From the NCBI RefSeq assembly GCF_003026395.1, contig NZ_PYOO01000009.1, forward strand, positions 62,001 to 126,000: a stretch of 64,000 bases of DNA, read 5' to 3'. Shown one piece after another: positions 1-64,000 of this stretch; within the stretch, counting starts at the first letter, position 1, and each line of letters starts with the position of its first letter. Origin of the DNA: Photobacterium iliopiscarium. GTDB lineage: Bacteria > Pseudomonadota > Gammaproteobacteria > Enterobacterales > Vibrionaceae. The position numbers were made by a program, and so were the translations under genes. The notes below the pieces were generated by a model. That model was not told where the DNA came from. It worked only from the letters and a program-made list of their open reading frames with translations, and ran no database searches.

Positions 1-394
1 ATTCAATTCGTTCAAATAATTGATTAATGCGAGACTGTAAGCGATCTTGTTCAAACATTAATGCGTGACCGGTCATGATACGACTTAGACCTGGATTACG
101 CTCACCAAACATTAAGATCAGTTGTAGCACCATACGCAGACGAGTAAGGGTATCTTTTTCGTCATCAAGAATGCGGTTAATACGGGTGATAATTGAATCT
201 TCGATAAATTCAATCAGGCCTTCAAACATCCGTGCTTTACTTGGGAAGTGACGATAGAGTGCAGCTTCCGAGACCCCAACATTAGCCGCCAGCATTTTGG
301 TGGTAATACGTTGGCTTCCTTGATTAGATTCCAACATATGAGCAAGACACTGAAGTATCTCTTCGCGGCGATTGCTTTTTTTGGTGCCAGCCAT
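1..394 (-). CDS. slmA: Nucleoid occlusion factor SlmA, TetR family (3' end cut by window edge)
   Basis: The first 131 codons of a TetR-family protein are visible, beginning [15 protein letters not shown], with the N-terminal helix-turn-helix (about residues 25-60, ending in [13 protein letters not shown]). In the SlmA family this protein binds specific chromosomal sites and antagonises FtsZ polymerisation over the nucleoid. The start ATG at 392-394 follows an AAGGAACG ribosome-binding site. The gene lies downstream of coaBC and dut on the same strand, the order seen in E. coli (dfp-dut-slmA), with a 233-bp gap after dut that may hold its own promoter. The C-terminal FtsZ-interacting part lies outside the window. 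Confidence 0.93.
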
Positions 395-421
395 GAATTA
401 TCGTTCCTTTGCAAAATGAGA

Positions 422-435
422 CTGTCCATGGACAG
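422..435. promoter_or_regulatory. Perfect 14-bp palindrome upstream of slmA
   Basis: CTGTCCATGGACAG is a perfect palindrome located 28 bp upstream of the slmA start codon, between dut and slmA. TetR-family regulators often bind palindromes of this size near their own start, so an operator is possible. It does not resemble the published SlmA-binding consensus as I remember it (GTGAGTACTCAC), so the binder is unknown. Confidence 0.35.
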
Positions 436-627
436 CATGAACCTCGCCTATCTTAGCGATGCCGTTGCATCGTGAAAAGCGATCGATGGTAAATGTATGC
501 ACTTTATCAGCAAAAAAAGCGCAACCATCAATAGTCGCGCTTTGTGCTTGATCGTTATCGGTTATTTTATCAGCAAAACCATTTTGTGCATTAGAAGCAT
601 CAGTGGTGTCGATTGATTGCGATCAAT

Positions 628-1086
628 CTATTTACGACCTGAGTGACCGAAACCACCTTCACCACGATGACTGGCATCATCAAAATCCGTTACGATATTA
701 AATTGTGCTTGTACTACAGGTAGGAATACCAATTGTGCAATGCGATCACCGGGCTCAATAGTAAAGGTGGTATCACCACGGTTCCAAACTGACACCATTA
801 ACTGACCTTGGTAATCTGAATCAATAAGTCCAACGAGGTTACCTAAGACGATGCCATGCTTATGGCCCAAACCTGAGCGCGGTAAAATCGTTGCGGCTAG
901 ATTAGGATTGCCAATATGAATCGCTAAACCGGTCGATACTAAATGCGTTTCCCCCGGTGCAACGGTTAATGCTTGATCAAGACATGCACGTAAATCAAGC
1001 CCAGCAGAGCCAGTGGTTGCATACGCGGGTAATGGAAACTCTGTTCCAACGCGAGGGTCAAGAATTTTAAGATCGATAGTATTCAT
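628..1086 (-). CDS. dut: Deoxyuridine 5'-triphosphate nucleotidohydrolase (dUTPase)
   Basis: Cytosolic trimeric dUTPase that hydrolyses dUTP to dUMP and pyrophosphate, keeping uracil out of DNA and supplying dUMP for thymidylate synthesis. The 152 residues show the five family motifs: AGLDLRA (28-34), RSGLG (70-74), GLIDSDYQG (86-94), [11 protein letters not shown] (111-121), and the C-terminal [10 protein letters not shown] (141-150), the glycine-rich arm that closes over the active site. Length equals that of E. coli Dut. It starts 9 bp after the end of coaBC, so the two are probably co-transcribed. A 7-bp stem (611-628) overlaps its stop codon but has no T-run. Confidence 0.98.
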
Positions 1087-1095
1087 AATAATGCT

Positions 1096-2310
1096 CTAGT
1101 GCGTGACATGTTGATAAAGGTTAACAATTTCGGTAACTAATTGCTGGCCAAGATCGGCTTTAGTGGCTAATGGTAATGTTTTATCGCCGTTAGGCCAGTA
1201 TAAATGCAAGGCGTTATTATCGCTATTGAAGCCTTGTCCTTGGACGGATACATCGTTAGCACAAATAAGGTCGAGGTTTTTCTTTGTTAGTTTACCTCGA
1301 GCATAATGTTCTACATTCTGGGTTTCAGCGGCAAAGCCAACAGTAAAAGGACGATTTTTAGTGAGGGCAGCAATACTGGCAACGATGTCAGGGTTTTTCA
1401 CCAACTGAATCATCATTTCGTCATTGCCATCTTGTTTTTTCATCTTTTGTGGCGCGACATGGGCGGGACGGAAATCAGCGACGGCGGCACAAGCAATAAA
1501 AATATTATTATTAATGGCATGCTCTAATGCGGCTTGGTGCATCTCTGTTGCACTGTTGATATTAATTCGAGTGACCCCAGCTGGGGTTGCAAGATTAACT
1601 GGTCCACTGATTAAGGTGACATTTGCCCCACGTTTAGCGGCGGCGGCGGCAATCGCAAAGCCCATCTTGCCTGAACTGTAATTACTTAAGTAACGTACTG
1701 GATCAATCGCCTCACGGGTCGGCCCTGCGGTGATAACAATATTTAGTTCATTAAGATCGGGTTGTTGAAAAAAATCTTCACAATGATGCACCAGTTGCAT
1801 TGGTTCTAACATTCGACCTGGACCCACATCGCCACAGGCTTGTTCACCGCTGGCAGGTCCCCATAAGGTAAACCCACGACGGTGTAGGGTAGCAAGGTTT
1901 TCTTGAGTGGCAACATTGCGGTACATCTGCTGGTTCATGGCTGGCGCGACGGCAATGGGGGCGTCAGTGGCTAGACACAATGTTGAGAGTAAGTCATTGC
2001 CCATACCTGCACTGATTCGAGCAATTAAATCTGCGGTTGCGGGGGCTAACAAAACTAAGTCAGCCCATTTGGCTAATTCGATATGACCCATTGATGATTC
2101 AGCGGATGGGTCCAATAAACTACTTGATACTGGATTACCCGACACAGCTTGCATGGTTAAGGGAGTAATGAATTCTTGTGCCGCTTTAGTCATGACGACG
2201 TGAACTTGTGCGCCGCGTTCAATTAGACGACGAGTGAGTTCTGCACATTTATAGGCAGCGATACCGCCGCTAATGCCGAGAAGGATCTTTTTTCCTGCCA
2301 GTGTTTGCAT
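1096..2310 (-). CDS. coaBC: Bifunctional phosphopantothenoylcysteine decarboxylase / phosphopantothenate-cysteine ligase
   Basis: Two consecutive steps of coenzyme A synthesis: CTP-dependent ligation of cysteine to 4'-phosphopantothenate and FMN-dependent decarboxylation. The N-terminal flavoprotein half (about 1-185) has the catalytic His in [11 protein letters not shown] (His76), the substrate-binding PAMNQQM motif (123-129) and the active-site Cys in [10 protein letters not shown] (Cys159). The C-terminal synthetase half begins near residue 190 ([14 protein letters not shown]) and carries KNPDIVA and the [11 protein letters not shown] region. Its 404 residues match the family. First gene of the coaBC-dut-slmA minus-strand unit, divergent from radC. 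Confidence 0.97.
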
Positions 2311-2549
2311 GGTTTTGCCTGTGTCTAGAAGCCAATAAATTTTGCAGATACGATAGCATCAAACGTATAAACGGTCATTGACTGCAATTCACCGATTTCT
2401 TATTTAGAAGTGATCATGTCGAGGTTCTGTTGCTGTAAGGCAGATCGTTCGTCATTAACTTTGGAGGCGCTTTCAAGGAACGTTGGTTGCTGGGTTGTAT
2501 AAAAGCGATAGCCTGTTTTGCTAGTGAAATATCAATACAAGGAGGGAAT

Positions 2550-3224
2550 ATGTCGCTTAAGCAATTGCCGTTAGCCTCGCGACCACGAGAAAAATTATTA
2601 TCTCATGGTACTAATGCGCTAACTGATGCCGAATTATTAGCTATTTTTTTACGTACCGGAATAAAAGGCATGAATGCGTTAGAACTGGCGACGTATTTAT
2701 TGCAAGAATTTGGCTCTTTACGCGCTTTGCTTGCAGCGGATAAAGAGACTTTTTGTCAGGTGAAAGGCTTGGGTCCAGCAAAATTTGCACTTTTGCAGGC
2801 AGTTTTAGCCATGGGAGAGCGATATTTAGAAGAAATTTTAAAAAAAGATAACGTGCTCACAAACCCACAAAATACCCGTCAATATTTAGTAAGAAAATTG
2901 CGCCATAAACAGCGGGAAGCCTTTTATATCCTATTCCTAGACAACCAACACCGAGTGATTACCGGAGAGGTATTATTTGAAGGAACGCTCGATTGTGCGA
3001 GCGTTTATCCTCGTGAAGTTGTAAAAAGATCACTAGAACTTAATGCAGCAGCGTTAATTTTAGCGCATAATCACCCATCAGGCGTTGCTGAACCTAGTCA
3101 GGCTGACCATCGAATAACCCGCAAGATCAGCGATTCGCTGGCTTTAGTCGATATTCGTGTTCTGGATCATTTTGTTGTCGGTGAGGGGGATGTTATTTCC
3201 TTTGCCGAGCGCGGTTGGCTATAA
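2550..3224 (+). CDS. radC: RadC family JAMM/MPN protein
   Basis: A 224-residue protein with an N-terminal helix-hairpin-helix region (about 70-82, [13 protein letters not shown]) and a C-terminal JAMM metalloprotease-like domain with HNHPSG (173-178), a following Asp (D186), and an upstream Glu in TGEVLFEG. RadC is widely conserved; despite its name its role in DNA repair is not established. The start at 2550 is chosen because it follows a strong AAGGAGGG site at the right spacing; a TTG 63 bp upstream in frame lacks one. Divergent from coaBC and just ahead of rpmB, as in E. coli. Confidence 0.95.
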
Positions 3225-3395
3225 AATAGACAATTTTCGGTAAAAAAAGTGAGAAAGGATCTGCTCGGGACTTGAGCAACTGGTTTTGACTTAGTATAAT
3301 GCGCGACCTTTGATAGCTGTGGTTATATGTAAAATTGAATTTTACATTAAATTTCCATGGTAGATATCGAGCGAAACGATTTGGAGAAGACAGTA

Positions 3396-3632
3396 ATGTC
3401 CCGAGTATGCCAAGTAACTGGTAAGCGTCCTGTAACGGGTAACAACCGTTCACACGCACGTAATGCCACCAAGCGTCGTTTTCTGCCGAACCTGCAAACT
3501 CATCGTTTCTGGGTAGAAAGCGAAAAACGCTTCGTTAAACTACGTCTTACTGCTAAAGGTATGCGTATCATTGATAAGAAAGGTATTGATACCGTTCTTG
3601 CAGAGATGCGTGTCCGCGGCGAGAACGTTTAG
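3396..3632 (+). CDS. rpmB: 50S ribosomal protein bL28
   Basis: The 78-residue large-subunit protein begins [12 protein letters not shown] and contains the family-typical [20 protein letters not shown] and a basic C-terminus ending MRVRGENV. The ATG at 3396 follows GGAGA and gives the usual length; an upstream in-frame ATG at 3357 has no ribosome-binding site. rpmG follows 13 bp downstream with its own AGAGGAA site, so the pair forms the usual rpmB-rpmG operon, closed by the terminator at 3835. Confidence 0.98.
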
Positions 3633-3645
3633 AGGAATTTGAACA

Positions 3646-3813
3646 ATGGCTAAAGGCATTCGTGAGAAGATCCGTCTAGTATCATCAGCTGGTACAGGCC
3701 ACTTCTACACTACCGACAAAAACAAGCGCAACATGCCAGGCAAATTTGAGATCAAGAAATTTGATCCAGTAGTTCGCCAGCACGTGCTTTACAAAGAAGC
3801 TAAAATCAAGTAA
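3646..3813 (+). CDS. rpmG: 50S ribosomal protein bL33 (zinc-free form)
   Basis: A 55-residue gene that begins [18 protein letters not shown] and ends YKEAKIK. It is the large-subunit protein bL33, which sits near the E site. It has no CxxC pairs, so it is the cysteine-free form that does not bind zinc; rpmE in this window is the zinc-binding form of bL31. A GAGGAAT site lies 8 bp before the ATG. Second gene of the rpmBG operon, followed 21 bp later by an intrinsic terminator. Confidence 0.98.
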
Positions 3814-3834
3814 TTGATTTTAAATTTTTTGATA

Positions 3835-3860
3835 AAAACCCAGCCTAGCTGGGTTTTTTT
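3835..3860 (+). terminator. Rho-independent terminator of rpmBG
   Basis: A stem built on CCCAGC/GCTGGG (3839-3844 with 3848-3853), extended by A-T pairs, is followed by a run of seven T. It sits directly behind rpmG. Confidence 0.93.
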
Positions 3861-3882
3861 ATATTTAAAATTCCACATACTC

Positions 3883-3962
3883 TTCCTGCTTTCCTGCTTT
3901 CCTGCTTTCCTGCTTTCCTGCTTTCCTGCTTTCCTGCTTTCCTGCTTTCCTGCTTTCCTGCT
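3883..3962. repeat. Tandem repeat: ten perfect copies of the 8-mer TTCCTGCT
   Basis: Ten uninterrupted, identical 8-bp units run from 3883 to 3962 between the rpmG terminator and the gene at 4076. The complementary strand reads AGCAGGAA and is purine-rich. There is no stop codon in any of the six frames of the array, but no gene runs through it. Perfect arrays with a unit length that is not a multiple of three gain and lose copies by slipped-strand mispairing. Here it could alter promoter spacing for the downstream gene, or be neutral. Useful as a strain-typing VNTR. Confidence 0.98.
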
Positions 3963-4075
3963 TTTTTTCTATTTTTAATTACCGACATTCAATAAGAACA
4001 TAATTGGCTGTTGTTATTGATGATGGCAATGTTATCTTAATCACTATCAGTAAATACGCATAGGAGCGTCTGAGC

Positions 4076-4570
4076 ATGCGATTAACGCGACGCGGATGGA
4101 ATAACGTCATCATTATCGGTGTTTTGGCTTTTATCGCTGTCATACAGCTTCCAGGGCTTATTCGTGCTCGCCTAACAACGCCTGTAGCGTCAGTCCCATC
4201 GCCAGCGGTGATTCCATTATTTGCTCAGGATCGAATGATTCAACGATTATTGTTACCTAAAATGGCTTTTCAACATTTAGTGGCGGGTTGGGAAAGTAAT
4301 CCTTCGATAACATTGGATATCGCCACTGTTGTTGCTCGTTGGCAAGCGTTAGTGGGGACAGAGGTGAGCAAACAACAGTTAGTTTCATTAAAAAGTCAGT
4401 TGAAAACCCCTCGTACAGTTGAAGCATGGTTGGTTGGTTATTCTCAACCGCAACGGATCACTGCCTATCAATTACCCCATTTTTGGCTATTTAATAATGG
4501 CGCAGGGCAATGGCTTGCTGTAACTGTTGATGCTGATTTTTTATTTCCGCCATTATCTTCAAAACTATAA
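4076..4570 (+). CDS. Unrecognised single-pass membrane protein
   Basis: I do not recognise this 164-residue protein. It has a short basic N-terminus ([10 protein letters not shown]) followed by one hydrophobic segment (about residues 11-29) and a domain with no further membrane segments, probably periplasmic. A GGAG site lies 9 bp before the ATG. It ends 22 bp before mutM, which has its own weak ribosome-binding site, so the two are probably co-transcribed. The 8-bp tandem array ends 113 bp upstream. No Cys residues and no catalytic motif are visible. A conserved Vibrionaceae protein of unknown function is the likely reading. Confidence 0.8.
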
Positions 4571-4592
4571 TAATTATTGGAGCAAGATAACA

Positions 4593-5402
4593 ATGCCTGA
4601 ATTACCGGAAGTTGAAGTGACTCGCATGGGGATCACCCCGCATGTTGTTGGGCAAACAGTAACTAAAATTATTATTCGCAATTCAAGGTTACGCTGGCCA
4701 ATTCCTGATGCGATTAAAAATATTGAAGGCCAAGTGATTCGCAAGGTTACGCGCCGAGCAAAATATTTATTATTAGAAACCGATATTGGATATGCGATTG
4801 TCCATCTTGGTATGTCGGGAAATTTACGTATTTTGCCCGCAGGCTCAGTGGTAGAAAAGCATGATCATGTTGATGTGGTATTAGCCAGTGGTGAAATACT
4901 GCGTTATAACGATCCTCGACGCTTTGGGGCGTGGTTATGGCAACTGGCAGGGGAACGCCATGCTGTGCTTGATAAAATGGGCCCAGAGCCTTTGAGTGAT
5001 GATTTTAACGTGGATTATCTTGTTGCGAAGGCAAAAGGAAAGCGCAAAGCGATTAAATTACTGATTATGGATAACCATATCGTGGTTGGGGTGGGTAATA
5101 TCTATGCCAATGAATCGCTATTTGCCGCGAGGATTGACCCACAATGTCCTGCGGGAAAAGTCTCAATCGCACAATTGCAGTTATTAGTCTCTGAAATAAA
5201 AACCGTATTAGAAAAAGCGATCGCTCAAGGTGGTACGACCTTAAAAGATTTTAAAAATGCTGACGGTAAGCCTGGGTATTTTGCACAAGAGTTGCAAGTT
5301 TATGGCAAAGGGGGTCAACCGTGCCCCCGTTGTGGTGAAATTTTAACGGATATTAAGCTGGGTCAACGAGCGACTGTCTTTTGCAGTGAATGCCAATCTT
5401 GA
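4593..5402 (+). CDS. mutM: Formamidopyrimidine-DNA glycosylase
   Basis: Base-excision repair enzyme that removes 8-oxoguanine and formamidopyrimidines and cleaves the abasic site. All key residues are visible: MPELPEVE with catalytic Pro2 and Glu3, Lys57 in [10 protein letters not shown], the helix-two-turn-helix around [11 protein letters not shown], and a C-terminal zinc finger with Cys244, Cys247, Cys264 and Cys267 framing the conserved Arg259. The start at 4593 is fixed by the need for Pro at position 2; upstream in-frame extension would destroy the active site. Length 269 residues, as in E. coli. Confidence 0.98.
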
Positions 5403-5534
5403 GTTAATTGTCTATTCGTTTTTCGTTAACGGTGGGTTCATTTTTATTGAGTAAAAAAAAACGGAAATATTGATATTATTGAATGGTGATTTATAAAACA
5501 AATAGCATGTTAATAATATATTAAGGGCTAGGAA

Positions 5535-6539
5535 ATGAAGTATTTAGTGACGGGTGTTGCTGGTTTTATTGGTAGTGCTGTGACCGAGCGCTTATGTCAA
5601 CAAGGCCATCAAGTGGTTGGTATCGATAATCTTAATGATTATTATGACGTGGCACTTAAACATGCACGTTTAGCCCGTATTGATCACCCAAACTTTACGT
5701 TTATTAAAATGGACCTTGCTGATCGAGAAGCGATCGCTAATTTATTTGCTGAACAGCAGTTTAATCGCGTTATCCATTTAGCGGGTCAAGCGGGTGTTCG
5801 TTATTCAATAGATAATCCAATGGCTTATGGTGATAGTAACTTAATTGGCTATTTGACTATCCTTGAAGGCTGTCGTCATAATAAAGTTGAACACTTGGTT
5901 TATGCTTCATCAAGCTCAGTGTATGGCTTAAATCAAAAAATGCCGTTTGATACCGCAGACAGTGTTGACCATCCAGTATCATTGTATGCAGCAGCGAAAA
6001 AAGCCAATGAACTGATGGCACACAGTTACTCTCATCTCTATGGTGTTCCAACTACAGGTCTACGTTTCTTTACGGTATATGGTCCGTGGGGCCGCCCTGA
6101 TATGGCATTGTTTAAATTCACTAATGCGATCATGGAAGGTAAAGAAATTGATATTTACAACAATGGCGATATGAGCCGTGATTTTACTTATATCGATGAT
6201 ATTGTTGAAGGTGTGATGCGAATTCAGGATGTGATTCCACAGCCTAATCCTGAGTGGACAGTAGAAACTGGCTCGCCAGCAACTAGCTCTGCACCGTATC
6301 GTATTTATAATATTGGACATGGTAGCCCGGTTAAATTAATGGACTATGTTGAAGCACTTGAAACATCACTTGGGGTTGAAGCGAAGAAAAACTTTATGCC
6401 AATGCAACCTGGCGATGTTTATATGACATATGCAGATACTGACGATTTGTTCGCGGTAACGGGTTATAAGCCTGCGGTTGAAGTTAAACAAGGCGTACAA
6501 GCTTTTGTTGAGTGGTATCGCGAGTATTATCAGCTATAG
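5535..6539 (+). CDS. NAD-dependent epimerase, UDP-glucuronate 4-epimerase-like
   Basis: Short-chain dehydrogenase-type sugar epimerase of 334 residues. The NAD-binding GVAGFIG lies at 7-13 and the catalytic Tyr-x3-Lys at Tyr151/Lys155 (YAAAKKANE), with the SSSSVYG strand before it. The DNLNDYYDVALKHARL segment and the FFTVYGPWGRPDMALFKF stretch resemble CapI/UDP-glucuronate 4-epimerases, which make UDP-galacturonate for surface polysaccharide. It stands alone on the plus strand at the edge of the LPS gene region and ends at a bidirectional terminator. The exact substrate is inferred from similarity and not proven. Confidence 0.85.
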   Translation: MKYLVTGVAGFIGSAVTERLCQQGHQVVGIDNLNDYYDVALKHARLARIDHPNFTFIKMDLADREAIANLFAEQQFNRVIHLAGQAGVRYSIDNPMAYGDSNLIGYLTILEGCRHNKVEHLVYASSSSVYGLNQKMPFDTADSVDHPVSLYAAAKKANELMAHSYSHLYGVPTTGLRFFTVYGPWGRPDMALFKFTNAIMEGKEIDIYNNGDMSRDFTYIDDIVEGVMRIQDVIPQPNPEWTVETGSPATSSAPYRIYNIGHGSPVKLMDYVEALETSLGVEAKKNFMPMQPGDVYMTYADTDDLFAVTGYKPAVEVKQGVQAFVEWYREYYQL

Positions 6540-6544
6540 TCGGG

Positions 6545-6570
6545 AAATTAAGCCTCGAGAGGCTTAATTT
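6545..6570. terminator. Bidirectional terminator between convergent genes
   Basis: A 12-bp perfect inverted repeat, AAATTAAGCCTC (6545-6556) with its complement at 6559-6570, has A-rich and T-rich outer ends, so it can serve both the plus-strand epimerase and the minus-strand glycosyltransferase. Confidence 0.85.
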
Positions 6571-6571
6571 A

Positions 6572-7375
6572 TTATGCTTTATTGATACCATTAGCACAGG
6601 CAATAATATTATTTTCTTTCTTTTTTAAAAATAAGTTACGGCCATTTTGATTAGGTGGCTGAGTTTTATGGTTGAGGTGGTATTGACGACAACGACCTAG
6701 ATAACCGCGCGGTGTTAATCCAATTTGCTCTATACGCCACAATAAATCGGTATCTTCATAGCCCCAGCCCTCAAAGTCTTCATCAAAACCATTGATTTTT
6801 AGTAAGGACTCTCTACTCATTGCTAGATTAGAACCAAATCGAGTTAAATTCGGCTTTAATTTTTTCACAATGGATAGTGACCAATCAGGAAAATAAATGG
6901 CTTGTTCTGGCTTTGACACATTACCGCGTATTGATTGTAATAAAAGGTAGCATGTGTTTTTTAGCTGAGTGGCAGGTAAAGTTCCATTTCTAATATCTTG
7001 AGACAGCTTTTCTTTTAAGTAAACGCGTATTCCGACGGTGTAATGGTTCAGAGAGGCGAGATGGTGGTGATCCGCAATAAAATTTATGGCTGGGATACAA
7101 TCGCTATCAGTGAATATGATGTAGTCTGCGGTGCTGGATGCGAGTGCTTTATTGAGAATAGCTGCGCGTCTAAACCCTTTATCCTCATGCCATATATGAC
7201 GAATAGAGAAAGGAGCATGCTTAAATTCAGTTAATAAGTTGGCAAGCTCATCCGTTGAACCATCATCTGCAATACAGAGGCTGAAATTATCATCTGTTTG
7301 GTTCTTAAATCCTTCAAGAACTAGTTTCAGATCTTCCACATTGTTGTATGCACTCATAATAACTTCGATATTCAT
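6572..7375 (-). CDS. Family 2 glycosyltransferase with galactosyltransferase-type C-terminus
   Basis: GT-A fold glycosyltransferase of 267 residues acting at the cytoplasmic face on surface glycan. The N-terminal nucleotide-binding part shows IADDGSTDE (35-43), and the metal-binding DxD is TDSDCIP (89-95). The C-terminal segment FEGWGYEDTDLLWRI is typical of the Glyco_transf_7C domain found in polymerising galactosyl/GalNAc transferases. AAGGAT precedes the ATG. It starts 18 bp after coaD on the same strand and so may be read with it. Donor and acceptor cannot be told from sequence; a role in LPS core or capsule is inferred from the neighbourhood. Confidence 0.85.
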   Translation of the reverse strand: MNIEVIMSAYNNVEDLKLVLEGFKNQTDDNFSLCIADDGSTDELANLLTEFKHAPFSIRHIWHEDKGFRRAAILNKALASSTADYIIFTDSDCIPAINFIADHHHLASLNHYTVGIRVYLKEKLSQDIRNGTLPATQLKNTCYLLLQSIRGNVSKPEQAIYFPDWSLSIVKKLKPNLTRFGSNLAMSRESLLKINGFDEDFEGWGYEDTDLLWRIEQIGLTPRGYLGRCRQYHLNHKTQPPNQNGRNLFLKKKENNIIACANGINKA

Positions 7376-7393
7376 AAAGTTAAAATCCTTGAA

Positions 7394-7891
<498 letters not shown>

Positions 7892-8965
7892 TTATTTCGT
7901 CTGTGAATGTAATGTTTCAGTGGTCGGTAGTGATGCAATAATAGCATCCAGTTTCTCTGTTACCATCGCAACACTAATTTGCGGCATGATATCACTACCT
8001 TTGACGCGTGCTCCCCATGGTAACTCGCCTAATGGTTTGCCGTAATGTTGTTCAGCGACTTGCTGGTAAACACTGACCGTATATGGCAATGATAAATACG
8101 GCCCAGTACGGGCTGGATTACTATGACCATAGAGGCCAATGACGGGTGTGTTTTGGGTGGTTGCTAAATGAGCTGGACCTGAATCTGGTGCTAACACCAC
8201 GGTTGCTGCTCGCAATAATGCCGTAAGTTGTAATAGGGTTGTTTTGCCAATTAAATTGATAATTGGTGCATTACTGAGGCTAATAATGTGTTGGCCTAAT
8301 TGTTGCTCACGGTCACTGGGTGAGCCACATAAAATCACAGCTAAACCCTTAGTTGTCGCATAATCAGCGATGGCCGCATAACGATCAGGAAGCCAATTTC
8401 GTTCATCTTTACTGGCGGCGGGTGAGATCACTAATGTTGGCTGGTGGATATATTGTTCAGCAACACTGTTATCTTCAGTTGTCAGCGGAATATTCCATTC
8501 TGGGGTGGTAAAAGGAACCCCAATGTAACGCGCAAAATCCGCCATGTTATCGAGCACATGGACACTGTTAGTATTAGGTAAGTGTTTATTAGTAAACAGC
8601 CATTGACCTTCTTTGGTGCGGTTTTTACTAAACCCAACGCGATACTTAGCTTTAATCCCTAAAGATAGTACACTGGCACGTAAGGCGACTTGCATGTCCA
8701 ATAGCGCATCAAAACGCTGTGATTTGAGTTGTTGCCAAACCTGTTTAATGCCCTGCCAACCGGCTTTTTTATCAAAACTGATCACCGTAATATTGGGTAA
8801 TGCATTGACTAATTGTGCTTCAACTTTACCGACAACCCACGTGATTTCAGTGGTTGGCCATTGGCGTTGGATAGCTTGGACGATAGCAATCGCATGGCAA
8901 ACGTCACCAATAGCCGACAAGCGTAAGATACAAATTGAACGTGGTGGCGTTGAGAACAGAGCCAT
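7892..8965 (-). CDS. Family 9 glycosyltransferase, LPS heptosyltransferase (OpsX/WaaC-like)
   Basis: GT-B fold protein of 357 residues with hallmarks of ADP-heptose:LPS heptosyltransferases: N-terminal ILRLSAIGDVCHAI, the MQVALRASVLS and KYRVGFSKNRTKEG segments, and the C-terminal APDSGPAHLATTQNTPVIGLYGHSNP donor-binding stretch. The overall pattern is closest in my memory to Haemophilus OpsX, which adds the first heptose to Kdo in species with a single phosphorylated Kdo. The neighbouring kdkA fits that inner-core type. The start ATG lies only 32 bp from the divergent kdkA start. Confidence 0.9.
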   Translation of the reverse strand: MALFSTPPRSICILRLSAIGDVCHAIAIVQAIQRQWPTTEITWVVGKVEAQLVNALPNITVISFDKKAGWQGIKQVWQQLKSQRFDALLDMQVALRASVLSLGIKAKYRVGFSKNRTKEGQWLFTNKHLPNTNSVHVLDNMADFARYIGVPFTTPEWNIPLTTEDNSVAEQYIHQPTLVISPAASKDERNWLPDRYAAIADYATTKGLAVILCGSPSDREQQLGQHIISLSNAPIINLIGKTTLLQLTALLRAATVVLAPDSGPAHLATTQNTPVIGLYGHSNPARTGPYLSLPYTVSVYQQVAEQHYGKPLGELPWGARVKGSDIMPQISVAMVTEKLDAIIASLPTTETLHSQTK

Positions 8966-8997
8966 GGGGTTACCTTATTAAAAGTGGTTAGTGAATT

Positions 8998-9783
8998 ATG
9001 CCGCTAGCCATTGAAATTGTAAAATATTCAACAATAAATGCGAGAGAGGCTGTAGTGCAGGAAATTATCAGTAACAACCAGGCCATTTGGTTTGATAGCG
9101 ATTATCTAAGTGCAGATCCGCATGGTTGCTTTGATATTGAGTATTGGCGTCAGCGTGATGCAGTTATTGGCTCTGCCAAAGGGCGTGGTACAACATGGTT
9201 TGTTGCCGATGAAAAATTGGAAATGGCATTGCGTCATTATCATCGTGGTGGGCTGTTTGCTAAAGTGAATAATGATCGTTATTGGTTTACCGATTGGAAT
9301 ACAACCCGCAGTGGGGCTGAATTAGCATTGTTAAAATTATTACGTGACGGTGGGGTAAATGTACCTCGACCTATTGCCGCGCGTGCCGTTAAAAAAGGCA
9401 TGGCCTATAAAGCGGATATTTTGGTTGAGAAAATTGCCAATAGCCATGATTTAGTCGCACTGCTACAAAGCCAGACATTAGTCGCGACAGTGTGGCGTGA
9501 TATTGGTGAAATGATCGGTAAGATGCATGATTTGCAAGTGTGTCACACGGATTTAAATGCCCATAATATTTTATTAGATGATGGTCAGCAGCCGTGGCTG
9601 ATTGATTTTGATAAGTGTGATTGCCGTGAGGGCGATGATTGGAAAGTGGATAATTTGGCACGTTTAAAGCGTTCTTTTCTCAAAGAGGTCGATAAACGTG
9701 CGATTAAGTGGTGCGAAGATGATTGGAACGCTTTGTGTGATGGTTATGCGCCCAAAAGTCAGCTTCGCATTACTATTGGTTAA
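8998..9783 (+). CDS. kdkA: 3-deoxy-D-manno-octulosonic acid (Kdo) kinase
   Basis: Small eukaryotic-type kinase fold that phosphorylates the single Kdo residue of the LPS inner core with ATP. In the 261 residues the catalytic loop HTDLNAHN (183-190) and the metal-binding DFDKC (203-207) are clear, with an N-terminal GRGTTWFV and HYHRGG region typical of KdkA. It is divergent from the heptosyltransferase gene and convergent with waaA, the Kdo transferase whose product it modifies; only 13 bp separate the kdkA and waaA stop codons. No strong ribosome-binding site is visible. Confidence 0.95.
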   Translation: MPLAIEIVKYSTINAREAVVQEIISNNQAIWFDSDYLSADPHGCFDIEYWRQRDAVIGSAKGRGTTWFVADEKLEMALRHYHRGGLFAKVNNDRYWFTDWNTTRSGAELALLKLLRDGGVNVPRPIAARAVKKGMAYKADILVEKIANSHDLVALLQSQTLVATVWRDIGEMIGKMHDLQVCHTDLNAHNILLDDGQQPWLIDFDKCDCREGDDWKVDNLARLKRSFLKEVDKRAIKWCEDDWNALCDGYAPKSQLRITIG

Positions 9784-9796
9784 TGATAAGTAGTGA

Positions 9797-11077
9797 TTAA
9801 TTATTCGCTAAGTAAAAATGAATATTGGCGATGGTTTTATTCACTGCGCCTTGGTTTTCAATCACAATCCTTTGTCCTTGTGCACCCATGTGTTGTTGAC
9901 GCTCGGGATCATTAAATAATGTCACCAGTTGCTGTGCGAGCTGGTGGCTATTTTGACAGATTTCAATCGCTCCTGCGGCTAATAGTTGTTGAGTGATATC
10001 TTCAAAGTTATAAAAACTAGGGCCTGTAATTGCGGGTTTTGCAACCGCGGCTGGCTCTAATAGGTTATGCCCACCGACCTTTTCTCCGACTAAACTTCCC
10101 CCCATAAACGTCACATCAGCTGTCGCTAGCATGACTAACATTTCCCCCATTGTATCTGCGAGATATAACTGAGTGTTCGCTTTAATTGGGGTGGTGTCTG
10201 TACGGCGGTGAACCGTTAATCCTCGTTCTATTGCCAGTTTGGCAACACTATCAAATCGTTGCGGATGGCGAGGCACAATAATGACCATCGCATCTGGATA
10301 CTGTTGTAGCACGGCTTGATAAGCATCGAGTACTTGCTCATCTTCCCCTTGATGGGTACTCGCCGCCACGAAAATTGGCCGTTGAACGCCTAGTTGCTGG
10401 CGCAGATTCTGAGCGTGCTCAAAAACGGTATTTGCAATGGTGATGTCGTATTTGATTGAGCCAGTAACCGCGATTTGATGTTGTTGTGCGCCAATGGCGA
10501 TAAAGCGCTGGGCGTCATCATCATGCAAGCATAAGATTTTATCTATTTTATTGAGCAATTGATGAGTAAAGAAACTAAACGATTGATAGCGTTTGGCAGA
10601 GCGCTCTGATAAGCGCGCATTAACAATAATCGTCGGGATTTTTTGTTGATGAACACACGTTAAGGTATTGAGCCATAATTCTTTTTCAACGATAAGAAAT
10701 AGTTTGGGTTTGATCGCTTTTAAAAACCCGCGAACACACCAAGCAAAATCAATCGGCATATAACGATGCTCAACTAATTCGCCTAATTTAGCTACTTGTT
10801 CAGCGCCAGTGCTAGTGGTGGTCGTTACCACAATGGCTTGTTCCGGATAGGCTTGTTTGAGTGCTTTGATGACAGGCACAATCGCGATAGCTTCACCAAC
10901 AGAAGCTGCATGGATCCAAATAGGTGCAGTTGTCGTGGTGAGGCGAGGAGTAAAACCAAAATGCTCTTTCCAACGCGCACCAAAATGGGGTTTGCCTGGT
11001 TTGGTTCGATAAAGTCCCCATAATAATAGAGGAGCAGCTAAAGCTAATAGTAGGGTATAAAAAACGCGAACTAGCAT
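9797..11077 (-). CDS. waaA: 3-deoxy-D-manno-octulosonic acid transferase (lipid A Kdo transferase)
   Basis: Inner-membrane-associated GT-B transferase that adds Kdo from CMP-Kdo to lipid IVA. The 426-residue protein has an N-terminal hydrophobic anchor (about 4-22), the IWIHAASVGEAIAIVPVI segment with the catalytic Glu, the VEKELWLN motif, and the C-terminal GGSLVGEKVGGHNLLEPAA donor site. The presence of kdkA nearby suggests a mono-functional enzyme adding one Kdo, but that is inference. GAG precedes the ATG. Confidence 0.97.
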   Translation of the reverse strand: MLVRVFYTLLLALAAPLLLWGLYRTKPGKPHFGARWKEHFGFTPRLTTTTAPIWIHAASVGEAIAIVPVIKALKQAYPEQAIVVTTTTSTGAEQVAKLGELVEHRYMPIDFAWCVRGFLKAIKPKLFLIVEKELWLNTLTCVHQQKIPTIIVNARLSERSAKRYQSFSFFTHQLLNKIDKILCLHDDDAQRFIAIGAQQHQIAVTGSIKYDITIANTVFEHAQNLRQQLGVQRPIFVAASTHQGEDEQVLDAYQAVLQQYPDAMVIIVPRHPQRFDSVAKLAIERGLTVHRRTDTTPIKANTQLYLADTMGEMLVMLATADVTFMGGSLVGEKVGGHNLLEPAAVAKPAITGPSFYNFEDITQQLLAAGAIEICQNSHQLAQQLVTLFNDPERQQHMGAQGQRIVIENQGAVNKTIANIHFYLANN

Positions 11078-11198
11078 GGTGGCTCTACCTTAAAAAATGA
11101 TTTTATATTATAACCAGCAATCAAAAATCTAACAGCTTGGTGATTCAAACAATAATTCAGGTAGAATGTTTTTATCTTTATAGACAAAGAGTATAACG

Positions 11199-12263
11199 AT
11201 GACTCATTCACCTCAGCGGTACTTAATGTATATCGCTCAAAATTATTCATTTGCTATTTTACGACCTTTACAACAAGCAATCTTGAAGCAAGGTGGGCAA
11301 GTGTGTTGGTTTTTTGAGGGGGATGATGTTGATGATCGTTTCTTACATGATGACGAACAACGGTTAACCTCTGTTACTGATGTTAAAAATTGGCAGCCAG
11401 ATGCCGTTTTTGTGCCTGGAAATGTTGTTCCGCGTTGTATCCCCGGGATTAAAGTGGGTGTGTTTCATGGTTTTAATGCTGGAAAGTTAAATCGTCGTGG
11501 TAGAGAAGATCATTTTGAAATTCGTGGCTGTTTTGACTTATATTGTACTCAAGGGCCAGATACAACAGCACGGTTTACGCAATTGGCTCAGCAATATGGT
11601 TTCTTTAAAGTAAAACAAACCGGTTGGCCGATGCTCGACCCGTTATTTACTGAGCCTGAATCAAACCCATATTGTGCGATAGATGATCCTCGTCCAACGG
11701 TACTGATGTGCTCAACATTTTCCCGTAATTTAACGTGCGCACCACATTTATATGAGACAGTTAAGGCATTAGTTGCTACGGGGAAGTGGCGTTGGTTAGT
11801 GCAGTTTCATCCGAAAATGGCGGCTGAAACCGTGGCACAATATAAAGCATTACAAGGGCCAAATTTGACGTTTGTGGAAACAGATAATGTGATCCCTGTT
11901 TTGCAGGCGGCAGATGTGATGTTATGTGATACCTCATCGATTTTGTTAATGTTTTTATTACAAGGTAAGCCTGTTGTTACCTTTAACAATCAACATCCAT
12001 TACCCCATTTATTGAATGTTACGGTTACGGATGAAGTGGAATGTGCGCTCAGTGAAGCATTGACCTATCCTGCGGATTTAATGGCTAATATCAAACACTA
12101 TTGTCAACAAATCCATCCTTATCAAGATGGGTGTTCAAGTGAGCGGGTCTTAGCGGCGACGAATGCACTGCTTGATGATGGATTACTCGAACTTAAATCC
12201 AAACCAGTTAATATCGTACGTGAGTTTAAAATGCGGAAGAAGCTTGGTTATTGGGGACTATAA
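11199..12263 (+). CDS. CDP-glycerol glycerophosphotransferase-like protein
   Basis: A 354-residue GT-B type protein of the TagB/TagF (CDP-glycerol:glycerophosphate transferase) superfamily. The supporting motifs are GVFHGFNAGK (about residues 87-97), WLVQFHPKM (about 200-208), and DTSSILLMFLLQGKPVVTFNN (about 245-265), which correspond to the family's HGxxxK, HP and D-x-SS-x8-KP elements. In Vibrionaceae such genes sit beside waaA and probably add a phospho-polyol or related group to the LPS core; that role is inference. It is followed by the WaaE-like gene 68 bp downstream on the same strand. Confidence 0.82.
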   Translation: MTHSPQRYLMYIAQNYSFAILRPLQQAILKQGGQVCWFFEGDDVDDRFLHDDEQRLTSVTDVKNWQPDAVFVPGNVVPRCIPGIKVGVFHGFNAGKLNRRGREDHFEIRGCFDLYCTQGPDTTARFTQLAQQYGFFKVKQTGWPMLDPLFTEPESNPYCAIDDPRPTVLMCSTFSRNLTCAPHLYETVKALVATGKWRWLVQFHPKMAAETVAQYKALQGPNLTFVETDNVIPVLQAADVMLCDTSSILLMFLLQGKPVVTFNNQHPLPHLLNVTVTDEVECALSEALTYPADLMANIKHYCQQIHPYQDGCSSERVLAATNALLDDGLLELKSKPVNIVREFKMRKKLGYWGL

Positions 12264-12264
12264 A

Positions 12265-12342
12265 ATGGCATCATATCGACAGCGTTATCAATATATGTTG
12301 AATCTGAACACAGAAAATAAGGAGTTAGTTGATGGCAAATAA
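12265..12342 (+). CDS. Possible 25-residue small ORF overlapping the next gene
   Basis: An ATG just behind the stop of the preceding gene, with GGGGA 7 bp upstream, opens a 25-codon frame (MASYRQRYQYMLNLNTENK...) that overlaps the start of the WaaE-like gene by 11 bp. It could be a small protein, a translational coupler, or chance. No homologue is recalled. Confidence 0.25.
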   Translation: MASYRQRYQYMLNLNTENKELVDGK

Positions 12343-13102
12343 GCATTCTTTATCCGTTATATTAATCACAAAGAATGAAGCGGATCGTGTTGAACTATGT
12401 TTGCAATCTATTGTTGATATAGCAGATGAAATTATTGTATTAGACAGTGGTTCAACCGATGAAACCGTTGCAATTTGTCAGCGCTATACCGATAACGTCA
12501 CCGTAACTGATTGGCCTGGGTTTGGTAAGCAAAAACAACGAGCATTAGATAAAGCCAGTGGTGATTGGGTATTGTCCATTGACGCTGATGAAGCACTCGA
12601 TGAACAAATGCAACAAGCTTTAGTGTCATTGTTAGCTCAAGATACAATCACTGCCACCGCATACCGCTTACCGTGGGGTGTGACGCTGTATGGTAAGACC
12701 TTGAAACATGGACGTAGTGCTCGTTCAGTCTTACGCTTATTTAAGAGAGATGGTGCTCATTATACATTAGATGAAGTACATGAAACGGTAATACCAAGTG
12801 CAGGTTCTACGGAAGTTCTGAGTGGATTGTTATTACATTACACTCACCGTGATTACGGGCATGGTTTAGACAAAGCCGCCCAATATGCATGGTTAGGTTC
12901 AAAGAAATATCATCGTAAAGGTAAAAAATCTCACGGACTGGTTTTGGCATTATTACGCGCTATTTGGACGTTTATTTTAATTTATATTATTCGTCGTGGT
13001 TTTCTTGATGGCAGCGTTGGCTTCATTGTTGCGATGACTTATGCGCAGGTGAGTTTTAATAAATATGTTGGCTTATGGTTACTTGAGCAAGAGCATAGTT
13101 AA
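12332..13102 (+). CDS. waaE: WaaE/KdtX-type LPS core glycosyltransferase (GT2)
   Basis: Family 2 glycosyltransferase of 256 residues. The N-terminus MANKHSLSVILITKNEADRV, the VLDSGSTDET segment, the WPGFGKQKQRALDKASGDWVLSIDADEAL block and a hydrophobic C-terminal segment (about 210-235) are the pattern of WaaE/KdtX, which adds a beta-1,4-glucose to the inner-core heptose. The ATG at 12332 follows AAGGAG by 7 bp; an in-frame TTG one codon upstream is less likely. It ends at a 12-bp hairpin (13121-13150) and faces the decayed cassette on the other strand. Confidence 0.88.
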   Translation: MANKHSLSVILITKNEADRVELCLQSIVDIADEIIVLDSGSTDETVAICQRYTDNVTVTDWPGFGKQKQRALDKASGDWVLSIDADEALDEQMQQALVSLLAQDTITATAYRLPWGVTLYGKTLKHGRSARSVLRLFKRDGAHYTLDEVHETVIPSAGSTEVLSGLLLHYTHRDYGHGLDKAAQYAWLGSKKYHRKGKKSHGLVLALLRAIWTFILIYIIRRGFLDGSVGFIVAMTYAQVSFNKYVGLWLLEQEHS

Positions 13103-13120
13103 TTAACTGCGGTTTAGTAT

Positions 13121-13150
13121 TAACAAGGAGAGCAGATACTCTCCTTGTTA
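13121..13150. terminator. Strong hairpin between convergent genes
   Basis: TAACAAGGAGAG (13121-13132) and its perfect complement (13139-13150) form a 12-bp stem with a 6-nt loop, 18 bp after the WaaE-like gene. There is no clear T-tract on either side, so termination efficiency is uncertain. Confidence 0.6.
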
Positions 13151-13155
13151 TAGGT

Positions 13156-14573
13156 TCAAAAAGGTGATCGGTTTTTAAGTTTAAAAACTAATTTACTCAA
13201 GGGTAACTTGAATAGACGTCTCAATTCGAGCTGGCGCTGATCTTTATCGATGTTAATCGCGACCGTGTTATCACAATATTTTTTATACAGTTTTAGCCAA
13301 TCAATATGACTATATTCATTAGCGCGTTTGACTTTTCGCTGTGAAATTTTTCTTAATCCTAATCCCATTGTTTGCGGATCGGCAATAATAATATTACTAA
13401 AGCAAAAATCGTCATGTAAAACAGTTGCATGAGTGATTGCTTTTGGTAAATATTGTTGACTTAAAGTGAGTAATTGCTCAAATGACGCGGAAAATTGATC
13501 GTTATAGTGCCATTGTTGTTGGAAATCAAGACCGTGAATTAAACAATATTCAGTTAAACGTTAGGTGGTTTTATCTTCAAATAACGCGCTCAAGCTTGAA
13601 CCCTGAGTGGCATTATCAGGGGCAGAATGCTGCTGGCAACTATTAATAAAATCAAAACAACTATTGAGGATCTGCTGCCATACTAATTGCGGTAATTTAG
13701 AAAAAACAAATAACTCATTCAGTGCGGTGTAGTGCAAGTATTCTAGTTGATAGGATACGCGATCTGCTTGCTGTTCAAAGCTTAAAAATTGAGGTAGAAA
13801 AATACGTAATGGTGCTGGAATATGATTAAACCAAAGTGCTTCAGCCAGTATTTTTTGTTTTTTAGTGCTAGATTTTGTTATCCATTTTTCATTTATTTCT
13901 AATTGATTAAATGCACGTTGGGTGGTGAATTTAGCTTTTGAACGGTAATAGGTATTTAAATGACCAAAATCAAGCCAATCAGTAACGGGTATGGCAGTTA
14001 GGCTACACTTTTGATGATAGAAATTTAAGCTTTCAATGAAATCCCAATGTGCCATCGTCAATGATTTGAGCAGTTGTTGAGGGTGACGAAAATGAAAGTA
14101 ACCGCAGACCGCGTGTGTTTGATTGAGTTGTTCGCGGTTGGTGACGGTATTAAGCCATTGCGAGTTATCATTAGAAATTACCGCCCAATCATAACTGTTT
14201 TCGACGGGGGCAATGGTAATGATATTTTTATCTGTCGGTAAATTTGGCAGTAATGTATCACCAAATGAAATACTTAGTGATTGATCGGTGTGTAATCAGC
14301 CAGCGTGAGCGCTGACACTAATAACGCACCTAAAGATAAACCATCCGGAATATATAACAGTGTGACATGGTGCTTTGTTAGCCATTGTAAATCATGTAAT
14401 TCAGGGGTGAAACTTTCTGGGACACTTAAGTAAATATGCTTATCTGTTGGCGCGCTTTTTACTTGATGTTGAAATAGGCGTCGGTTACCAAGTGGTAAAA
14501 ATGAAGGGGGTAAGGTACCAAATTCTGATTCTAATTCTTGGCTAATATAAGCAGCCGACATAATTAGAAACAT
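13156..14573 (-). pseudogene. Disrupted nucleotidyltransferase-kinase gene for polysaccharide modification
   Basis: Conceptual translation needs two repairs. The first part (14573 down to about 14280) reads like the start of an NTP-transferase (LPPSFLPLGNRRLFQHQV, IYLSVPESF). It then meets a TAA at 14274-14276, while the continuation SLSISFGDTLLPNLPTD lies one frame away, indicating a 1-bp deletion between about 14277 and 14297. The second part contains WLDFGHLNTYYRSKA and KSSTKKQKILAEALWF and stops at an in-frame TAA (13561-13563). Reading on in the same frame gives a phosphotransferase-like catalytic loop, VLHDDFCFSNIII, and runs to 13156. Repaired length is about 472 residues. Homologues as I recall pair a sugar nucleotidyltransferase with an aminoglycoside-phosphotransferase-like kinase in capsule loci, usually next to a small HAD hydrolase, as here. 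Confidence 0.82.
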
Positions 14574-14944
14574 ATTTTTTCCTTATCGAGCAGCGCATTA
14601 ATTTCATCAAGCGATAATGAAGTAAATTCAGAGGGACGAATGGCTTTATCATCAATGTAAAACCCGTCATGTCCACACCAAGGCTTACCCACTAAAATTT
14701 CGTCATAGGGAACATGATGTTTACTCAACCAAGCAGTAATAATGGGTAACGTATGGATATTAATTTGACCCACATTACCGTTGTAAGTTCGCATATTACG
14801 GGCGGTGCTGATGGTAATAGTAAAACCTTGACGATGATAATGCTGTAATTGCACAATAACCTCTAGATTAGGGGCAACATTTTCATAATCATTAGTATTG
14901 GCTAAAGTGATCGTGCCATCGAGATCAACAATCAGTTTTTTTAT
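14564..14944 (-). pseudogene. Small HAD-family hydrolase lacking a canonical start codon
   Basis: The frame carries a full HAD signature: LIVDLDGTIT near the N-terminus, then STARNMRTYNGNVGQIN, and GKPWCGHDGFYIDDKAIRPSEF towards the end, the pattern of the small capsular-biosynthesis phosphatases of about 125 residues. The expected start would read MKKLIVDLDGT, but the codon before KK is ATA (14942-14944), and between it and the upstream in-frame TAG there is no ATG, GTG or TTG; only ATT, ATA and CTG codons occur. AAAGG lies 10 nt before the ATA. Either the start was lost (ATG to ATA) or a rare start is used. It overlaps the next gene by 10 bp and follows the GT4 gene by 16 bp. Calling it a pseudogene is inference, strengthened by the two lesions in its partner. 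Confidence 0.65.
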
Positions 14945-14960
14945 TATAATTGCGCCTTTA

Positions 14961-16043
14961 TTATTTTTGTTGAAGGATACGGTTAAAATAATCTATATGG
15001 TTACGTACCGTTTCTGTGGCATTAAATTCACGATCTAACTTTTCTTTTGCCGCAATACTAAACTGTTGGATTTTATTTTTATCATTAATCAGTTTATTCA
15101 TTGCTTCTGCAAACGCTGCCGCATTATTGACGGGGACCACATAACCGGTTTTACCATTATCAACCAGTTCTGGAGAGCCACCAGTAGTTGTAACGACAGA
15201 TGTGGTACCATTTGCCATTGCTTCTATGATAGTGCGCGGTAAACCTTCACCACTGATTGACGGTTGTACTTGGAAATCCGCCATTGCCATAATTGACGGT
15301 ACATCTTGACGATGCCCGATAACATGAATTTGTGCCGCTATTGGGCTTTGTTTTATTTCATCAAGATGCGGTTCAAAACCACTGCCGATAAGTAATAGGT
15401 GAAAATTAGGGTTATTAATATGGTGGGTTGCTTCAATAAGAACTGATATACCTTTGCTGGGCCTAACATGAGCGGCGCATACAGCAATAATATCGTTGTC
15501 ATTAAGATTAAAACTGGCACGGGTGGTTGGATCAACGTTATACCATGCTAATTGATGGCCTTTATAAATAGTTACCACATTCGCTGGATCACAAAGAACA
15601 TGCTGGCGCACATCATCACGGACGGCATTTGAAACACAAATAACACCTTGGACTTTGGGATGAAGATGAGTGAGGTAAGCGGTAGGATCATGGCGATATA
15701 ATCCCCCCGTTGTTCCACGGTACGTGATCATCTTCGCTTGAGTACCGATACAAGCAAAAGCGGCATTAGGAATTGTTTTTGAATTAAAACCATAGCAAAT
15801 ATCATAGTCACCAGTTTTTAGTTCGTGGTGTAAGGTACGTATGGTTTTAGGACAGATTTTTTTGGTTGGATAACAATCAATGACTTTAATTCCATGATCT
15901 TGAAAGCGAGCGACATAGTCAGCGTCACCTTGAGTTGCAACGGTTACTTGATGTCCTTGCTTCACCATTTGAATAAACATTTCCGCTTCAGGGCGAACGC
16001 TGTTCCATGCATGGTTATATGAGCTAGCAACTAGAATTTTCAT
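14961..16043 (-). CDS. Family 4 glycosyltransferase
   Basis: GT-B retaining glycosyltransferase of 360 residues. The N-terminal domain begins MKILVASSYNHAWNSVRPEAE; the C-terminal donor-binding domain shows AAHVRPSKGISVLIEA, VIGHRQDVPSIMAMADFQVQPS and the E-x7-E motif EGLPRTIIE with GGSPELV after it. It starts 2 bp after the GT25 gene in the lpxM-waaL operon. Sugar specificity is not readable. A role in LPS core or O-chain assembly is inferred from the operon. Confidence 0.9.
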   Translation of the reverse strand: MKILVASSYNHAWNSVRPEAEMFIQMVKQGHQVTVATQGDADYVARFQDHGIKVIDCYPTKKICPKTIRTLHHELKTGDYDICYGFNSKTIPNAAFACIGTQAKMITYRGTTGGLYRHDPTAYLTHLHPKVQGVICVSNAVRDDVRQHVLCDPANVVTIYKGHQLAWYNVDPTTRASFNLNDNDIIAVCAAHVRPSKGISVLIEATHHINNPNFHLLLIGSGFEPHLDEIKQSPIAAQIHVIGHRQDVPSIMAMADFQVQPSISGEGLPRTIIEAMANGTTSVVTTTGGSPELVDNGKTGYVVPVNNAAAFAEAMNKLINDKNKIQQFSIAAKEKLDREFNATETVRNHIDYFNRILQQK

Positions 16044-16045
16044 TG

Positions 16046-16795
16046 TTATCTCTTGAATGTCATTTTAAGGATGAACTTGATGTTGTAATATTCGCGACGT
16101 ACCAATTCTTTAAGATTGAAAATTTCTCGTTTTATTTTACAACGTAAGTTTCGAGGTGCTCTTTTTCCATAACCAATATCTGAATCAAAAATGGGGTCGT
16201 TAGTTAGGCAAGCAGGCACAGTGCCGTAGCATTCTAACTGATTTATCCAGAATCGATCCATGTAAATATCGACGGCCATGTACCATTTATTTGAATGATC
16301 TAATAGTTTTTTTGCGCCGGAAGGGGTGAGTAAATATCCCGTAGCACTCATATGACCTTTGCTGAATTTATAAATATTCGTATGCGGTAAGATCATTTGT
16401 TTTAGTTTGAAAAAATGCGGCCTTTTATTATCAAACAGGCGAACGCACTCATATTTTTTTGTTAATAATGCAATGTTACTAATAATATCCATAAACGGCT
16501 TTGGATAAATAAGGGCATCGTCTTCTAGAATAATAATCGGTTGATTTAATTCAATACATTTTTGCCACAATAGGTAATGGCTAGCATAACAACCCAGTTG
16601 CCCCTTACTGAGGGATTTACCACGATAAGCTTGGCTTAATTGATCATCATACATAGCGAATAATGGGTGATTGTTTTTATGGCCATTAACCGCATCAAAA
16701 AATGTATAGCTTAGATTCAACTTATCTAATTGTTTGCTGATATTTTCTTTTCTATGTATTGATGATGGAATATTAATAATAAAAATATTAGTCAT
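16046..16795 (-). CDS. Family 25 glycosyltransferase (LOS galactosyltransferase-like)
   Basis: A 249-residue protein with the GT25 pattern: MTNIFIINIPSSIHRKENI at the N-terminus, YTFFDAVNGH (about 31-40), SKGQLGCYASHYLLWQ (about 63-78) and the metal-binding ILEDDALIYP (about 90-99). The family includes LgtB/LpsA-type beta-galactosyltransferases of lipooligosaccharide. Its start overlaps the end of waaL by 8 bp, indicating translational coupling. The C-terminal 40 residues are rich in basic residues, suiting membrane association. Confidence 0.9.
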   Translation of the reverse strand: MTNIFIINIPSSIHRKENISKQLDKLNLSYTFFDAVNGHKNNHPLFAMYDDQLSQAYRGKSLSKGQLGCYASHYLLWQKCIELNQPIIILEDDALIYPKPFMDIISNIALLTKKYECVRLFDNKRPHFFKLKQMILPHTNIYKFSKGHMSATGYLLTPSGAKKLLDHSNKWYMAVDIYMDRFWINQLECYGTVPACLTNDPIFDSDIGYGKRAPRNLRCKIKREIFNLKELVRREYYNIKFILKMTFKR

Positions 16796-17981
16796 GGTCT
16801 ACATGCTCATTGTTTGAGGTTGTTGTAAAACACCCAAGCCAAAAAATATACATAAAAATAGTTTGTCCGTGATTAAACGGAACATCAGTTAAAGACGCGA
16901 CAGCAAATAGTGACACTAAAGTTATAGTTATATAGCGTTGTAATAGCGACGCATTTTTTAATAAACGTAATGGTAGGATAAAAAGACAAAGCAGTAGTAT
17001 TAAGCCAATAATCCCTTTTTTAACCATATAATCGACATATTGATTATGAAAATGAGGGGGTTGGTAAGTATATAACACTTGAGATATACGGCCTTGATGA
17101 AAGAGTCTATCTAATACCTGTATATACTGATCACCTTGGCCTAGTAGTTCGTGATGTTCAATTATCATCGGGGCTGATTGCCACATTTGTAACCGTAATC
17201 CAATTGAAGTATTCAAATTACCCGATTTAATATCATTATATTCTTGTTGTGTCTGTGATAATCGCTGAGATATTAGAGGCTTACTTATGACTGAAACTCC
17301 AATAATTACAACAAAAGCGAGCATTATACTGCGCCAAGTGATTTTTATTTTTTTTGTAGTCATAAAAATAATGAACATAACGGCGAGCGTAACAATATAA
17401 CCGAGCCAAACACCTCGACTTTCAGTAATGATCAGTCCATAACTACTGAGTATAAAGGCTAAGAAGGTAACCGCTTTTTCTTTATAGTTGGTTAATGTTA
17501 GGCTGAGACTTAATGCGATCACGCTAATACCAGCAATTAATGTGCCGTAAGGTATTGCATTTATAGGCCAAGCATCACGACTCCAATGCATATGAATCAT
17601 ACAATAATAAGCGAAGCAAAAACTGATTAAGGCGCTAATAACAGTTAGCCAAATGATGAGTTTTTGGGTTAATAGTGACGACGGGAAAATAGCCACTAAT
17701 AGGGTTGCAGCTATAAACGATCTTATTTCACGCGAACTTAAACCGTGATAATAATATGAAAACAAAAAGTAACCACATATTATAAGTAGTAACCATAGTA
17801 ATTTATTAGTTGATAAGTTACGTTTTAGAGTTGTTAGTCCATAAACAACGAGTGTTGTTATTAAGGATATAATTACCATGGCGACCATAGTTTTATCGCC
17901 ATTACGTAATATTAGCATTCCCGTGGATAACCAAATAAATGGCAATAATATTAATCCATTAATTAAATATTTTTTAAACAT
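16788..17981 (-). CDS. waaL: O-antigen ligase family polytopic membrane protein
   Basis: A 397-residue protein with about ten or more hydrophobic segments and a large hydrophilic loop around residues 240-310 containing RLQMWQSAPMIIEHHELLGQGD and YQPPHFHNQYVDYMVKKG, the Wzy_C/WaaL pattern with the functionally important His and Arg residues. The ligase moves polymer from undecaprenyl diphosphate to lipid A-core on the periplasmic side. I use the ATG at 17981, preceded by GAGGAT; an alternative ATG at 18008 overlaps lpxM by 20 bp. WaaL and Wzy are hard to separate by sequence, and the location beside lpxM and core genes favours the ligase. Confidence 0.85.
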   Translation of the reverse strand: MFKKYLINGLILLPFIWLSTGMLILRNGDKTMVAMVIISLITTLVVYGLTTLKRNLSTNKLLWLLLIICGYFLFSYYYHGLSSREIRSFIAATLLVAIFPSSLLTQKLIIWLTVISALISFCFAYYCMIHMHWSRDAWPINAIPYGTLIAGISVIALSLSLTLTNYKEKAVTFLAFILSSYGLIITESRGVWLGYIVTLAVMFIIFMTTKKIKITWRSIMLAFVVIIGVSVISKPLISQRLSQTQQEYNDIKSGNLNTSIGLRLQMWQSAPMIIEHHELLGQGDQYIQVLDRLFHQGRISQVLYTYQPPHFHNQYVDYMVKKGIIGLILLLCLFILPLRLLKNASLLQRYITITLVSLFAVASLTDVPFNHGQTIFMYIFWLGCFTTTSNNEHVDHD

Positions 17982-17988
17982 GTCATCC

Positions 17989-18936
17989 TCAATTATAAGG
18001 CTTTTCATTATTATTTGGGCGAGTCTTTAATAAACGTAGAATCCACATATATTGTTCTGGACGTTGGCTAACATACTGTTCAATACATTGGTTCATCATT
18101 CGTGCATCTTGTTCTTCAGTTTCAGCAGGAAAGGGCAGAGCAGGATAAAAATCCAATTCATACATACCCGTTTCACTGTTGTACATTGCAAATAACGGCA
18201 CAATTTTAGCGCGGCTTAGTTTGGATAGTCGACCTAATCCGGCCATTGTTGCTTTAGTCGTACCGAAAAAATCCACGAATACGCTATGCTCAGGGCCTAA
18301 ATCTTCATCGGGTAGGTAATAACCTAAATAGCCTTCACGGACTGATTTAATAAACGGTTTAATACCACCACTGCGTTCATAAACACGGCCGCCGTATTGC
18401 ACGCGCTGGCGATGCATTAGCCAATCTGAAACTGGGTTTTTTTGTTTTTTTGCCATCGCAGAAACGGGCAATCCGCGCGATGCTAACAATACCGCTGGAA
18501 TATCAATTGCCCACGTATGTGGAACTAACAAAATAACACTTTGTTGTTGCTCCGTAAGGCTTGTGAGATTGTCCATGCCGCGAATAACCGTATGCTGCTC
18601 AAGCCATGCTTTATTACGCACTGAGAGTGATGCGAAACCAGAGAGGAAGCTGCCGGCTGTGATAAGGTTTTGCAATAAAATGTGTTCGCGCTCGGCATCT
18701 GATTTTTCAGGGAAACACATTTTAAGGTTAACGCGCGCGCGATGATTGGCGCCACTTTTAAGTTTAATCGCTTGTTTAGCAAAAACAGTCGCGAGTGAGC
18801 GGCGTGCTTTATGGGGCAGTAAGCTCAACAGTGAAGCAATGATCACCGCGAACCATGTTCCCCAATAACGAGGATGCACAAAAGACCACTCAAATTGAGG
18901 GTTATAGGCTTGCTTGTCGTAATGGTTTGTCGTCAT
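17989..18936 (-). CDS. lpxM: Lipid A biosynthesis (Kdo)2-(lauroyl)-lipid IVA acyltransferase
   Basis: Late lipid A acyltransferase of the inner membrane, transferring a secondary acyl chain from acyl-ACP. The 315 residues show an N-terminal membrane segment (about 27-43), the catalytic His-x4-Asp in PHTWAIDIPA (His140, Asp145), GIKPFIKSVREGYLGYYLPDEDLGPEHSVFVDFFG (about 196-230) and the C-terminal RPEQYMWILRLLKTRP. Segment by segment it follows E. coli LpxM (for example FVHPRYWG and NLKMCFPEKSDAERE), so LpxM rather than LpxL is preferred. First gene of the operon continuing with waaL; divergent from the TetR gene. Confidence 0.93.
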   Translation of the reverse strand: MTTNHYDKQAYNPQFEWSFVHPRYWGTWFAVIIASLLSLLPHKARRSLATVFAKQAIKLKSGANHRARVNLKMCFPEKSDAEREHILLQNLITAGSFLSGFASLSVRNKAWLEQHTVIRGMDNLTSLTEQQQSVILLVPHTWAIDIPAVLLASRGLPVSAMAKKQKNPVSDWLMHRQRVQYGGRVYERSGGIKPFIKSVREGYLGYYLPDEDLGPEHSVFVDFFGTTKATMAGLGRLSKLSRAKIVPLFAMYNSETGMYELDFYPALPFPAETEEQDARMMNQCIEQYVSQRPEQYMWILRLLKTRPNNNEKPYN

Positions 18937-19160
18937 ATAAATTACGTCTATCTCACGAAGTTATAGTGTTTGCGGTTGTGGTGCCACAGTGTATTTAATT
19001 ATTTATTCTGAATATCAATATTAAGTCAGCATTAATTCGATAACGATTAATGATTATTTATCGGTTAGATAAAGGCATGCTTTTTATTGCCTTACTAAGC
19101 GGAAAAACTTTAAATTATGATAACATTATATTCAGTGAAAGGGCGAAGGATGATAATAAA

Positions 19161-19808
19161 ATGAAAACCCGCGATCGAATTATTCATGCAGCATTAGCAT
19201 TGTTTAATGAACATGGTGAACCTAACGTGACCACTAATCATATAGCGGCTGATTTAGGGATCAGTCCTGGTAATTTGTATTATCATTTTCGCAATAAAGA
19301 TCAAATTATTGATTGTATTTTTGATCAGTATGCTATTGATTTAAAAGTTAGTTTTGAGCCGGTTGATGTAGCCGAGGCAATCGAGGAAAGTTTATTACGT
19401 TATTTAGATGCGGTATTTTTATTGATGTGGCGTTACCGTTTTTTCTATGCCAATTTACCTGATATTTTACGTCGAGATGCTGTTCTTCAAGATAAATATT
19501 TGGCGGTGCAGACTCAACTTCAAGTTAATATTAGCCAAATTATGATTAATTTTCGTGATGCAGGTTTGCTGACTCTTGCTGATGTTGACCTTAAAGTTTT
19601 GGCTGATACGTTAAAATTGGTTGCGTCATCTTGGATCAGTTACCAAACGACGCAAGTCCCTGGCGCTAAAATAACTCAAACCGTGATTTATCATGGTGTG
19701 CAGCAGATGTTAAATATTGTACGACCGTTAGCGACTGAGCTTGGTCAGCAACGAGTTGCGACATTACAACACCATTATTTAGAACAAGAACAAAAGATCA
19801 CTAATTAG
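19161..19808 (+). CDS. TetR/AcrR family transcriptional regulator
   Basis: A 215-residue regulator beginning MKTRDRIIHAALALFNEHG. The DNA-binding helix-turn-helix covers about residues 22-46 (NVTTNHIAADLGISPGNLYYHFRNKDQII). The C-terminal ligand domain is not recognised. The start at 19161 has AAGGA 10 bp upstream and gives the usual TetR N-terminus; a longer in-frame reading to 19050 lacks support. It is divergent from lpxM across 224 bp, so it may control itself and the LPS operon, which is inference. Confidence 0.88.
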   Translation: MKTRDRIIHAALALFNEHGEPNVTTNHIAADLGISPGNLYYHFRNKDQIIDCIFDQYAIDLKVSFEPVDVAEAIEESLLRYLDAVFLLMWRYRFFYANLPDILRRDAVLQDKYLAVQTQLQVNISQIMINFRDAGLLTLADVDLKVLADTLKLVASSWISYQTTQVPGAKITQTVIYHGVQQMLNIVRPLATELGQQRVATLQHHYLEQEQKITN

Positions 19809-19820
19809 TGTGTTGTTATA

Positions 19821-19850
19821 AAAGGTTGGTCTTATGACCAACCTTTTTAG
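19821..19850. terminator. Bidirectional terminator between tetR-type gene and envC
   Basis: AAAGGTTGGTC (19821-19831) pairs perfectly with 19836-19846 across a TTAT loop, with T-run on the plus side and A-run on the other, so it can end both converging transcripts. Confidence 0.92.
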
Positions 19851-19864
19851 TTTTAGATCTTAAT

Positions 19865-21157
19865 CTAACGTTTTAACCATGGCTTTGGATCAACTGGGGT
19901 GCCTTTGCGGCGGATTTGTAAATACAATCCAGGCTGTTCTTGGCCACCACTATCACCGACTAAGGCTATTGGTTCGCCCGCTTGAACGGTATCACCAATT
20001 TTCTTAAGTAGCGTTTGGTTATAACCATAGAAACTCATATCACCTTTACCGTGATCAATCGCGATCATCAGACCATAACCGCGTAACCAATCGGCAAAAA
20101 CAACTTTACCGGAATATATGGCTTTGACTTGGCTACCAATAGGTTTGCTGATTACCATTCCTTTCCAATGCAGTTCACGTTGTAATGGTGCACCATAATT
20201 GTGAAGAATAGGTCCGCGAAGTGGCCACAGAAGCTTCCCTTTGTGTCCTGCAAGCCCATCCATTGGTACTTGCATTTTTGCGTAGCGTGCTTTTAGTTGT
20301 TTTGCTTGTGCTTCTGCAATCGCTTTGGCTTTGGCTTCTTTGGCAGCAGCAATACGTGCTTGAGCTTCGGCTTCAGCTTTTGCGCGCGCTGCGGCTTCAG
20401 CTTTTGCTCGAGCAATGGCTTCTGCTTTTGCTTTGGCGATTGCCTTGAGCATGTTTTGCTCATCTGCACGCAAATCAGCTAATGCTTCAGTGCTGGTGTG
20501 GATTTGTGATTTTATTTTATTGAGCGTTAATTGACGTGATTGTTGTTGACCATCAAGTTGTTTTTTTTGCTGATTGAGTTCAGTTAGCGCTTGTTGTTGT
20601 TCTGCTTTTTGTTCAGCAAGGGTATGAATTTTAAGCTGTAATTCTGTTTTGGTTGCATCTAATGCATCAATAGCTGTTGCGCGTGCTTTACTGACATATT
20701 CGGCATAAGTTGTCATACGATCTAATTTAGCCGAATTTTCGCCACTGAGAAGATTAGCGATATCACTGTTATTACCTTGGCGATATTGCGCATTTATTAA
20801 AGTTTTCAGTACGCTAAGTTGTTGATGTTGTTGCTGCTGAAGATGGTGTTGTTGTTGTTCTAACTTGGCAATTGATTGGGTTATTGTTGTCAATTGGTCA
20901 TTAGTTTGGTGGATTTTATTGGCAGTTTGAGCGATATCCAGTTCGTGTTGTTTAAGTTGTTTTTGTAAGGCAGCATAGTTTTGCTGTTTACTGTCGAGCT
21001 GATTTTTTTGGCGTGATATTTCCTGTTTTACGCCATCAAGCTGTTTTTGACTGGATGCTGCACATGGAACTGCAAATACCACGCATAGAAAAACGCCAGT
21101 GCATAAAGCACTGGCGCGGATTTTTAGGTTGAGGTGTCTATTAATAATATCCCGCAT
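19865..21157 (-). CDS. envC: Murein hydrolase activator EnvC
   Basis: Periplasmic divisome-associated activator of the amidases AmiA/AmiB. The 430 residues comprise a signal peptide (about 14-33, ending AVPCAASS), a long coiled coil (about 35-225), an Ala/Lys/Glu-rich low-complexity stretch (about 235-285, repeats of AKAEA), and a degenerate LytM/M23 domain (about 305-430). The last reads HNYGAPL, HWKGMVIS, DHGKGDMSFYGYNQ and LYLQIRRKGTPVDPKPWL. As in E. coli EnvC the zinc ligands of active M23 peptidases are not conserved. It starts 7 bp after gpmI, the same pairing as in E. coli. No clear Shine-Dalgarno, so coupling to gpmI is likely. Confidence 0.95.
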   Translation of the reverse strand: MRDIINRHLNLKIRASALCTGVFLCVVFAVPCAASSQKQLDGVKQEISRQKNQLDSKQQNYAALQKQLKQHELDIAQTANKIHQTNDQLTTITQSIAKLEQQQHHLQQQQHQQLSVLKTLINAQYRQGNNSDIANLLSGENSAKLDRMTTYAEYVSKARATAIDALDATKTELQLKIHTLAEQKAEQQQALTELNQQKKQLDGQQQSRQLTLNKIKSQIHTSTEALADLRADEQNMLKAIAKAKAEAIARAKAEAAARAKAEAEAQARIAAAKEAKAKAIAEAQAKQLKARYAKMQVPMDGLAGHKGKLLWPLRGPILHNYGAPLQRELHWKGMVISKPIGSQVKAIYSGKVVFADWLRGYGLMIAIDHGKGDMSFYGYNQTLLKKIGDTVQAGEPIALVGDSGGQEQPGLYLQIRRKGTPVDPKPWLKR

Positions 21158-21164
21158 GGGATAA

Positions 21165-22706
21165 TTATTTCAGATTGTATAGCACCTGACCAGACATCTC
21201 TGCAGGGATTTCGATATCTGTTAGCGATAGCATAGTTGGTGCTAGATCAGATAGCTTACCGTTTGGCTTAAGATCGAGGTCTTTATTACCGACATAAATT
21301 AATGGCACGGGTAAATTAGTATGTGCAGTATGGATGCCACCCGTTTCAGGGTTAACCATCATTTCAGCGTTACCATGGTCGGCTGTAATTAATAATTGGC
21401 CATCCATTTCTTTAATCGCAGCTACAACTTGACCAATACAGCTATCAAGTGCTTCACACGCTTTAACCGCAGCATCGTAAACGCCAGTGTGACCAACCAT
21501 GTCACCGTTAGGGTAGTTACAGATGATAACGTCAAATTCACCGCTCTTAATTGCAGCGACTAATTTTGCAGTTAGCTCAGGTGAGCTCATTTCTGGTTGA
21601 AGATCGTAAGTCGCTACTTTTGGTGATGCAACGAGTGAGCGAGATTCACCTTCAAACTCGTCTTCTTTACCGCCGTTAAAGAAGAAGGTCACGTGTGCGT
21701 ATTTTTCTGTTTCAGAAATACGTAGCTGTTTTTTACCTTTCTTCGATAGCCACTCACCTAGTGTGTTCTCTAGGCTTGCTGGTGCGAAAGCGGTGGTTAA
21801 CTCAATGTTTGCCGCATATTGGGTTAGCATTACGAAGTCAGCTAGTTGTGGGAACTGTGCACGCTCAAAACCAGTAAAGCTAGGCTCAAATGTACGAGTG
21901 ATTTCACGCGCACGGTCAGCACGGTAGTTCATGAAGATAACGCTATCGCCATCCGCAATGAATGCTGTTTCTTGGTCTGCAGTGCGTAGTTCTGTTGCTT
22001 TAACGAACTCATCATTCTCGCCACGCTCATAAGCGGCAGCTAGACCTTCAGTTGCGTTAGCAAAGGTAAATTCACCTTTAGCAGCAGTTAGTAAGTTGTA
22101 AGCAACTTCAACGCGATCCCAGTTGTTATCACGATCCATTGCGTAGTAACGACCTACAAGAGAAGCGGTACGGCCTTTACCTAGTTTTGCAAATAGGGCA
22201 TCGAAACGCTCTAGTGAGTGCTGCGCGCTACGTGGTGGTGTATCACGACCATCAAGGAATGCATGTAGATAAATTTTCTCAGCGCCACGGTTAGCGGCCA
22301 TTTCAATTGCTGCTGCAATGTGGTCTTCATGACTGTGTACGCCACCTGGAGAAACAAGACCTAGAATATGAACCGCTTTACCTGTATTTACTGCTTTATC
22401 AATCGCATTAACAAGTGCTTCATTTTCAAAGAATTCACCATCGCCAATGGCTTTAGTGATACGAGTAAGATCTTGATATACCACACGGCCAGCACCAATA
22501 TTGGTATGACCCACTTCAGAGTTACCCATTTGGCCTTCAGGTAGACCCACTTCTAGGCCTGACGCTGCGATAAGCGTATTAGGATTGTTCGCCATTAACG
22601 CATCCATTACGGGTGTGTTAGCGTTTGCAATTGCGTTATCTGAGTTATCTTCGCGGTAGCCCCAGCCATCTAAAATTACAAGTGCAAGTGGTTTCTTCGC
22701 AGACAT
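21165..22706 (-). CDS. gpmI: 2,3-bisphosphoglycerate-independent phosphoglycerate mutase
   Basis: Manganese-dependent glycolytic mutase interconverting 3- and 2-phosphoglycerate. The 513 residues show the alkaline-phosphatase-superfamily residues: VILDGWGY (Asp13 region), [19 protein letters not shown] with the catalytic Ser, DGRDTPP (about 153-159), NYRADRARE, and the C-terminal TADHGNAE and [10 protein letters not shown] metal ligands. Strong codon bias fits a highly expressed enzyme. Followed by envC. The upstream region holds a 14-bp inverted repeat. Confidence 0.98.
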
Positions 22707-23079
22707 ATACTGTCCCTCTTCGAATTAAATAAAATACATCAATTACCTTAATAGGCTTTGTGTTCTAAATACCTTTTAAGGTAATTGATATAGTAATTAT
22801 CACGATTTTACTACAAAAGCACATCAAAGCAGTAGGGTTAGATGCAACTAAATCATCGCTTGTCTGTTTGTGCTCTCCGTCGAATATAGGCATTTATTCA
22901 TTAAAGTGTAAGCTCTGGATCACAGTTTTTTTCTATTTCATTGATAGGTCATCGCTCAATAAGCTTTTATACTCAAGGTCGCTGTCACAAGATCAGCAAC
23001 CTAGGTATACTCACACTCATTTTTTCAGACCGTAATATCATGGTTTGCAATCGCGCATCATGACAATAGAGTAAATTAA
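22707..23079. other. Divergent intergenic region gpmI / rhodanese gene
   Basis: This 373-bp A+T-rich region separates two divergent genes and must hold both promoters. Apart from the inverted repeat at 22738-22789 I see no ORF with a ribosome-binding site, terminator or RNA-like structure. Confidence 0.8.
22738..22789. promoter_or_regulatory. 14-bp perfect inverted repeat in the gpmI leader
   Basis: ATCAATTACCTTAA (22738-22751) and its exact complement (22776-22789) are separated by 24 bp, starting 32 bp upstream of the gpmI ATG. In RNA it would be a stable hairpin in the 5' UTR; in DNA it could bind a dimeric regulator at two half-sites. There is no T-tract for termination. A related but shorter TTACCTT/AAGGTAA pair lies upstream of zapB (38340-38361). 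Confidence 0.55.
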
Positions 23080-23517
23080 ATGCATCAATATATTGAATTT
23101 TTAACCAGTAACCCTGTTTTATCATTAGCTTGGATTGGTATTGTTATCGCGCTAATTAGCATGATGGTAAAAGAGAAAAATGCCAAATATACAACAATTG
23201 GTATTAATGAAGCGACGGCATTAGTGAATAACGAAGAGGGTGTATTCCTCGATATTCGTAATCGTGATGAGTTTCGTAAAGGTCATATTGTAGGCTCAGT
23301 TCACATTTTACCAAGCCAAATTCAACGTCAGAACACCCCAGAGCTTGAAAAACACAAAGCTGCCCCAATTATTGTTGTATGTAAGACAGGTCAAGTATCA
23401 CAAGAGACTGCAAACCAGTTAAGTAAAGATGGTTTTACTAACGTTAACGTTTTAAAAGACGGTCTTATTGCTTGGAATGAAGCTAACTTACCGCTTGTTG
23501 CAAGTAAGAAAAAATAA
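23080..23517 (+). CDS. Membrane-anchored rhodanese-domain protein (YibN-like)
   Basis: A 145-residue protein with one N-terminal membrane segment (about 12-30) and a single rhodanese domain (about 38-140). DIRNRDEFRKGHIVGSVHI is the first family motif, and the active-site loop CKTGQVS places the persulfide Cys at position 101. It probably handles sulfane sulfur at the membrane surface. It lies upstream of secB, where E. coli has yibN-grxC-secB-gpsA; here no grxC lies between. Weak ribosome-binding site (GAGTAA). Confidence 0.93.
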   Translation: MHQYIEFLTSNPVLSLAWIGIVIALISMMVKEKNAKYTTIGINEATALVNNEEGVFLDIRNRDEFRKGHIVGSVHILPSQIQRQNTPELEKHKAAPIIVVCKTGQVSQETANQLSKDGFTNVNVLKDGLIAWNEANLPLVASKKK

Positions 23518-23648
23518 TTTTATTCGATGTGATTTTGCAATTTATTTAAGTGCAAGATGACGATCTAAATTGATGCAGCCTGTGGAACACACAGTTGCAA
23601 GTATAATTAATAGCTCGTGGTAACGAGTATTTATAAAGGACTCCAAAA

Positions 23649-24119
23649 ATGGCTGAAGCAGCAAATACCGAAGCGCAACAAAACTTCCAAATTCAACGCG
23701 TATTCCTAAAAGATGTGTCTTTTGAAGCGCCAAACTCACCTGACGTATTCCAAAAAGAATGGAATCCTGATGTGAAATTGGATCTTGATACTCAAAGCCG
23801 TGAATTAGCTGAAGGTGTATATGAAGTGGTACTTCGTTTAACTGTAACGGTTAAAAATGAAGAAGAAAATGCATTCCTATGTGAAGTTCAACAAGGTGGT
23901 ATTTTCACTGTTGCTGGAATGGAAGCACCACAACTTGCTCATTGCCTTGGCGCATTCTGCCCTAACATTTTGTTCCCATATGCACGTGAAACAATCTCTA
24001 GCTTAGTGGTTAAAGGTACGTTCCCACAATTGAACCTAGCACCAGTAAACTTTGATGCTTTATTCATGAACTACCTAGAAAACCAAGCTGAAGCAAATAC
24101 TGAAAGTTCAGAAGCTTAA
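23649..24119 (+). CDS. secB: Protein-export chaperone SecB
   Basis: Cytosolic tetrameric chaperone that keeps precursor proteins unfolded and delivers them to SecA. The 156-residue protein has the family core [19 protein letters not shown] (about 14-32), [25 protein letters not shown] and [21 protein letters not shown], and an acidic C-terminal tail. AAAGGA lies upstream of the ATG. First of two clearly linked genes with gpsA 21 bp downstream. Confidence 0.98.
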
Positions 24120-24140
24120 TTTGTAAAAGTGACCAATATA

Positions 24141-25151
24141 ATGAACGTTAATAATACGATTTCGATGGCAGTGTTAGGCGCTGGATCTTACGGGACAGCA
24201 TTAGCAATTGCATTAGCCAGAAATGGTGCCAATGTCATTTTGTGGGGCCATGAGCCACACCATATGGCGCAATTGGAAATCGATCGTGCCAATGAAGCGT
24301 TTCTTCCTGGAGTGAGCTTTCCTGATTCGTTAATACTAACCTCAGATTTGCAAGCCGCTATTCAGGGTAGTCGTGATGTGTTAGTCGTTGTACCGAGCCA
24401 TGTTTTTGGTGGAGTGCTAGCGCAAATCAAACCTTTCTTGCGTCCAGATTCTCGTATCTGCTGGGCAACGAAAGGTTTAGAGCCTGACACTGGACGTTTA
24501 CTTAAAGATGTGGCGGTTGAGGTGTTGGGAGAACAAATTCCATTAGCTGTATTATCTGGACCAACTTTTGCGAAAGAGTTAGCCGAGGGAATGCCAACTG
24601 CGATTGCTGTTTCTTCTCCTGATGCTGAGTTTGTAGCGGATCTACAACAAAAAATTCATTGTGATAAAACATTTCGTGTTTATAGCAACAGTGATTTTAT
24701 TGGAATGCAACTGGGCGGCGCAGTTAAAAATGTGATCGCTATCGGGGCTGGAATGTCGGACGGTATAGGCTTTGGTGCTAATGCTCGTACGGCGTTAATT
24801 ACCCGCGGTTTAGCTGAAATGTGTCGTCTGGGCGCTGCACTTGGTGCGCAACCTGAAACCTTTATGGGGATGGCAGGTTTAGGTGATCTTGTTTTAACAT
24901 GCACTGATAATCAGTCTCGTAATCGTCGCTTTGGTTTAGCGCTCGGTAATGGTTGCAGTGTTGAACAAGCTCAACAGGATATTGGTCAAATAGTAGAAGG
25001 TTATCGTAATACCAAAGAAGTGTGGTTATTAGCACAACGCCATCAGGTCGAAATGCCGATTACTGAACAAATTTATCAAGTGCTTTATCTTGGTAAAGAT
25101 GCTCGAGAAGCAGCAAAAGATTTACTCGCACGAGAGAAAAAGTACGAATAA
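24141..25151 (+). CDS. gpsA: Glycerol-3-phosphate dehydrogenase [NAD(P)+]
   Basis: Reduces dihydroxyacetone phosphate to sn-glycerol 3-phosphate for phospholipid synthesis. The 336 residues show the dinucleotide-binding [12 protein letters not shown] (about 10-21), [22 protein letters not shown], the catalytic Lys in [15 protein letters not shown] (about 190-204) and [17 protein letters not shown] chose the ATG at 24141, which gives the MNVNN N-terminus expected for Vibrionaceae; a GTG at 24129 is possible. Neither has a good Shine-Dalgarno, so translational coupling to secB is likely. Ends at the terminator at 25187. Confidence 0.96.
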
Positions 25152-25186
25152 AGTTGCTTGTTAAGGGTGATAACTGGTATCTATAA

Positions 25187-25218
25187 AATAACGCGAGCTT
25201 AGGCTCGCGTTATTTTTT
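25187..25218 (+). terminator. Rho-independent terminator of secB-gpsA
   Basis: A 12-bp perfect stem, AATAACGCGAGC (25187-25198) with 25203-25214, has a 4-nt loop and a T-run. It separates gpsA from cysE, which therefore needs its own promoter. Confidence 0.95.
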
Positions 25219-25349
25219 ATAACTGTACTAAAATACAATAACGTTCAGTGTTCTGATTGTGTAACGTTACCCTACTAATATAAGCCATTAATGAATAATT
25301 AATGATGGTATTGGTTTGATTAACATAAATAAGTGGAGCCGAGGGACTC

Positions 25350-26165
25350 GTGAAGGAATGTCAGCAATATCAATTATGGCTAGAGATTGAGCAAGAAGCT
25401 CGACAACAAGCCGAACAAGAACCTATGCTTGCTAGCTTTTATCATGCAACGATTATTAAGCATGAGAATTTAGCGTCAGCATTGAGTTATATTTTAGCCA
25501 ATAAATTAGCCACGCCATCGATGCCTGCAATGGCTGTTCGTGAAGTAATAGAGGAAGCGTTCGTTAGCGATAGTAATATTGTTGAAGCAGCCGCTTGTGA
25601 TATTCGTGCTGTTGTAGAACGCGATCCCGCAATTAATGCTTACTCTATTCCATTACTTTACCTCAAAGGTTGTCATGCTTTGCAGGGGTATAGGGTTGCT
25701 AATTGGCTGTGGAAACAAAACCGTAAAGCACTGGCTGTGTACTTACAGAATCAAATATCAGTGGCGTGTCAGGTTGATGTTCATCCTGCTGCGCAGATTG
25801 GCTGCGGCATCATGTTTGACCATGCGACAGGGATCGTGATTGGTGAAACGACTGTGATTGAAGATGAAGTATCTATTTTACAAGATGTGACGTTAGGTGG
25901 TACCGGTAAAGAAAGCGGTGATCGCCATCCTAAAATCCGCGAAGGCGTGATGATAGGCGCTGGAGCAAAAGTGCTGGGTAACATTGAAGTCGGCGCGGGT
26001 GCAAAAATAGGTGCTTGTTCGGTAGTATTAGAACCCGTACCACCGCACACGACGGTTGCCGGCGTGCCCGCAATTATTGTTGGACGACCTAAAACGGCGA
26101 AGCCCGCAACTGAGATGGATCAACAGTTTAATGGCAGTGATGACGTGTTTAATCATATTGACTAA
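25350..26165 (+). CDS. cysE: Serine O-acetyltransferase
   Basis: First committed step of cysteine synthesis: acetyl-CoA + L-serine to O-acetylserine. The 271 residues comprise an N-terminal helical domain and a C-terminal left-handed beta-helix of hexapeptide repeats (about 145-245). The catalytic regions are FDHATGIVIGETTVIEDEVSILQDVTLGGTG and GDRHPKI, and the tail is GVPAIIVGRP. The start is a GTG preceded by CGAGGGA. Follows secB-gpsA as in E. coli but is separated by a terminator. Confidence 0.97.
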   Translation: MKECQQYQLWLEIEQEARQQAEQEPMLASFYHATIIKHENLASALSYILANKLATPSMPAMAVREVIEEAFVSDSNIVEAAACDIRAVVERDPAINAYSIPLLYLKGCHALQGYRVANWLWKQNRKALAVYLQNQISVACQVDVHPAAQIGCGIMFDHATGIVIGETTVIEDEVSILQDVTLGGTGKESGDRHPKIREGVMIGAGAKVLGNIEVGAGAKIGACSVVLEPVPPHTTVAGVPAIIVGRPKTAKPATEMDQQFNGSDDVFNHID

Positions 26166-26204
26166 GTGACAGTGATTAATTTATAAGTCATTAATATTAT
26201 GTAT

Positions 26205-26236
26205 AAAAAAGGCGATCGAATGTTCGCCTTTTTATT
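26205..26236. terminator. Terminator between cysE and trmL
   Basis: AAAAAGGCGA (26206-26215) pairs with TCGCCTTTTT (26224-26233). A-run and T-run flank the stem, so it can act on both convergent genes. Confidence 0.88.
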
Positions 26237-26265
26237 TTTAGGTTCAGATTGTTAAGGCGTAAATT

Positions 26266-26730
26266 TTAGATTGAGCCATTAAAATCTAATTGACGCCATG
26301 CTTCAAATGCAATAATTGCGACAGCATTAGAGAGATTTAAACTGCGGCTATCGGGCTGCATTGGAATACGTAGGCGCTGTTCTAATGGTAGGCTGGCAAT
26401 AAATTCAGCGGGTAAACCGCGCGTTTCTGGGCCAAATAACAATACATCACCTTCACTAAATTTCGCATTAACATGGTAGTTAGTCGTTTTAGTGGTACAT
26501 GCAAAAATACGACGATCTGCCATTGCTTCAAGAAAAGCCTCAAAGTTTTTATAGCGATAAACATGCGTTAGGTCGTGGTAATCTAAACCGGCACGACGTA
26601 ATTTCTTTTCTTCTAAATCAAACCCTAGTGGCTCAATTAAATGTAAGTTGGCACCACAGTTAGCACTAAGGCGAATAATATTGCCAGTGTTGGGGGCGAT
26701 TTCAGGTTCATATAACGCAATATCAAACAT
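26266..26730 (-). CDS. trmL: tRNA (cytidine(34)-2'-O)-methyltransferase
   Basis: SPOUT-class methyltransferase that 2'-O-methylates the wobble base of tRNA-Leu isoacceptors. The 154 residues show the class motifs [23 protein letters not shown] (about 4-26), [13 protein letters not shown] (about 99-111) and [18 protein letters not shown] (about 121-138), which form the SAM-binding trefoil knot. Convergent with cysE. Confidence 0.96.
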
Positions 26731-26827
26731 AGTTATTCAGCTTTATCTGGTGCAAAAAGAGGCCTTATTGTGACAAGCGTAACGGCAACAAGCAATCATC
26801 TTTAATCGGTAAGGTTAAGCTTGATGT

Positions 26828-28201
26828 TTAGCGGGCTAACGGTAGTGTCATACTGATCCGTAAACCGCCGAGTGGACTTGAAGTCGCTTTGATATCACCA
26901 CGGTGTTGCCGTAGTGCACTTTCTGTTATTGCGAGTCCTAACCCCGTGCCACCGCTACTGCGATCGCGTGCGGTTGAAACACGATAAAACGGTCTGAAAA
27001 TATCATCAAGTTCATCATTGGGTACGCCTTTGCCATTATCATCAATGGTGATCAGTAATTGCTGCTGTTGCTGGGTAAACTTAATTTCAATAATATTATT
27101 ACCGTATTTAATCGCATTGCGAATCACGTTCTCTAAGGCGCTAATTAATAAATTGGGATTGCCTTTTAACGGCCAAGCTTGGAGCTGATTATAGGTTAAT
27201 GTTTTATGGTGCTGCTCTGCTTCAAAACGGGCATCTTCTAGCATTTCATACCATAAACTATGACTGTCTATTATCTGTTGTTGTTGATGACTATTGACCT
27301 GCATTCGAGATAATTCTAATAGTTCGCTGATCATTTTTTCAAGTCGTTCAGCTTCGGTATCAATGCGAGATAATTCGCTGCTTTGACCTTGTTTACGTTG
27401 TGCTAATGCCGTTGCCATACGCAATCGTGTTAACGGTGAGCGTAATTCATGCGAGATATCAGATAACAATCGTTGTTGACCGCTAATAATATTATTTAAC
27501 GCATCAACCATTTGATTGAAACTGGCACCTGCTTGTTTAAATTCCTGAGGCCCTTGTTCTAAAGTCGGATCCGCTTCAAATTCCCCACGAGCAACCCGCT
27601 CTGCTGCTTGTTGTAACCGCCGCGCCGGGCGAGTAACAGCCCATGCCAGCCATAACAAAAATGGCGTACTGACCAACATCGTAAATAATAATAATTTAAA
27701 GGGTTTATCCATTATTTGAACGAAAAATGGGGGAGAACCGCGCCATACTTGACCACGATACATATACAGTGATTGTTGTTCTGTGGTGATGATAAACGGG
27801 CCTGCCATTAGCCAGCGTCCATAAAGTCGTTGTTGGGGAGTCTTGGGGTTATCAGCAATAGTAATAAAATTACGTAGTGCCTTGGTGTGTTTTTGTGGGG
27901 CAATTATATCGCCATCAATCGTTGTGAAATAGAGCTGACTATTATGATTATCTCGACGATGAGTGAGGTTTTTTACTCGTGATATGAGGCTGATGTCACC
28001 TGATGATGCTGGCGTATTTAAACGGTGATTAATTTTTTCTGCTTGTGATTGGAATCGCTGAAGCTGATGATTTGGAATGGTTTGTACTGAGCGTGGATCA
28101 TATTGAAACATGAGCACTAATGTTACGACTACCACTAATAACGTCGTCCAAAAAATAGCGAAAATACGCCCATAAAGGTGAGTAAACCCAGGTATTTGCA
28201 T
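26828..28201 (-). CDS. cpxA: Envelope stress sensor histidine kinase CpxA
   Basis: Inner-membrane sensor kinase of the Cpx envelope stress response. Domain order in 457 residues: membrane segment (about 12-32), periplasmic sensor (about 33-165), second membrane segment (about 168-188), HAMP (about 188-240), HisKA with phospho-acceptor His251 in SDISHELRSPLTRLRMA, and an ATPase domain with NVIRNAIKYG, DNGKGVP and GGTGLGLAI. Its ATG overlaps the cpxR TAA by one base (TAATG), so translation is coupled. Confidence 0.96.
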   Translation of the reverse strand: MQIPGFTHLYGRIFAIFWTTLLVVVVTLVLMFQYDPRSVQTIPNHQLQRFQSQAEKINHRLNTPASSGDISLISRVKNLTHRRDNHNSQLYFTTIDGDIIAPQKHTKALRNFITIADNPKTPQQRLYGRWLMAGPFIITTEQQSLYMYRGQVWRGSPPFFVQIMDKPFKLLLFTMLVSTPFLLWLAWAVTRPARRLQQAAERVARGEFEADPTLEQGPQEFKQAGASFNQMVDALNNIISGQQRLLSDISHELRSPLTRLRMATALAQRKQGQSSELSRIDTEAERLEKMISELLELSRMQVNSHQQQQIIDSHSLWYEMLEDARFEAEQHHKTLTYNQLQAWPLKGNPNLLISALENVIRNAIKYGNNIIEIKFTQQQQQLLITIDDNGKGVPNDELDDIFRPFYRVSTARDRSSGGTGLGLAITESALRQHRGDIKATSSPLGGLRISMTLPLAR

Positions 28202-28893
28202 TATATGGCCTCAATTAATAGATAACCTTTACCACGTAAGGTTTTTATTAATGGTTTGCCATCGCTACGTACGGGCAGCTTTTTACGTAAATTTGAAACG
28301 TGCATATCTATTGCGCGATCAAATTGAGCAAAACGTTTTCCAAGCACTTCAAGACTTAACTCTTCTTTTGCAATAATCTTACCGGGGTGTTGAACAAAAT
28401 AGCTTAGCAGTGCGAACTCAGTACCGGTCATTTCAATCGGCTGTTTATTACATAGTACTTCTTGTCGGCCAGGATAAAGCGTCAGATCTTGATATATAAG
28501 GCATTCACTATGATTGGTTTTAGTCTCGGTATTGGGTTGGGTACGTCTTAATACCGCCCGCATACGCGCCAGTAATTCTCGATCACTAAAGGGTTTAGGT
28601 AAATAATCATCAGCACCGAGTTCAAGTCCGAGTACGCGATCGATTTCATCACCTTTAGCGGTTAGCATCATTACTGGAGTGGTGTGTTTTTCGCGTAAAC
28701 GGCGTAACATTTCAGTGCCATTCATTTTTGGCATCATCACATCAAGTAATATCAAATCAATACTACTATCGATCTTTGCTAAGCCTTCAATGCCATTATT
28801 TGCTTCTTCGACATCAAATCCTTCTAGTTCAAGAATATCTTTGAGGAGAGCAGTCAGTTCTATATCGTCATCAACTAAGAGAATTTTGGGCAT
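28201..28893 (-). CDS. cpxR: Envelope stress response regulator CpxR
   Basis: OmpR-family response regulator, 230 residues. The receiver domain (1-120) has the acidic pair in LLVDDD, phospho-acceptor Asp51 in LILLDVMMP and the conserved Lys in LPKPF. A winged-helix DNA-binding domain (about 135-230) contains EMTGTEFALLSYFVQHPGK and RAIDMHVSNLRKKL. It is divergent from cpxP with a perfect CpxR box in between, so autoregulation is likely. Confidence 0.97.
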   Translation of the reverse strand: MPKILLVDDDIELTALLKDILELEGFDVEEANNGIEGLAKIDSSIDLILLDVMMPKMNGTEMLRRLREKHTTPVMMLTAKGDEIDRVLGLELGADDYLPKPFSDRELLARMRAVLRRTQPNTETKTNHSECLIYQDLTLYPGRQEVLCNKQPIEMTGTEFALLSYFVQHPGKIIAKEELSLEVLGKRFAQFDRAIDMHVSNLRKKLPVRSDGKPLIKTLRGKGYLLIEAI

Positions 28894-28984
28894 AATAGTG
28901 TCCTCAAATACAAAGGCGGTTACGGAATAAAGAAAGCTTAGTATCGCTAATCTTTGTCACTACGCCAAGTTAAGCTGTCTTAGC

Positions 28985-28999
28985 TTTACGCTAGTTTAC
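28985..28999 (-). promoter_or_regulatory. CpxR-binding box
   Basis: On the minus strand the site reads GTAAA-CTAGC-GTAAA, an exact match to the CpxR consensus GTAAA-N5-GTAAA. It lies between the divergent cpxRA and cpxP genes, 92 bp from the cpxR start and 95 bp from the cpxP start, and so can control both. Confidence 0.9.
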
Positions 29000-29093
29000 G
29001 TTTGCTAGACAGCATTTTACTTTCCAACGGTTATGATAATGACTAAGCCATATGATATGGCAACTCATTGATGATAGTGCTGGAGAAACAACG

Positions 29094-29576
29094 ATGAAAA
29101 TATTTAATAAAACACTTGTTATCGCAATGGCATTGCCATTAGTGCTGGGTTCTATGTCTGCATTTGCGGGCCAAGATCATCAAGATCACCAAGGCCGTAT
29201 GATGAAAGGTCATCATGGTGGAAAAATTTTTAGTCAGTTAGATCTTACCGCAGCCCAACAACAAGAAATGAAAACGTTACGCCAAGCGAATCGCAGCGAG
29301 CATAAAGCACAGCGAGTAGAAAATCATAAAGTGATGTTGGTGGAGCGTCAGCAATTAGATAAATTGGTATTAGCAGATAACTTTGATGAATCAGCGGTGC
29401 GTGTGATTGCTGAAAAAATGTCGCAGCAACAGGTTGAACGTCGTGTTGCAATGCTAGAACAGCGCCATAAGATGTTAAATATTCTGACGCCAGCGCAAAA
29501 GCAAAAATTTGTTGAACTTAAGCAACAACGAGCTGAAAAACATGTAATGCGATTAGACACTAAAAATAATCACTAA
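29094..29576 (+). CDS. cpxP: Periplasmic adaptor/chaperone CpxP (Spy/CpxP family)
   Basis: Small periplasmic protein that dampens CpxA signalling and binds misfolded proteins. The 160 residues have a signal peptide cleaved near AFA-GQ (after residue 25), a His-rich stretch (about 29-42) and the two family LTxxQ motifs at 51-55 (LTAAQ) and 131-135 (LTPAQ) in long charged helices. I use the ATG at 29094, preceded by GGAG, which gives the signal peptide; an upstream in-frame reading from 29052 does not. Divergent from cpxRA with the Cpx box upstream. Confidence 0.94.
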   Translation: MKIFNKTLVIAMALPLVLGSMSAFAGQDHQDHQGRMMKGHHGGKIFSQLDLTAAQQQEMKTLRQANRSEHKAQRVENHKVMLVERQQLDKLVLADNFDESAVRVIAEKMSQQQVERRVAMLEQRHKMLNILTPAQKQKFVELKQQRAEKHVMRLDTKNNH

Positions 29577-29638
29577 ATATGTTTATATAAGCGTTCTGCG
29601 TTATTTATTAGCCATAGTCTTTACTATGGCTTTTTTTG
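29577..29638 (+). ncRNA. Candidate 3'-UTR small RNA of cpxP (CpxQ-like by position)
   Basis: The cpxP 3' UTR is about 60 nt and ends in a 9-bp hairpin (29610-29618 with 29623-29631) followed by a long T-run, the shape of an Hfq-bound small RNA. In Salmonella the cpxP 3' UTR is processed into the sRNA CpxQ of similar length. No sequence similarity to CpxQ can be claimed. The terminator itself is well supported. Confidence 0.4.
29610..29638 (+). terminator. Rho-independent terminator of cpxP
   Basis: Stem AGCCATAGT / ACTATGGCT with CTTT loop, followed by a run of seven T. Confidence 0.93.
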
Positions 29639-30084
29639 TTTTTGATATTAAGTTTATTTTTCAGTGGTTTTTTTAAGATCTTTACTCTGAAATGGCATCA
29701 GAATAAAGCAGTGATTGTATTTTTATGGTAGGTTTCGTTATTAATTTTTATCATAAAACAGCTATACTGCGTGATATTAGTGATTGTCTATATTTATGCA
29801 GACATTAACGTTACCACTTATTATTCGTCGTGATAGGTTTATTCAAAAAACTATTAAAATAATAATGATGACGGATGAGTAAGTATCGGTGACAGGGAAG
29901 TAATGTGCTAGCGTGATATGAATCAACAAAATATTCCATTTAAATTGTAATACTTCTACATAAGTAGGAAAATTTCAGTTTTCACGAACACAGTATGATA
30001 ATTATCGATTGTGATATCGAGTGGGGGAACCTCGGTATATCGTGTTGGATTTGATTTTTCAATTCCCAAAGTCAGAGGGTAACC
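29639..30084. other. Long intergenic region cpxP to pfkA
   Basis: This 446-bp A+T-rich stretch contains no ORF with a convincing ribosome-binding site. It must hold the pfkA promoter; TATACT at about 29763 is a good -10 candidate. A bulged hairpin lies at 30013-30041 in the leader (GATATCGAG pairing with CTCGGTATATC). In E. coli fieF lies between cpxP and pfkA; it is absent here. Confidence 0.6.
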
Positions 30085-31047
30085 ATGATTAAGAAGATTG
30101 GTGTTTTGACCAGTGGTGGTGACGCACCTGGTATGAATGCAGCGGTTCGCGGCGTAGTTCGTGCAGCGTTGACAGAAGATCTAGAAGTTTACGGTATTTT
30201 TGATGGCTACCATGGCCTATATAATAACTGTATTAAAAAACTTGATCGTCAAAGTGTATCCGATGTTATAAACAAAGGCGGTACATTTTTAGGTTCAGCA
30301 CGTTTTCCTGAGTTCCGTGAAGTGGAAATTCGAGAGAAAGCGATTGAGAACCTAAAATTGCACGGTATTGATGCATTGGTTGTTATCGGTGGCGACGGCT
30401 CATATATGGGTGCGAAGAAGCTAACTGAAATGGGTTACCCTTGTATTGGTATCCCAGGTACGATTGATAATGATGTTGCCGGTACTGATTACACTATCGG
30501 TTACATGACAGCAATGAATACTGTAATCGATGCGATTGACCGTTTACGTGATACTTCATCTTCTCATCAGCGTATTTCAATTGTTGAAGTAATGGGTCGC
30601 CATTGTGGTGATCTAACACTAATGTCTGCGATTGCAGGTGGTTGTGAGTACATCATTACCCCTGAAACGGGTCTTGATAAAGATCAACTGATTGCGCATA
30701 TCAATCGAGGTATCGCGAAAGGTAAGAAACACGCGATTATCGCTATTACTGAATTAATGACTGATGTTAACGCATTGGCTAAATTCATTGAAGCTGAAAC
30801 AGGTCGTGAGACTCGCGCAACAGTATTAGGCCATATTCAACGTGGTGGTCAACCTGATGCATTTGACCGTGTATTAGCATCTCGTATGGGTGCTTATGCG
30901 GTTGAGCTTTTACAACAAGGTGAAGGCGGTCGTTGTATTGGTATCCAGTGTGAAAAACTGGTTCACCACGATATTATCGATGCGATTGAAAATATGCGTC
31001 GTCCAGTACGTAACGATTTATATGAATTGGCTGAAAAGCTGTTTTAA
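30085..31047 (+). CDS. pfkA: ATP-dependent 6-phosphofructokinase
   Basis: Key glycolytic kinase: fructose 6-phosphate + ATP to fructose 1,6-bisphosphate. The 320 residues show the ATP site [14 protein letters not shown] (about 9-22), GGDGSYMGA (about 102-110), the catalytic [16 protein letters not shown] (about 124-139) and the substrate-binding [11 protein letters not shown] (about 168-178). Length equals that of E. coli PfkA. AGAGGGTAACC precedes the ATG. Single gene ending at the terminator at 31077, convergent with tpiA. Confidence 0.98.
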
Positions 31048-31076
31048 AATTACGTTATAAAAATACTGAAATCATT

Positions 31077-31105
31077 AAGGTCGATATTTATATCGGCCTT
31101 TTTTT
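31077..31105 (+). terminator. Terminator of pfkA
   Basis: AAGGTCGATA (31077-31086) pairs with TATCGGCCTT (31091-31100, one G-U pair), with TTTA loop and T-run. Confidence 0.9.
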
Positions 31106-31145
31106 ATCGATTAATATTTTGATGCCACACTTTATTGGTGGCAAT

Positions 31146-31170
31146 AAAAAGGCCACCCGTAGGTGACCTT
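31146..31170 (-). terminator. Terminator of tpiA
   Basis: On the minus strand AAGGTCACC-TACG-GGTGGCCTT is followed by a T-run, 25 bp after the tpiA stop codon. Confidence 0.92.
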
Positions 31171-31194
31171 GATTTAATCAATCATGAGGAAAGA

Positions 31195-31965
31195 TTATTT
31201 TTTTGCTTCAGCTGCTGCTTTAGCGATAGCTGCAAAGCTTTTCGCGTCAAGTGCTGCGCCGCCAACTAGAGCACCATCGATGTCTGGTTGTGCGAAGTAT
31301 GCTGCTGCGTTTTCAGGTTTAACAGAACCGCCGTATTGGATAACAACGTTCTTAGCAACTGCTTCTGATTTCTCAGCAATGTGAGCACGGATTTGAGCGT
31401 GAATGCGTTGTGCATCTTCAGCTGTAGCCGCTTTACCAGTACCGATAGCCCAGATTGGTTCGTAAGCGATGATAGCGCCTTCAAGAGCTTCAACGCCTTG
31501 AGTGTTGATAACAGCGTCAAGTTGACGTGCACAAACAGCCATAGTTTCGCCAGCTTCGTTTTGTGCATCAGTTTCGCCGATACAAAGAACAGGTGTTAAA
31601 CCATTTTCTTTTAGGAATGCGAATTTCTCAGCAACAAATGCATCTGACTCGTGATGGTATTCACGACGCTCAGAGTGACCGATGATGATATGAGTAGCAC
31701 CAAATTCTTTAAGCATAGCTGGAGACATGTCGCCAGTGAATGCACCGCTGTTGTGTAGGTCAGAGTTTTGAGCACCTAGGATGATCGCGCTGCCTGCATC
31801 TGTAAGCGTACGCTCAGCAAGGTCAATGTAAAGTGCTGGTGGAGCAACTGCAACGTCTACGCCAGTAACGCCTTCAAGTTCAGCGTTAAGACCGTTAAGT
31901 AGATTAGCAACCATTTCTTTGCTGCCGTTTAGTTTCCAGTTACCCATAACTACAGGATAGCGCAT
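31195..31965 (-). CDS. tpiA: Triosephosphate isomerase
   Basis: Glycolytic isomerase interconverting dihydroxyacetone phosphate and glyceraldehyde 3-phosphate. In the 256 residues the three catalytic elements are visible: NWKLNGS (Lys11), IIGHSERR (His about 96) and [14 protein letters not shown] (Glu about 168), plus the phosphate loop [12 protein letters not shown]. Codon bias fits high expression. Located next to pfkA, convergent, with separate terminators. Confidence 0.98.
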
Positions 31966-32185
31966 AGTTTTTCTCCAAATTAAAATAATGTAATTATTAA
32001 CTGCGTAAAAATATACCAGTCACAACTGAATTTTTACTGTTCAAAATCATTAATGTGTTTGGTTGTACCCTTTTCAAGACAAAAAGTGAACTACAAATAG
32101 AGAATTATTTCAATATATGCAGTTTTTTGTCGTTTTTTTTTAATATTTAGGCGAAATTTTTGGTTTTGGGTGCGTTCTTATTTTC

Positions 32186-32482
32186 TTATTTTAAATGCAG
32201 TATTTTTGCTGGGTGTTGTGTTGATTGTGATTGAAGTATTTGATTGAATCGTTGTAACTGACGTTGGAGTTCTTGTTGTAATAGAATATTGGTGTGAAGT
32301 GGATTTTTACCGTGATTAATCAGTCGATCAATATGGCTTTGTTGCGCCAGTAATCGCGGTTGCATACAAGGGTTGGCTTGGGCAATGGTTTGTGCAATTA
32401 ATTGTTGGCGTAATAATGCAAATTGCTGAGGATGAGTGGTGGCGAGTTGTACCAGTTGGTCGAAATCAGGCAGTGATAGCAT
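32186..32482 (-). CDS. DUF3135-type small protein
   Basis: A 98-residue, Gln-rich, helix-forming protein beginning MLSLPDFDQLVQLATTHPQQFALLRQQL. The pattern (LPxFDxLxxLAxxxPxxFxxLRxxL, then a central LxxQxxIDRxxxxxKNPL) matches my memory of the DUF3135 family. No function is known. It lies alone between tpiA and fpr on the minus strand, with no obvious operon partner. Confidence 0.8.
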   Translation of the reverse strand: MLSLPDFDQLVQLATTHPQQFALLRQQLIAQTIAQANPCMQPRLLAQQSHIDRLINHGKNPLHTNILLQQELQRQLQRFNQILQSQSTQHPAKILHLK

Positions 32483-32576
32483 CCGCTATTCCTTTCTTTA
32501 ATTACTATTTATAATGATAGTAGATAGATAGAGATAGCGGCGTGAGTGTTTATATTATCTTGGATACCGTTTTTGA

Positions 32577-33320
32577 TTACCAATAATGCTCCATGGTAAT
32601 TTGCCCCGGTTGACGACGCAGATTTTTAGTTAAACCTTTCGCTTCAAGTACCGCTTTAGTATCACGTACCATTTGTGGATTACCACATAGCATTACTTGG
32701 CTATTTTCAGGGGTTAGGTATAAGCCCACATGCCGTTCTAATAAACCATCAGCAATAGCTTGTGGTATTCGACCTGTTAAACATAACGGGGCTGGCTCTC
32801 TACTCACAAACGGCTGCACGATAAGTTGATCGCCATACTGTTGTTTTAGAATGCTTATTTCTGCTTGGTAACTGAGATCGGCGGCGTAACGTACCGCATG
32901 AATAAGAATGATTTTGCGGTATTTATGCCAGACTTCTTTTTGCCCTAAAATCGATAAATAAGGTCCAATCGCTGTACCCGTCGCAAATAGCCATAAATGC
33001 TGACCATTGGCAACGTCATCAAGGGTAAAGAAACCATTAGCCCTGGCCGAGATTTGAACAGTATCGCCCGCTTGCAAAGCATGCAATCGTGGTGATAACA
33101 AACCATCAGCGACGCGTGTGGCATAAATTTCAATATCAGAATCTTGAGGCGGGTTTACAAACGAGTAGGCACGTTGGATCAAATTATCGCCGATCATTAT
33201 TCCAAGTTTGGTGAATTGTCCCGCTTTAAACGGTTCAATATTCGCTCGTAGCGATAAACTGAATAAATCTTGGTTCCAGTGACGGTTAGCAATAACTTGT
33301 GCAGGGATCCAATCAGCCAT
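32577..33320 (-). CDS. fpr: Ferredoxin/flavodoxin-NADP+ reductase
   Basis: FAD-containing reductase that passes electrons between NADPH and flavodoxin or ferredoxin. The 247 residues show the FAD-binding RAYSFVNPP (about 50-58), GLLSPRLHAL, the NADP-binding ATGTAIGPYLSIL (about 114-126) and the C-terminal MLCGNPQMV and MEHYW, a typical Fpr ending. It starts 13 bp after a Cys-rich regulator gene on the same strand, so the two form an operon. In E. coli fpr also lies near glpX. Confidence 0.96.
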   Translation of the reverse strand: MADWIPAQVIANRHWNQDLFSLSLRANIEPFKAGQFTKLGIMIGDNLIQRAYSFVNPPQDSDIEIYATRVADGLLSPRLHALQAGDTVQISARANGFFTLDDVANGQHLWLFATGTAIGPYLSILGQKEVWHKYRKIILIHAVRYAADLSYQAEISILKQQYGDQLIVQPFVSREPAPLCLTGRIPQAIADGLLERHVGLYLTPENSQVMLCGNPQMVRDTKAVLEAKGLTKNLRRQPGQITMEHYW

Positions 33321-33333
33321 AGTGGCCTCCTCG

Positions 33334-33951
33334 TTATTTGGATGTTATTCGATAAGCACAGCGCCTTTGGCCTGTAATAATATGTTCTTGACGTTGGATG
33401 AGGGTATTCTCGCCTAACAAATGTTGAAAAATAGTCAGTTCAGAATGACAAAGTGATGGACAACGGGTTGCGGCAAGACAAATAGGGCAATGATTTTCAA
33501 TTAATAAAAAGCCATGATCATCATTAATGAGCTCTGCCATATAGCCATCACGCTGGCGTAATTCGGTTAGCGTCATTAGTTTGCTTTTTAAATCAGGACA
33601 ATCAGCAATGGCGGCTTGATAATGCGTTAAGGTTTGTTGTTCTCGTTGAGCAATAATGGCTTGTAGCCCTTGTTGACCAAATAAATCACTCACAGCATCT
33701 AGGGTTTGTATTGCAAGCTCAGCATGGTGATCACTAAAGTGTTGATGACCTTGAGATGTGAGTTGCCAGTGACGTGTTGGACGGCCGACTTTAACTTTTA
33801 CGTCATAAGCATCGACTAAGCCTTGTTCTTCCATTGCTTGTAAATGTTGGCGAATTCCCATGGTGGTTAACTGAAATTTATCAGCTAATACTTTGGCGGT
33901 AACGGGGCCTTCATATTTGATGTGATAAAGGATTTTTTCAATAGTTTTCAT
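33334..33951 (-). CDS. Cys-rich winged-helix regulator (COG2345/SufR-like)
   Basis: A 205-residue regulator. The N-terminal winged helix (about 1-65) reads IEKILYHIKYEGPVTAKVLADKFQ and IRQHLQAMEEQGLV, ending in VGRPTRHWQLT. The C-terminal region carries Cys155, Cys158, Cys164, Cys168 (C-x2-C-x5-C-x3-C) and Cys198 in RRCAYRI. This layout fits regulators that bind an iron-sulfur cluster, such as SufR-like proteins; metal or redox sensing is inference. It is the first gene of an operon with fpr, so it may tune electron supply for cluster repair. Confidence 0.82.
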   Translation of the reverse strand: MKTIEKILYHIKYEGPVTAKVLADKFQLTTMGIRQHLQAMEEQGLVDAYDVKVKVGRPTRHWQLTSQGHQHFSDHHAELAIQTLDAVSDLFGQQGLQAIIAQREQQTLTHYQAAIADCPDLKSKLMTLTELRQRDGYMAELINDDHGFLLIENHCPICLAATRCPSLCHSELTIFQHLLGENTLIQRQEHIITGQRRCAYRITSK

Positions 33952-34069
33952 AATCAGTCATCATTGTTACTCTTATTACATTATGGGATCAGCTTATTAA
34001 ATAAAGCAATGTCTTTACAATATAATAATGCGTTAAAAGTAGGACTTCTTAGGTTTAAGAATGGAATAA

Positions 34070-34094
34070 AAAAATGCACCGTAGTGCATTTTTT
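34070..34094. terminator. Terminator of glpX
   Basis: AAAAATGCAC (34070-34079) pairs with GTGCATTTTT (34084-34093) across a CGTA loop. It is symmetrical, with T/A runs on both sides. Confidence 0.9.
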
Positions 34095-34112
34095 ATTGAA
34101 AAGAGTTAAGCG

Positions 34113-35120
34113 TTATAGTGTGTGTCGCTTGACCGCTTCATCTTGACGATTTAAGTCGTAGCTTGATTGTATACGACGCATCGTGCCGCATTTACCGCTA
34201 ATTAATAGGGTTTCAGTGGTCGCAAAATCCCCTTGGCGTTGAATACCTTCAACTAAATCGCCTTTAGTGATCCCTGTACCTGCAAAGATCACATCATCGC
34301 TACGTGCCATATCTTCAAGACGTAGCAATTTGTTTGGTTCAATGCCCATTTCAGCACAGCGACGAATTTCCATTTCACCTAAACGACGGTTTTCTTCAGT
34401 ATCGCCTTTTACTTGGTGACGAGGCAGTAAACGGCCTTGCATGTCGCCACCTAATGCGCGAATAGCAGCAGCAGAAACTACACCTTCAGGTGCGCCACCA
34501 ATGCAATACATTACATCGACATCACTTTCAGGCATGCAAGTAAGAATAGACGCTGCAACATCACCATCTGGGAACGCAAATACACGTACACCCATCGCAT
34601 GCATTTCTTTGATTAATTCATCGTGGCGAGGCTTAGCAAGAATAGTAACAACCAGCTCAGTGAGTGGTTTATTCAGTGCTGTCGCAATAGCAGCAAAGTT
34701 GTCGGCTAAGGGTTTATCAAGATCGATAACCCCTTTAGCTTGTGGGCCAACAACCAATTTTTCCATGTACATATCTGGTGCTTTTAGGAGACTACCTTTT
34801 TCACCTGCGGCAAGAACAGCAAGGGCATTATTTTGTCCCATTGCTGTCATGCGTGTACCTTCGATAGGATCAACGGCAATATCAACGGCACAACCACCAC
34901 AACCAACATGTTCACCAATATAAAGCATTGGTGCTTCGTCGATTTCACCTTCACCAATAACAATCTCACCGTTGATATTAGTGTGGTTAAGCAGGGTACG
35001 CATAACTTCCACTGCGGCATTGTCTGCTGCAATTTTATCGCCACGGCCTAACCATTTATGGCCAGCAAGGGCTGCGCCTTCGGTAACACGAGCAAATGCT
35101 ATTGCTAAATCGCCTTTCAT
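34113..35120 (-). CDS. glpX: Fructose-1,6-bisphosphatase class II
   Basis: Gluconeogenic phosphatase of the lithium-sensitive superfamily. In 335 residues the metal-binding elements are visible: GEGEIDEAPMLY (about 57-68) and the VDPIEGT motif in DIAVDPIEGTRMTAMG (about 80-95), with the later GGAPEGV and FAGTGITKGDL segments. GGAGT precedes the ATG. It lies downstream of glpF and glpK, but a strong terminator (35280-35309) lies between glpK and glpX, so it probably has its own promoter in the 207-bp gap. Confidence 0.97.
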   Translation of the reverse strand: MKGDLAIAFARVTEGAALAGHKWLGRGDKIAADNAAVEVMRTLLNHTNINGEIVIGEGEIDEAPMLYIGEHVGCGGCAVDIAVDPIEGTRMTAMGQNNALAVLAAGEKGSLLKAPDMYMEKLVVGPQAKGVIDLDKPLADNFAAIATALNKPLTELVVTILAKPRHDELIKEMHAMGVRVFAFPDGDVAASILTCMPESDVDVMYCIGGAPEGVVSAAAIRALGGDMQGRLLPRHQVKGDTEENRRLGEMEIRRCAEMGIEPNKLLRLEDMARSDDVIFAGTGITKGDLVEGIQRQGDFATTETLLISGKCGTMRRIQSSYDLNRQDEAVKRHTL

Positions 35121-35279
35121 GATAACTCCAGATATAGAAATCGGTAGGTTAAAGGGTTTAAAAATTCAGCGTAAATTCTAGCATAATTGGCTTGTCAACA
35201 CGGTGGGAAATTAGATTGCCAACGCCGTAGGTTGATGATCTAACGCAACAGAATTAGCATTATGTGGTAAAGGCGAAAT

Positions 35280-35309
35280 AAAAAAGGCCTGCTATTACGA
35301 GCAGGCCTT
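35280..35309 (-). terminator. Terminator of glpFK
   Basis: The 10-bp stem AAGGCCTGCT (35284-35293) with 35300-35309 is followed on the minus strand by a T-run, 18 bp after the glpK stop. Confidence 0.93.
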
Positions 35310-35327
35310 AAGTGTTATTAAATATGA

Positions 35328-36851
35328 TTACTCGTCGTCATCTTCTTCATCAAATGCCCAACCTTTGGCACATTCAACTGCACGTTGCCAACCACGGTAG
35401 CGACGATTACGTTTTTTATCGTCTTCGCATGGTGTAAAGCTACGATCTAATTGTGATTTGTGTTTAAGCTCATCAATGCTATCCCAAAAACCAATGGCTA
35501 AACCTGCTAAATAAGCCGCGCCAAGAGCAGTGACTTCGGTAACTTTAGGACGATGCACTTCTGTTGCTAAAATATCTGCTTGGAATTGCATTAAGAAGTT
35601 ATTGGCAACCGCGCCACCATCGACACGTAATATATCAAGCTTGATACCTGAATCGGCTTGCATCGCATCAAGTACATCACGAGTTTGGTAAGCAACACTC
35701 TCAAGGGTGGCACGAATAATATGATTAGAATTCACGCCGCGAGTTAAGCCAACAATCGCACCTCGCGCATACGGGTCCCAATAAGGCGCACCTAATCCTG
35801 TAAAGGCTGGAACAACATAAACCCCATTAGCACTGCCGACTTTTTCAGCAAAGTATTCTGAATCGTTAGCATCACTAAGTAGTTTTACTTCATCACGCAA
35901 CCATTGAACAGAAGCTCCCCCCATAAAAACAGCACCTTCAAGGGCGTAAGCAACGTCACCTTTTGGACCACAAGCAAGGGTTGTTAGCAGACCATTATGC
36001 GAGGTGACTTTTTCTTTGCCAGTATTCATTAACAAGAAACAGCCCGTACCATAGGTGTTTTTAGCCTGTCCTGCGGAGACACACATTTGACCAAATAACG
36101 CCGCTTGTTGATCGCCTGCAATACCTGCGATAGGAATACGGGTACCGCCTTTACCACCAATGTTGGTTTGACCGTAGACTTCAGATGACGCTTTCACTTC
36201 TGGCATCATCGATAGCGGAATATTCAATACGGACAGTAATTTCTCATCCCATTGCAAAGTGTTGATATTAAACAGCATGGTGCGAGAGGCGTTAGTATAA
36301 TCAGTAACAAAAACACGCCCTTGGGTCATTTTCCAAATTAGCCAAGTATCAACAGTACCAAATAATAATTCACCCGCTTCAGCTTGCTCTCGTGCGCCTT
36401 CAACGTTATCTAGAATCCATTTAACTTTGGTGCCAGAGAAGTAAGGGTCAACCACTAGGCCTGTTGCTTCTCGAATATAATCCGTTAGACCTTGTTGTTT
36501 TAGCTCTTCACATATATCAGCCGTGCGACGACATTGCCATACGATAGCGTTATAAACAGGCTTACCGGTTTTTTTATTCCAAACAATGGTGGTTTCACGC
36601 TGGTTAGTAATACCAATCGCTGCCACTTGATCGCTACGAATGCCTGCTTTGGCTAATGCTTCAACCATGGTTGAACTTTGAGTTGCATAAATTTCAAGAG
36701 GATCATGCTCAACCCAACCCGCTTTAGGGTAGATTTGAGTGAATTCGCGTTGTGACGAGCAAACGATATTAGCGTTGTGATCGAGTACCACTGCGCGGGA
36801 GCTGGTTGTTCCTTGATCTAGCGCCACAATATATTTTCGTTCAGTAGTCAT
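35328..36851 (-). CDS. glpK: Glycerol kinase
   Basis: Phosphorylates glycerol to sn-glycerol 3-phosphate, trapping it in the cell. The 507 residues belong to the FGGY kinase family: the N-terminal ATP-binding [13 protein letters not shown] (about 10-22), [11 protein letters not shown], the [13 protein letters not shown] segment (about 242-254) and the C-terminal [15 protein letters not shown] with the FGGY-type signature. Shortly follows glpF on the minus strand (90-bp gap). The C-terminus is acidic (EEDDDE). Confidence 0.98.
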
Positions 36852-36941
36852 GATGAGTTCCTCGTTATCTTTATTATAGTCAAGTAGGTGTCACAGAGGG
36901 GACGGGTTAATAGCCCTCTGACTTTATGGGTGGATCAAATT

Positions 36942-37793
36942 TTATGCATCAACCTGTGGTGTATCCGTATTGCCTTCGCATTTATTTGGTAGGGTACATT
37001 TGTTACCTGGAAGGTAAACACCCATAAATTTAGGGTATGCCCAGCCACCAAATAGTGCGCCACAAATTGGTGCCAGTATTGGTACGATAAAGTAAGGGAT
37101 ATCTTTAGCACCTGTTAATGCAATATTGTCCCAACCAGCAAAGAAAGTGAGTAATTTGGGGCCAAAATCACGGGCAGGGTTCATGGCAAAGCCAGTTAGT
37201 GGACCTAATGAACCGCCGATAACGGCAATGACTAAGCCGATGAGCAAAGGGCCCATTGCACCACGAGGCGCACCATTTTTATCATCGCCAATGGCTAAAA
37301 TGGCAAACATTAATACTGCTGTAATGGTAAATTCAACCGCAAAAGCACCACCAAAACTTAATGATGGGTGAGGGAATGTTGAAAAGATAGAGGCGGTATC
37401 AAGGCTAGCGACCGTACCGCGAACAATGTTATGGCTGGCTTCATAATCAGTAAATAGGTTACTGTATAAACCATAAATTAGAGCAGCAGCGGCAAAAGCC
37501 CCTAATAGTTGTGCCATGATATAAGGCAAAACTTTGCGTTTATTGAAACCATGGAAACTGGCTAAGGCGATGGTCACGGCTGGGTTTAAATGGGCACCAG
37601 AAACTCCCGCTGTGACATAAATTGCAATGGCAACGCCAAGACCCCACATTATGCTTATTTCCCATTGACCAAAGTCAGCCCCGGTTAATTTCATCGCCGC
37701 GACACAGCCAACACCAAAAAATATCAGTAGTCCAGTACCGATAAATTCCGCAAAACATTCTCCGACTAGCGCATTAGGTTTGGAACTTGCCAT
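36942..37793 (-). CDS. glpF: Glycerol uptake facilitator (aquaglyceroporin)
   Basis: Inner-membrane channel of the MIP family for passive glycerol entry. The 283 residues have six membrane helices and the two half-helix motifs HLNPAVTIA (about 67-75) and AMNPARDFGP (about 203-212); the Asp after the second NPA-R is the glycerol-type signature. Followed by glpK. The C-terminal tail contains two Cys (CTLPNKCEG). Confidence 0.98.
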   Translation of the reverse strand: MASSKPNALVGECFAEFIGTGLLIFFGVGCVAAMKLTGADFGQWEISIMWGLGVAIAIYVTAGVSGAHLNPAVTIALASFHGFNKRKVLPYIMAQLLGAFAAAALIYGLYSNLFTDYEASHNIVRGTVASLDTASIFSTFPHPSLSFGGAFAVEFTITAVLMFAILAIGDDKNGAPRGAMGPLLIGLVIAVIGGSLGPLTGFAMNPARDFGPKLLTFFAGWDNIALTGAKDIPYFIVPILAPICGALFGGWAYPKFMGVYLPGNKCTLPNKCEGNTDTPQVDA

Positions 37794-38389
37794 ATTGTCA
37801 GTCCTTTTGATAAGTAATGTAGGGTATTTCGTTATCCTTTATGCGCTGTAATTTACAATATCTACTTTTTTTTAAAATAATAACGGCTCAAAAATGTGCG
37901 TTCGAACGTGAATTGTTTTCTAAAGTGAGCGTTTGGTGGGTTTTTATTGTCGTGTTGATGGCGTGAGATCATTGATAGTAATATTAAGAATACACAGGAG
38001 TGGTTGTTGCTAGTGGTAACAATGGAATATAAAATCGGAAGGTTAAATTATCATGGTAATGTGGGGCAGAATTTGAGAAAGTTCATGGATACCACATTGT
38101 TGGTAGCAGAATGTAAAGCGAGGCATCAACGGTATAAAATGATGTGAAAGGTGCTAATGGTCGTTGAATTTAGCTGTTTTTAACGACTAAATTAGGCTGA
38201 TATTGGCTTACTTTGCAAAAATTACATCAGACTTGTATGATTTTCATTCATTTGCACGAATGCAAAGGAAATGTAGATGTCAGCAGGCCATTGCCTCGTT
38301 AGAATAGCCGCTAAATATATATAACCCTGTCCGTAGAGATTACCTTCAATTGTTAAGGTAAATATATGGGCATAGATCAGGTGAACAAT
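37794..38389. other. Divergent intergenic region glpF / zapB
   Basis: A 596-bp A+T-rich region with the promoters of glpFK and zapB. Visible symmetries: CGTTCGAACG (37899-37908, perfect palindrome), TTTGCA-CGAA-TGCAAA (38251-38266) and TTACCTT-N8-AAGGTAA (38340-38361). I see no ORF with a convincing ribosome-binding site and no terminator. Binders are not assigned. Confidence 0.6.
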
Positions 38390-38632
38390 ATGTCTCTAGA
38401 AATGTTGGAAAAATTGGAAGCCAAAGTTCAAATGGCTGTAGATTCAATTTCTTTGCTACAAATGGAAATTGATGAATTAAAAGAAAAAAATGATAGCCTA
38501 GCTATGGAAGCACAAGAACTACGTTCTGGTCGTGAGAGTCTTGTTCAAGATAATGAAAAGCTACGTGGCGAGCATAACGTATGGCAAGATCGCGTACGTA
38601 CGCTACTAGGTAAAATGGATAGCGTAGAATAA
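38390..38632 (+). CDS. zapB: Cell division protein ZapB
   Basis: Short, entirely coiled-coil protein of 80 residues that stabilises the Z-ring through ZapA. Its sequence [20 protein letters not shown] followed by [14 protein letters not shown] is close to E. coli ZapB. The start at 38390 has AGGTGA 5 bp upstream and gives the family length; an upstream in-frame ATG at 38366 would add eight residues without support. Located between glpF and rraA as in E. coli. Confidence 0.96.
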
Positions 38633-38735
38633 TCGCGTATTTATTTTAATACGATTATCGGCTTGGTGTAGCACGCTTAATGGGTGATATGCCAAGCCGA
38701 TGTTTTATGTGTTGCCATGTATGTCGAGGAATAGA

Positions 38736-39221
38736 TTAGTCTATGTCTAACGCTTCTGGAGATAAAATAACCCCCGTATTATCCGCGTAAATATAATCTT
38801 CAGGTAAGAAGGTTACTCCTCCAAAATTCACCGCAACATCGACTTCGCCAATGGTTTGTTGATCAGCGCCAACCGGAATGGCCGCTAATGCTTGAATACC
38901 TAAATCGAGCTGATCGAGTTCATCAACATGGCGCACACTGCCATAAATGATCAATCCTTCCCATTGGTTTTCAGTGGCCAATCGTGCTAAATCGAGATCA
39001 ATTAAAGCGCGGCGTAATGAACCACCGCCATCAATTAATAATACCCGTCCAATACCTTGTTGAGATAATACCTCATGAATAACGCTATTATCTTCAAAGC
39101 ATTTTATGGTCGTGACTTGACCACCAAATGAACTACGGCCACCGTAAGAGCTGAACATGGGTTCAACCACGTCAACTTGATCGAGATAGATATCACAAAG
39201 CTCAGAGGTATTATATTCCAT
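38736..39221 (-). CDS. rraA: Regulator of ribonuclease E activity A
   Basis: A 161-residue trimeric protein that binds and inhibits RNase E. Family signatures: [23 protein letters not shown] at the N-terminus, [20 protein letters not shown] (about 81-100), and [14 protein letters not shown] (about 109-122). It shares a fold with methyltransferase-like proteins but has no known enzyme activity. Lies downstream of menA with an 87-bp gap on the same strand. Confidence 0.97.
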
Positions 39222-39308
39222 GGACAGGCTTCTTATTGGTAGCTAAAAACAAAAAACGATTGTTCAAATTATAACCAGTTGAAATCGCATTGCAATTTGT
39301 ATCAGTGA

Positions 39309-40217
39309 CTACGCTAATACCATACCAATAGCAAACAAGAGGTTGGTGATTAATGCACATTTAACCATGGTTGCCATCATTGGTCGAAGTGCTGCGCCAT
39401 TGGTTGAATTATACACTTGTCGACCATGCTTAATCAGTAATGGTAGGCTTAGAATAAAGAGCCACCCAAAGACAGATTTTACTTCCAATAGGGCAAATAA
39501 ACTAAAAAAGATCACACTCGTAGTCAGTAATACGAGGTGGTATTTACGTCCCCATTGTGGTCCCATTCGTACGACTAATGTTTGCTTTCCACATGCTTTA
39601 TCATTATCGATATCACGTAAGTTGTTGATATTCAATACGCCAACCGCCAATAAACCACAGGCCGTTGCGGGTAACATGATCAGTGAATCTATTTGCCCAG
39701 TTTGAAGATAATAGGTACCCGCAACCCCAAGCCATCCAAAAAAGATCAGTACTGATAGATCACCCAATCCTCGATAACCATAAGGCTTATTGCCGACGGT
39801 ATAGGCAATTGATGCGCCAATCGCGAGTAATCCAAGGATTAAAAAGCCAACAATATCATGAGGGTTTTTACAGGCAATTAAAATCAAGGTTAAGCCACTT
39901 ATTGCGGTCAGTATGATATTAATAATCATAGCCTTACGCATTGTTGCTGCGGTGACTAAGCCTGATTGCATTGCCCGTTGTGGACCTAAACGATCATCAT
40001 TATCGGTACCTTTAACGGCATCGCCATAATCATTAGCAAGGTTAGATAGAATTTGTAATAACAAGGCAGTTAATAGTGCTAGTGCGGTAATACTGGCAGA
40101 AAAACTGTCGTGCCACTTTGCCACTGCGCTGCCGCAGACAATAGAGGCGATAGCAAGCGGTAAGGTTTTTGGTCTTGCGGCATCTAACCAAATTGTCAGT
40201 GAAGAGGGTGAGTTCAT
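39309..40217 (-). CDS. menA: 1,4-dihydroxy-2-naphthoate polyprenyltransferase
   Basis: UbiA-family inner-membrane prenyltransferase of menaquinone synthesis. The 302 residues have about eight membrane helices. The prenyl-diphosphate-binding Asp motifs are NLANDYGDAVKGTDNDDR (about 60-77) and NNLRDIDNDKACGKQT (about 196-211). N-terminal WLDAARPKTLPLAIA is typical of MenA. Conserved position between hslU and rraA. Confidence 0.97.
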   Translation of the reverse strand: MNSPSSLTIWLDAARPKTLPLAIASIVCGSAVAKWHDSFSASITALALLTALLLQILSNLANDYGDAVKGTDNDDRLGPQRAMQSGLVTAATMRKAMIINIILTAISGLTLILIACKNPHDIVGFLILGLLAIGASIAYTVGNKPYGYRGLGDLSVLIFFGWLGVAGTYYLQTGQIDSLIMLPATACGLLAVGVLNINNLRDIDNDKACGKQTLVVRMGPQWGRKYHLVLLTTSVIFFSLFALLEVKSVFGWLFILSLPLLIKHGRQVYNSTNGAALRPMMATMVKCALITNLLFAIGMVLA

Positions 40218-40306
40218 AAATTAGATACTTAAAGTGAATACTGAAAAGGTATTATGGCGTAAATTTGGTCAGGCGCAAATTTATCCCATCAATGTTTGTT
40301 AAAGAA

Positions 40307-40338
40307 CAAAAAAAACGGTGCGAAAAAACGCACCGTTT
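40307..40338 (-). terminator. Terminator of hslVU
   Basis: AAACGGTGCG (40313-40322) with CGCACCGTTT (40329-40338); on the minus strand a run of T follows, 29 bp after the hslU stop. Confidence 0.94.
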
Positions 40339-40366
40339 ATAATGTTAGTTATTGGTTTAAATTCGA

Positions 40367-41698
40367 TTATAAAATAAAGCGACTTAAATCTTCATCTGCA
40401 ACGAATTCACCTAAACGTGCTTGTACATAAGCGTCATCGATAAGGAATTTTTCACCTGCTTTTTCGCTAGCATCATAAGAAATTTCTTCCATTAGACGTT
40501 CCATGACAGTATGTAGACGACGAGCACCAATATTTTCTGTGCGTTCATTTACCTGCCATGCGGCTTCCGCTAAGCTTTCAATACCATCAGCTGTAAATTC
40601 AATATCAACGGATTCGGTTGCCATTAGTGCTACGTATTGCTGTGTTAAAGAGGCTTTAGGCTCAGTAAGAATACGTTTAAAGTCATGGCTAGTCAGTGCT
40701 TCTAATTCAACACGGATCGGTAAACGACCTTGTAATTCTGGAATTAAATCAGACGGCTTAGCGACTTGGAATGCACCTGATGCAACAAACAAAATATGGT
40801 CGGTTTTAACCATGCCATGTTTCGTTGACACTGTGCTGCCTTCAACTAATGGTAATAAATCACGTTGTACACCTTCACGAGAAACGTCAGGGCCTGATGA
40901 TTCGCCACGCTTACAAATCTTATCGATCTCATCAATAAAGACGATACCGTTATTTTCAACGGCGAAAATCGCTTGTTCTTTTAATTCTTCTTGATTGACC
41001 AGTTTTGCAGCTTCTTCTTCTGTTGCTGCTTTTAACGCATCTTTAATTTTCATCTTGCGTTTTTTACTGGTATTGCCGGCAAGGTTTTGGAACATGCCTT
41101 GTAACTGGTTGGTCATTTCTTCCATACCAGGAGGCGCCATGATTTCAACACCCATTTGTGATGCTGCAATATCAATTTCAATTTCTTTATCATCAAGCTT
41201 ACCTTCACGTAATTTCTTACGGAAAGATTGGCGAGTGGTTGATTCTGCTGGCGCTTCTTCGTTTTGCCCCCATGCATCACGTGCGGGTGGCAATAGCACA
41301 TCAAGAATACGTTCTTCTGCTAATTCTTCAGCATGGACGCGCACTTTTTCTGTGGCTTGTTGATGAATCATTTTGACCGCGACATCGGTCAGATCACGAA
41401 TAATCGTTTCGACTTCTTTACCAACATAACCCACTTCAGTAAATTTAGTTGCTTCAACTTTAATGAACGGAGCATTCGCTAATTTTGCTAAACGGCGGGC
41501 AATTTCTGTTTTGCCGACACCTGTTGGCCCAATCATTAAAATGTTTTTAGGGGTTACTTCAACACGCAGCTCTTCAGGAAGCTGCATTCTGCGCCAGCGG
41601 TTACGCAGCGCAATCGCAACCGCTCGTTTGGCTTTGTCTTGACCGATAATATGACGGTCAAGTTCATGAACGATTTCGCGAGGAGTCATTTCAGACAT
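40367..41698 (-). CDS. hslU: ATP-dependent protease ATPase subunit HslU
   Basis: AAA+ unfoldase that feeds substrates to HslV. In 443 residues the Walker A GPTGVGKT lies at 57-64 and Walker B is [11 protein letters not shown] (about 250-260), with the intermediate I-domain between (about 110-240) and sensor 2 [13 protein letters not shown] near the end. The C-terminus DEDLSRFIL inserts between HslV subunits and is intact. Begins 10 bp after hslV. Confidence 0.98.
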
Positions 41699-41708
41699 TG
41701 CAACTTCC

Positions 41709-42236
41709 TTACTTAGTTTCTAATTCTTCAATAGTGTGATTGTGGTTGGTGAACACACAAATATCACCAGCAATATTTAACGCTTTTTCAGCAATTTCGC
41801 GAGCATCAAGATCAGTATTTTCTAATAATGCAATAGCGGCTGCTTGAGCAAAGTTGCCGCCTGATCCAATCGCGACTAAATCATGTTCAGGCTGTACGAC
41901 ATCACCATTACCAGTAATGATTAATGAGCCCGTTTCATCAGCAACGACTAATAAAGCTTCTAGTTTACGTAGGGCACGATCGGTACGCCAGTCTTTGGCT
42001 AGCTCAACGGCTGATTTCAATAGATGGCCTTGGTGCATTTCTAATTTACGCTCGAAACGCTCAAATAAAGTAAAGGCATCCGCCGTGCCGCCAGCAAAAC
42101 CAGCAAGTACTTTATTGTTATAGAGACGACGAACTTTGCGCGCGTTGCCTTTCATCACTGTATTGCCAAGTGAGACTTGACCATCACCAGCAATTACGAC
42201 TTTGCCGTTACGACGAACAGATACAATAGTTGTCAC
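41709..42236 (-). CDS. hslV: ATP-dependent protease peptidase subunit HslV
   Basis: Proteasome-like peptidase, 175 residues. The start codon is GTG; removal of the first Met exposes the catalytic Thr2 ([20 protein letters not shown]). The [18 protein letters not shown] segment holds the family's Gly-rich oxyanion region. GAGGG precedes the GTG. A sigma-32-like promoter lies 56 bp upstream, consistent with heat-shock control of hslVU in other gamma-proteobacteria. Confidence 0.98.
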
Positions 42237-42291
42237 GTTAAACCCTCTTTGATTCAGCTCCGACGTTAGCCGGTATCGTTAATGCTATTAG

Positions 42292-42320
42292 ATCTGGGGA
42301 TAGCGGGACTGATTTTCAAG
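42292..42320 (-). promoter_or_regulatory. Sigma-32 (heat-shock) type promoter of hslVU
   Basis: On the minus strand CTTGAA (42315-42320) is followed after 15 bp by CCCCAGAT (42292-42299). This agrees with the RpoH consensus CTTGAA-N13/15-CCCCAT. It lies between the ftsN terminator and hslV. Confidence 0.82.
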
Positions 42321-42357
42321 GTGCTGGTGATAATTGCGGTATAATGATTGAACATAT

Positions 42358-42384
42358 AAAAAAGGATGCCATGGCGGCATCCTT
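42358..42384 (-). terminator. Terminator of ftsN
   Basis: AAGGATGCC (42362-42370) with GGCATCCTT (42376-42384), T-run on the minus strand. Confidence 0.92.
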
Positions 42385-42409
42385 AGTGATTTTTTGATGG
42401 AAATGATGA

Positions 42410-43012
42410 CTATTCCCAGAACCAAATGGCACAAGGACTAATGCCATGTTGTTGTAATTTGTTCTGATCATTCATTGCTAAACGTTTGTCTTTATACGGA
42501 CCAAGTACAACACGGTACCAAGTTCCTTTGTTATTGGTTGATACTTTTATTTGGCTATTTAAACCCTGAAACGCAATCATTGCTTTACGTTCATCCGCTT
42601 GGGTTTGGCTATGATAAGCACCGCATTGTAATAAATAAGGCTTAGCTGGCTTCTCTTTGGCGCTGACGTGTTTCTGGGTTAATTTAGGAACAATGACTTT
42701 TTTATTTTCCAGTTCTTGAATATAACGCCATTTTTCTTCTGGTTTTGGCGGTAAGGCATTGGTATTAACTTTTGCAGGTTGCTGCGGTTTGATAACAATA
42801 GCCGCAGGAATCGCTGGCTCCTTTTCAGGAACATCGGTCCCTGAAAGGAAAAATAAACTCGTAATCAGCCCACACACTAAAATAACAGCGAAAGCTGCCC
42901 ACTTGGTTGGAAAACCAGTTGTCGGCATTTTTTTGCCTTTAGGGTTAGCTTTTTCTTTTGGTGACGCCGCTTTTGCTGAGCGTCCGCGTTTTACATAATC
43001 TTTAGTAGCCAC
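42410..43012 (-). CDS. ftsN: Cell division protein FtsN
   Basis: Late divisome protein, 200 residues. It has a basic cytoplasmic N-terminus (1-33), one membrane segment (about 34-55, WAAFAVILVCGLITSLFFLSG), a Pro/Lys-rich linker with the EEKWRYIQELENKKV essential-like helix (about 91-105), and a C-terminal SPOR domain (about 125-200) that binds denuded peptidoglycan at the septum. It is followed by a terminator, so hslVU is transcribed separately. Confidence 0.95.
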   Translation of the reverse strand: MATKDYVKRGRSAKAASPKEKANPKGKKMPTTGFPTKWAAFAVILVCGLITSLFFLSGTDVPEKEPAIPAAIVIKPQQPAKVNTNALPPKPEEKWRYIQELENKKVIVPKLTQKHVSAKEKPAKPYLLQCGAYHSQTQADERKAMIAFQGLNSQIKVSTNNKGTWYRVVLGPYKDKRLAMNDQNKLQQHGISPCAIWFWE

Positions 43013-43184
43013 AATATCGACAAATTAGTTTGGGAAGATAGATAGGTCTCTATGTTACAAAGTTGGATTGATCCTGACCAGTTATTATCGCTGTTTCGTT
43101 GATAATTAACCCCATATTGTAACAACGATACCAGATTTTATGATCTTGGTGCGGTAACGTGTCAAATATGGGGGGATAGATTAA

Positions 43185-44189
43185 TTAGCGACTTGGTGGC
43201 GCAGCACTTTCACGAATAACCAGTTTTGCATCTAATAATCGTGAACCTGCTTGCACATCTTTACCTTTGAGCAATTCAAGTAGCATTATCATTGCTTGGC
43301 GGCCGATCTCATAACGAGGTTGAGAAACCGTCGTTAATGGTGGATCGCAGTATTCTGCAAATTGAATATCATCAAAACCGACAATAGAAATGTCATGCGG
43401 AACGCGCAAACCTAAACGTTTTGCTTGTTGCATTGCGCCAATCGCCATGACATCAGAATGGCAAAATAATGCGGTTGGTGGTTCAGGTAAAGCTAGCAGC
43501 GCAGTAATAGCACGAGCTCCTGCGGCAAAGCTGAAGTCACCTTTAATGGTGTAGGCTGGGTTTAAAGTAATGCCTCCACGACGCAGTGCTTGCTGATAAC
43601 CTTGCTGGCGAAATTGCGATAAGGCAGCTTTATCAGGGCCGGTAATTTGGGCGATGCGTTTATGGCCCATTTGGGTGAGATAATTCACCGCATCAAAGGC
43701 CGCGGTTAAGTTATCAATGTGCACCGTCGGTAATTCAAGCTCTGGCGCATATTCACACGCCATCACTAATGGCGGTAGGTTTTTCTGCTCAGGTTTACTA
43801 ACGTCAAAGGGTAAATTATTACCCAGTAGCAACATACCATCAGCTTGTTTAGTAAAGACTAAATTAGCGAATGAATTTTCACGACGTTGTTGCTGACCGC
43901 TGTCACCGAGCAACACTAAATAACCATTTTCCATTGCCGCTTCTTCAATACCACGAATGATCTCAGTGAAGTAGGGATCACAGATGTCGGGAACAATGGT
44001 AACGATAGTTTTTGATTCATTGCGGCGTAAATTGCGTGCCAGTGAGTTTGGTGAATATCCAGCTTCCATTACGGCTTGCTCGACCTTTTTCCTGGTTGAG
44101 GCCGATACTTTTTCCGGGTTCATGAGCGCACGTGAAACGGTCGCGGTTGATACCCCGGCTAGCTGGGCAACGTCCTTCATTGTCGCCAT
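43185..44189 (-). CDS. cytR: LacI-family regulator CytR
   Basis: A 334-residue LacI/GalR regulator of nucleoside uptake and catabolism that works with CRP. The N-terminal helix-turn-helix is MATMKDVAQLAGVSTATVSRALMNPEKVS, the hinge helix is SPNSLARNLRRN, and a periplasmic-binding-protein-like domain follows (about 60-330). Identification as CytR rests on its place between priA and ftsN and on overall similarity to the E. coli protein. GAGG precedes the ATG. Confidence 0.93.
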   Translation of the reverse strand: MATMKDVAQLAGVSTATVSRALMNPEKVSASTRKKVEQAVMEAGYSPNSLARNLRRNESKTIVTIVPDICDPYFTEIIRGIEEAAMENGYLVLLGDSGQQQRRENSFANLVFTKQADGMLLLGNNLPFDVSKPEQKNLPPLVMACEYAPELELPTVHIDNLTAAFDAVNYLTQMGHKRIAQITGPDKAALSQFRQQGYQQALRRGGITLNPAYTIKGDFSFAAGARAITALLALPEPPTALFCHSDVMAIGAMQQAKRLGLRVPHDISIVGFDDIQFAEYCDPPLTTVSQPRYEIGRQAMIMLLELLKGKDVQAGSRLLDAKLVIRESAAPPSR

Positions 44190-44392
44190 AGTGCTTTCCT
44201 CTTTTGCATGATCTTTCTGATTTACAGTTGGCTATCTGACGCAAAAATGTATTCAGATAGACTTGCCAACTAATTGTAACTGACTGAAAAACGTCAATTC
44301 ATAGGCATATTGTAGAATGGATGCATAAGTTGAAACATGCTTTCAATAGCATAAATTACATTCGCTATGTGAGATGCATCGCATTGTGTAGT

Positions 44393-46594
44393 TTAAGTTA
44401 AATCTTGTGGTTCAACATCAATCGACCACCTAATTTTTTTAGCTAAAGGTAAGAGTTGGATTGCCGGTTTTGCAATGCTCAGCATTTGTTGAAGCTTATT
44501 TCGATTAGGTATTTGTAAAATTAATTGCCACCGGAATCGTCCAGCACGGCGAGCAAGCGGAGCGGGATTGGGCCCCAATACACAACAGTCTTGATCGTAC
44601 ACCGGACTGGCTTCAAAAATTGCACGAATTTGTTGTAAAAATTGACATACCAAATCGCTATCATTGGCTTCTGCGCGCAATAATACGAGGTGAGTAAACG
44701 GTGGTAACAATGCTTGGCGACGTTCAATTAATGCTGCTTGAGAAAAAACGCCATAGCCTTTATGCAGTAATGATTGTAGCAGTTGATGTTCAGGATGGTG
44801 GGTTTGTAATAATACCGCCCCTGGTTTACTGGCGCGTCCAGCGCGGCCTGCAACTTGAATAAACAGTTGTGCTAATCGTTCAGATGCTCGAAAGTCGTTG
44901 CTAAATAACGCACTATCAACATCAATTAATGCCACTAGGGTGACGTTGGGAAAGTGGTGACCTTTAGCGAGCATTTGAGTACCGATTAAAATTTGATATT
45001 CATTGTTTTTAATCGCTTCTAAATAGTTTTCTAATGCGCCTTTACGGCGGGTGCTATCTCGGTCAATACGTACTGTTTTAAATTCAGGGAACAGCTCTGC
45101 AAGTTGCGCTTCAAGCTGCTCGGTACCGACACCCACTGGCGATAATTGCGTTGATCCACATTGTAGGCATTGGTGCATTATTGGTCTTTGAGTCGCACAG
45201 TGATGGCAGCGTAATTCCCCCGATTGTTGGTGAAGGGTATAATACGCATCACAACGGTCACATTCCGCAATCCAACCACATTCATGACACATCATTGCTG
45301 GCGAAAAACCGCGACGGTTAAGAAACAACATCACTTGGTTGCCTGCATTGAGGTGTTTACGCATTTCTGCAATTAATGGTGCTGATAGTCCTGCATTTAA
45401 ATACAAGCCTTTAACATCGATTACGCCATGGCGTGCAGCGCTTGCATTACCCGCACGTTTAGAGAGGGTGAGGTAATGGTATTTACCTGTTTGGGCGTTA
45501 TGTAGTGTTTCTAATGCGGGTGTTGCTGAGCCTAAAACAATCGGAATGTTTTCTTTATTGGCACGCATTACTGCCAGATCACGAGCATGGTAACGTAAAC
45601 TGTCTTGTTGTTTGTATGAAGCATCATGTTCTTCATCAACAATAATAATCCCTAGATTCGCAAAGGGAGTGAACAATGCTGAACGGGTACCAATAATGAT
45701 CCCTGCTTGATTATCACGTCCTGCCAACCACGCTGTCATGCGTTCACTGTCATTGAGGCCTGAGTGTACGGTTTCTAATGGCACATTAAAACGGCGCTTA
45801 AAACGATTGATGGTTTGTGGCGTTAGGCCGATTTCAGGGACTAAAATTAATGCTTGTTTACCCGCCGCTAAAATGGGCTCTAAGAGGTTAAGGTAAACTT
45901 CGGTTTTGCCTGAACCTGTGACGCCATCTAATAGATAACATCCAAAATCGGGATTGCTGTTAACCGTGGCAATGGCTAACGCTTGCTCTTCGTTTAAACG
46001 TGGCTTTTGTTCTGTGATCTCAAATTGCGGTTGCCATTGATGTTGTTTGGGCTGTTGTTGTTGTTCTGTGATCCAGCCTTTTTGTGTAACGGCTTTTAAG
46101 GTCGCACTACTGACGTCATGGGTGAGTAAGCTTTCATGACTGAGTGGGCCATGACGTAATAGATTTAGAATTTGAGCTTGCTTAGGGGCGCGCTTTAAAC
46201 CATTTAACGGTTGATCACGACCCGCTTCGCTAAGCTGCCAGTATTTTAGTGGTGCGGTTGAGGCTTCTCGACCTTTACGCAATAAAGCAGGCATGGCATT
46301 GGCTAAAGCATCACCTAATGGATATTGATAATAGCGACTGGCCCATTTTAATAAGCTAAATAGAGCGGGTTGCCATAAAGGTTGATTATCTAACACTTGT
46401 TGAATCGGTTTTAATTGTTGGATTGGGAAATCAGAATCGTTACCGATAGCAACTACTATTCCCACTAATCGTTGGCGACCAAAAGGCACAAGCACGCGTC
46501 CACCGATCACAGGAGTGGCATTGGGTTTGATGAGATAATCAAATATTTTATCTAACGGGACAGGTAAAGCAACGCGCGCTATTGGGGGGGTCAT
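44393..46594 (-). CDS. priA: Primosomal protein N' (replication restart helicase PriA)
   Basis: Superfamily 2 3'-5' helicase that reloads the replisome at stalled forks. In 733 residues: N-terminal 3'-DNA-binding domain (MTPPIARVALPVPLDKIFDYL...), Walker A DGVTGSGKTEVYLNLL (about residue 224 on), DEEHDASYKQQ Walker B, eight Cys of the zinc-binding insert (CHECGWIAECDRCD and CHHC, CLQCGS), and helicase motifs GTQMLAKGHHFPNV and QVAGRAGR. Length equals that of E. coli PriA. Confidence 0.98.
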   Translation of the reverse strand: MTPPIARVALPVPLDKIFDYLIKPNATPVIGGRVLVPFGRQRLVGIVVAIGNDSDFPIQQLKPIQQVLDNQPLWQPALFSLLKWASRYYQYPLGDALANAMPALLRKGREASTAPLKYWQLSEAGRDQPLNGLKRAPKQAQILNLLRHGPLSHESLLTHDVSSATLKAVTQKGWITEQQQQPKQHQWQPQFEITEQKPRLNEEQALAIATVNSNPDFGCYLLDGVTGSGKTEVYLNLLEPILAAGKQALILVPEIGLTPQTINRFKRRFNVPLETVHSGLNDSERMTAWLAGRDNQAGIIIGTRSALFTPFANLGIIIVDEEHDASYKQQDSLRYHARDLAVMRANKENIPIVLGSATPALETLHNAQTGKYHYLTLSKRAGNASAARHGVIDVKGLYLNAGLSAPLIAEMRKHLNAGNQVMLFLNRRGFSPAMMCHECGWIAECDRCDAYYTLHQQSGELRCHHCATQRPIMHQCLQCGSTQLSPVGVGTEQLEAQLAELFPEFKTVRIDRDSTRRKGALENYLEAIKNNEYQILIGTQMLAKGHHFPNVTLVALIDVDSALFSNDFRASERLAQLFIQVAGRAGRASKPGAVLLQTHHPEHQLLQSLLHKGYGVFSQAALIERRQALLPPFTHLVLLRAEANDSDLVCQFLQQIRAIFEASPVYDQDCCVLGPNPAPLARRAGRFRWQLILQIPNRNKLQQMLSIAKPAIQLLPLAKKIRWSIDVEPQDLT

Positions 46595-46804
46595 ATTTTA
46601 TCGCTTTGATTGAACTTGTACTAAATAGTAACAGATCACGTGATATGGAATAAGTGTTGCTATGTAGCAATCATTAATTACTGTTTTAGTGATGAACACA
46701 AAGAGTGATAAAAAAACAGCGTCTGAGTTGATCTCTTGATAATGATTGATTACTATACGCCGCCTGATTTGTCGTAAATTTACGGCAGACTATTTTATTA
46801 ATCA

Positions 46805-46862
46805 CGTGTGGTGCCCGGCTTTGGATCGGGAGAGCGACACGGCCTTAACTTGAGGTTTCCCC
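46805..46862 (+). promoter_or_regulatory. Structured rpmE leader, candidate L31 autoregulatory element
   Basis: Unlike its A+T-rich surroundings this 58-nt leader is G+C-rich and foldable. CGTGT (46805-46809) pairs with ACACG (46837-46841), enclosing CCCG (46814-46817) with CGGG (46827-46830). It ends directly at the rpmE start. Ribosomal-protein leaders upstream of rpmE are known in gamma-proteobacteria, which fits; whether this is the same motif needs a covariance-model search. Confidence 0.6.
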
Positions 46863-47075
46863 ATGAAACAAGGTATCCACCCAGAATACAAAGAAGTAAA
46901 CGCACGTTGTTCTTGTGGCAACACTTTCGTATTTAACTCTACTATGAGTAAAGACATCAACCTTGATGTATGCGATAAGTGTCACCCATTCTACACTGGT
47001 AAGCAACGTCAAGTTAGCTCTGGCGGTCGTGTGGACAAATTCAACAAGCGTTTTGGTGCGCTTACTAGCAAGTAA
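46863..47075 (+). CDS. rpmE: 50S ribosomal protein bL31 (zinc-binding form)
   Basis: The 70-residue protein begins [12 protein letters not shown] and carries the zinc ligands CSCGNTF (Cys16 and Cys18) and CDKCHPF (Cys37 and Cys40). The zinc form is usually replaced under zinc starvation by a paralogue encoded elsewhere. Single gene closed by the terminator at 47099, with a structured leader. Confidence 0.98.
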
Positions 47076-47098
47076 TTACTTGCCAGATGAATTTTTAA

Positions 47099-47129
47099 AA
47101 AAAAGGGATGCGCAAGCATCCCTTTTTTT
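47099..47129 (+). terminator. Terminator of rpmE
   Basis: GGGATGC (47105-47111) with GCATCCC (47116-47122), GCAA tetraloop, long T-run. Confidence 0.95.
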
Positions 47130-47151
47130 ATAACTGAAATTTATCAGATGT

Positions 47152-47178
47152 AAAAAAACCAGCATTTGTGCTGGTTTT
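47152..47178. terminator. Terminator of metJ
   Basis: AAAAAACCAGCA with TGCTGGTTTTTT across a TTTG loop, 20 bp after the metJ stop. It is symmetrical, so it also backs up rpmE termination. Confidence 0.92.
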
Positions 47179-47197
47179 TTGCTATTTCATATACATG

Positions 47198-47515
47198 CTA
47201 TTCATTAATGTCTTCGTAACTGATGCCCATTGCATCCATTAATGCTTTTGCTTCTGCGGGCAAGTCATCTGGGTGGTCTTTACGAATGTCATCATCGGTT
47301 GGTAATGGTTGACCTGTGTAAGCATGTAGGAATGCTTCACAGAGTAATTCACTGTTGGTAGCGTGGCGCAGGTTATTGACCTGACGGCGAGTACGTTCAT
47401 CAGTAAGAATTTTGAGAACCTTTAATGGAATAGACACTGTAATTTTTTTTACTTGTTCATTTTTTTTACCGTGTTCTGCATAAGGGCTAATATATTCGCC
47501 ATTCCACTTTGCCAT
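47198..47515 (-). CDS. metJ: Methionine repressor MetJ
   Basis: Ribbon-helix-helix repressor that uses S-adenosylmethionine as corepressor. The 105 residues contain the DNA-contacting strand [46 protein letters not shown], essentially the E. coli MetJ core. Divergent from metB; the shared 304-bp region contains four tandem met boxes. Confidence 0.98.
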
Positions 47516-47819
47516 GTTTTACCTTCTCAGCGATGTTTAATTAATGGTGATAACAATGTCGCGATGACGGTTGTTAGTACATAGTCATGATAGGCGGCGA
47601 TATTACGTGAACATCGTTAGTTTGTCCTCTACCGTGGCATATAACAGTTACTAGATCACGACTATTTTTTTCAATTATTGAATTTTAGCGGGATTTACCG
47701 CTATAAGCAAAGACATATAGACGTCTAGCTGTGTTGACGTCTCATTTTGATGTGGTTAAGGTTATTGCCGTGACCATTATTTATTTCAGGGCTCACCCCC
47801 TATAACAAGGAACGTTATT
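47516..47819. other. Divergent control region metJ / metB
   Basis: The 304-bp region holds the promoters of both genes. The met boxes at 47711-47742 are 78 bp upstream of the metB start. Apart from these I see no ORF or RNA structure. Confidence 0.75.
47711..47742. promoter_or_regulatory. MetJ operator: four tandem 8-bp met boxes
   Basis: Contiguous octamers AGACATAT, AGACGTCT, AGCTGTGT, TGACGTCT. The second is the exact consensus AGACGTCT and the fourth differs by one base. MetJ binds such tandem boxes as arrays of dimers. Position upstream of metB and opposite metJ fits repression of both. Confidence 0.93.
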
Positions 47820-48986
47820 ATGAGTGATAAGCAGCTTGCAACTATTGCAGTTCGTACCGGTATTGATGTTGATTCACAATACAATGCAATTGTTCCGCCC
47901 ATTTATTTAACTTCAACCTATAGTTTTCCCGCTTTAGGTGAGTTACCGCAGTATGATTATTCCCGTTCAGGTAATCCGACTCGAAATACATTGGCTGATG
48001 CCTTGAGTGATATGGAAGGCGGTGCGGGTGGGGTAGTGACTAGTTGTGGTACTGCTGCGATGAATTTATTGGTCTCAGCGCTCTTGGGACCTGATGATTT
48101 ATTGATTGCTCCCCATGATTGTTATGGTGGCAGTTACCGTTTATTTAATACTCGCGCGCAGAAAGGCGATTTTAAGGTGCTGTTTATTGATCAATCTGAT
48201 TCTGAGGCCTTAGCGGCGGCGTTCGCACAAAAACCAACCTTGCTATGGCTTGAAACCCCCTCTAATCCTTTAGTGCGCGTGATTGATATTTCGGCGATCT
48301 GCCAACAAGCACAGACGGTTGGTTGCCAAGTTGCGGTTGATAACACCTTCCTATCACCATTATTACAACAGCCATTATCGCTTGGCGCTGATTTTGTAGT
48401 GCATTCAACCACCAAATATATTAATGGCCACTCTGATGTTGTCGGGGGTGTTCTCATTGCTAAAGACCAAGCGGCGGCGGAAAATCTAAGTTGGTGGGCC
48501 AATTGTATTGGTGCAACGGGGGCACCCTTTGATGCGTATTTGACCTTACGTGGATTACGCACGTTAGCACCAAGAATGCGGATGCATGAAGAAAATGGTG
48601 CGGCAGTACTGGCTTATTTACAGCAACAACCGCTGGTTGGCACCATTTATCATCCAAGTTTACCGACCCATGCAGGGCATGAGATTGCTAAGCGTCAACA
48701 ACGTGGTTTTGGGTCGATGATGAGTTTTGAATTTGCTGGAAGTTATCAACAACTGGAATTGTTTGTAAAAACGCTACAGTTATTTTCATTAGCAGAATCA
48801 TTAGGGGGAACGGAGAGTTTAATTGCTCATCCCGCATCGATGACCCATCGCGCAATGACTGATGACGAACAGCGAGCGGCAGGGATTTCAACTTCTTTAT
48901 TACGGCTATCGGTTGGTTTAGAAGATTCACGTGATTTAATTGCTGATCTTATGCAAGCATTTGTTGCTGCCGAGGCGATCTGTTGA
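47820..48986 (+). CDS. metB: Cystathionine gamma-synthase
   Basis: PLP enzyme of the Cys/Met metabolism family joining O-succinylhomoserine (or an acyl analogue) and cysteine to cystathionine. In 388 residues: YDYSRSGNPTRNTLADALSDMEGG (about 43-66), VDNTFLSPLLQQPLSLGADFVVHSTTKYINGHSDVVGG with the PLP Lys in STTKY (about residue 198), and the C-terminal LLRLSVGLEDSRDLIADL. AAGGAA precedes the ATG. It is directly followed by a metL remnant where other enterobacteria and vibrios have intact metL. Confidence 0.96.
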   Translation: MSDKQLATIAVRTGIDVDSQYNAIVPPIYLTSTYSFPALGELPQYDYSRSGNPTRNTLADALSDMEGGAGGVVTSCGTAAMNLLVSALLGPDDLLIAPHDCYGGSYRLFNTRAQKGDFKVLFIDQSDSEALAAAFAQKPTLLWLETPSNPLVRVIDISAICQQAQTVGCQVAVDNTFLSPLLQQPLSLGADFVVHSTTKYINGHSDVVGGVLIAKDQAAAENLSWWANCIGATGAPFDAYLTLRGLRTLAPRMRMHEENGAAVLAYLQQQPLVGTIYHPSLPTHAGHEIAKRQQRGFGSMMSFEFAGSYQQLELFVKTLQLFSLAESLGGTESLIAHPASMTHRAMTDDEQRAAGISTSLLRLSVGLEDSRDLIADLMQAFVAAEAIC

Positions 48987-49150
48987 TAAAAAAAGCTACG
49001 CCAGTGACATAAATTTGGTGGTAGTCGTTTTGCTGATTTGCATATTTTTGCGATTGAAAGCCCGTGGTATTGCGAGAATCTATTAGTGATTCGAGTGCTA
49101 ACCGGTGAGCGACAATGCTGTAGTTGATAGCGTTGGTATTCAGTGCCTGT
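48987..49150 (+). pseudogene. metL: Deletion remnant of metL (aspartokinase II / homoserine dehydrogenase II)
   Basis: Directly behind metB one frame (from 48996) reads LRQ-stop-HKFGGSRFAD and then without a break HIFAIESPWYCENLLVIR, followed by degenerate sequence with stops. HKFGGSS-x-AD is the beginning of the MetL aspartokinase domain (E. coli QLHKFGGSSLAD), and FAIESRWYRDNPLVIR is about 25 residues from the end of its homoserine dehydrogenase domain (from memory of E. coli MetL). The junction lies at about 49037-49041, so roughly 760 codons are missing. An in-frame TGA (49005-49007) precedes HKFGG. The strand and position match the ancestral metB-metL operon. The tail up to the terminator is too degraded to align with certainty. 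Confidence 0.85.
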
Positions 49151-49153
49151 AAT

Positions 49154-49186
49154 AAAAAAGCCGCAGTTCAAACTGCGGCTTTTTTG
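49154..49186. terminator. Bidirectional terminator metB/metL remnant and aphA
   Basis: AAAAAAGCCGCAGT (49154-49167) with ACTGCGGCTTTTTT (49172-49185), TCAA loop. It can serve both convergent transcripts, and probably is the ancestral terminator of the met operon. Confidence 0.94.
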
Positions 49187-49198
49187 TTGGATATAAAC

Positions 49199-49765
49199 TT
49201 AGTTGATAGCGACTGCACTACCTTCACTGTCCATATCTTTCAGTTCAGTTAATACTTCTTCTGCCCATAATATCCAAGCTTGGCGGTTATGAAGCCCGCG
49301 ACGCAAGGTTAAACGGTCGAGACGTTGTTGACGATCCATGTTTTTGTAATCGCTAAAATGAATTTGCTCTAGCTCTTGATAATGACCAATTAAATTGTGT
49401 GATTCATCAATTAAAGATTCAAGTTGCTGCTGCATGGGTAATGAATTGTGAACGCCACAAATCAGTAGTTTTGCAGAAAATTCATCGCGCGTGGTTGGAT
49501 TACGAGCAGGCTCTTGGAACCACTCAAATAATGCCTGACGACCAAGATCGGTAATTGAATATACCTTACGATCAGGTTTACCATCTTGAGGTTCAAGGCG
49601 GCAGGTTACTTGATCATTTGTCGCCATTTTATTGAGTTCACGATACACCTGCTGGTGGCTCGCTTTCCAAAAATAACCGATACTGTGTGAAAATTCTTTG
49701 GTTATATCGTAACCAGTTGCTTCTCGAGTGCTAAGCACTGTTAAAATTACATGTGGTAGTGACAT
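49199..49765 (-). CDS. aphA: PadR-family quorum-sensing regulator AphA
   Basis: A 188-residue winged-helix protein whose N-terminus MSLPHVILTVLSTREATGYD and following KEFSHSIGYFWKASHQQVYRELNKM agree nearly word for word with Vibrio AphA as I remember it, as does the C-terminal coiled-coil ending RLTLRRGLHNRQAWILWAEEVLTEL. AphA is the low-cell-density master regulator in vibrios and activates virulence genes in V. cholerae. It lies next to ppc, as in V. cholerae. The tail is about nine residues longer (DSEGSAVAIN). Regulation by Qrr sRNAs is known in vibrios; see the upstream region. Confidence 0.92.
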   Translation of the reverse strand: MSLPHVILTVLSTREATGYDITKEFSHSIGYFWKASHQQVYRELNKMATNDQVTCRLEPQDGKPDRKVYSITDLGRQALFEWFQEPARNPTTRDEFSAKLLICGVHNSLPMQQQLESLIDESHNLIGHYQELEQIHFSDYKNMDRQQRLDRLTLRRGLHNRQAWILWAEEVLTELKDMDSEGSAVAIN

Positions 49766-50130
49766 CTCTTCTATCCGTTAAATATATAAAATAAAAAAAA
49801 CACAATATGGCTTAGATTACGTAACGCTTCAGATGACGTTTTTAATTATAATCGTGCTATTGCACTGCCTAATTGCGGTCGCATAGAATATCATTAATTG
49901 ACTCAATATCGATACTTCTAGTTCAATTATCTGTTACTGAGGCGTTTCAATTTATTATCTTGTGAACTATTACTAAGTTAATTTAGCGCTAAAAAAATAA
50001 TAATTTGATTGAAATATATTCATCTTTTCTCATATTGATACTTTTCTATCTTAGTCTTTATAAGCAATATAGTGCTGTGTCAAAGTTGAGATTTTACAAT
50101 CTTTTTTAACAATTTTGTAAATAACGGGTA
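49766..50130. other. aphA upstream region
   Basis: About 365 bp of A+T-rich sequence separate aphA from the ppc terminator and must contain the aphA promoter and 5' UTR. A TGACGTT heptamer on the plus strand (49834-49840; AACGTCA in the transcript, about 70 nt before the ATG) could pair with the conserved Qrr sRNA core. No ORF is supported. Confidence 0.5.
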
Positions 50131-50157
50131 AAAAAAAGGCTATCCAAAGATAGCCTT
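50131..50157 (-). terminator. Terminator of ppc
   Basis: AAGGCTATC (50136-50144) with GATAGCCTT (50149-50157), CAAA loop; on the minus strand a T-run follows. Confidence 0.94.
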
Positions 50158-50175
50158 GTTGCTATTGATTGATGA

Positions 50176-52806
50176 TCAACCTGTGTTACGCATACCGGTT
50201 GCAATACCTGCAATAGTAACCATTAATGCTTCTTCGAGCTCTGTTGGTAACTCTTTCTGTTGGCGAGTACGGTAAAGTAATTCTGCCTGCAGCATATTAA
50301 GTGGCTCAACATAAATATTCCGTAAGCGAATAGATTCAGCGCCCCACGGATCTTGCTGCATTAAGTGATCATTGTTTTCAACGGTTAAGACCGTTTTAAT
50401 GTCTTGCTGTAATTGTGAGCGTAATTGCTTACCTAAAGGCCATAAGGCTTCATCAGTTAAGCGTTGGTCATAGTATTCTGTAATGCCAAGATTAGTTTTA
50501 CTGTATACCATTTCTAGCATACCTAATCGGGTTGAGAAAAACGGCCATTCGCGACACATTTCTTCTAGTTGTGCGGTATCACCATTATCAATTGAATGTT
50601 GAATCGCTTCACCCGCGCCTAACCACGCTGGTAATAAGAGGCGGTTTTGACTCCAAGCAAAAATCCATGGAATAGCACGTAAACTTTCAACGCCACCATT
50701 AGGATTACGTTTTGCAGGACGAGAGCCTAGCGGTAATTTACCCAGTTCAGATTCTGGCGTTGCGGCGCGGAAATAAGGAATAAACTCCGGCGTGTTACGG
50801 ACTATATTACGGTACGCTTCACATGAAACATCAGAAAGTTGGTCCATAATCTGACGCCATTCTTGTTTCGGTGCTGGTGGCGGCAGTAAGTTAGCTTCTA
50901 ACGTTGCACTCGCGTAAAGGCTGAGGCTGTTAATTGCCACTTCAGGTAAACCTAGCTTAAAGCGAATCATCTCACCTTGTTCGGTGACGCGTAAGCCACC
51001 TTTTAGGCTGCGTGGTGGTTGGGATAATAATGCCGCATGTGCTGGTGCGCCGCCACGACCAATACTACCGCCACGGCCGTGGAATAAGGTGATTTCAACT
51101 TCTGCTTTTTCACAGACATCAACCAGTTTTTCCATCGCACTGTATTGCGCCCAACCCGCTGACATGACACCAGCATCTTTGGCCGAATCAGAATAGCCAA
51201 TCATTACCATTTGATGATTTTGAATAAAGCCACGGTACCAATCAATGTTAAGCAGTTGTTCAATAACATCAGCACCATTATTTAAGTCTTCAAGTGTTTC
51301 AAATAATGGACACACATCCATGCGGAACGGACAACCTGCTTCTTGCAGTAATAAGTGGACTGCTAATACATCAGAGGCAGTACGTGCCATTGATATCACA
51401 TAAGCACCTAATGCTTCACGTGGTTGTTCTGCAATTGCTTTACAGGTTTCTAGTACTTCTTGAACGTCAGCTGATGGTTCCCATTTTCGTGGTAGTAATG
51501 GTCGCTTAGACGATAATTCACGAACTAAGAACGCGATCTTATCTTGTTCACACCATTGACTGTAATCACCTAAACCAAGATGACGCGTTAGCTCTGAAAT
51601 AACATTTTCGTGGCGAGTACTTTCTTGACGAATATCCAGTTTAACCAGGTGTACACCAAAACATTTTATACGGCGTAATGAATCAAGCAGTAAGCCGTCA
51701 GCAATGATCGCCATACCACATTGATGTAATGACTGGTAACACGCAAACAGTGGATCCCATAGCTCAGCAACATCATTAATAATGTGCTTAGAAAGAGGAG
51801 CGCTACCGTTAATTTGTGCTTCTAAACTGTCGCGAGTAATGATCAGCTTGGTGCGTAGTTGTTTTAAAATCGCACGGTAAGGTTCGTGTTCTTCACCTGC
51901 AAGTTCACGCACCTCATCATTACACTGAATCATCGATAATTCATTGATTAACTCTTGCACGTCACCAAGGTAAAGCTCTGCGGCTTTCCAGCGTGAAAGA
52001 CGTAAAACTTCATGGGTAACATCAGACGTTACAAATGGATTGCCGTCACGATCTCCACCCATCCATGATGAGAAGGTTACTGGCGCAGCATCTAATGGTA
52101 ATTTTTTATCTAAATGCTGTTGCAGTTTTTCATCAAACAGACGTACAAATTCTGGTACTGCTTGCCACAATGAATTTTCAACAACCGCATAACCCCATTT
52201 CGCTTCATCAATTGGGGTTGGACGTTGTTGGCGAATAACATCGGAATACCATGCTTGAGCAATCAGTTGTTCTAAGCGTTGCTCAATGCGTGCACGTTCA
52301 GCGGTTGATAATTCGCTTAACTCTAATTGTGATAAACATTTATTAATCTGTACCAATTTATGGATCATGGTACGGCGTGCAATTTCTGTTGGGTGCGCGG
52401 TGAGAACTAAATCGATATTTAATTCGTTAATAGCGACTAAAGAATCTGCTGGATTAACATCATGCTGCACTAATTTAGTGAATAACTCATCGAGTGCATC
52501 TGGGCTACATAATGTCGTTTCACGTTGGCGTGAAATAGTATGGTATTGCTCTGCAATATTGGTGAGATTAAGGAATTGACTAAAAGCTCGAGCTACAGGA
52601 AGTAATTGATCATCGGGTAGGTTTTGTAATTCAGCAATCAGTTTCTCACGATCATCTTGATTACCTGTACCTGCTGATTTAGAAAGTTTGCGGATAGTTT
52701 CCACTTTTTCTAATAGTTCATCACCGCAGGCTGTTTTGATGGTATTACCCAGCAAATGGCCAAGCATACTAACATTACTTGTTAACGCACTGTATTTCTC
52801 GTTCAT
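50176..52806 (-). CDS. ppc: Phosphoenolpyruvate carboxylase
   Basis: Anaplerotic enzyme: phosphoenolpyruvate + bicarbonate to oxaloacetate. The 876 residues from the ATG at 52806 ([16 protein letters not shown], as in E. coli) show the catalytic His138 in VLTAHPTEI, the [11 protein letters not shown] segment, the Gly-rich loop [26 protein letters not shown] and the strictly conserved C-terminus GMRNTG. In-frame sequence upstream to 52857 is not part of the family. Single gene, divergent from argC across 627 bp. Confidence 0.98.
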
Positions 52807-53239
52807 ATCGTATCCATTCCGTAATTTTATTACATCCAATTTAACCTTTACCCACAATCTAGCCGCGAAGTTAGCAACAGGTCAACAGAGATTGTGGTTA
52901 TCGCCAATAAAAATGAGCGATATTGATTTTGGTCATAATCTTGATTGAATTTTGTAATTTTGTTTCATTTCTGCCGATATAACCTCATATTTTTGTTCAT
53001 TATTAATGAGATAGAGCAGAAAAGCGCTGCTTTAATAACGTTAAATGTTATTCAATAGGGCCTAAAAAGTTAACAAAAAGGGACTAAAATATATTTTTTT
53101 ATCATTACACTATTGACAGTGTGTAATTTAACCAGTAAACATATTAATTCAAATTTATGAATAAATGGTGTTAGCTGTTTATTTATCCTCGAGCAACGGA
53201 ACGCTCAGAGTTTATTGTTTAATGCAGGAAGTTATTATC
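52807..53239. other. ppc / argC divergent region, promoter part
   Basis: The 433 bp between the ppc start and the arg leader peptide. In vibrios argE normally lies here, divergent from argC; no argE or recognisable fragment of it is seen. A likely arg promoter is TTGACA (53113-53118), 17 bp, TAAACA (53136-53141), followed by the ArgR-type site. Nothing else is recognised. Confidence 0.6.
53129..53170. promoter_or_regulatory. Candidate ArgR (ARG box) site upstream of argC
   Basis: ATTCA (53147-53151) and TGAAT (53158-53162) face each other across 6 bp, as the inner halves of two adjacent ARG boxes (TGAAT-W4-ATTCA repeats) would. The outer halves are poor matches. Its position just behind the candidate promoter fits repression of argCBGH by ArgR with arginine. 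Confidence 0.5.
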
Positions 53240-53287
53240 ATGAACCAAATCCACACATCTGCTTTTATTTCCCTTCGACGACGCTAA
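53240..53287 (+). CDS. Putative arg operon leader peptide MNQIHTSAFISLRRR
   Basis: A 15-codon ORF with AGGA about 10 bp upstream, ending in three consecutive Arg codons (CGA CGA CGC) before TAA. It lies 146 bp before the argC start in the untranslated leader. Consecutive codons for the end product are the mark of attenuation leader peptides (as for his, thr, phe). Downstream, AGCCGT (53348-53353) can pair with ACGGCT (53398-53403) and ATGAC (53355-53359) with GTCAT (53375-53379), but no T-run terminator follows; a Rho-dependent or translational mechanism would be needed. Confidence 0.55.
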   Translation: MNQIHTSAFISLRRR

Positions 53288-53433
53288 GTCTTTTGCCTTC
53301 GGTGCTTTTACGTGCCTTTTATATGCTGTTTATAGCACACTTCTGTTAGCCGTTATGACAATTATTACTACTTAGTCATCGCTCCAATTATTTGATTACG
53401 GCTCGATAACACGATAACGATATGGAATTAGCA

Positions 53434-54447
53434 ATGTTAAACACGGTTATTGTTGGCGCCAGTGGATATACCGGTGCAGAACTAGCAAAGATAGTGAGTC
53501 GTCATCCGCAATTAACGCTTTGCGGTTTGTATGTTTCGGCAACGAGTCTTGATGCGGGAAAGCCATTAAGTGACTTACATGGTCAGTTAAGAGATGTGGT
53601 TGATTTACCGTTGCAGCCGTTAACGGATATTAAAACAGCTGCGGCAAACATCGATATTGTGTTGTTAGCAACCGCCCATGAAGTGAGCCATGATATTGCG
53701 GCTGAATTTCTTAATTTGGGGTGTCAGGTGTTTGACTTATCAGGGGCGTTCAGAGTTAAAGCTGATGGTTTTTATTATCAATATTATGGTTTTGAGCACC
53801 AACATGAGGCATTGCTGGACAGTGCTGTTTATGGTTTAGCTGAATGGAATCATGATCAAATTCGTCAAGCTCAGTTAGTTGCCGTTCCTGGCTGTTATCC
53901 CACCGCATCTCAATTAGCGTTAAAACCATTGCTTGTTGCCGGTCTACTTGATTGCGATCAATGGCCAGTGATTAATGCGGTCAGTGGTGTGTCGGGTGCA
54001 GGCCGTAAAGCTAACATGACCAATAGTTTTTGTGAGGTGAGCTTACAGGCTTATGGCTTGTTTACGCATCGACACCAGCCTGAAATTGCCCATCATCTTA
54101 ATTGTGATATTATTTTTACGCCTCATCTCGGGAATTTTAAACGCGGTATTTTAGCCACCATTACCGCTAAATTAGCCATTGGTGTAACCGCTGACGAGGT
54201 GACGGCCGCAATGGAATCTGCGTATTTAAATGCAGCAGATCAACATGCGGTACGTTTGCTTAAAAATAAGACCGCCAAACTTGATGATGTTGTTGGTAGT
54301 TGTTTTTGTGATATCGGCTGGCAGGTGCAAGGTGAGCATATTATTTTAACCGCCGCGATTGATAATTTATTGAAAGGGGCGTCATCACAAGCAGTTCAAT
54401 GCATAAATATTCGTAATAGCTTTCCTCAGTTAACCGCATTGGTGTAG
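53434..54447 (+). CDS. argC: N-acetyl-gamma-glutamyl-phosphate reductase
   Basis: Third step of arginine synthesis, NADPH-dependent reduction of N-acetylglutamyl phosphate. The 337 residues begin [17 protein letters not shown] (nucleotide-binding) and contain the catalytic Cys154 in [27 protein letters not shown] and [10 protein letters not shown] use the ATG at 53434, which matches the E. coli N-terminus and has GGAAT upstream; an ATG four codons earlier is possible. First gene of argCBGH(A). Confidence 0.97.
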
Positions 54448-54457
54448 GAGTAACATA

Positions 54458-55252
54458 ATGAATCAAGTCCCTTTAGTGATTAAACTCGGTGGTGCCGCAC
54501 TTGAATGTAACCTTACCTTAGAACGATTGTTTTCAACCATCAATGCTTACCAATCGCGCTCACAACGCCCGATCTTATTTGTTCATGGTGGTGGCTATCT
54601 CGTTGATGAACTTATGAAAAAATTGCAGTTACCAACTGTTAAAAAACAAGGATTACGGGTTACGCCAAGCGATCAAATTGGTTTGATTACCGGCGCGCTA
54701 GCGGGCACGGCTAATAAAATGCTGCAAGGGCAAGCCGTTAAAGCGGGAGTGGCTGCGGTAGGATTGAGTTTAGCCGATGGCGGTTTATGTACGGTTAGTC
54801 AATTAGATCCAGAACTGGGTGCTGTCGGTCATGCTGAGCCCAATAATGGCGCTTTAGTAGGTCAAATTATGCAGTTAGGTTTTGTGCCAATCATTAGTTC
54901 TATTGGGCTTAATGATAGCGGTGAAATGATGAATGTTAATGCCGATCAAGCGGCGGTCGCGGTCGCTGCGGCTGTGGGTGGTGAATTGGTTTTATTGTCC
55001 GATGTGACGGGAGTGCTTGATGGTAAAGGTAATTTAATTAAGCAGCTAACGGAATCTGAGGCGGAAGCGTTAATTGCTCAAGCGGTGATCACCGATGGCA
55101 TGATTGTGAAAGTGCGTGCGGCATTTACAGCAGCTAAAGCACTAGGGCGTTCGATTGAAGTCGCCAGTTGGCGCTATCCCGACAAGCTCAATGATTTATT
55201 AGCGGGCGACAGTATTGGGACTCGATTTACGCTGTCATCAACGGGTAATTAA
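54458..55252 (+). CDS. argB: Acetylglutamate kinase
   Basis: Second step of arginine synthesis, ATP-dependent phosphorylation of N-acetylglutamate. The 264 residues belong to the amino-acid kinase family: [10 protein letters not shown] (about 7-16), [13 protein letters not shown] (about 43-55), the [30 protein letters not shown] stretch (about 166-195) and [12 protein letters not shown] (about 214-225). Length is that of the short, arginine-insensitive type, as in E. coli. TAGGAG precedes the ATG, 10 bp after argC. Confidence 0.97.
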
Positions 55253-55355
55253 ACAGCATTGATTTAGATGCCTTGATTTATGACGACGAATTAATATTTT
55301 TGAAAATAGTGCCTGAACGGGATGACCGCGACAAGGCTGAAAAGGAGAGCAGCAG

Positions 55356-56561
55356 ATGAGTAAAATTAATAAAGTGGTATTGGCCTATTCAGGTGGTTTA
55401 GATACTTCAGCCATTATTCCATGGTTAAAAGAAAACTATGACTGTGAAGTGGTCGCGTTTGTGGCAGATGTTGGTCAAGGTGAAGAAGAATTGGTTGGCA
55501 TTGAAGAAAAAGCCATCGCCTCTGGTGCCTCTGCATGTTATATCGCTGATTTAAAAGAAGAGATGGTAAAAGATTATATTTACCCATCCCTTAAAACGGG
55601 GGCAATTTACGAAGGTAAATATTTATTAGGTACCTCAATGGCGCGTCCGATCATCGCTAAGGCACAAGTAGAGTGTGCATTAGAAATTGGTGCTGATGCG
55701 TTGTGTCATGGTTGTACGGGGAAAGGTAATGATCAGGTCCGTTTTGAAGGAGCGTTTGCCGCTCTTGCACCACAACTGACCGTGATTGCGCCATGGCGTG
55801 AGTGGAATTTACGTAGCCGTGAAGCACTGCTTGATTATTTGGCTGAGCGTAATATTCCTTGTACCGCATCGTTAGAAAAAATTTATTCACGTGATGCTAA
55901 TGCATGGCATGTTTCCACTGAAGGTGGCGTGCTTGAAAATACGTGGAATGCACCTAATGAATTATGTTGGGTGTGGACTAAAGATCCACAGCAAGCGCCT
56001 GATGTGGCTGAAACGGTGTCAGTGCTCGTTGAAAAAGGTGAGGTGGTTGCCGTAGATGGTGAGCCGATGACACCGTATAACGCGCTTCATTATCTTAATA
56101 GTAAAGGTGCTGAACATGGTATTGGACGGATTGATATTGTTGAGAACCGTCTCGTAGGAATTAAGTCACGTGGTTGCTATGAAACCCCTGGCGGTACCAT
56201 CATGATGGAAGCATTGCGTGCCGTTGAACAATTAGTGCTTGATAAAGAATCGTTTGAATTCCGTCAAACGTTGGGGCTTAAAGCATCACATCTTATTTAT
56301 GATGGTCGTTGGTTTACGCCATTGTGCCAATCATTATTAGCCGCGGCGAATACGCTGGCACAAGATGTGACGGGTGAGGTGGTGATCCAACTTTATAAGG
56401 GGCAAGCGACAGTTACTCAAAAGCGTTCAGGCAATAGTTTGTACTCGGAAGAGTTTGCAACGTTTGGTGAAGATGATGTTTATGACCATAGCCATGCTGG
56501 CGGTTTTATTCGTTTGTATTCTTTGGCTAGTCGTATTCGTGCGCTTAACAGTCAAAAATAA
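55356..56561 (+). CDS. argG: Argininosuccinate synthase
   Basis: Condenses citrulline and aspartate with ATP. The 401 residues show the ATP pyrophosphatase P-loop [17 protein letters not shown] (about 8-24), [29 protein letters not shown] (about 117-130) and [10 protein letters not shown] (about 266-275). This is the short type common outside E. coli. AAAGGAGAG precedes the ATG. A 103-bp gap separates it from argB. Confidence 0.98.
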
Positions 56562-56659
56562 TTAATTCAAGATTGTAGCTTACGCTAGATCGACGATGAT
56601 ATTCGTTGCAGCGTAAGCTTCTCAATACTATTTCGCTGGACAGAAAAAGGAGATTCACC

Positions 56660-58537
56660 ATGGCATTATGGGGAGGGCGGTTTAGTCAGGCAGCTGACAT
56701 CAGATTTAAACAATTTAATGATTCGTTGCGTTTTGACTATCGACTCGCAGAGCAAGATATTGTCGGTTCAATAGCTTGGTCAAAAGCCCTACGCCAAGTG
56801 AATGTGTTAACAGAAACAGAGCAACAACAGCTTGAATTGGCACTTAATGAACTCAAATTAGCGGTAATGGAAGATCCTGAGCAAATCCTTGCTTCTGATG
56901 CTGAAGATATTCACAGCTGGGTGGAACAACAATTGATTGCTAAGGTCGGAGATTTGGGTAAAAAATTGCACACGGGTCGTTCGCGTAATGATCAGGTGGC
57001 AACAGATCTTAAACTATGGTGCCGTCAGCAAGGGCAACAATTACTGTTGATGCTGGATAAATTACAGCAACAGTTAGTTACTGTCGCGCGCCAGCATCAA
57101 GCAACCGTGCTACCTGGATATACTCATTTGCAACGGGCGCAACCTGTCACCTTTGCCCATTGGTGTTTAGCCTATGTGGAAATGCTAGAGCGTGATCATT
57201 CACGATTAGACGATGCCATGACGCGACTTGATACCTGCCCATTAGGTTCTGGGGCGCTGGCAGGAACTGCTTATCCGATAGATCGTGAAATGTTAGCGCA
57301 TAATCTTGGCTTTCAGCGAGCAACCCGTAATAGTCTTGATTCGGTGTCTGACCGCGATCATGTGATGGAATTATTGTCTACCGCATCGATTTCAATGCTG
57401 CATTTATCACGAATGGCAGAAGATTTAATTTTTTATAACTCTGGCGAATCCAATTTCATTGAACTTGATGATGCGGTGACATCTGGCTCGTCGTTGATGC
57501 CGCAAAAGAAAAACCCCGACGCACTTGAGCTTATTCGTGGTAAGTGTGGTCGAGTGTATGGCGCGATGGCAGCGATGATGATGACGGTAAAGGCATTACC
57601 GCTGGCTTATAACAAAGACATGCAAGAAGACAAAGAAGGGCTATTTGATGCGTTAGATAGCTGGCATGATTGTATGGAAATGGCTGCATTATGTTTTGAA
57701 GGGATCAAGATTAATCAAGATCGTACTTTAGAAGCGGCGATGCAAGGTTATTCAAATGCGACCGAGTTAGCCGATTATTTAGTGGCAAAAGGTATTCCTT
57801 TTCGTGAAGCTCATCATATTGTTGGGGTTGCAGTTGTCGCCGCAATTGCAAAAGGGTGCGCATTAGAAGAACTCTCTCTTGAGGAGATGAAACAATTTTC
57901 AACGGTAATTGAAAATGATGTTTATTCGATTCTGACTATTGAATCGTGCTTAGATAAACGGTGTGCTTTAGGTGGTGTTGCGCCAAATCAAGTTGATTAT
58001 GCCATTGGTCAAGCGGAAAGACGGCTTGATAAACGTTATTCGCCTAATGTTAAAGTACGAGGCGCGCGACTCACTGATCTCGATGCTATCGAAGGTATGG
58101 TGGTGTATTGGGCGGGGCTGGGTGAGAACTTACCACGTAATCGTAATGAGTTAGTGCGCGATATTGGTTCGTTTGCTGTGGCTGAAAATCACGGGGTGGT
58201 TACCGGATGTGCGTCTCTGTATGTTTATGATTCAGGGTTGGCTGAAATACGATCTTTAGGGGTTGAAGCGGGTTGGCAACAACAAGGGCAGGGTAAAGCC
58301 ATTGTTGATTATTTACTTGAGAAAGCGGCACAAATGGCGATTAAAAAAGTATTTGTGTTAACTCGAGTGCCTGAGTTTTTTATGAAGCGTGGTTTTACGC
58401 CGACGTCAAAAACATTGTTGCCTGAAAAAGTAATGAAAGACTGTGATCGTTGCCCGCGTCAACATGCGTGTGATGAAGTGGCTTTAGAAGTATGGCTTGA
58501 TGTCGCCAAACATATTCCAACCGTAAATGTCGCTTAA
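56660..58537 (+). CDS. argH: Argininosuccinate lyase fused to N-acetylglutamate synthase, ArgH(A)
   Basis: A 625-residue fusion. Residues 1 to about 460 are argininosuccinate lyase: [47 protein letters not shown] and the signature [12 protein letters not shown]. Residues about 470-625 are a GNAT acetyltransferase ([41 protein letters not shown]) ending in the Cys-rich [20 protein letters not shown] seen at the ArgA C-terminus. The amino-acid-kinase domain of classical ArgA is missing. Such argH(A) fusions were described in Moritella and vibrios and supply the first and last steps of the pathway in one protein. The start at 56660 follows AAGGAG by 7 bp. Confidence 0.95.
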
Positions 58538-58550
58538 TTAAGCTGACACA

Positions 58551-58588
58551 AAAAAGCCCTTATTTCAGTGTGAAATGAGGGCTTTTTG
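58551..58588 (+). terminator. Terminator of the arg operon
   Basis: A 17-bp stem (58551-58567 with 58571-58587, one G-U pair) closes on GTG with T-run. A-run on the other side lets it also serve the convergent prx-grx gene. Confidence 0.94.
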
Positions 58589-58608
58589 CTAACGGTGTCG
58601 CTGTGGTA

Positions 58609-59337
58609 TTAACCTAAGAAGATTTCTAATTCTTCGCTACCACCAATGTGCTTACCACCAATGAATACTTGAGGAACAGTACTGCGGCCAGTAATTGCAC
58701 GTAAAGAAACGGTTGTCGCATCTTTACCTAGAATGATTTCTTCATACTGTAGACCTTTGTCGATCAGATTCTGTTTTGCTTTAACACAGAAAGGACAACC
58801 GGGCTTAGAGAATACAGTGATTGATTCTTGTAGTTTTTGTTCTGGTGCAATGTAGTTCAGCATCGTATCTGCATCAGAAACTTTGAACGGGTCGCCAGGT
58901 TCTTCGTTTTCAACAAACATTTTTTCAACGATGCCATTTTTAACTAGCATGCTGTAACGCCATGAACGGGCACCAAAGCCTAGGTCATCTTTTTCAACTA
59001 ACATGCCCATGCCGTTAGTGAACTCACCATTACCATCAGGGATGAAGGTGATGTTTGCTGCTTCTTGGTCTGCTTTCCATGCATTCATTACGAACGTATC
59101 GTTAACCGATACACATAGAATGTCGTCAACGCCATTATCAGTAAATACTGAAGCTAACTCGTTGTAGCGAGGTAGGTGGCTAGAAGAACATGTTGGTGTA
59201 AATGCGCCGGGTAGGCTAAATACAACCACAGTTTTATTAGCAAATAACTCATTAGTTGTTACGTCAATCCATTGATCACCCTTACGAGTGTGGAAAGTAA
59301 CTTGAGGTACTGGCTGACCTTCTTTAGATGCGAACAT
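58609..59337 (-). CDS. Hybrid peroxiredoxin-glutaredoxin (Prx5-Grx)
   Basis: A 242-residue thiol peroxidase with its own reductant. The Prx5-type peroxiredoxin domain (1-165) has the peroxidatic Cys50 in [14 protein letters not shown]; the glutaredoxin domain (about 172-242) has CPFC at 181-184 and [15 protein letters not shown]. Hydrogen peroxide and alkyl hydroperoxides are reduced at the expense of glutathione. Such hybrids are known from Haemophilus and vibrios. It is divergent from oxyR with an OxyR site between, so induction by peroxide is likely. Confidence 0.96.
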
Positions 59338-59444
59338 AATGTGATTCCTTAAAAAATATAAATTAATTTAATGCAATCGGAGCTTCGTTAATATGTTCTC
59401 CATATTGATGAAGCAATTATGCGATTTTACTCTTGATAGTTCTA

Positions 59445-59481
59445 ATCGTTTACTGCTATGGTTTTGATAGTTAATTCCTAT
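59445..59481. promoter_or_regulatory. OxyR-binding site
   Basis: Four quarter-sites at 11-bp spacing: ATCG (59445), CTAT (59456), ATAG (59467), CTAT (59478), against the consensus ATAG-N7-CTAT-N7-ATAG-N7-CTAT; three are perfect and one differs by one base. It lies directly before the oxyR start (16 bp) and 108 bp from prx-grx, fitting oxyR autorepression and prx-grx activation. Confidence 0.9.
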
Positions 59482-59496
59482 TGGTAGCCTTAGCAA

Positions 59497-60408
59497 ATGA
59501 ATATTCGAGATCTTGAGTACCTTGTCGCCCTATCTGAACATAAGCATTTTCGTAAAGCCGCTGAAGCATGTTATGTCAGTCAGCCAACCCTAAGTGGTCA
59601 AATTCGTAAATTAGAAGATGAGTTAGGGGTGTCGTTGTTAGAACGAACCAGTCGTCGCGTACTTTTTACCGATGCGGGATTGAGTTTAGTCGCCCAAGCT
59701 CAAAAAGTGTTGCTTGAGGTCAAAATATTGACCGAACTTGCTAGTTTACAAGGAGAAAGCATGGCTGGACCGTTACATATTGGTTTTATTCCAACTGTCG
59801 GTCCATATTTATTGCCACAAATCATTCCAACTTTAAAAGAAGCGTTCCCTGATTTAGAGTTATTTTTACATGAAGCGCAAACTCATCAGTTGGTACAGCA
59901 ACTTGAAGAAGGTAAGCTCGACTGCATGATTTTAGCATCTGTTAAAGAGAGTGAACCCTTTATTGAGTTGCCATTGTATGATGAGCCAATGATGCTTGCA
60001 GTACCTGAAACGCATCAATGGGCACAAGAGCAAGAAATTGATATGTCGCGTTTACACGGTGAAACCTTGTTGATGTTAGAAGATGGGCACTGTTTGCGTA
60101 ATCAAGCATTGGGTTTCTGTTTTGCAGCAGGGGCGCGTGATGATGGTCGTTTTAAAGCCACCAGTCTTGAAACGTTACGTAATATGGTTGCAGCGGGAAG
60201 CGGTATTACGTTGCTGCCTCAGTTAGCAACACCGAAAGAACATTGCCGTGATGGTGTTTGTTATATTGCCGCAGAGCATCCGCAACCAACGCGTCTCATT
60301 ACATTGGCTTATCGTCCAGGATCGCCACTTAAATCTCGTTATGAGAAATTAGCGGCAGCCATCAAAGCTAAAATGCCTGAAATTTTTGAGAAACATGTTC
60401 AGAAGTAA
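59497..60408 (+). CDS. oxyR: Hydrogen peroxide-sensing LysR-type regulator OxyR
   Basis: A 303-residue LysR-family activator. The N-terminal helix-turn-helix is HFRKAAEACYVSQPTLSGQIRKLEDELG (about 17-44). The redox pair is Cys199 in EDGHCLRNQ and Cys208 in LGFCFAAG, the same positions as in E. coli OxyR. Oxidation forms the disulfide that activates transcription. No ribosome-binding site stands out because the OxyR site occupies the leader. Confidence 0.98.
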   Translation: MNIRDLEYLVALSEHKHFRKAAEACYVSQPTLSGQIRKLEDELGVSLLERTSRRVLFTDAGLSLVAQAQKVLLEVKILTELASLQGESMAGPLHIGFIPTVGPYLLPQIIPTLKEAFPDLELFLHEAQTHQLVQQLEEGKLDCMILASVKESEPFIELPLYDEPMMLAVPETHQWAQEQEIDMSRLHGETLLMLEDGHCLRNQALGFCFAAGARDDGRFKATSLETLRNMVAAGSGITLLPQLATPKEHCRDGVCYIAAEHPQPTRLITLAYRPGSPLKSRYEKLAAAIKAKMPEIFEKHVQK

Positions 60409-60446
60409 TAGATTGTATTTATGATAACGCATTAAAATTAAACAAA

Positions 60447-60478
60447 AAAAAGAGCGCCTATTGGCGCTCTTTTTGATC
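60447..60478. terminator. Bidirectional terminator oxyR / mrcA
   Basis: AAAAAGAGCGCC (60447-60458) with GGCGCTCTTTTT (60463-60474), TATT loop; both converging genes end here. Confidence 0.94.
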
Positions 60479-60495
60479 GTGGTTAGAAACCGTAA

Positions 60496-63084
60496 TTAGA
60501 ATAACTCTTCTGCTGTTTCAGTATCAAACTTTTGCTCATAGGTAACTTGGCGAGCTGATTGTGTTGGTTCAGTACCCTTGATGAAGTACTCATACATTGA
60601 TCTTGAACCATCTCGATCAGACAGTTTACCCGTTGCACGGTCAATACGTACTTTAACGATATCAGCAGGAACCTGTAGTGGTTGCTCTGGCGTATTTTTC
60701 AATGCAATACGCATAAAGTTAATCCATGCTGGTTGTGCGGCATTACCACCGTACTCACCCCCCATTACCTGATTTTTACCCAGGTTTTTATTATAGCTAG
60801 TGCGACCTAATGCATGACGGTGATCGTCAAAACCTACCCAAGTGGTTGCAACAATATTAGGCCCAAAACCGGTATACCATGCATCTTTCGAATCATTAGT
60901 TGTACCTGTTTTACCACCAATATCATGTCGATCTAATACGCGAGCTCTAAAACCTGTGCCATACGGATGGCCAGGTTCACCCCAAATATTACTGGTTAAC
61001 ATTTGACGAACAAGAAACGCATTTTGTTCACTGATCACTTCTGGTGCATAACGTACCGCTGGTGGTGTGATTACTTGTTCTAATTGCGCTAAGGTTGGTT
61101 TTTCAGCCTTTGGTAATAATGATTTTTGTATTGGTGCATTTTGAGCAGCAGTGGCTAGTTCGACTTGCATTTTTGCTTGTGGGTTTTGACTTTGACATAC
61201 ATCATCACAAACAATTTTAGGATTAGCACTATAGATCAATTGACCACTACTATTATCAACTTTATTGATTAAGAAGGGTTTGACGGCATAACCACCATTA
61301 GCAAATACAGAATAACCTTGGGCTAATTCTAACGGGGTTAAACTACCAGCACCTAGTGCTAACGGTTCTGCACGAGGAAGATCTGAACGCTTAAAACCAA
61401 AGCGAGTTAAGTAGTTAATAGTGAAATCTAACCCAGCCATTCGTAACACACGAATAGCCATCACGTTAATTGAGCGTGCTAGACCAATACGCGCACGGGT
61501 AGGGCCGCCATAACGGCCATCAGCATTCTTTGGTCGCCATGCCGTACCTTGCCATTTATCCCATTTAGTGATTGGAGCATCATTGATGAGGGTCGCTAAT
61601 GTGAGGCCTTTTTCAATTGCCGCTGAATAGATAAACGGTTTAATTCCTGAACCTACTTGGCGAATAGATTGAGTAGCACGATTAAATTTACTTTGGGTGT
61701 AGTTAAAACCACCGATCATCGCCAATATTGCACCGTTATCGGGTGACATTGCTACAAATGAAGTATTGGCACCAGGGACTTGACTTAATACCCAATGACT
61801 TGTGGTTACGGCTGCGCTATCTGCCGTTGCCGCTATCGTCGTGGTTTTATTCTGAACCCAGATTTGCTGACCTGCGGTTAAGATTTGAGACGCAGTTGTT
61901 GGTGCTGGGCCTTGAGCTTTATTGGTCTGGAATTTACGCGCCCATTTCATACCATCCCAATGTAATGTCACTGTTTGGCCTTGCTTGGTAACCACAGTGG
62001 CAGTTTGCTGCTCAACGTCAGTGACTACCGCTGGAATTAATTCACCATAAGTGGGTTGGTTACTTAGCTTCTCAACGATCTGGTTAGCATTAAGTGGTGT
62101 TTGACCTGGTTTCCATATCACCGCTGTTGCACCACGATAACCATGACGTTCATCGTAATTTAGTAAATTATCAACCGCAGATTGTTGAGCCGCGTGCTGT
62201 AATTTAGCGTTAACAGTCGTGTAAACGTCCATGCCCTTGGTGTAAGCATCTTCACCATAACGATTCACCATCCACGCACGTGCACGTTCTGCCACATAAG
62301 GGGCATACAACTGAATTTCAGCGCGATGGTAATGGGAAACAATTGGTTCGGAGCGGGCTTGATCCATTTGTGCTTGAGTGATGTAACCTTCTTTAAACAT
62401 GCGATCAAGTACTACGTTACGACGAGTTGTCGCACGATCAATGGAATAAATAGGGTTCATGGTTGACGGTGCTTTAGGTAAGCCTGCAATCACTGCCATT
62501 TCACTTAAGGTTAGTTCATTAACATCTTTACCAAAGTAAACTTGTGCTGCTGCCCCCACACCATAAGCGCGGTAGCCGAGATAAATTTTATTCAAATAAA
62601 GGTCAAGAATTTGGTCTTTAGTTAAAATTTGCTCGATATGAATCGCAATAAAGGCTTCTCGAATTTTACGAGAGAAAGTCTTTTTATTGGATAAGAAAAA
62701 GTTACGCGCAAGTTGTTGAGTGATAGTACTGGCACCTTGACGAGCGTGACCAGAGGTTAACATCACAAAGGCGGCACGTGCGATACCTATCGGATCTACG
62801 CCGTGATGCTCATAAAAACGGCTGTCTTCGGTCGCAATAAAACCATCGATTAGCAGTGGAGGCATTTGTTTAAGTGTTAATGGTATACGACGTTTCTCAC
62901 CAAATTGTGAGATCAGTTCACCATCGGCACTGTACACCCTTAATGGTGTTTGCAGTTCTATATTTTTTAATTTAGCAACATCAGGAAGGTCTGGTTTTAG
63001 GTATAAATAAAAACCAAAAATTGTACCCACTCCAAGAGTAATGCAAATTATTGCAAGTATTAGTAATCGCTTTATGAACTTCAC
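60496..63084 (-). CDS. mrcA: Penicillin-binding protein 1A
   Basis: Bifunctional class A peptidoglycan synthase of 862 residues. It has an N-terminal membrane anchor (about 7-28), a glycosyltransferase domain with EDSRFYEHHGVDPIGIARA and RQGASTITQQLARNFFLS (about 80-135), a linker/OB region (about 310-430), and a transpeptidase domain with SGIKPF (active Ser about residue 472), a later KTGTTND. Divergent from pilM, as in E. coli (mrcA-hofM). Confidence 0.97.
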   Translation of the reverse strand: MKFIKRLLILAIICITLGVGTIFGFYLYLKPDLPDVAKLKNIELQTPLRVYSADGELISQFGEKRRIPLTLKQMPPLLIDGFIATEDSRFYEHHGVDPIGIARAAFVMLTSGHARQGASTITQQLARNFFLSNKKTFSRKIREAFIAIHIEQILTKDQILDLYLNKIYLGYRAYGVGAAAQVYFGKDVNELTLSEMAVIAGLPKAPSTMNPIYSIDRATTRRNVVLDRMFKEGYITQAQMDQARSEPIVSHYHRAEIQLYAPYVAERARAWMVNRYGEDAYTKGMDVYTTVNAKLQHAAQQSAVDNLLNYDERHGYRGATAVIWKPGQTPLNANQIVEKLSNQPTYGELIPAVVTDVEQQTATVVTKQGQTVTLHWDGMKWARKFQTNKAQGPAPTTASQILTAGQQIWVQNKTTTIAATADSAAVTTSHWVLSQVPGANTSFVAMSPDNGAILAMIGGFNYTQSKFNRATQSIRQVGSGIKPFIYSAAIEKGLTLATLINDAPITKWDKWQGTAWRPKNADGRYGGPTRARIGLARSINVMAIRVLRMAGLDFTINYLTRFGFKRSDLPRAEPLALGAGSLTPLELAQGYSVFANGGYAVKPFLINKVDNSSGQLIYSANPKIVCDDVCQSQNPQAKMQVELATAAQNAPIQKSLLPKAEKPTLAQLEQVITPPAVRYAPEVISEQNAFLVRQMLTSNIWGEPGHPYGTGFRARVLDRHDIGGKTGTTNDSKDAWYTGFGPNIVATTWVGFDDHRHALGRTSYNKNLGKNQVMGGEYGGNAAQPAWINFMRIALKNTPEQPLQVPADIVKVRIDRATGKLSDRDGSRSMYEYFIKGTEPTQSARQVTYEQKFDTETAEELF

Positions 63085-63232
63085 TTGAGATTTCCCGTTA
63101 CGCCATCGTTCTGGCGGTCATTATCTATTATCTTTTACCTTTAAGTATAAAGATAACAAAAATTTAATTAATGCCGTTGATGGTGTTTATTCGAAATAGT
63201 TTGTTTTTTCGCCACATGGGAGCATAACACGG

Positions 63233-64000
63233 ATGTTTCGGAACCCATTAAGTGTTGGGGTAGATATTGGTAATCACAGTATAAAAGCTGTGGTGCTACA
63301 ACAAAAGAAAGAGCAGTTTGAATTAGCTGCATTTGTTGAAGTCGAATTGACTAAAACTGTCATAAACGATCAGCATAGCGTGAATAATGCTGAGCTGTTG
63401 TCAGCGATGCGTCAAATTAAAAAGCAATTACCATGGCAAGCCAAAGCCGTTACCTTAGCCTTACCCGATAGTGCTGTGATCAGCAAAGTTGTTCAATTAG
63501 ATACAAGTCTCAATGAAGAAGAGGCTGAGTTCGCCATACTACAAGCATTGGGCGCGGCTTCGCCGTTTCCGGTGGAAGAGCTATGGTTTGATTATTTTCC
63601 TTTAATTAGTGATCGTTTTAGTGATTCAGCATCGACGACACCGTTTCAAGTGTTTGCTTCACGCAAAGAAACGATTGATAACCGTGTGAACGCACTATTA
63701 AAGCTAGGTTTTAAACCAAAAGTAATGGAGTTGCAAACGCATGCTTTATTGTGGCTGGCGGAATACCTTGCCGAAATGGGCAGCCATTATAACCAATGGG
63801 GTGTTGTCGATGTGGGTAAACGACATACTGAGTTTTGTATGAAACCACAAGGCAGTGCTGCTTATCATCGTGAAATTCGCTTTGGTACGGGGTTGTTTGA
63901 ACAGCAAGATGAATCAATCGATCTTGGTAATAATCATGCGGAACAATTCACCAAACAATTAGCTGAGCAGTTGAAGCGTCAAATTCAATTGTATAACTCG
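63233..64000 (+). CDS. pilM: Type IV pilus assembly protein PilM (3' end cut by window edge)
   Basis: The first 256 codons are visible, beginning MFRNPLSVGVDIGNHSIKAVVL, an actin/FtsA-like nucleotide-binding start. Further signatures are LALPDSAVISKVVQLD and WGVVDVGKRHTEFCM (second phosphate-binding loop; GxR replaces the more usual GAx). PilM is a cytoplasmic ring protein that binds PilN and couples to the pilMNOPQ machine for DNA uptake and pilus assembly. GGGAG lies 10 bp upstream. Location divergent from mrcA is conserved in gamma-proteobacteria. Confidence 0.94.
   Translation, partial: MFRNPLSVGVDIGNHSIKAVVLQQKKEQFELAAFVEVELTKTVINDQHSVNNAELLSAMRQIKKQLPWQAKAVTLALPDSAVISKVVQLDTSLNEEEAEFAILQALGAASPFPVEELWFDYFPLISDRFSDSASTTPFQVFASRKETIDNRVNALLKLGFKPKVMELQTHALLWLAEYLAEMGSHYNQWGVVDVGKRHTEFCMKPQGSAAYHREIRFGTGLFEQQDESIDLGNNHAEQFTKQLAEQLKRQIQLYNS

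Follow-up and report, generated by a model that had tools for sequence, protein, structure and literature searches.

Known losses of metL

In the metJBLF cluster of gammaproteobacteria, metJ adjoins and diverges from metB, and metL lies behind metB (Augustus and Spicer 2011, PMC3228920). In the portion of that survey available to us, all 16 of the Vibrionales in its set carry metL, and the organisms without metL all have thrA, which possibly covers the function. The same portion describes an unannotated metL pseudogene in Sodalis glossinidius, a bacterium that has lost metL and kept most of its methionine biosynthetic genes.

The locus considered here lies in a 64,000-nucleotide stretch of Photobacterium iliopiscarium DNA (the whole stretch analyzed, hereafter the window; its genome is designated G000). 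It shares with the metJBLF cluster the divergent metJ-metB pair and the position of metL, but of metL only two stumps remain, and the locus has no metF (Table 1). metF is also not behind metL in the metL-bearing relative G048. Like S. glossinidius, G000 has lost metL and kept most of the methionine biosynthetic genes; unlike it, G000 is a genome of 4.3 Mb, and its metL has suffered one large internal deletion that left both ends. With a metL pseudogene already reported in Sodalis, the scar is a further case of a known kind. It is not described in the titles and abstract openings among the matches listed in a literature search on Photobacterium metL, methionine, and pseudogenes, and the available portions of PMC9201721 and PMC6842964 contain nothing on it.

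The metL relic behind metB

Table 1. Features of the metJ-metB locus in the window (plain positions) and of related loci (positions prefixed by locus or genome)
Feature	Position	Strand	Description
metJ, methionine repressor	47198-47515	-	Intact; Pfam PF01340 9.1e-55, NCBIfam MetJ 3.5e-61
Candidate met boxes	47719-47742		Between metJ and metB; AGACGTCT at 47719-47726, TGACGTCT at 47735-47742
metB, cystathionine gamma-synthase	47820-48986	+	Intact, 388 aa; NCBIfam NF006463 6.9e-220 and TIGR02080 5.5e-186, both over cut-off
5' stump of metL	48986-49036	+	Aligned with nine metL-bearing relatives and G009; 500 shuffles
Old metL start codon	48986-48988	+	Now ATA; overlaps the metB stop in G048
Early stop	49005-49007	+	TGA where G048 has a leucine codon (TTA), then HKFGG..AD
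Deletion junction	49037-49042	+	About 2.23 kb of metL missing; same junction in G009
3' stump of metL	49043-49123	+	Ends in the old stop TAG, 49121-49123
Old operon terminator hairpin	49154-49185		Stem 49160-49179; A and T tails; shared with the converging PadR-type gene
PadR-family regulator	49199-49765	-	Converging; Pfam PF03551 2.9e-15; 3' border of the locus
metL of G048	L034:1167-3581		2415 nt; start within a TGATG overlap with the metB stop
metL scar of G049	L047:4930-5106	-	The two ends of metL abut directly behind metB; early frameshift and stop
metB-PadR gap of G010	L046:5120-5195		76 bp
Aspartokinase-only MetL relative, G083	L206:2345-3766	-
Aspartokinase-only MetL relative, G085	L207:2367-3752	-
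Aspartokinase-only MetL relative, G112	L208:1773-3140	+
MetL-type enzyme of G067	G067:C1:1320493-1322889	-	56% identical to G048 MetL
thr leader attenuator of G000	L168:2620-2800	-	Upstream of thrA
MTHFR-like protein of G000	L197:2926-3936 (G000:C39:166425-167435)	-	About 337 aa

The relic occupies 138 nt 3' of metB, from the old metL start to the old stop (48986-49123). A first-pass annotation had given its extent as 48987-49150, which stands as far as the old stop, but positions 49124-49150 are spacer. It had also described a short frame joining the beginning of MetL to its near-end, with a stop ahead of HKFGG, and both points are borne out. Read from 49008, directly behind the TGA, the frame is HKFGGSRFADLHIFAIESPWYCENLLVIRVLTGERQCCS, beginning HKFGGSRFADLHIFAIESPWYCENLLVIR. 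BLASTP against the intact MetL of G048 (804 aa) returns two separate matches, one to residues 9-18 (8/10 identical, E=7e-4) and one to residues 763-780 (14/18 identical, E=3e-7; both E values are for a single comparison), and so each half matches its own end of the protein at the right place.

The same holds at the DNA level. Local alignment of 48987-49150 with the metL genes of nine relatives gives scores of 41 to 65 for the 5' ends and 63 to 83 for the 3' ends. The best scores among 500 dinucleotide shuffles of the interval were 34 and 31, respectively, and none reached the real scores for any relative; the likeness is therefore not due to chance. A homologous gene start and gene end thus lie in order behind metB, but the aspartokinase and homoserine dehydrogenase domains are gone along with the roughly 2.23 kb that spanned both. 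A PF00742 profile search of the window found no match; the intact MetL of G048, for reference, scores 1201 bits against NF007003. Judged by its sequence, 48986-49123 is a relic of MetL and is itself no MetL.

How much was lost? Read by hand against the G048 gene, the shared central deletion comes to about 2225-2233 nt and the net loss to 2277 nt, in keeping with the 2.2 to 2.3 kb first estimated. A further 39 bp are absent from G000 at about 49100/49101; they are still present in G009, its nearest relative, and in the metL-bearing relatives and must therefore have been lost later in the G000 lineage. Later changes have blurred the exact breakpoint, which can be placed only to within about 6 bases. 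Direct repeats were considered as the cause of the deletion and set aside, since none beyond a few bases could be shown at 49037-49042 in the present-day sequences. The inactivating lesions are thus the ATA start, the TGA at 49005, the deletion itself, and private length changes.

The surroundings of the gene have remained. Both gene ends and the old operon terminator had been claimed to survive, and they do: the stumps align to metL, and the hairpin is kept at -24.7 kcal/mol (z -6.78). The same hairpin is found in G009, G048, and G029, and the same PadR neighbor stands at the locus in G048, G009, and G010; in G048, 65 nt separate the end of metL from this converging gene. Upstream of metB, the candidate met boxes were called against the met-box consensus. 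The exact AGACGTCT at 47719 is one of two in the window, a number reached by 5 of 100 shuffles, and TGACGTCT was found by eye.

A loss shared with the nearest relative

The nearest relative of G000 is G009 (matched to Photobacterium carnosum TMW 2.2021), with a MetB 98% and a ThrA 99% identical. The deletion junction, the ATG-to-ATA loss of the start, and the TGA for the leucine codon all recur at its locus, which also has private changes: 8 bp are gone at the junction, and the stretch near the start is one base shorter. Since junction, start loss, and early stop are common to both genomes, the loss predates their split. The same comparison bears on whether the deletion is an artefact of assembly or sequencing, a suspicion that any draft assembly invites. 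An artefact is not expected to recur with the same junction and different later changes in the separately assembled G009, and this explanation is extremely improbable.

Outside this pair, both metL ends align in nine close relatives: G048, G029, G028, G019, G051, G024, G006, G046, and G020. Five of these were matched to named species (G029 to P. piscicola, G028 to P. phosphoreum, G019 to P. kishitanii, G024 to P. malacitanum, and G006 to P. aquimaris). Eight of the nine have an open metL-type frame of 808 to 821 aa at the locus; in G046, the two ends of the gene fall on separate contigs, and the frame is a partial one of 247 aa. metL is therefore kept in the genomes matched to P. piscicola and P. 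phosphoreum; a methionine need of P. phosphoreum is on record in classic reports. The same scar followed by an intact metL was not seen in the nine aligned relatives or in G009, G010, G047, and G049, and the other 38 of the 52 Photobacterium genomes were covered only at the level of gene presence: in 38/38, the metB contig bears a second homoserine dehydrogenase.

When did the loss occur? By sequence divergence, it is older than the split of G000 and G009, which differ at 16.4% of metB fourfold sites (30/183). Taking the MetB tree, it came after the lineage had parted from G048 and G029, at 43 to 46% of such sites. The proposal that the scar dates the event thus holds as a relative bracket between two splits, but not as a date in years.

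What remains of metL appears to be decaying. Between G000 and G009, 19 of 155 aligned sites over 48987-49150 differ (12.3%), a part of these sites being the spacer behind the old stop (49124-49150). This is indistinguishable from the rate at metB fourfold sites (P=0.35) and exceeds that over all metB sites (58/1164, or 5.0%; P=0.0014), as expected of unconstrained evolution, for this one genome pair and 155 sites. Might the relic nevertheless serve as a short functional element, such as a small peptide, a leader, or a 3' untranslated region setting the stability of the metB mRNA? The two ends do happen to share one open frame in the window, and the terminator hairpin is kept. However, the old start offers no ATG, the frame is broken differently in G009, the substitution rate is not distinguishable from that at fourfold sites, and the two genomes differ in length by 39, 8, and 1 bp. 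A functional element is very unlikely, and the scar gives no sign of retained function over the few sites of this one pair.

Homoserine without MetL

What supplies homoserine in a bacterium that has lost MetL? The G000 assembly consists of 43 contigs and is 99.98% complete. A PF00742 profile search finds one homoserine dehydrogenase in it, which NCBIfam names ThrA (1263 bits); it is intact, 819 aa long, and 94 to 99% identical to its counterparts in six close relatives. There are eight amino-acid kinases (PF00696), of which three were scanned with NCBIfam. Besides ThrA, these three comprise an aspartokinase of the lysine-sensitive III type (NF006570, 657 bits) and a second monofunctional one (NF006459, 555 bits) that adjoins an alaS-like gene, the latter label being our own reading of the neighboring frame. 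The first-pass annotation had argued that the organism must rely on ThrA/LysC-type enzymes, and enzymes of both types are indeed present. No second homoserine dehydrogenase was found in G000 by the PF00742 profile or by a MetL protein query, which matches only ThrA and the two monofunctional aspartokinases. With ThrA the only such enzyme found, homoserine must come from ThrA.

An alternative is that metL moved, or that another homoserine dehydrogenase elsewhere in the genome replaced it; a gap between the 43 contigs could in principle conceal a copy. However, the single homoserine dehydrogenase match recurs in the separate assembly of G009, where the MetL query likewise returns ThrA and two further aspartokinase-type matches, and G000 itself is nearly complete. 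Relocation or replacement can be given hardly any credence.

Among the other methionine enzymes, searches recovered MetA in 13 of 13 genomes and MetH in 17 of 17, each set containing G000. MetE is present in G000; 4 of the 17 genomes searched have no PF01717 match. That thrA occurs in all metL-less organisms of the Augustus and Spicer set, as given in the available portion of the paper (PMC3228920), fits the idea that ThrA alone suffices.

Two forms of compensation were considered and rejected. The first is a relaxed attenuator of the threonine operon. The terminator hairpin of the thrA leader is predicted at -17.2 kcal/mol in G000 and G009, versus -19.6 to -19.9 in G048, G029, G028, G019, and G051, a C having been lost at the hairpin base in the former two. 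The metL-bearing G003 has the same base loss, and the metL-less G010 and G049 keep the full form (by eye, as do G024, G006, G046, and G020), which rules this idea out. The second is a change inside ThrA: in a ten-row ThrA alignment inspected by eye, no substitution confined to the metL-less genomes stands out in the ACT region.

metL in Photobacterium and other Vibrionaceae

Among 329 Vibrionaceae genomes, 326 have a PF00742 match: at least two in 314 and one in 12 (both counted by eye), with none in the other 3. Five of the 12 single-match genomes are Photobacterium (G000, G009, G010, G047, and G049), and metL is missing in these 5 of the 52 genomes of the genus. In 46 of the 52 (counted by hand), the contig with metB also carries a second homoserine dehydrogenase, about 3 kb away from where metB begins, and in G046 it is on another contig; relatives thus have the homologue at the very place of the scar.

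How often has metL been lost? On a tree of the 52 MetB proteins, a single-gene tree, the metL state needs at least three changes, which are read as losses; uniting the five metL-less genomes in a single clade is rejected (p-AU 8.2e-6). A grouping of G047 with G049 is not rejected (p 0.295), and the branch that bears G047, close to G010, is a long one; three is therefore the minimum on this tree. The scar in the window, an ordinary pseudogene relic, records one of several losses of metL in Photobacterium.

A close parallel is the independent scar of G049 (matched to uncultured Photobacterium sp. N510-Z); the MetB tree pairs this genome with G025 (matched to P. marinum AK15), which has retained metL. 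As in G000, a two-ended scar with an early lesion in the frame lies behind metB; unlike in G000, the junction is a different one, within a short CTGG-containing stretch resembled by both sides, and metF still follows. No metL stump is recognizable in the short metB-PadR gap of G010 (matched to P. damselae), and in G047 (74% complete), metB is followed directly by metF on one contig.

Partial losses occur in the wider family. In G083, G084, G085, G112, and G125, the MetL query finds a relative (51 to 54% identical) with the aspartokinase half only. These genomes resemble G000 in that the MetL-type homoserine dehydrogenase half is gone, but differ in having retained the aspartokinase half. Where the locus was read (G083, G085, and G112), the frame is 455 to 473 aa long and in two of the three lies between metB and metF. 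G286 (73% complete) has a relative 44% identical, again the aspartokinase half only. The reverse of the window case is seen in G067, a 2.1-Mb Vibrionaceae genome in which the MetL-type enzyme has been kept as the only homoserine dehydrogenase.

MetF and a divergent MTHFR-like protein

A full MetF match (PF02219) is absent in 18 of the 52 Photobacterium genomes, including G000; the 40 genomes over the PF02219 cut-off include six weak partial matches (24.0 to 24.2 bits) to an MTHFR-like protein of about 337 aa. The MetB tree places these 18 in a single group of 19 rows, the other member being the MetF-bearing G047, and requires two changes. A link between the losses of metF and metL was considered and set aside: metL is missing in 3 of the 18 genomes without a full MetF match versus 2 of the 34 with one, which shows no clear link.

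The divergent MTHFR-like protein is present in all 18 MetF-less genomes, and only G005 of the 34 MetF-bearing ones also has it. The G000 copy matches MTHFR weakly and only in part (22.1 bits; cut-off 24) and is strongly similar to an uncharacterized solved structure, PDB 3IJD (E 2.8e-60), on which a literature search returned no match. The complementary distribution suggests that it is a candidate non-orthologous replacement for MetF. A search near its gene in G000 gave no tandem met-box match, which counts against such a role. The available portion of Augustus and Spicer proposes a metF2 for four Alteromonadales (PMC3228920); the protein described here is likened to it by role, as another proposed MetF substitute, and not by family.

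What the scar means

Overall, we put a probability of roughly 0.96 on the reading that metL was lost in the common ancestor of G000 and G009 through small lesions and an internal deletion, that its relic is decaying, and that ThrA is the sole source of homoserine. In that ancestor, the start codon of metL would have disappeared, an early stop would have arisen, and about 2.23 kb would have been deleted from the interior of the gene, in whatever order, and the remainder would since have decayed under no visible constraint. metB and the terminator remain, and metB would now be the last gene of the transcription unit. ThrA, whose gene is there, would supply homoserine for both methionine and threonine, with the two monofunctional aspartokinases presumably adding aspartyl phosphate. 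This arrangement may have a cost. In Escherichia coli, ThrA is the threonine-inhibited isozyme, and MetL is not inhibited by threonine; methionine is therefore predicted to become limiting when threonine is plentiful, which may be tolerable where methionine is supplied as well.

That Photobacterium repeatedly discards MetL, with several species making methionine on ThrA alone, is a broader and rather doubtful proposition. If it were true, methionine supply would collapse at abundant threonine, and the losses would be tied to amino-acid-rich hosts and meat. For a pair of Photobacterium species, the scar itself sets bounds on when one of the two homoserine dehydrogenases was lost. A genome of 4.3 Mb left with a single isozyme where there had been two should be useful for models of aspartate-pathway regulation, and two-ended scars of this kind, with no open gene inside, are easily overlooked in tables of gene content.
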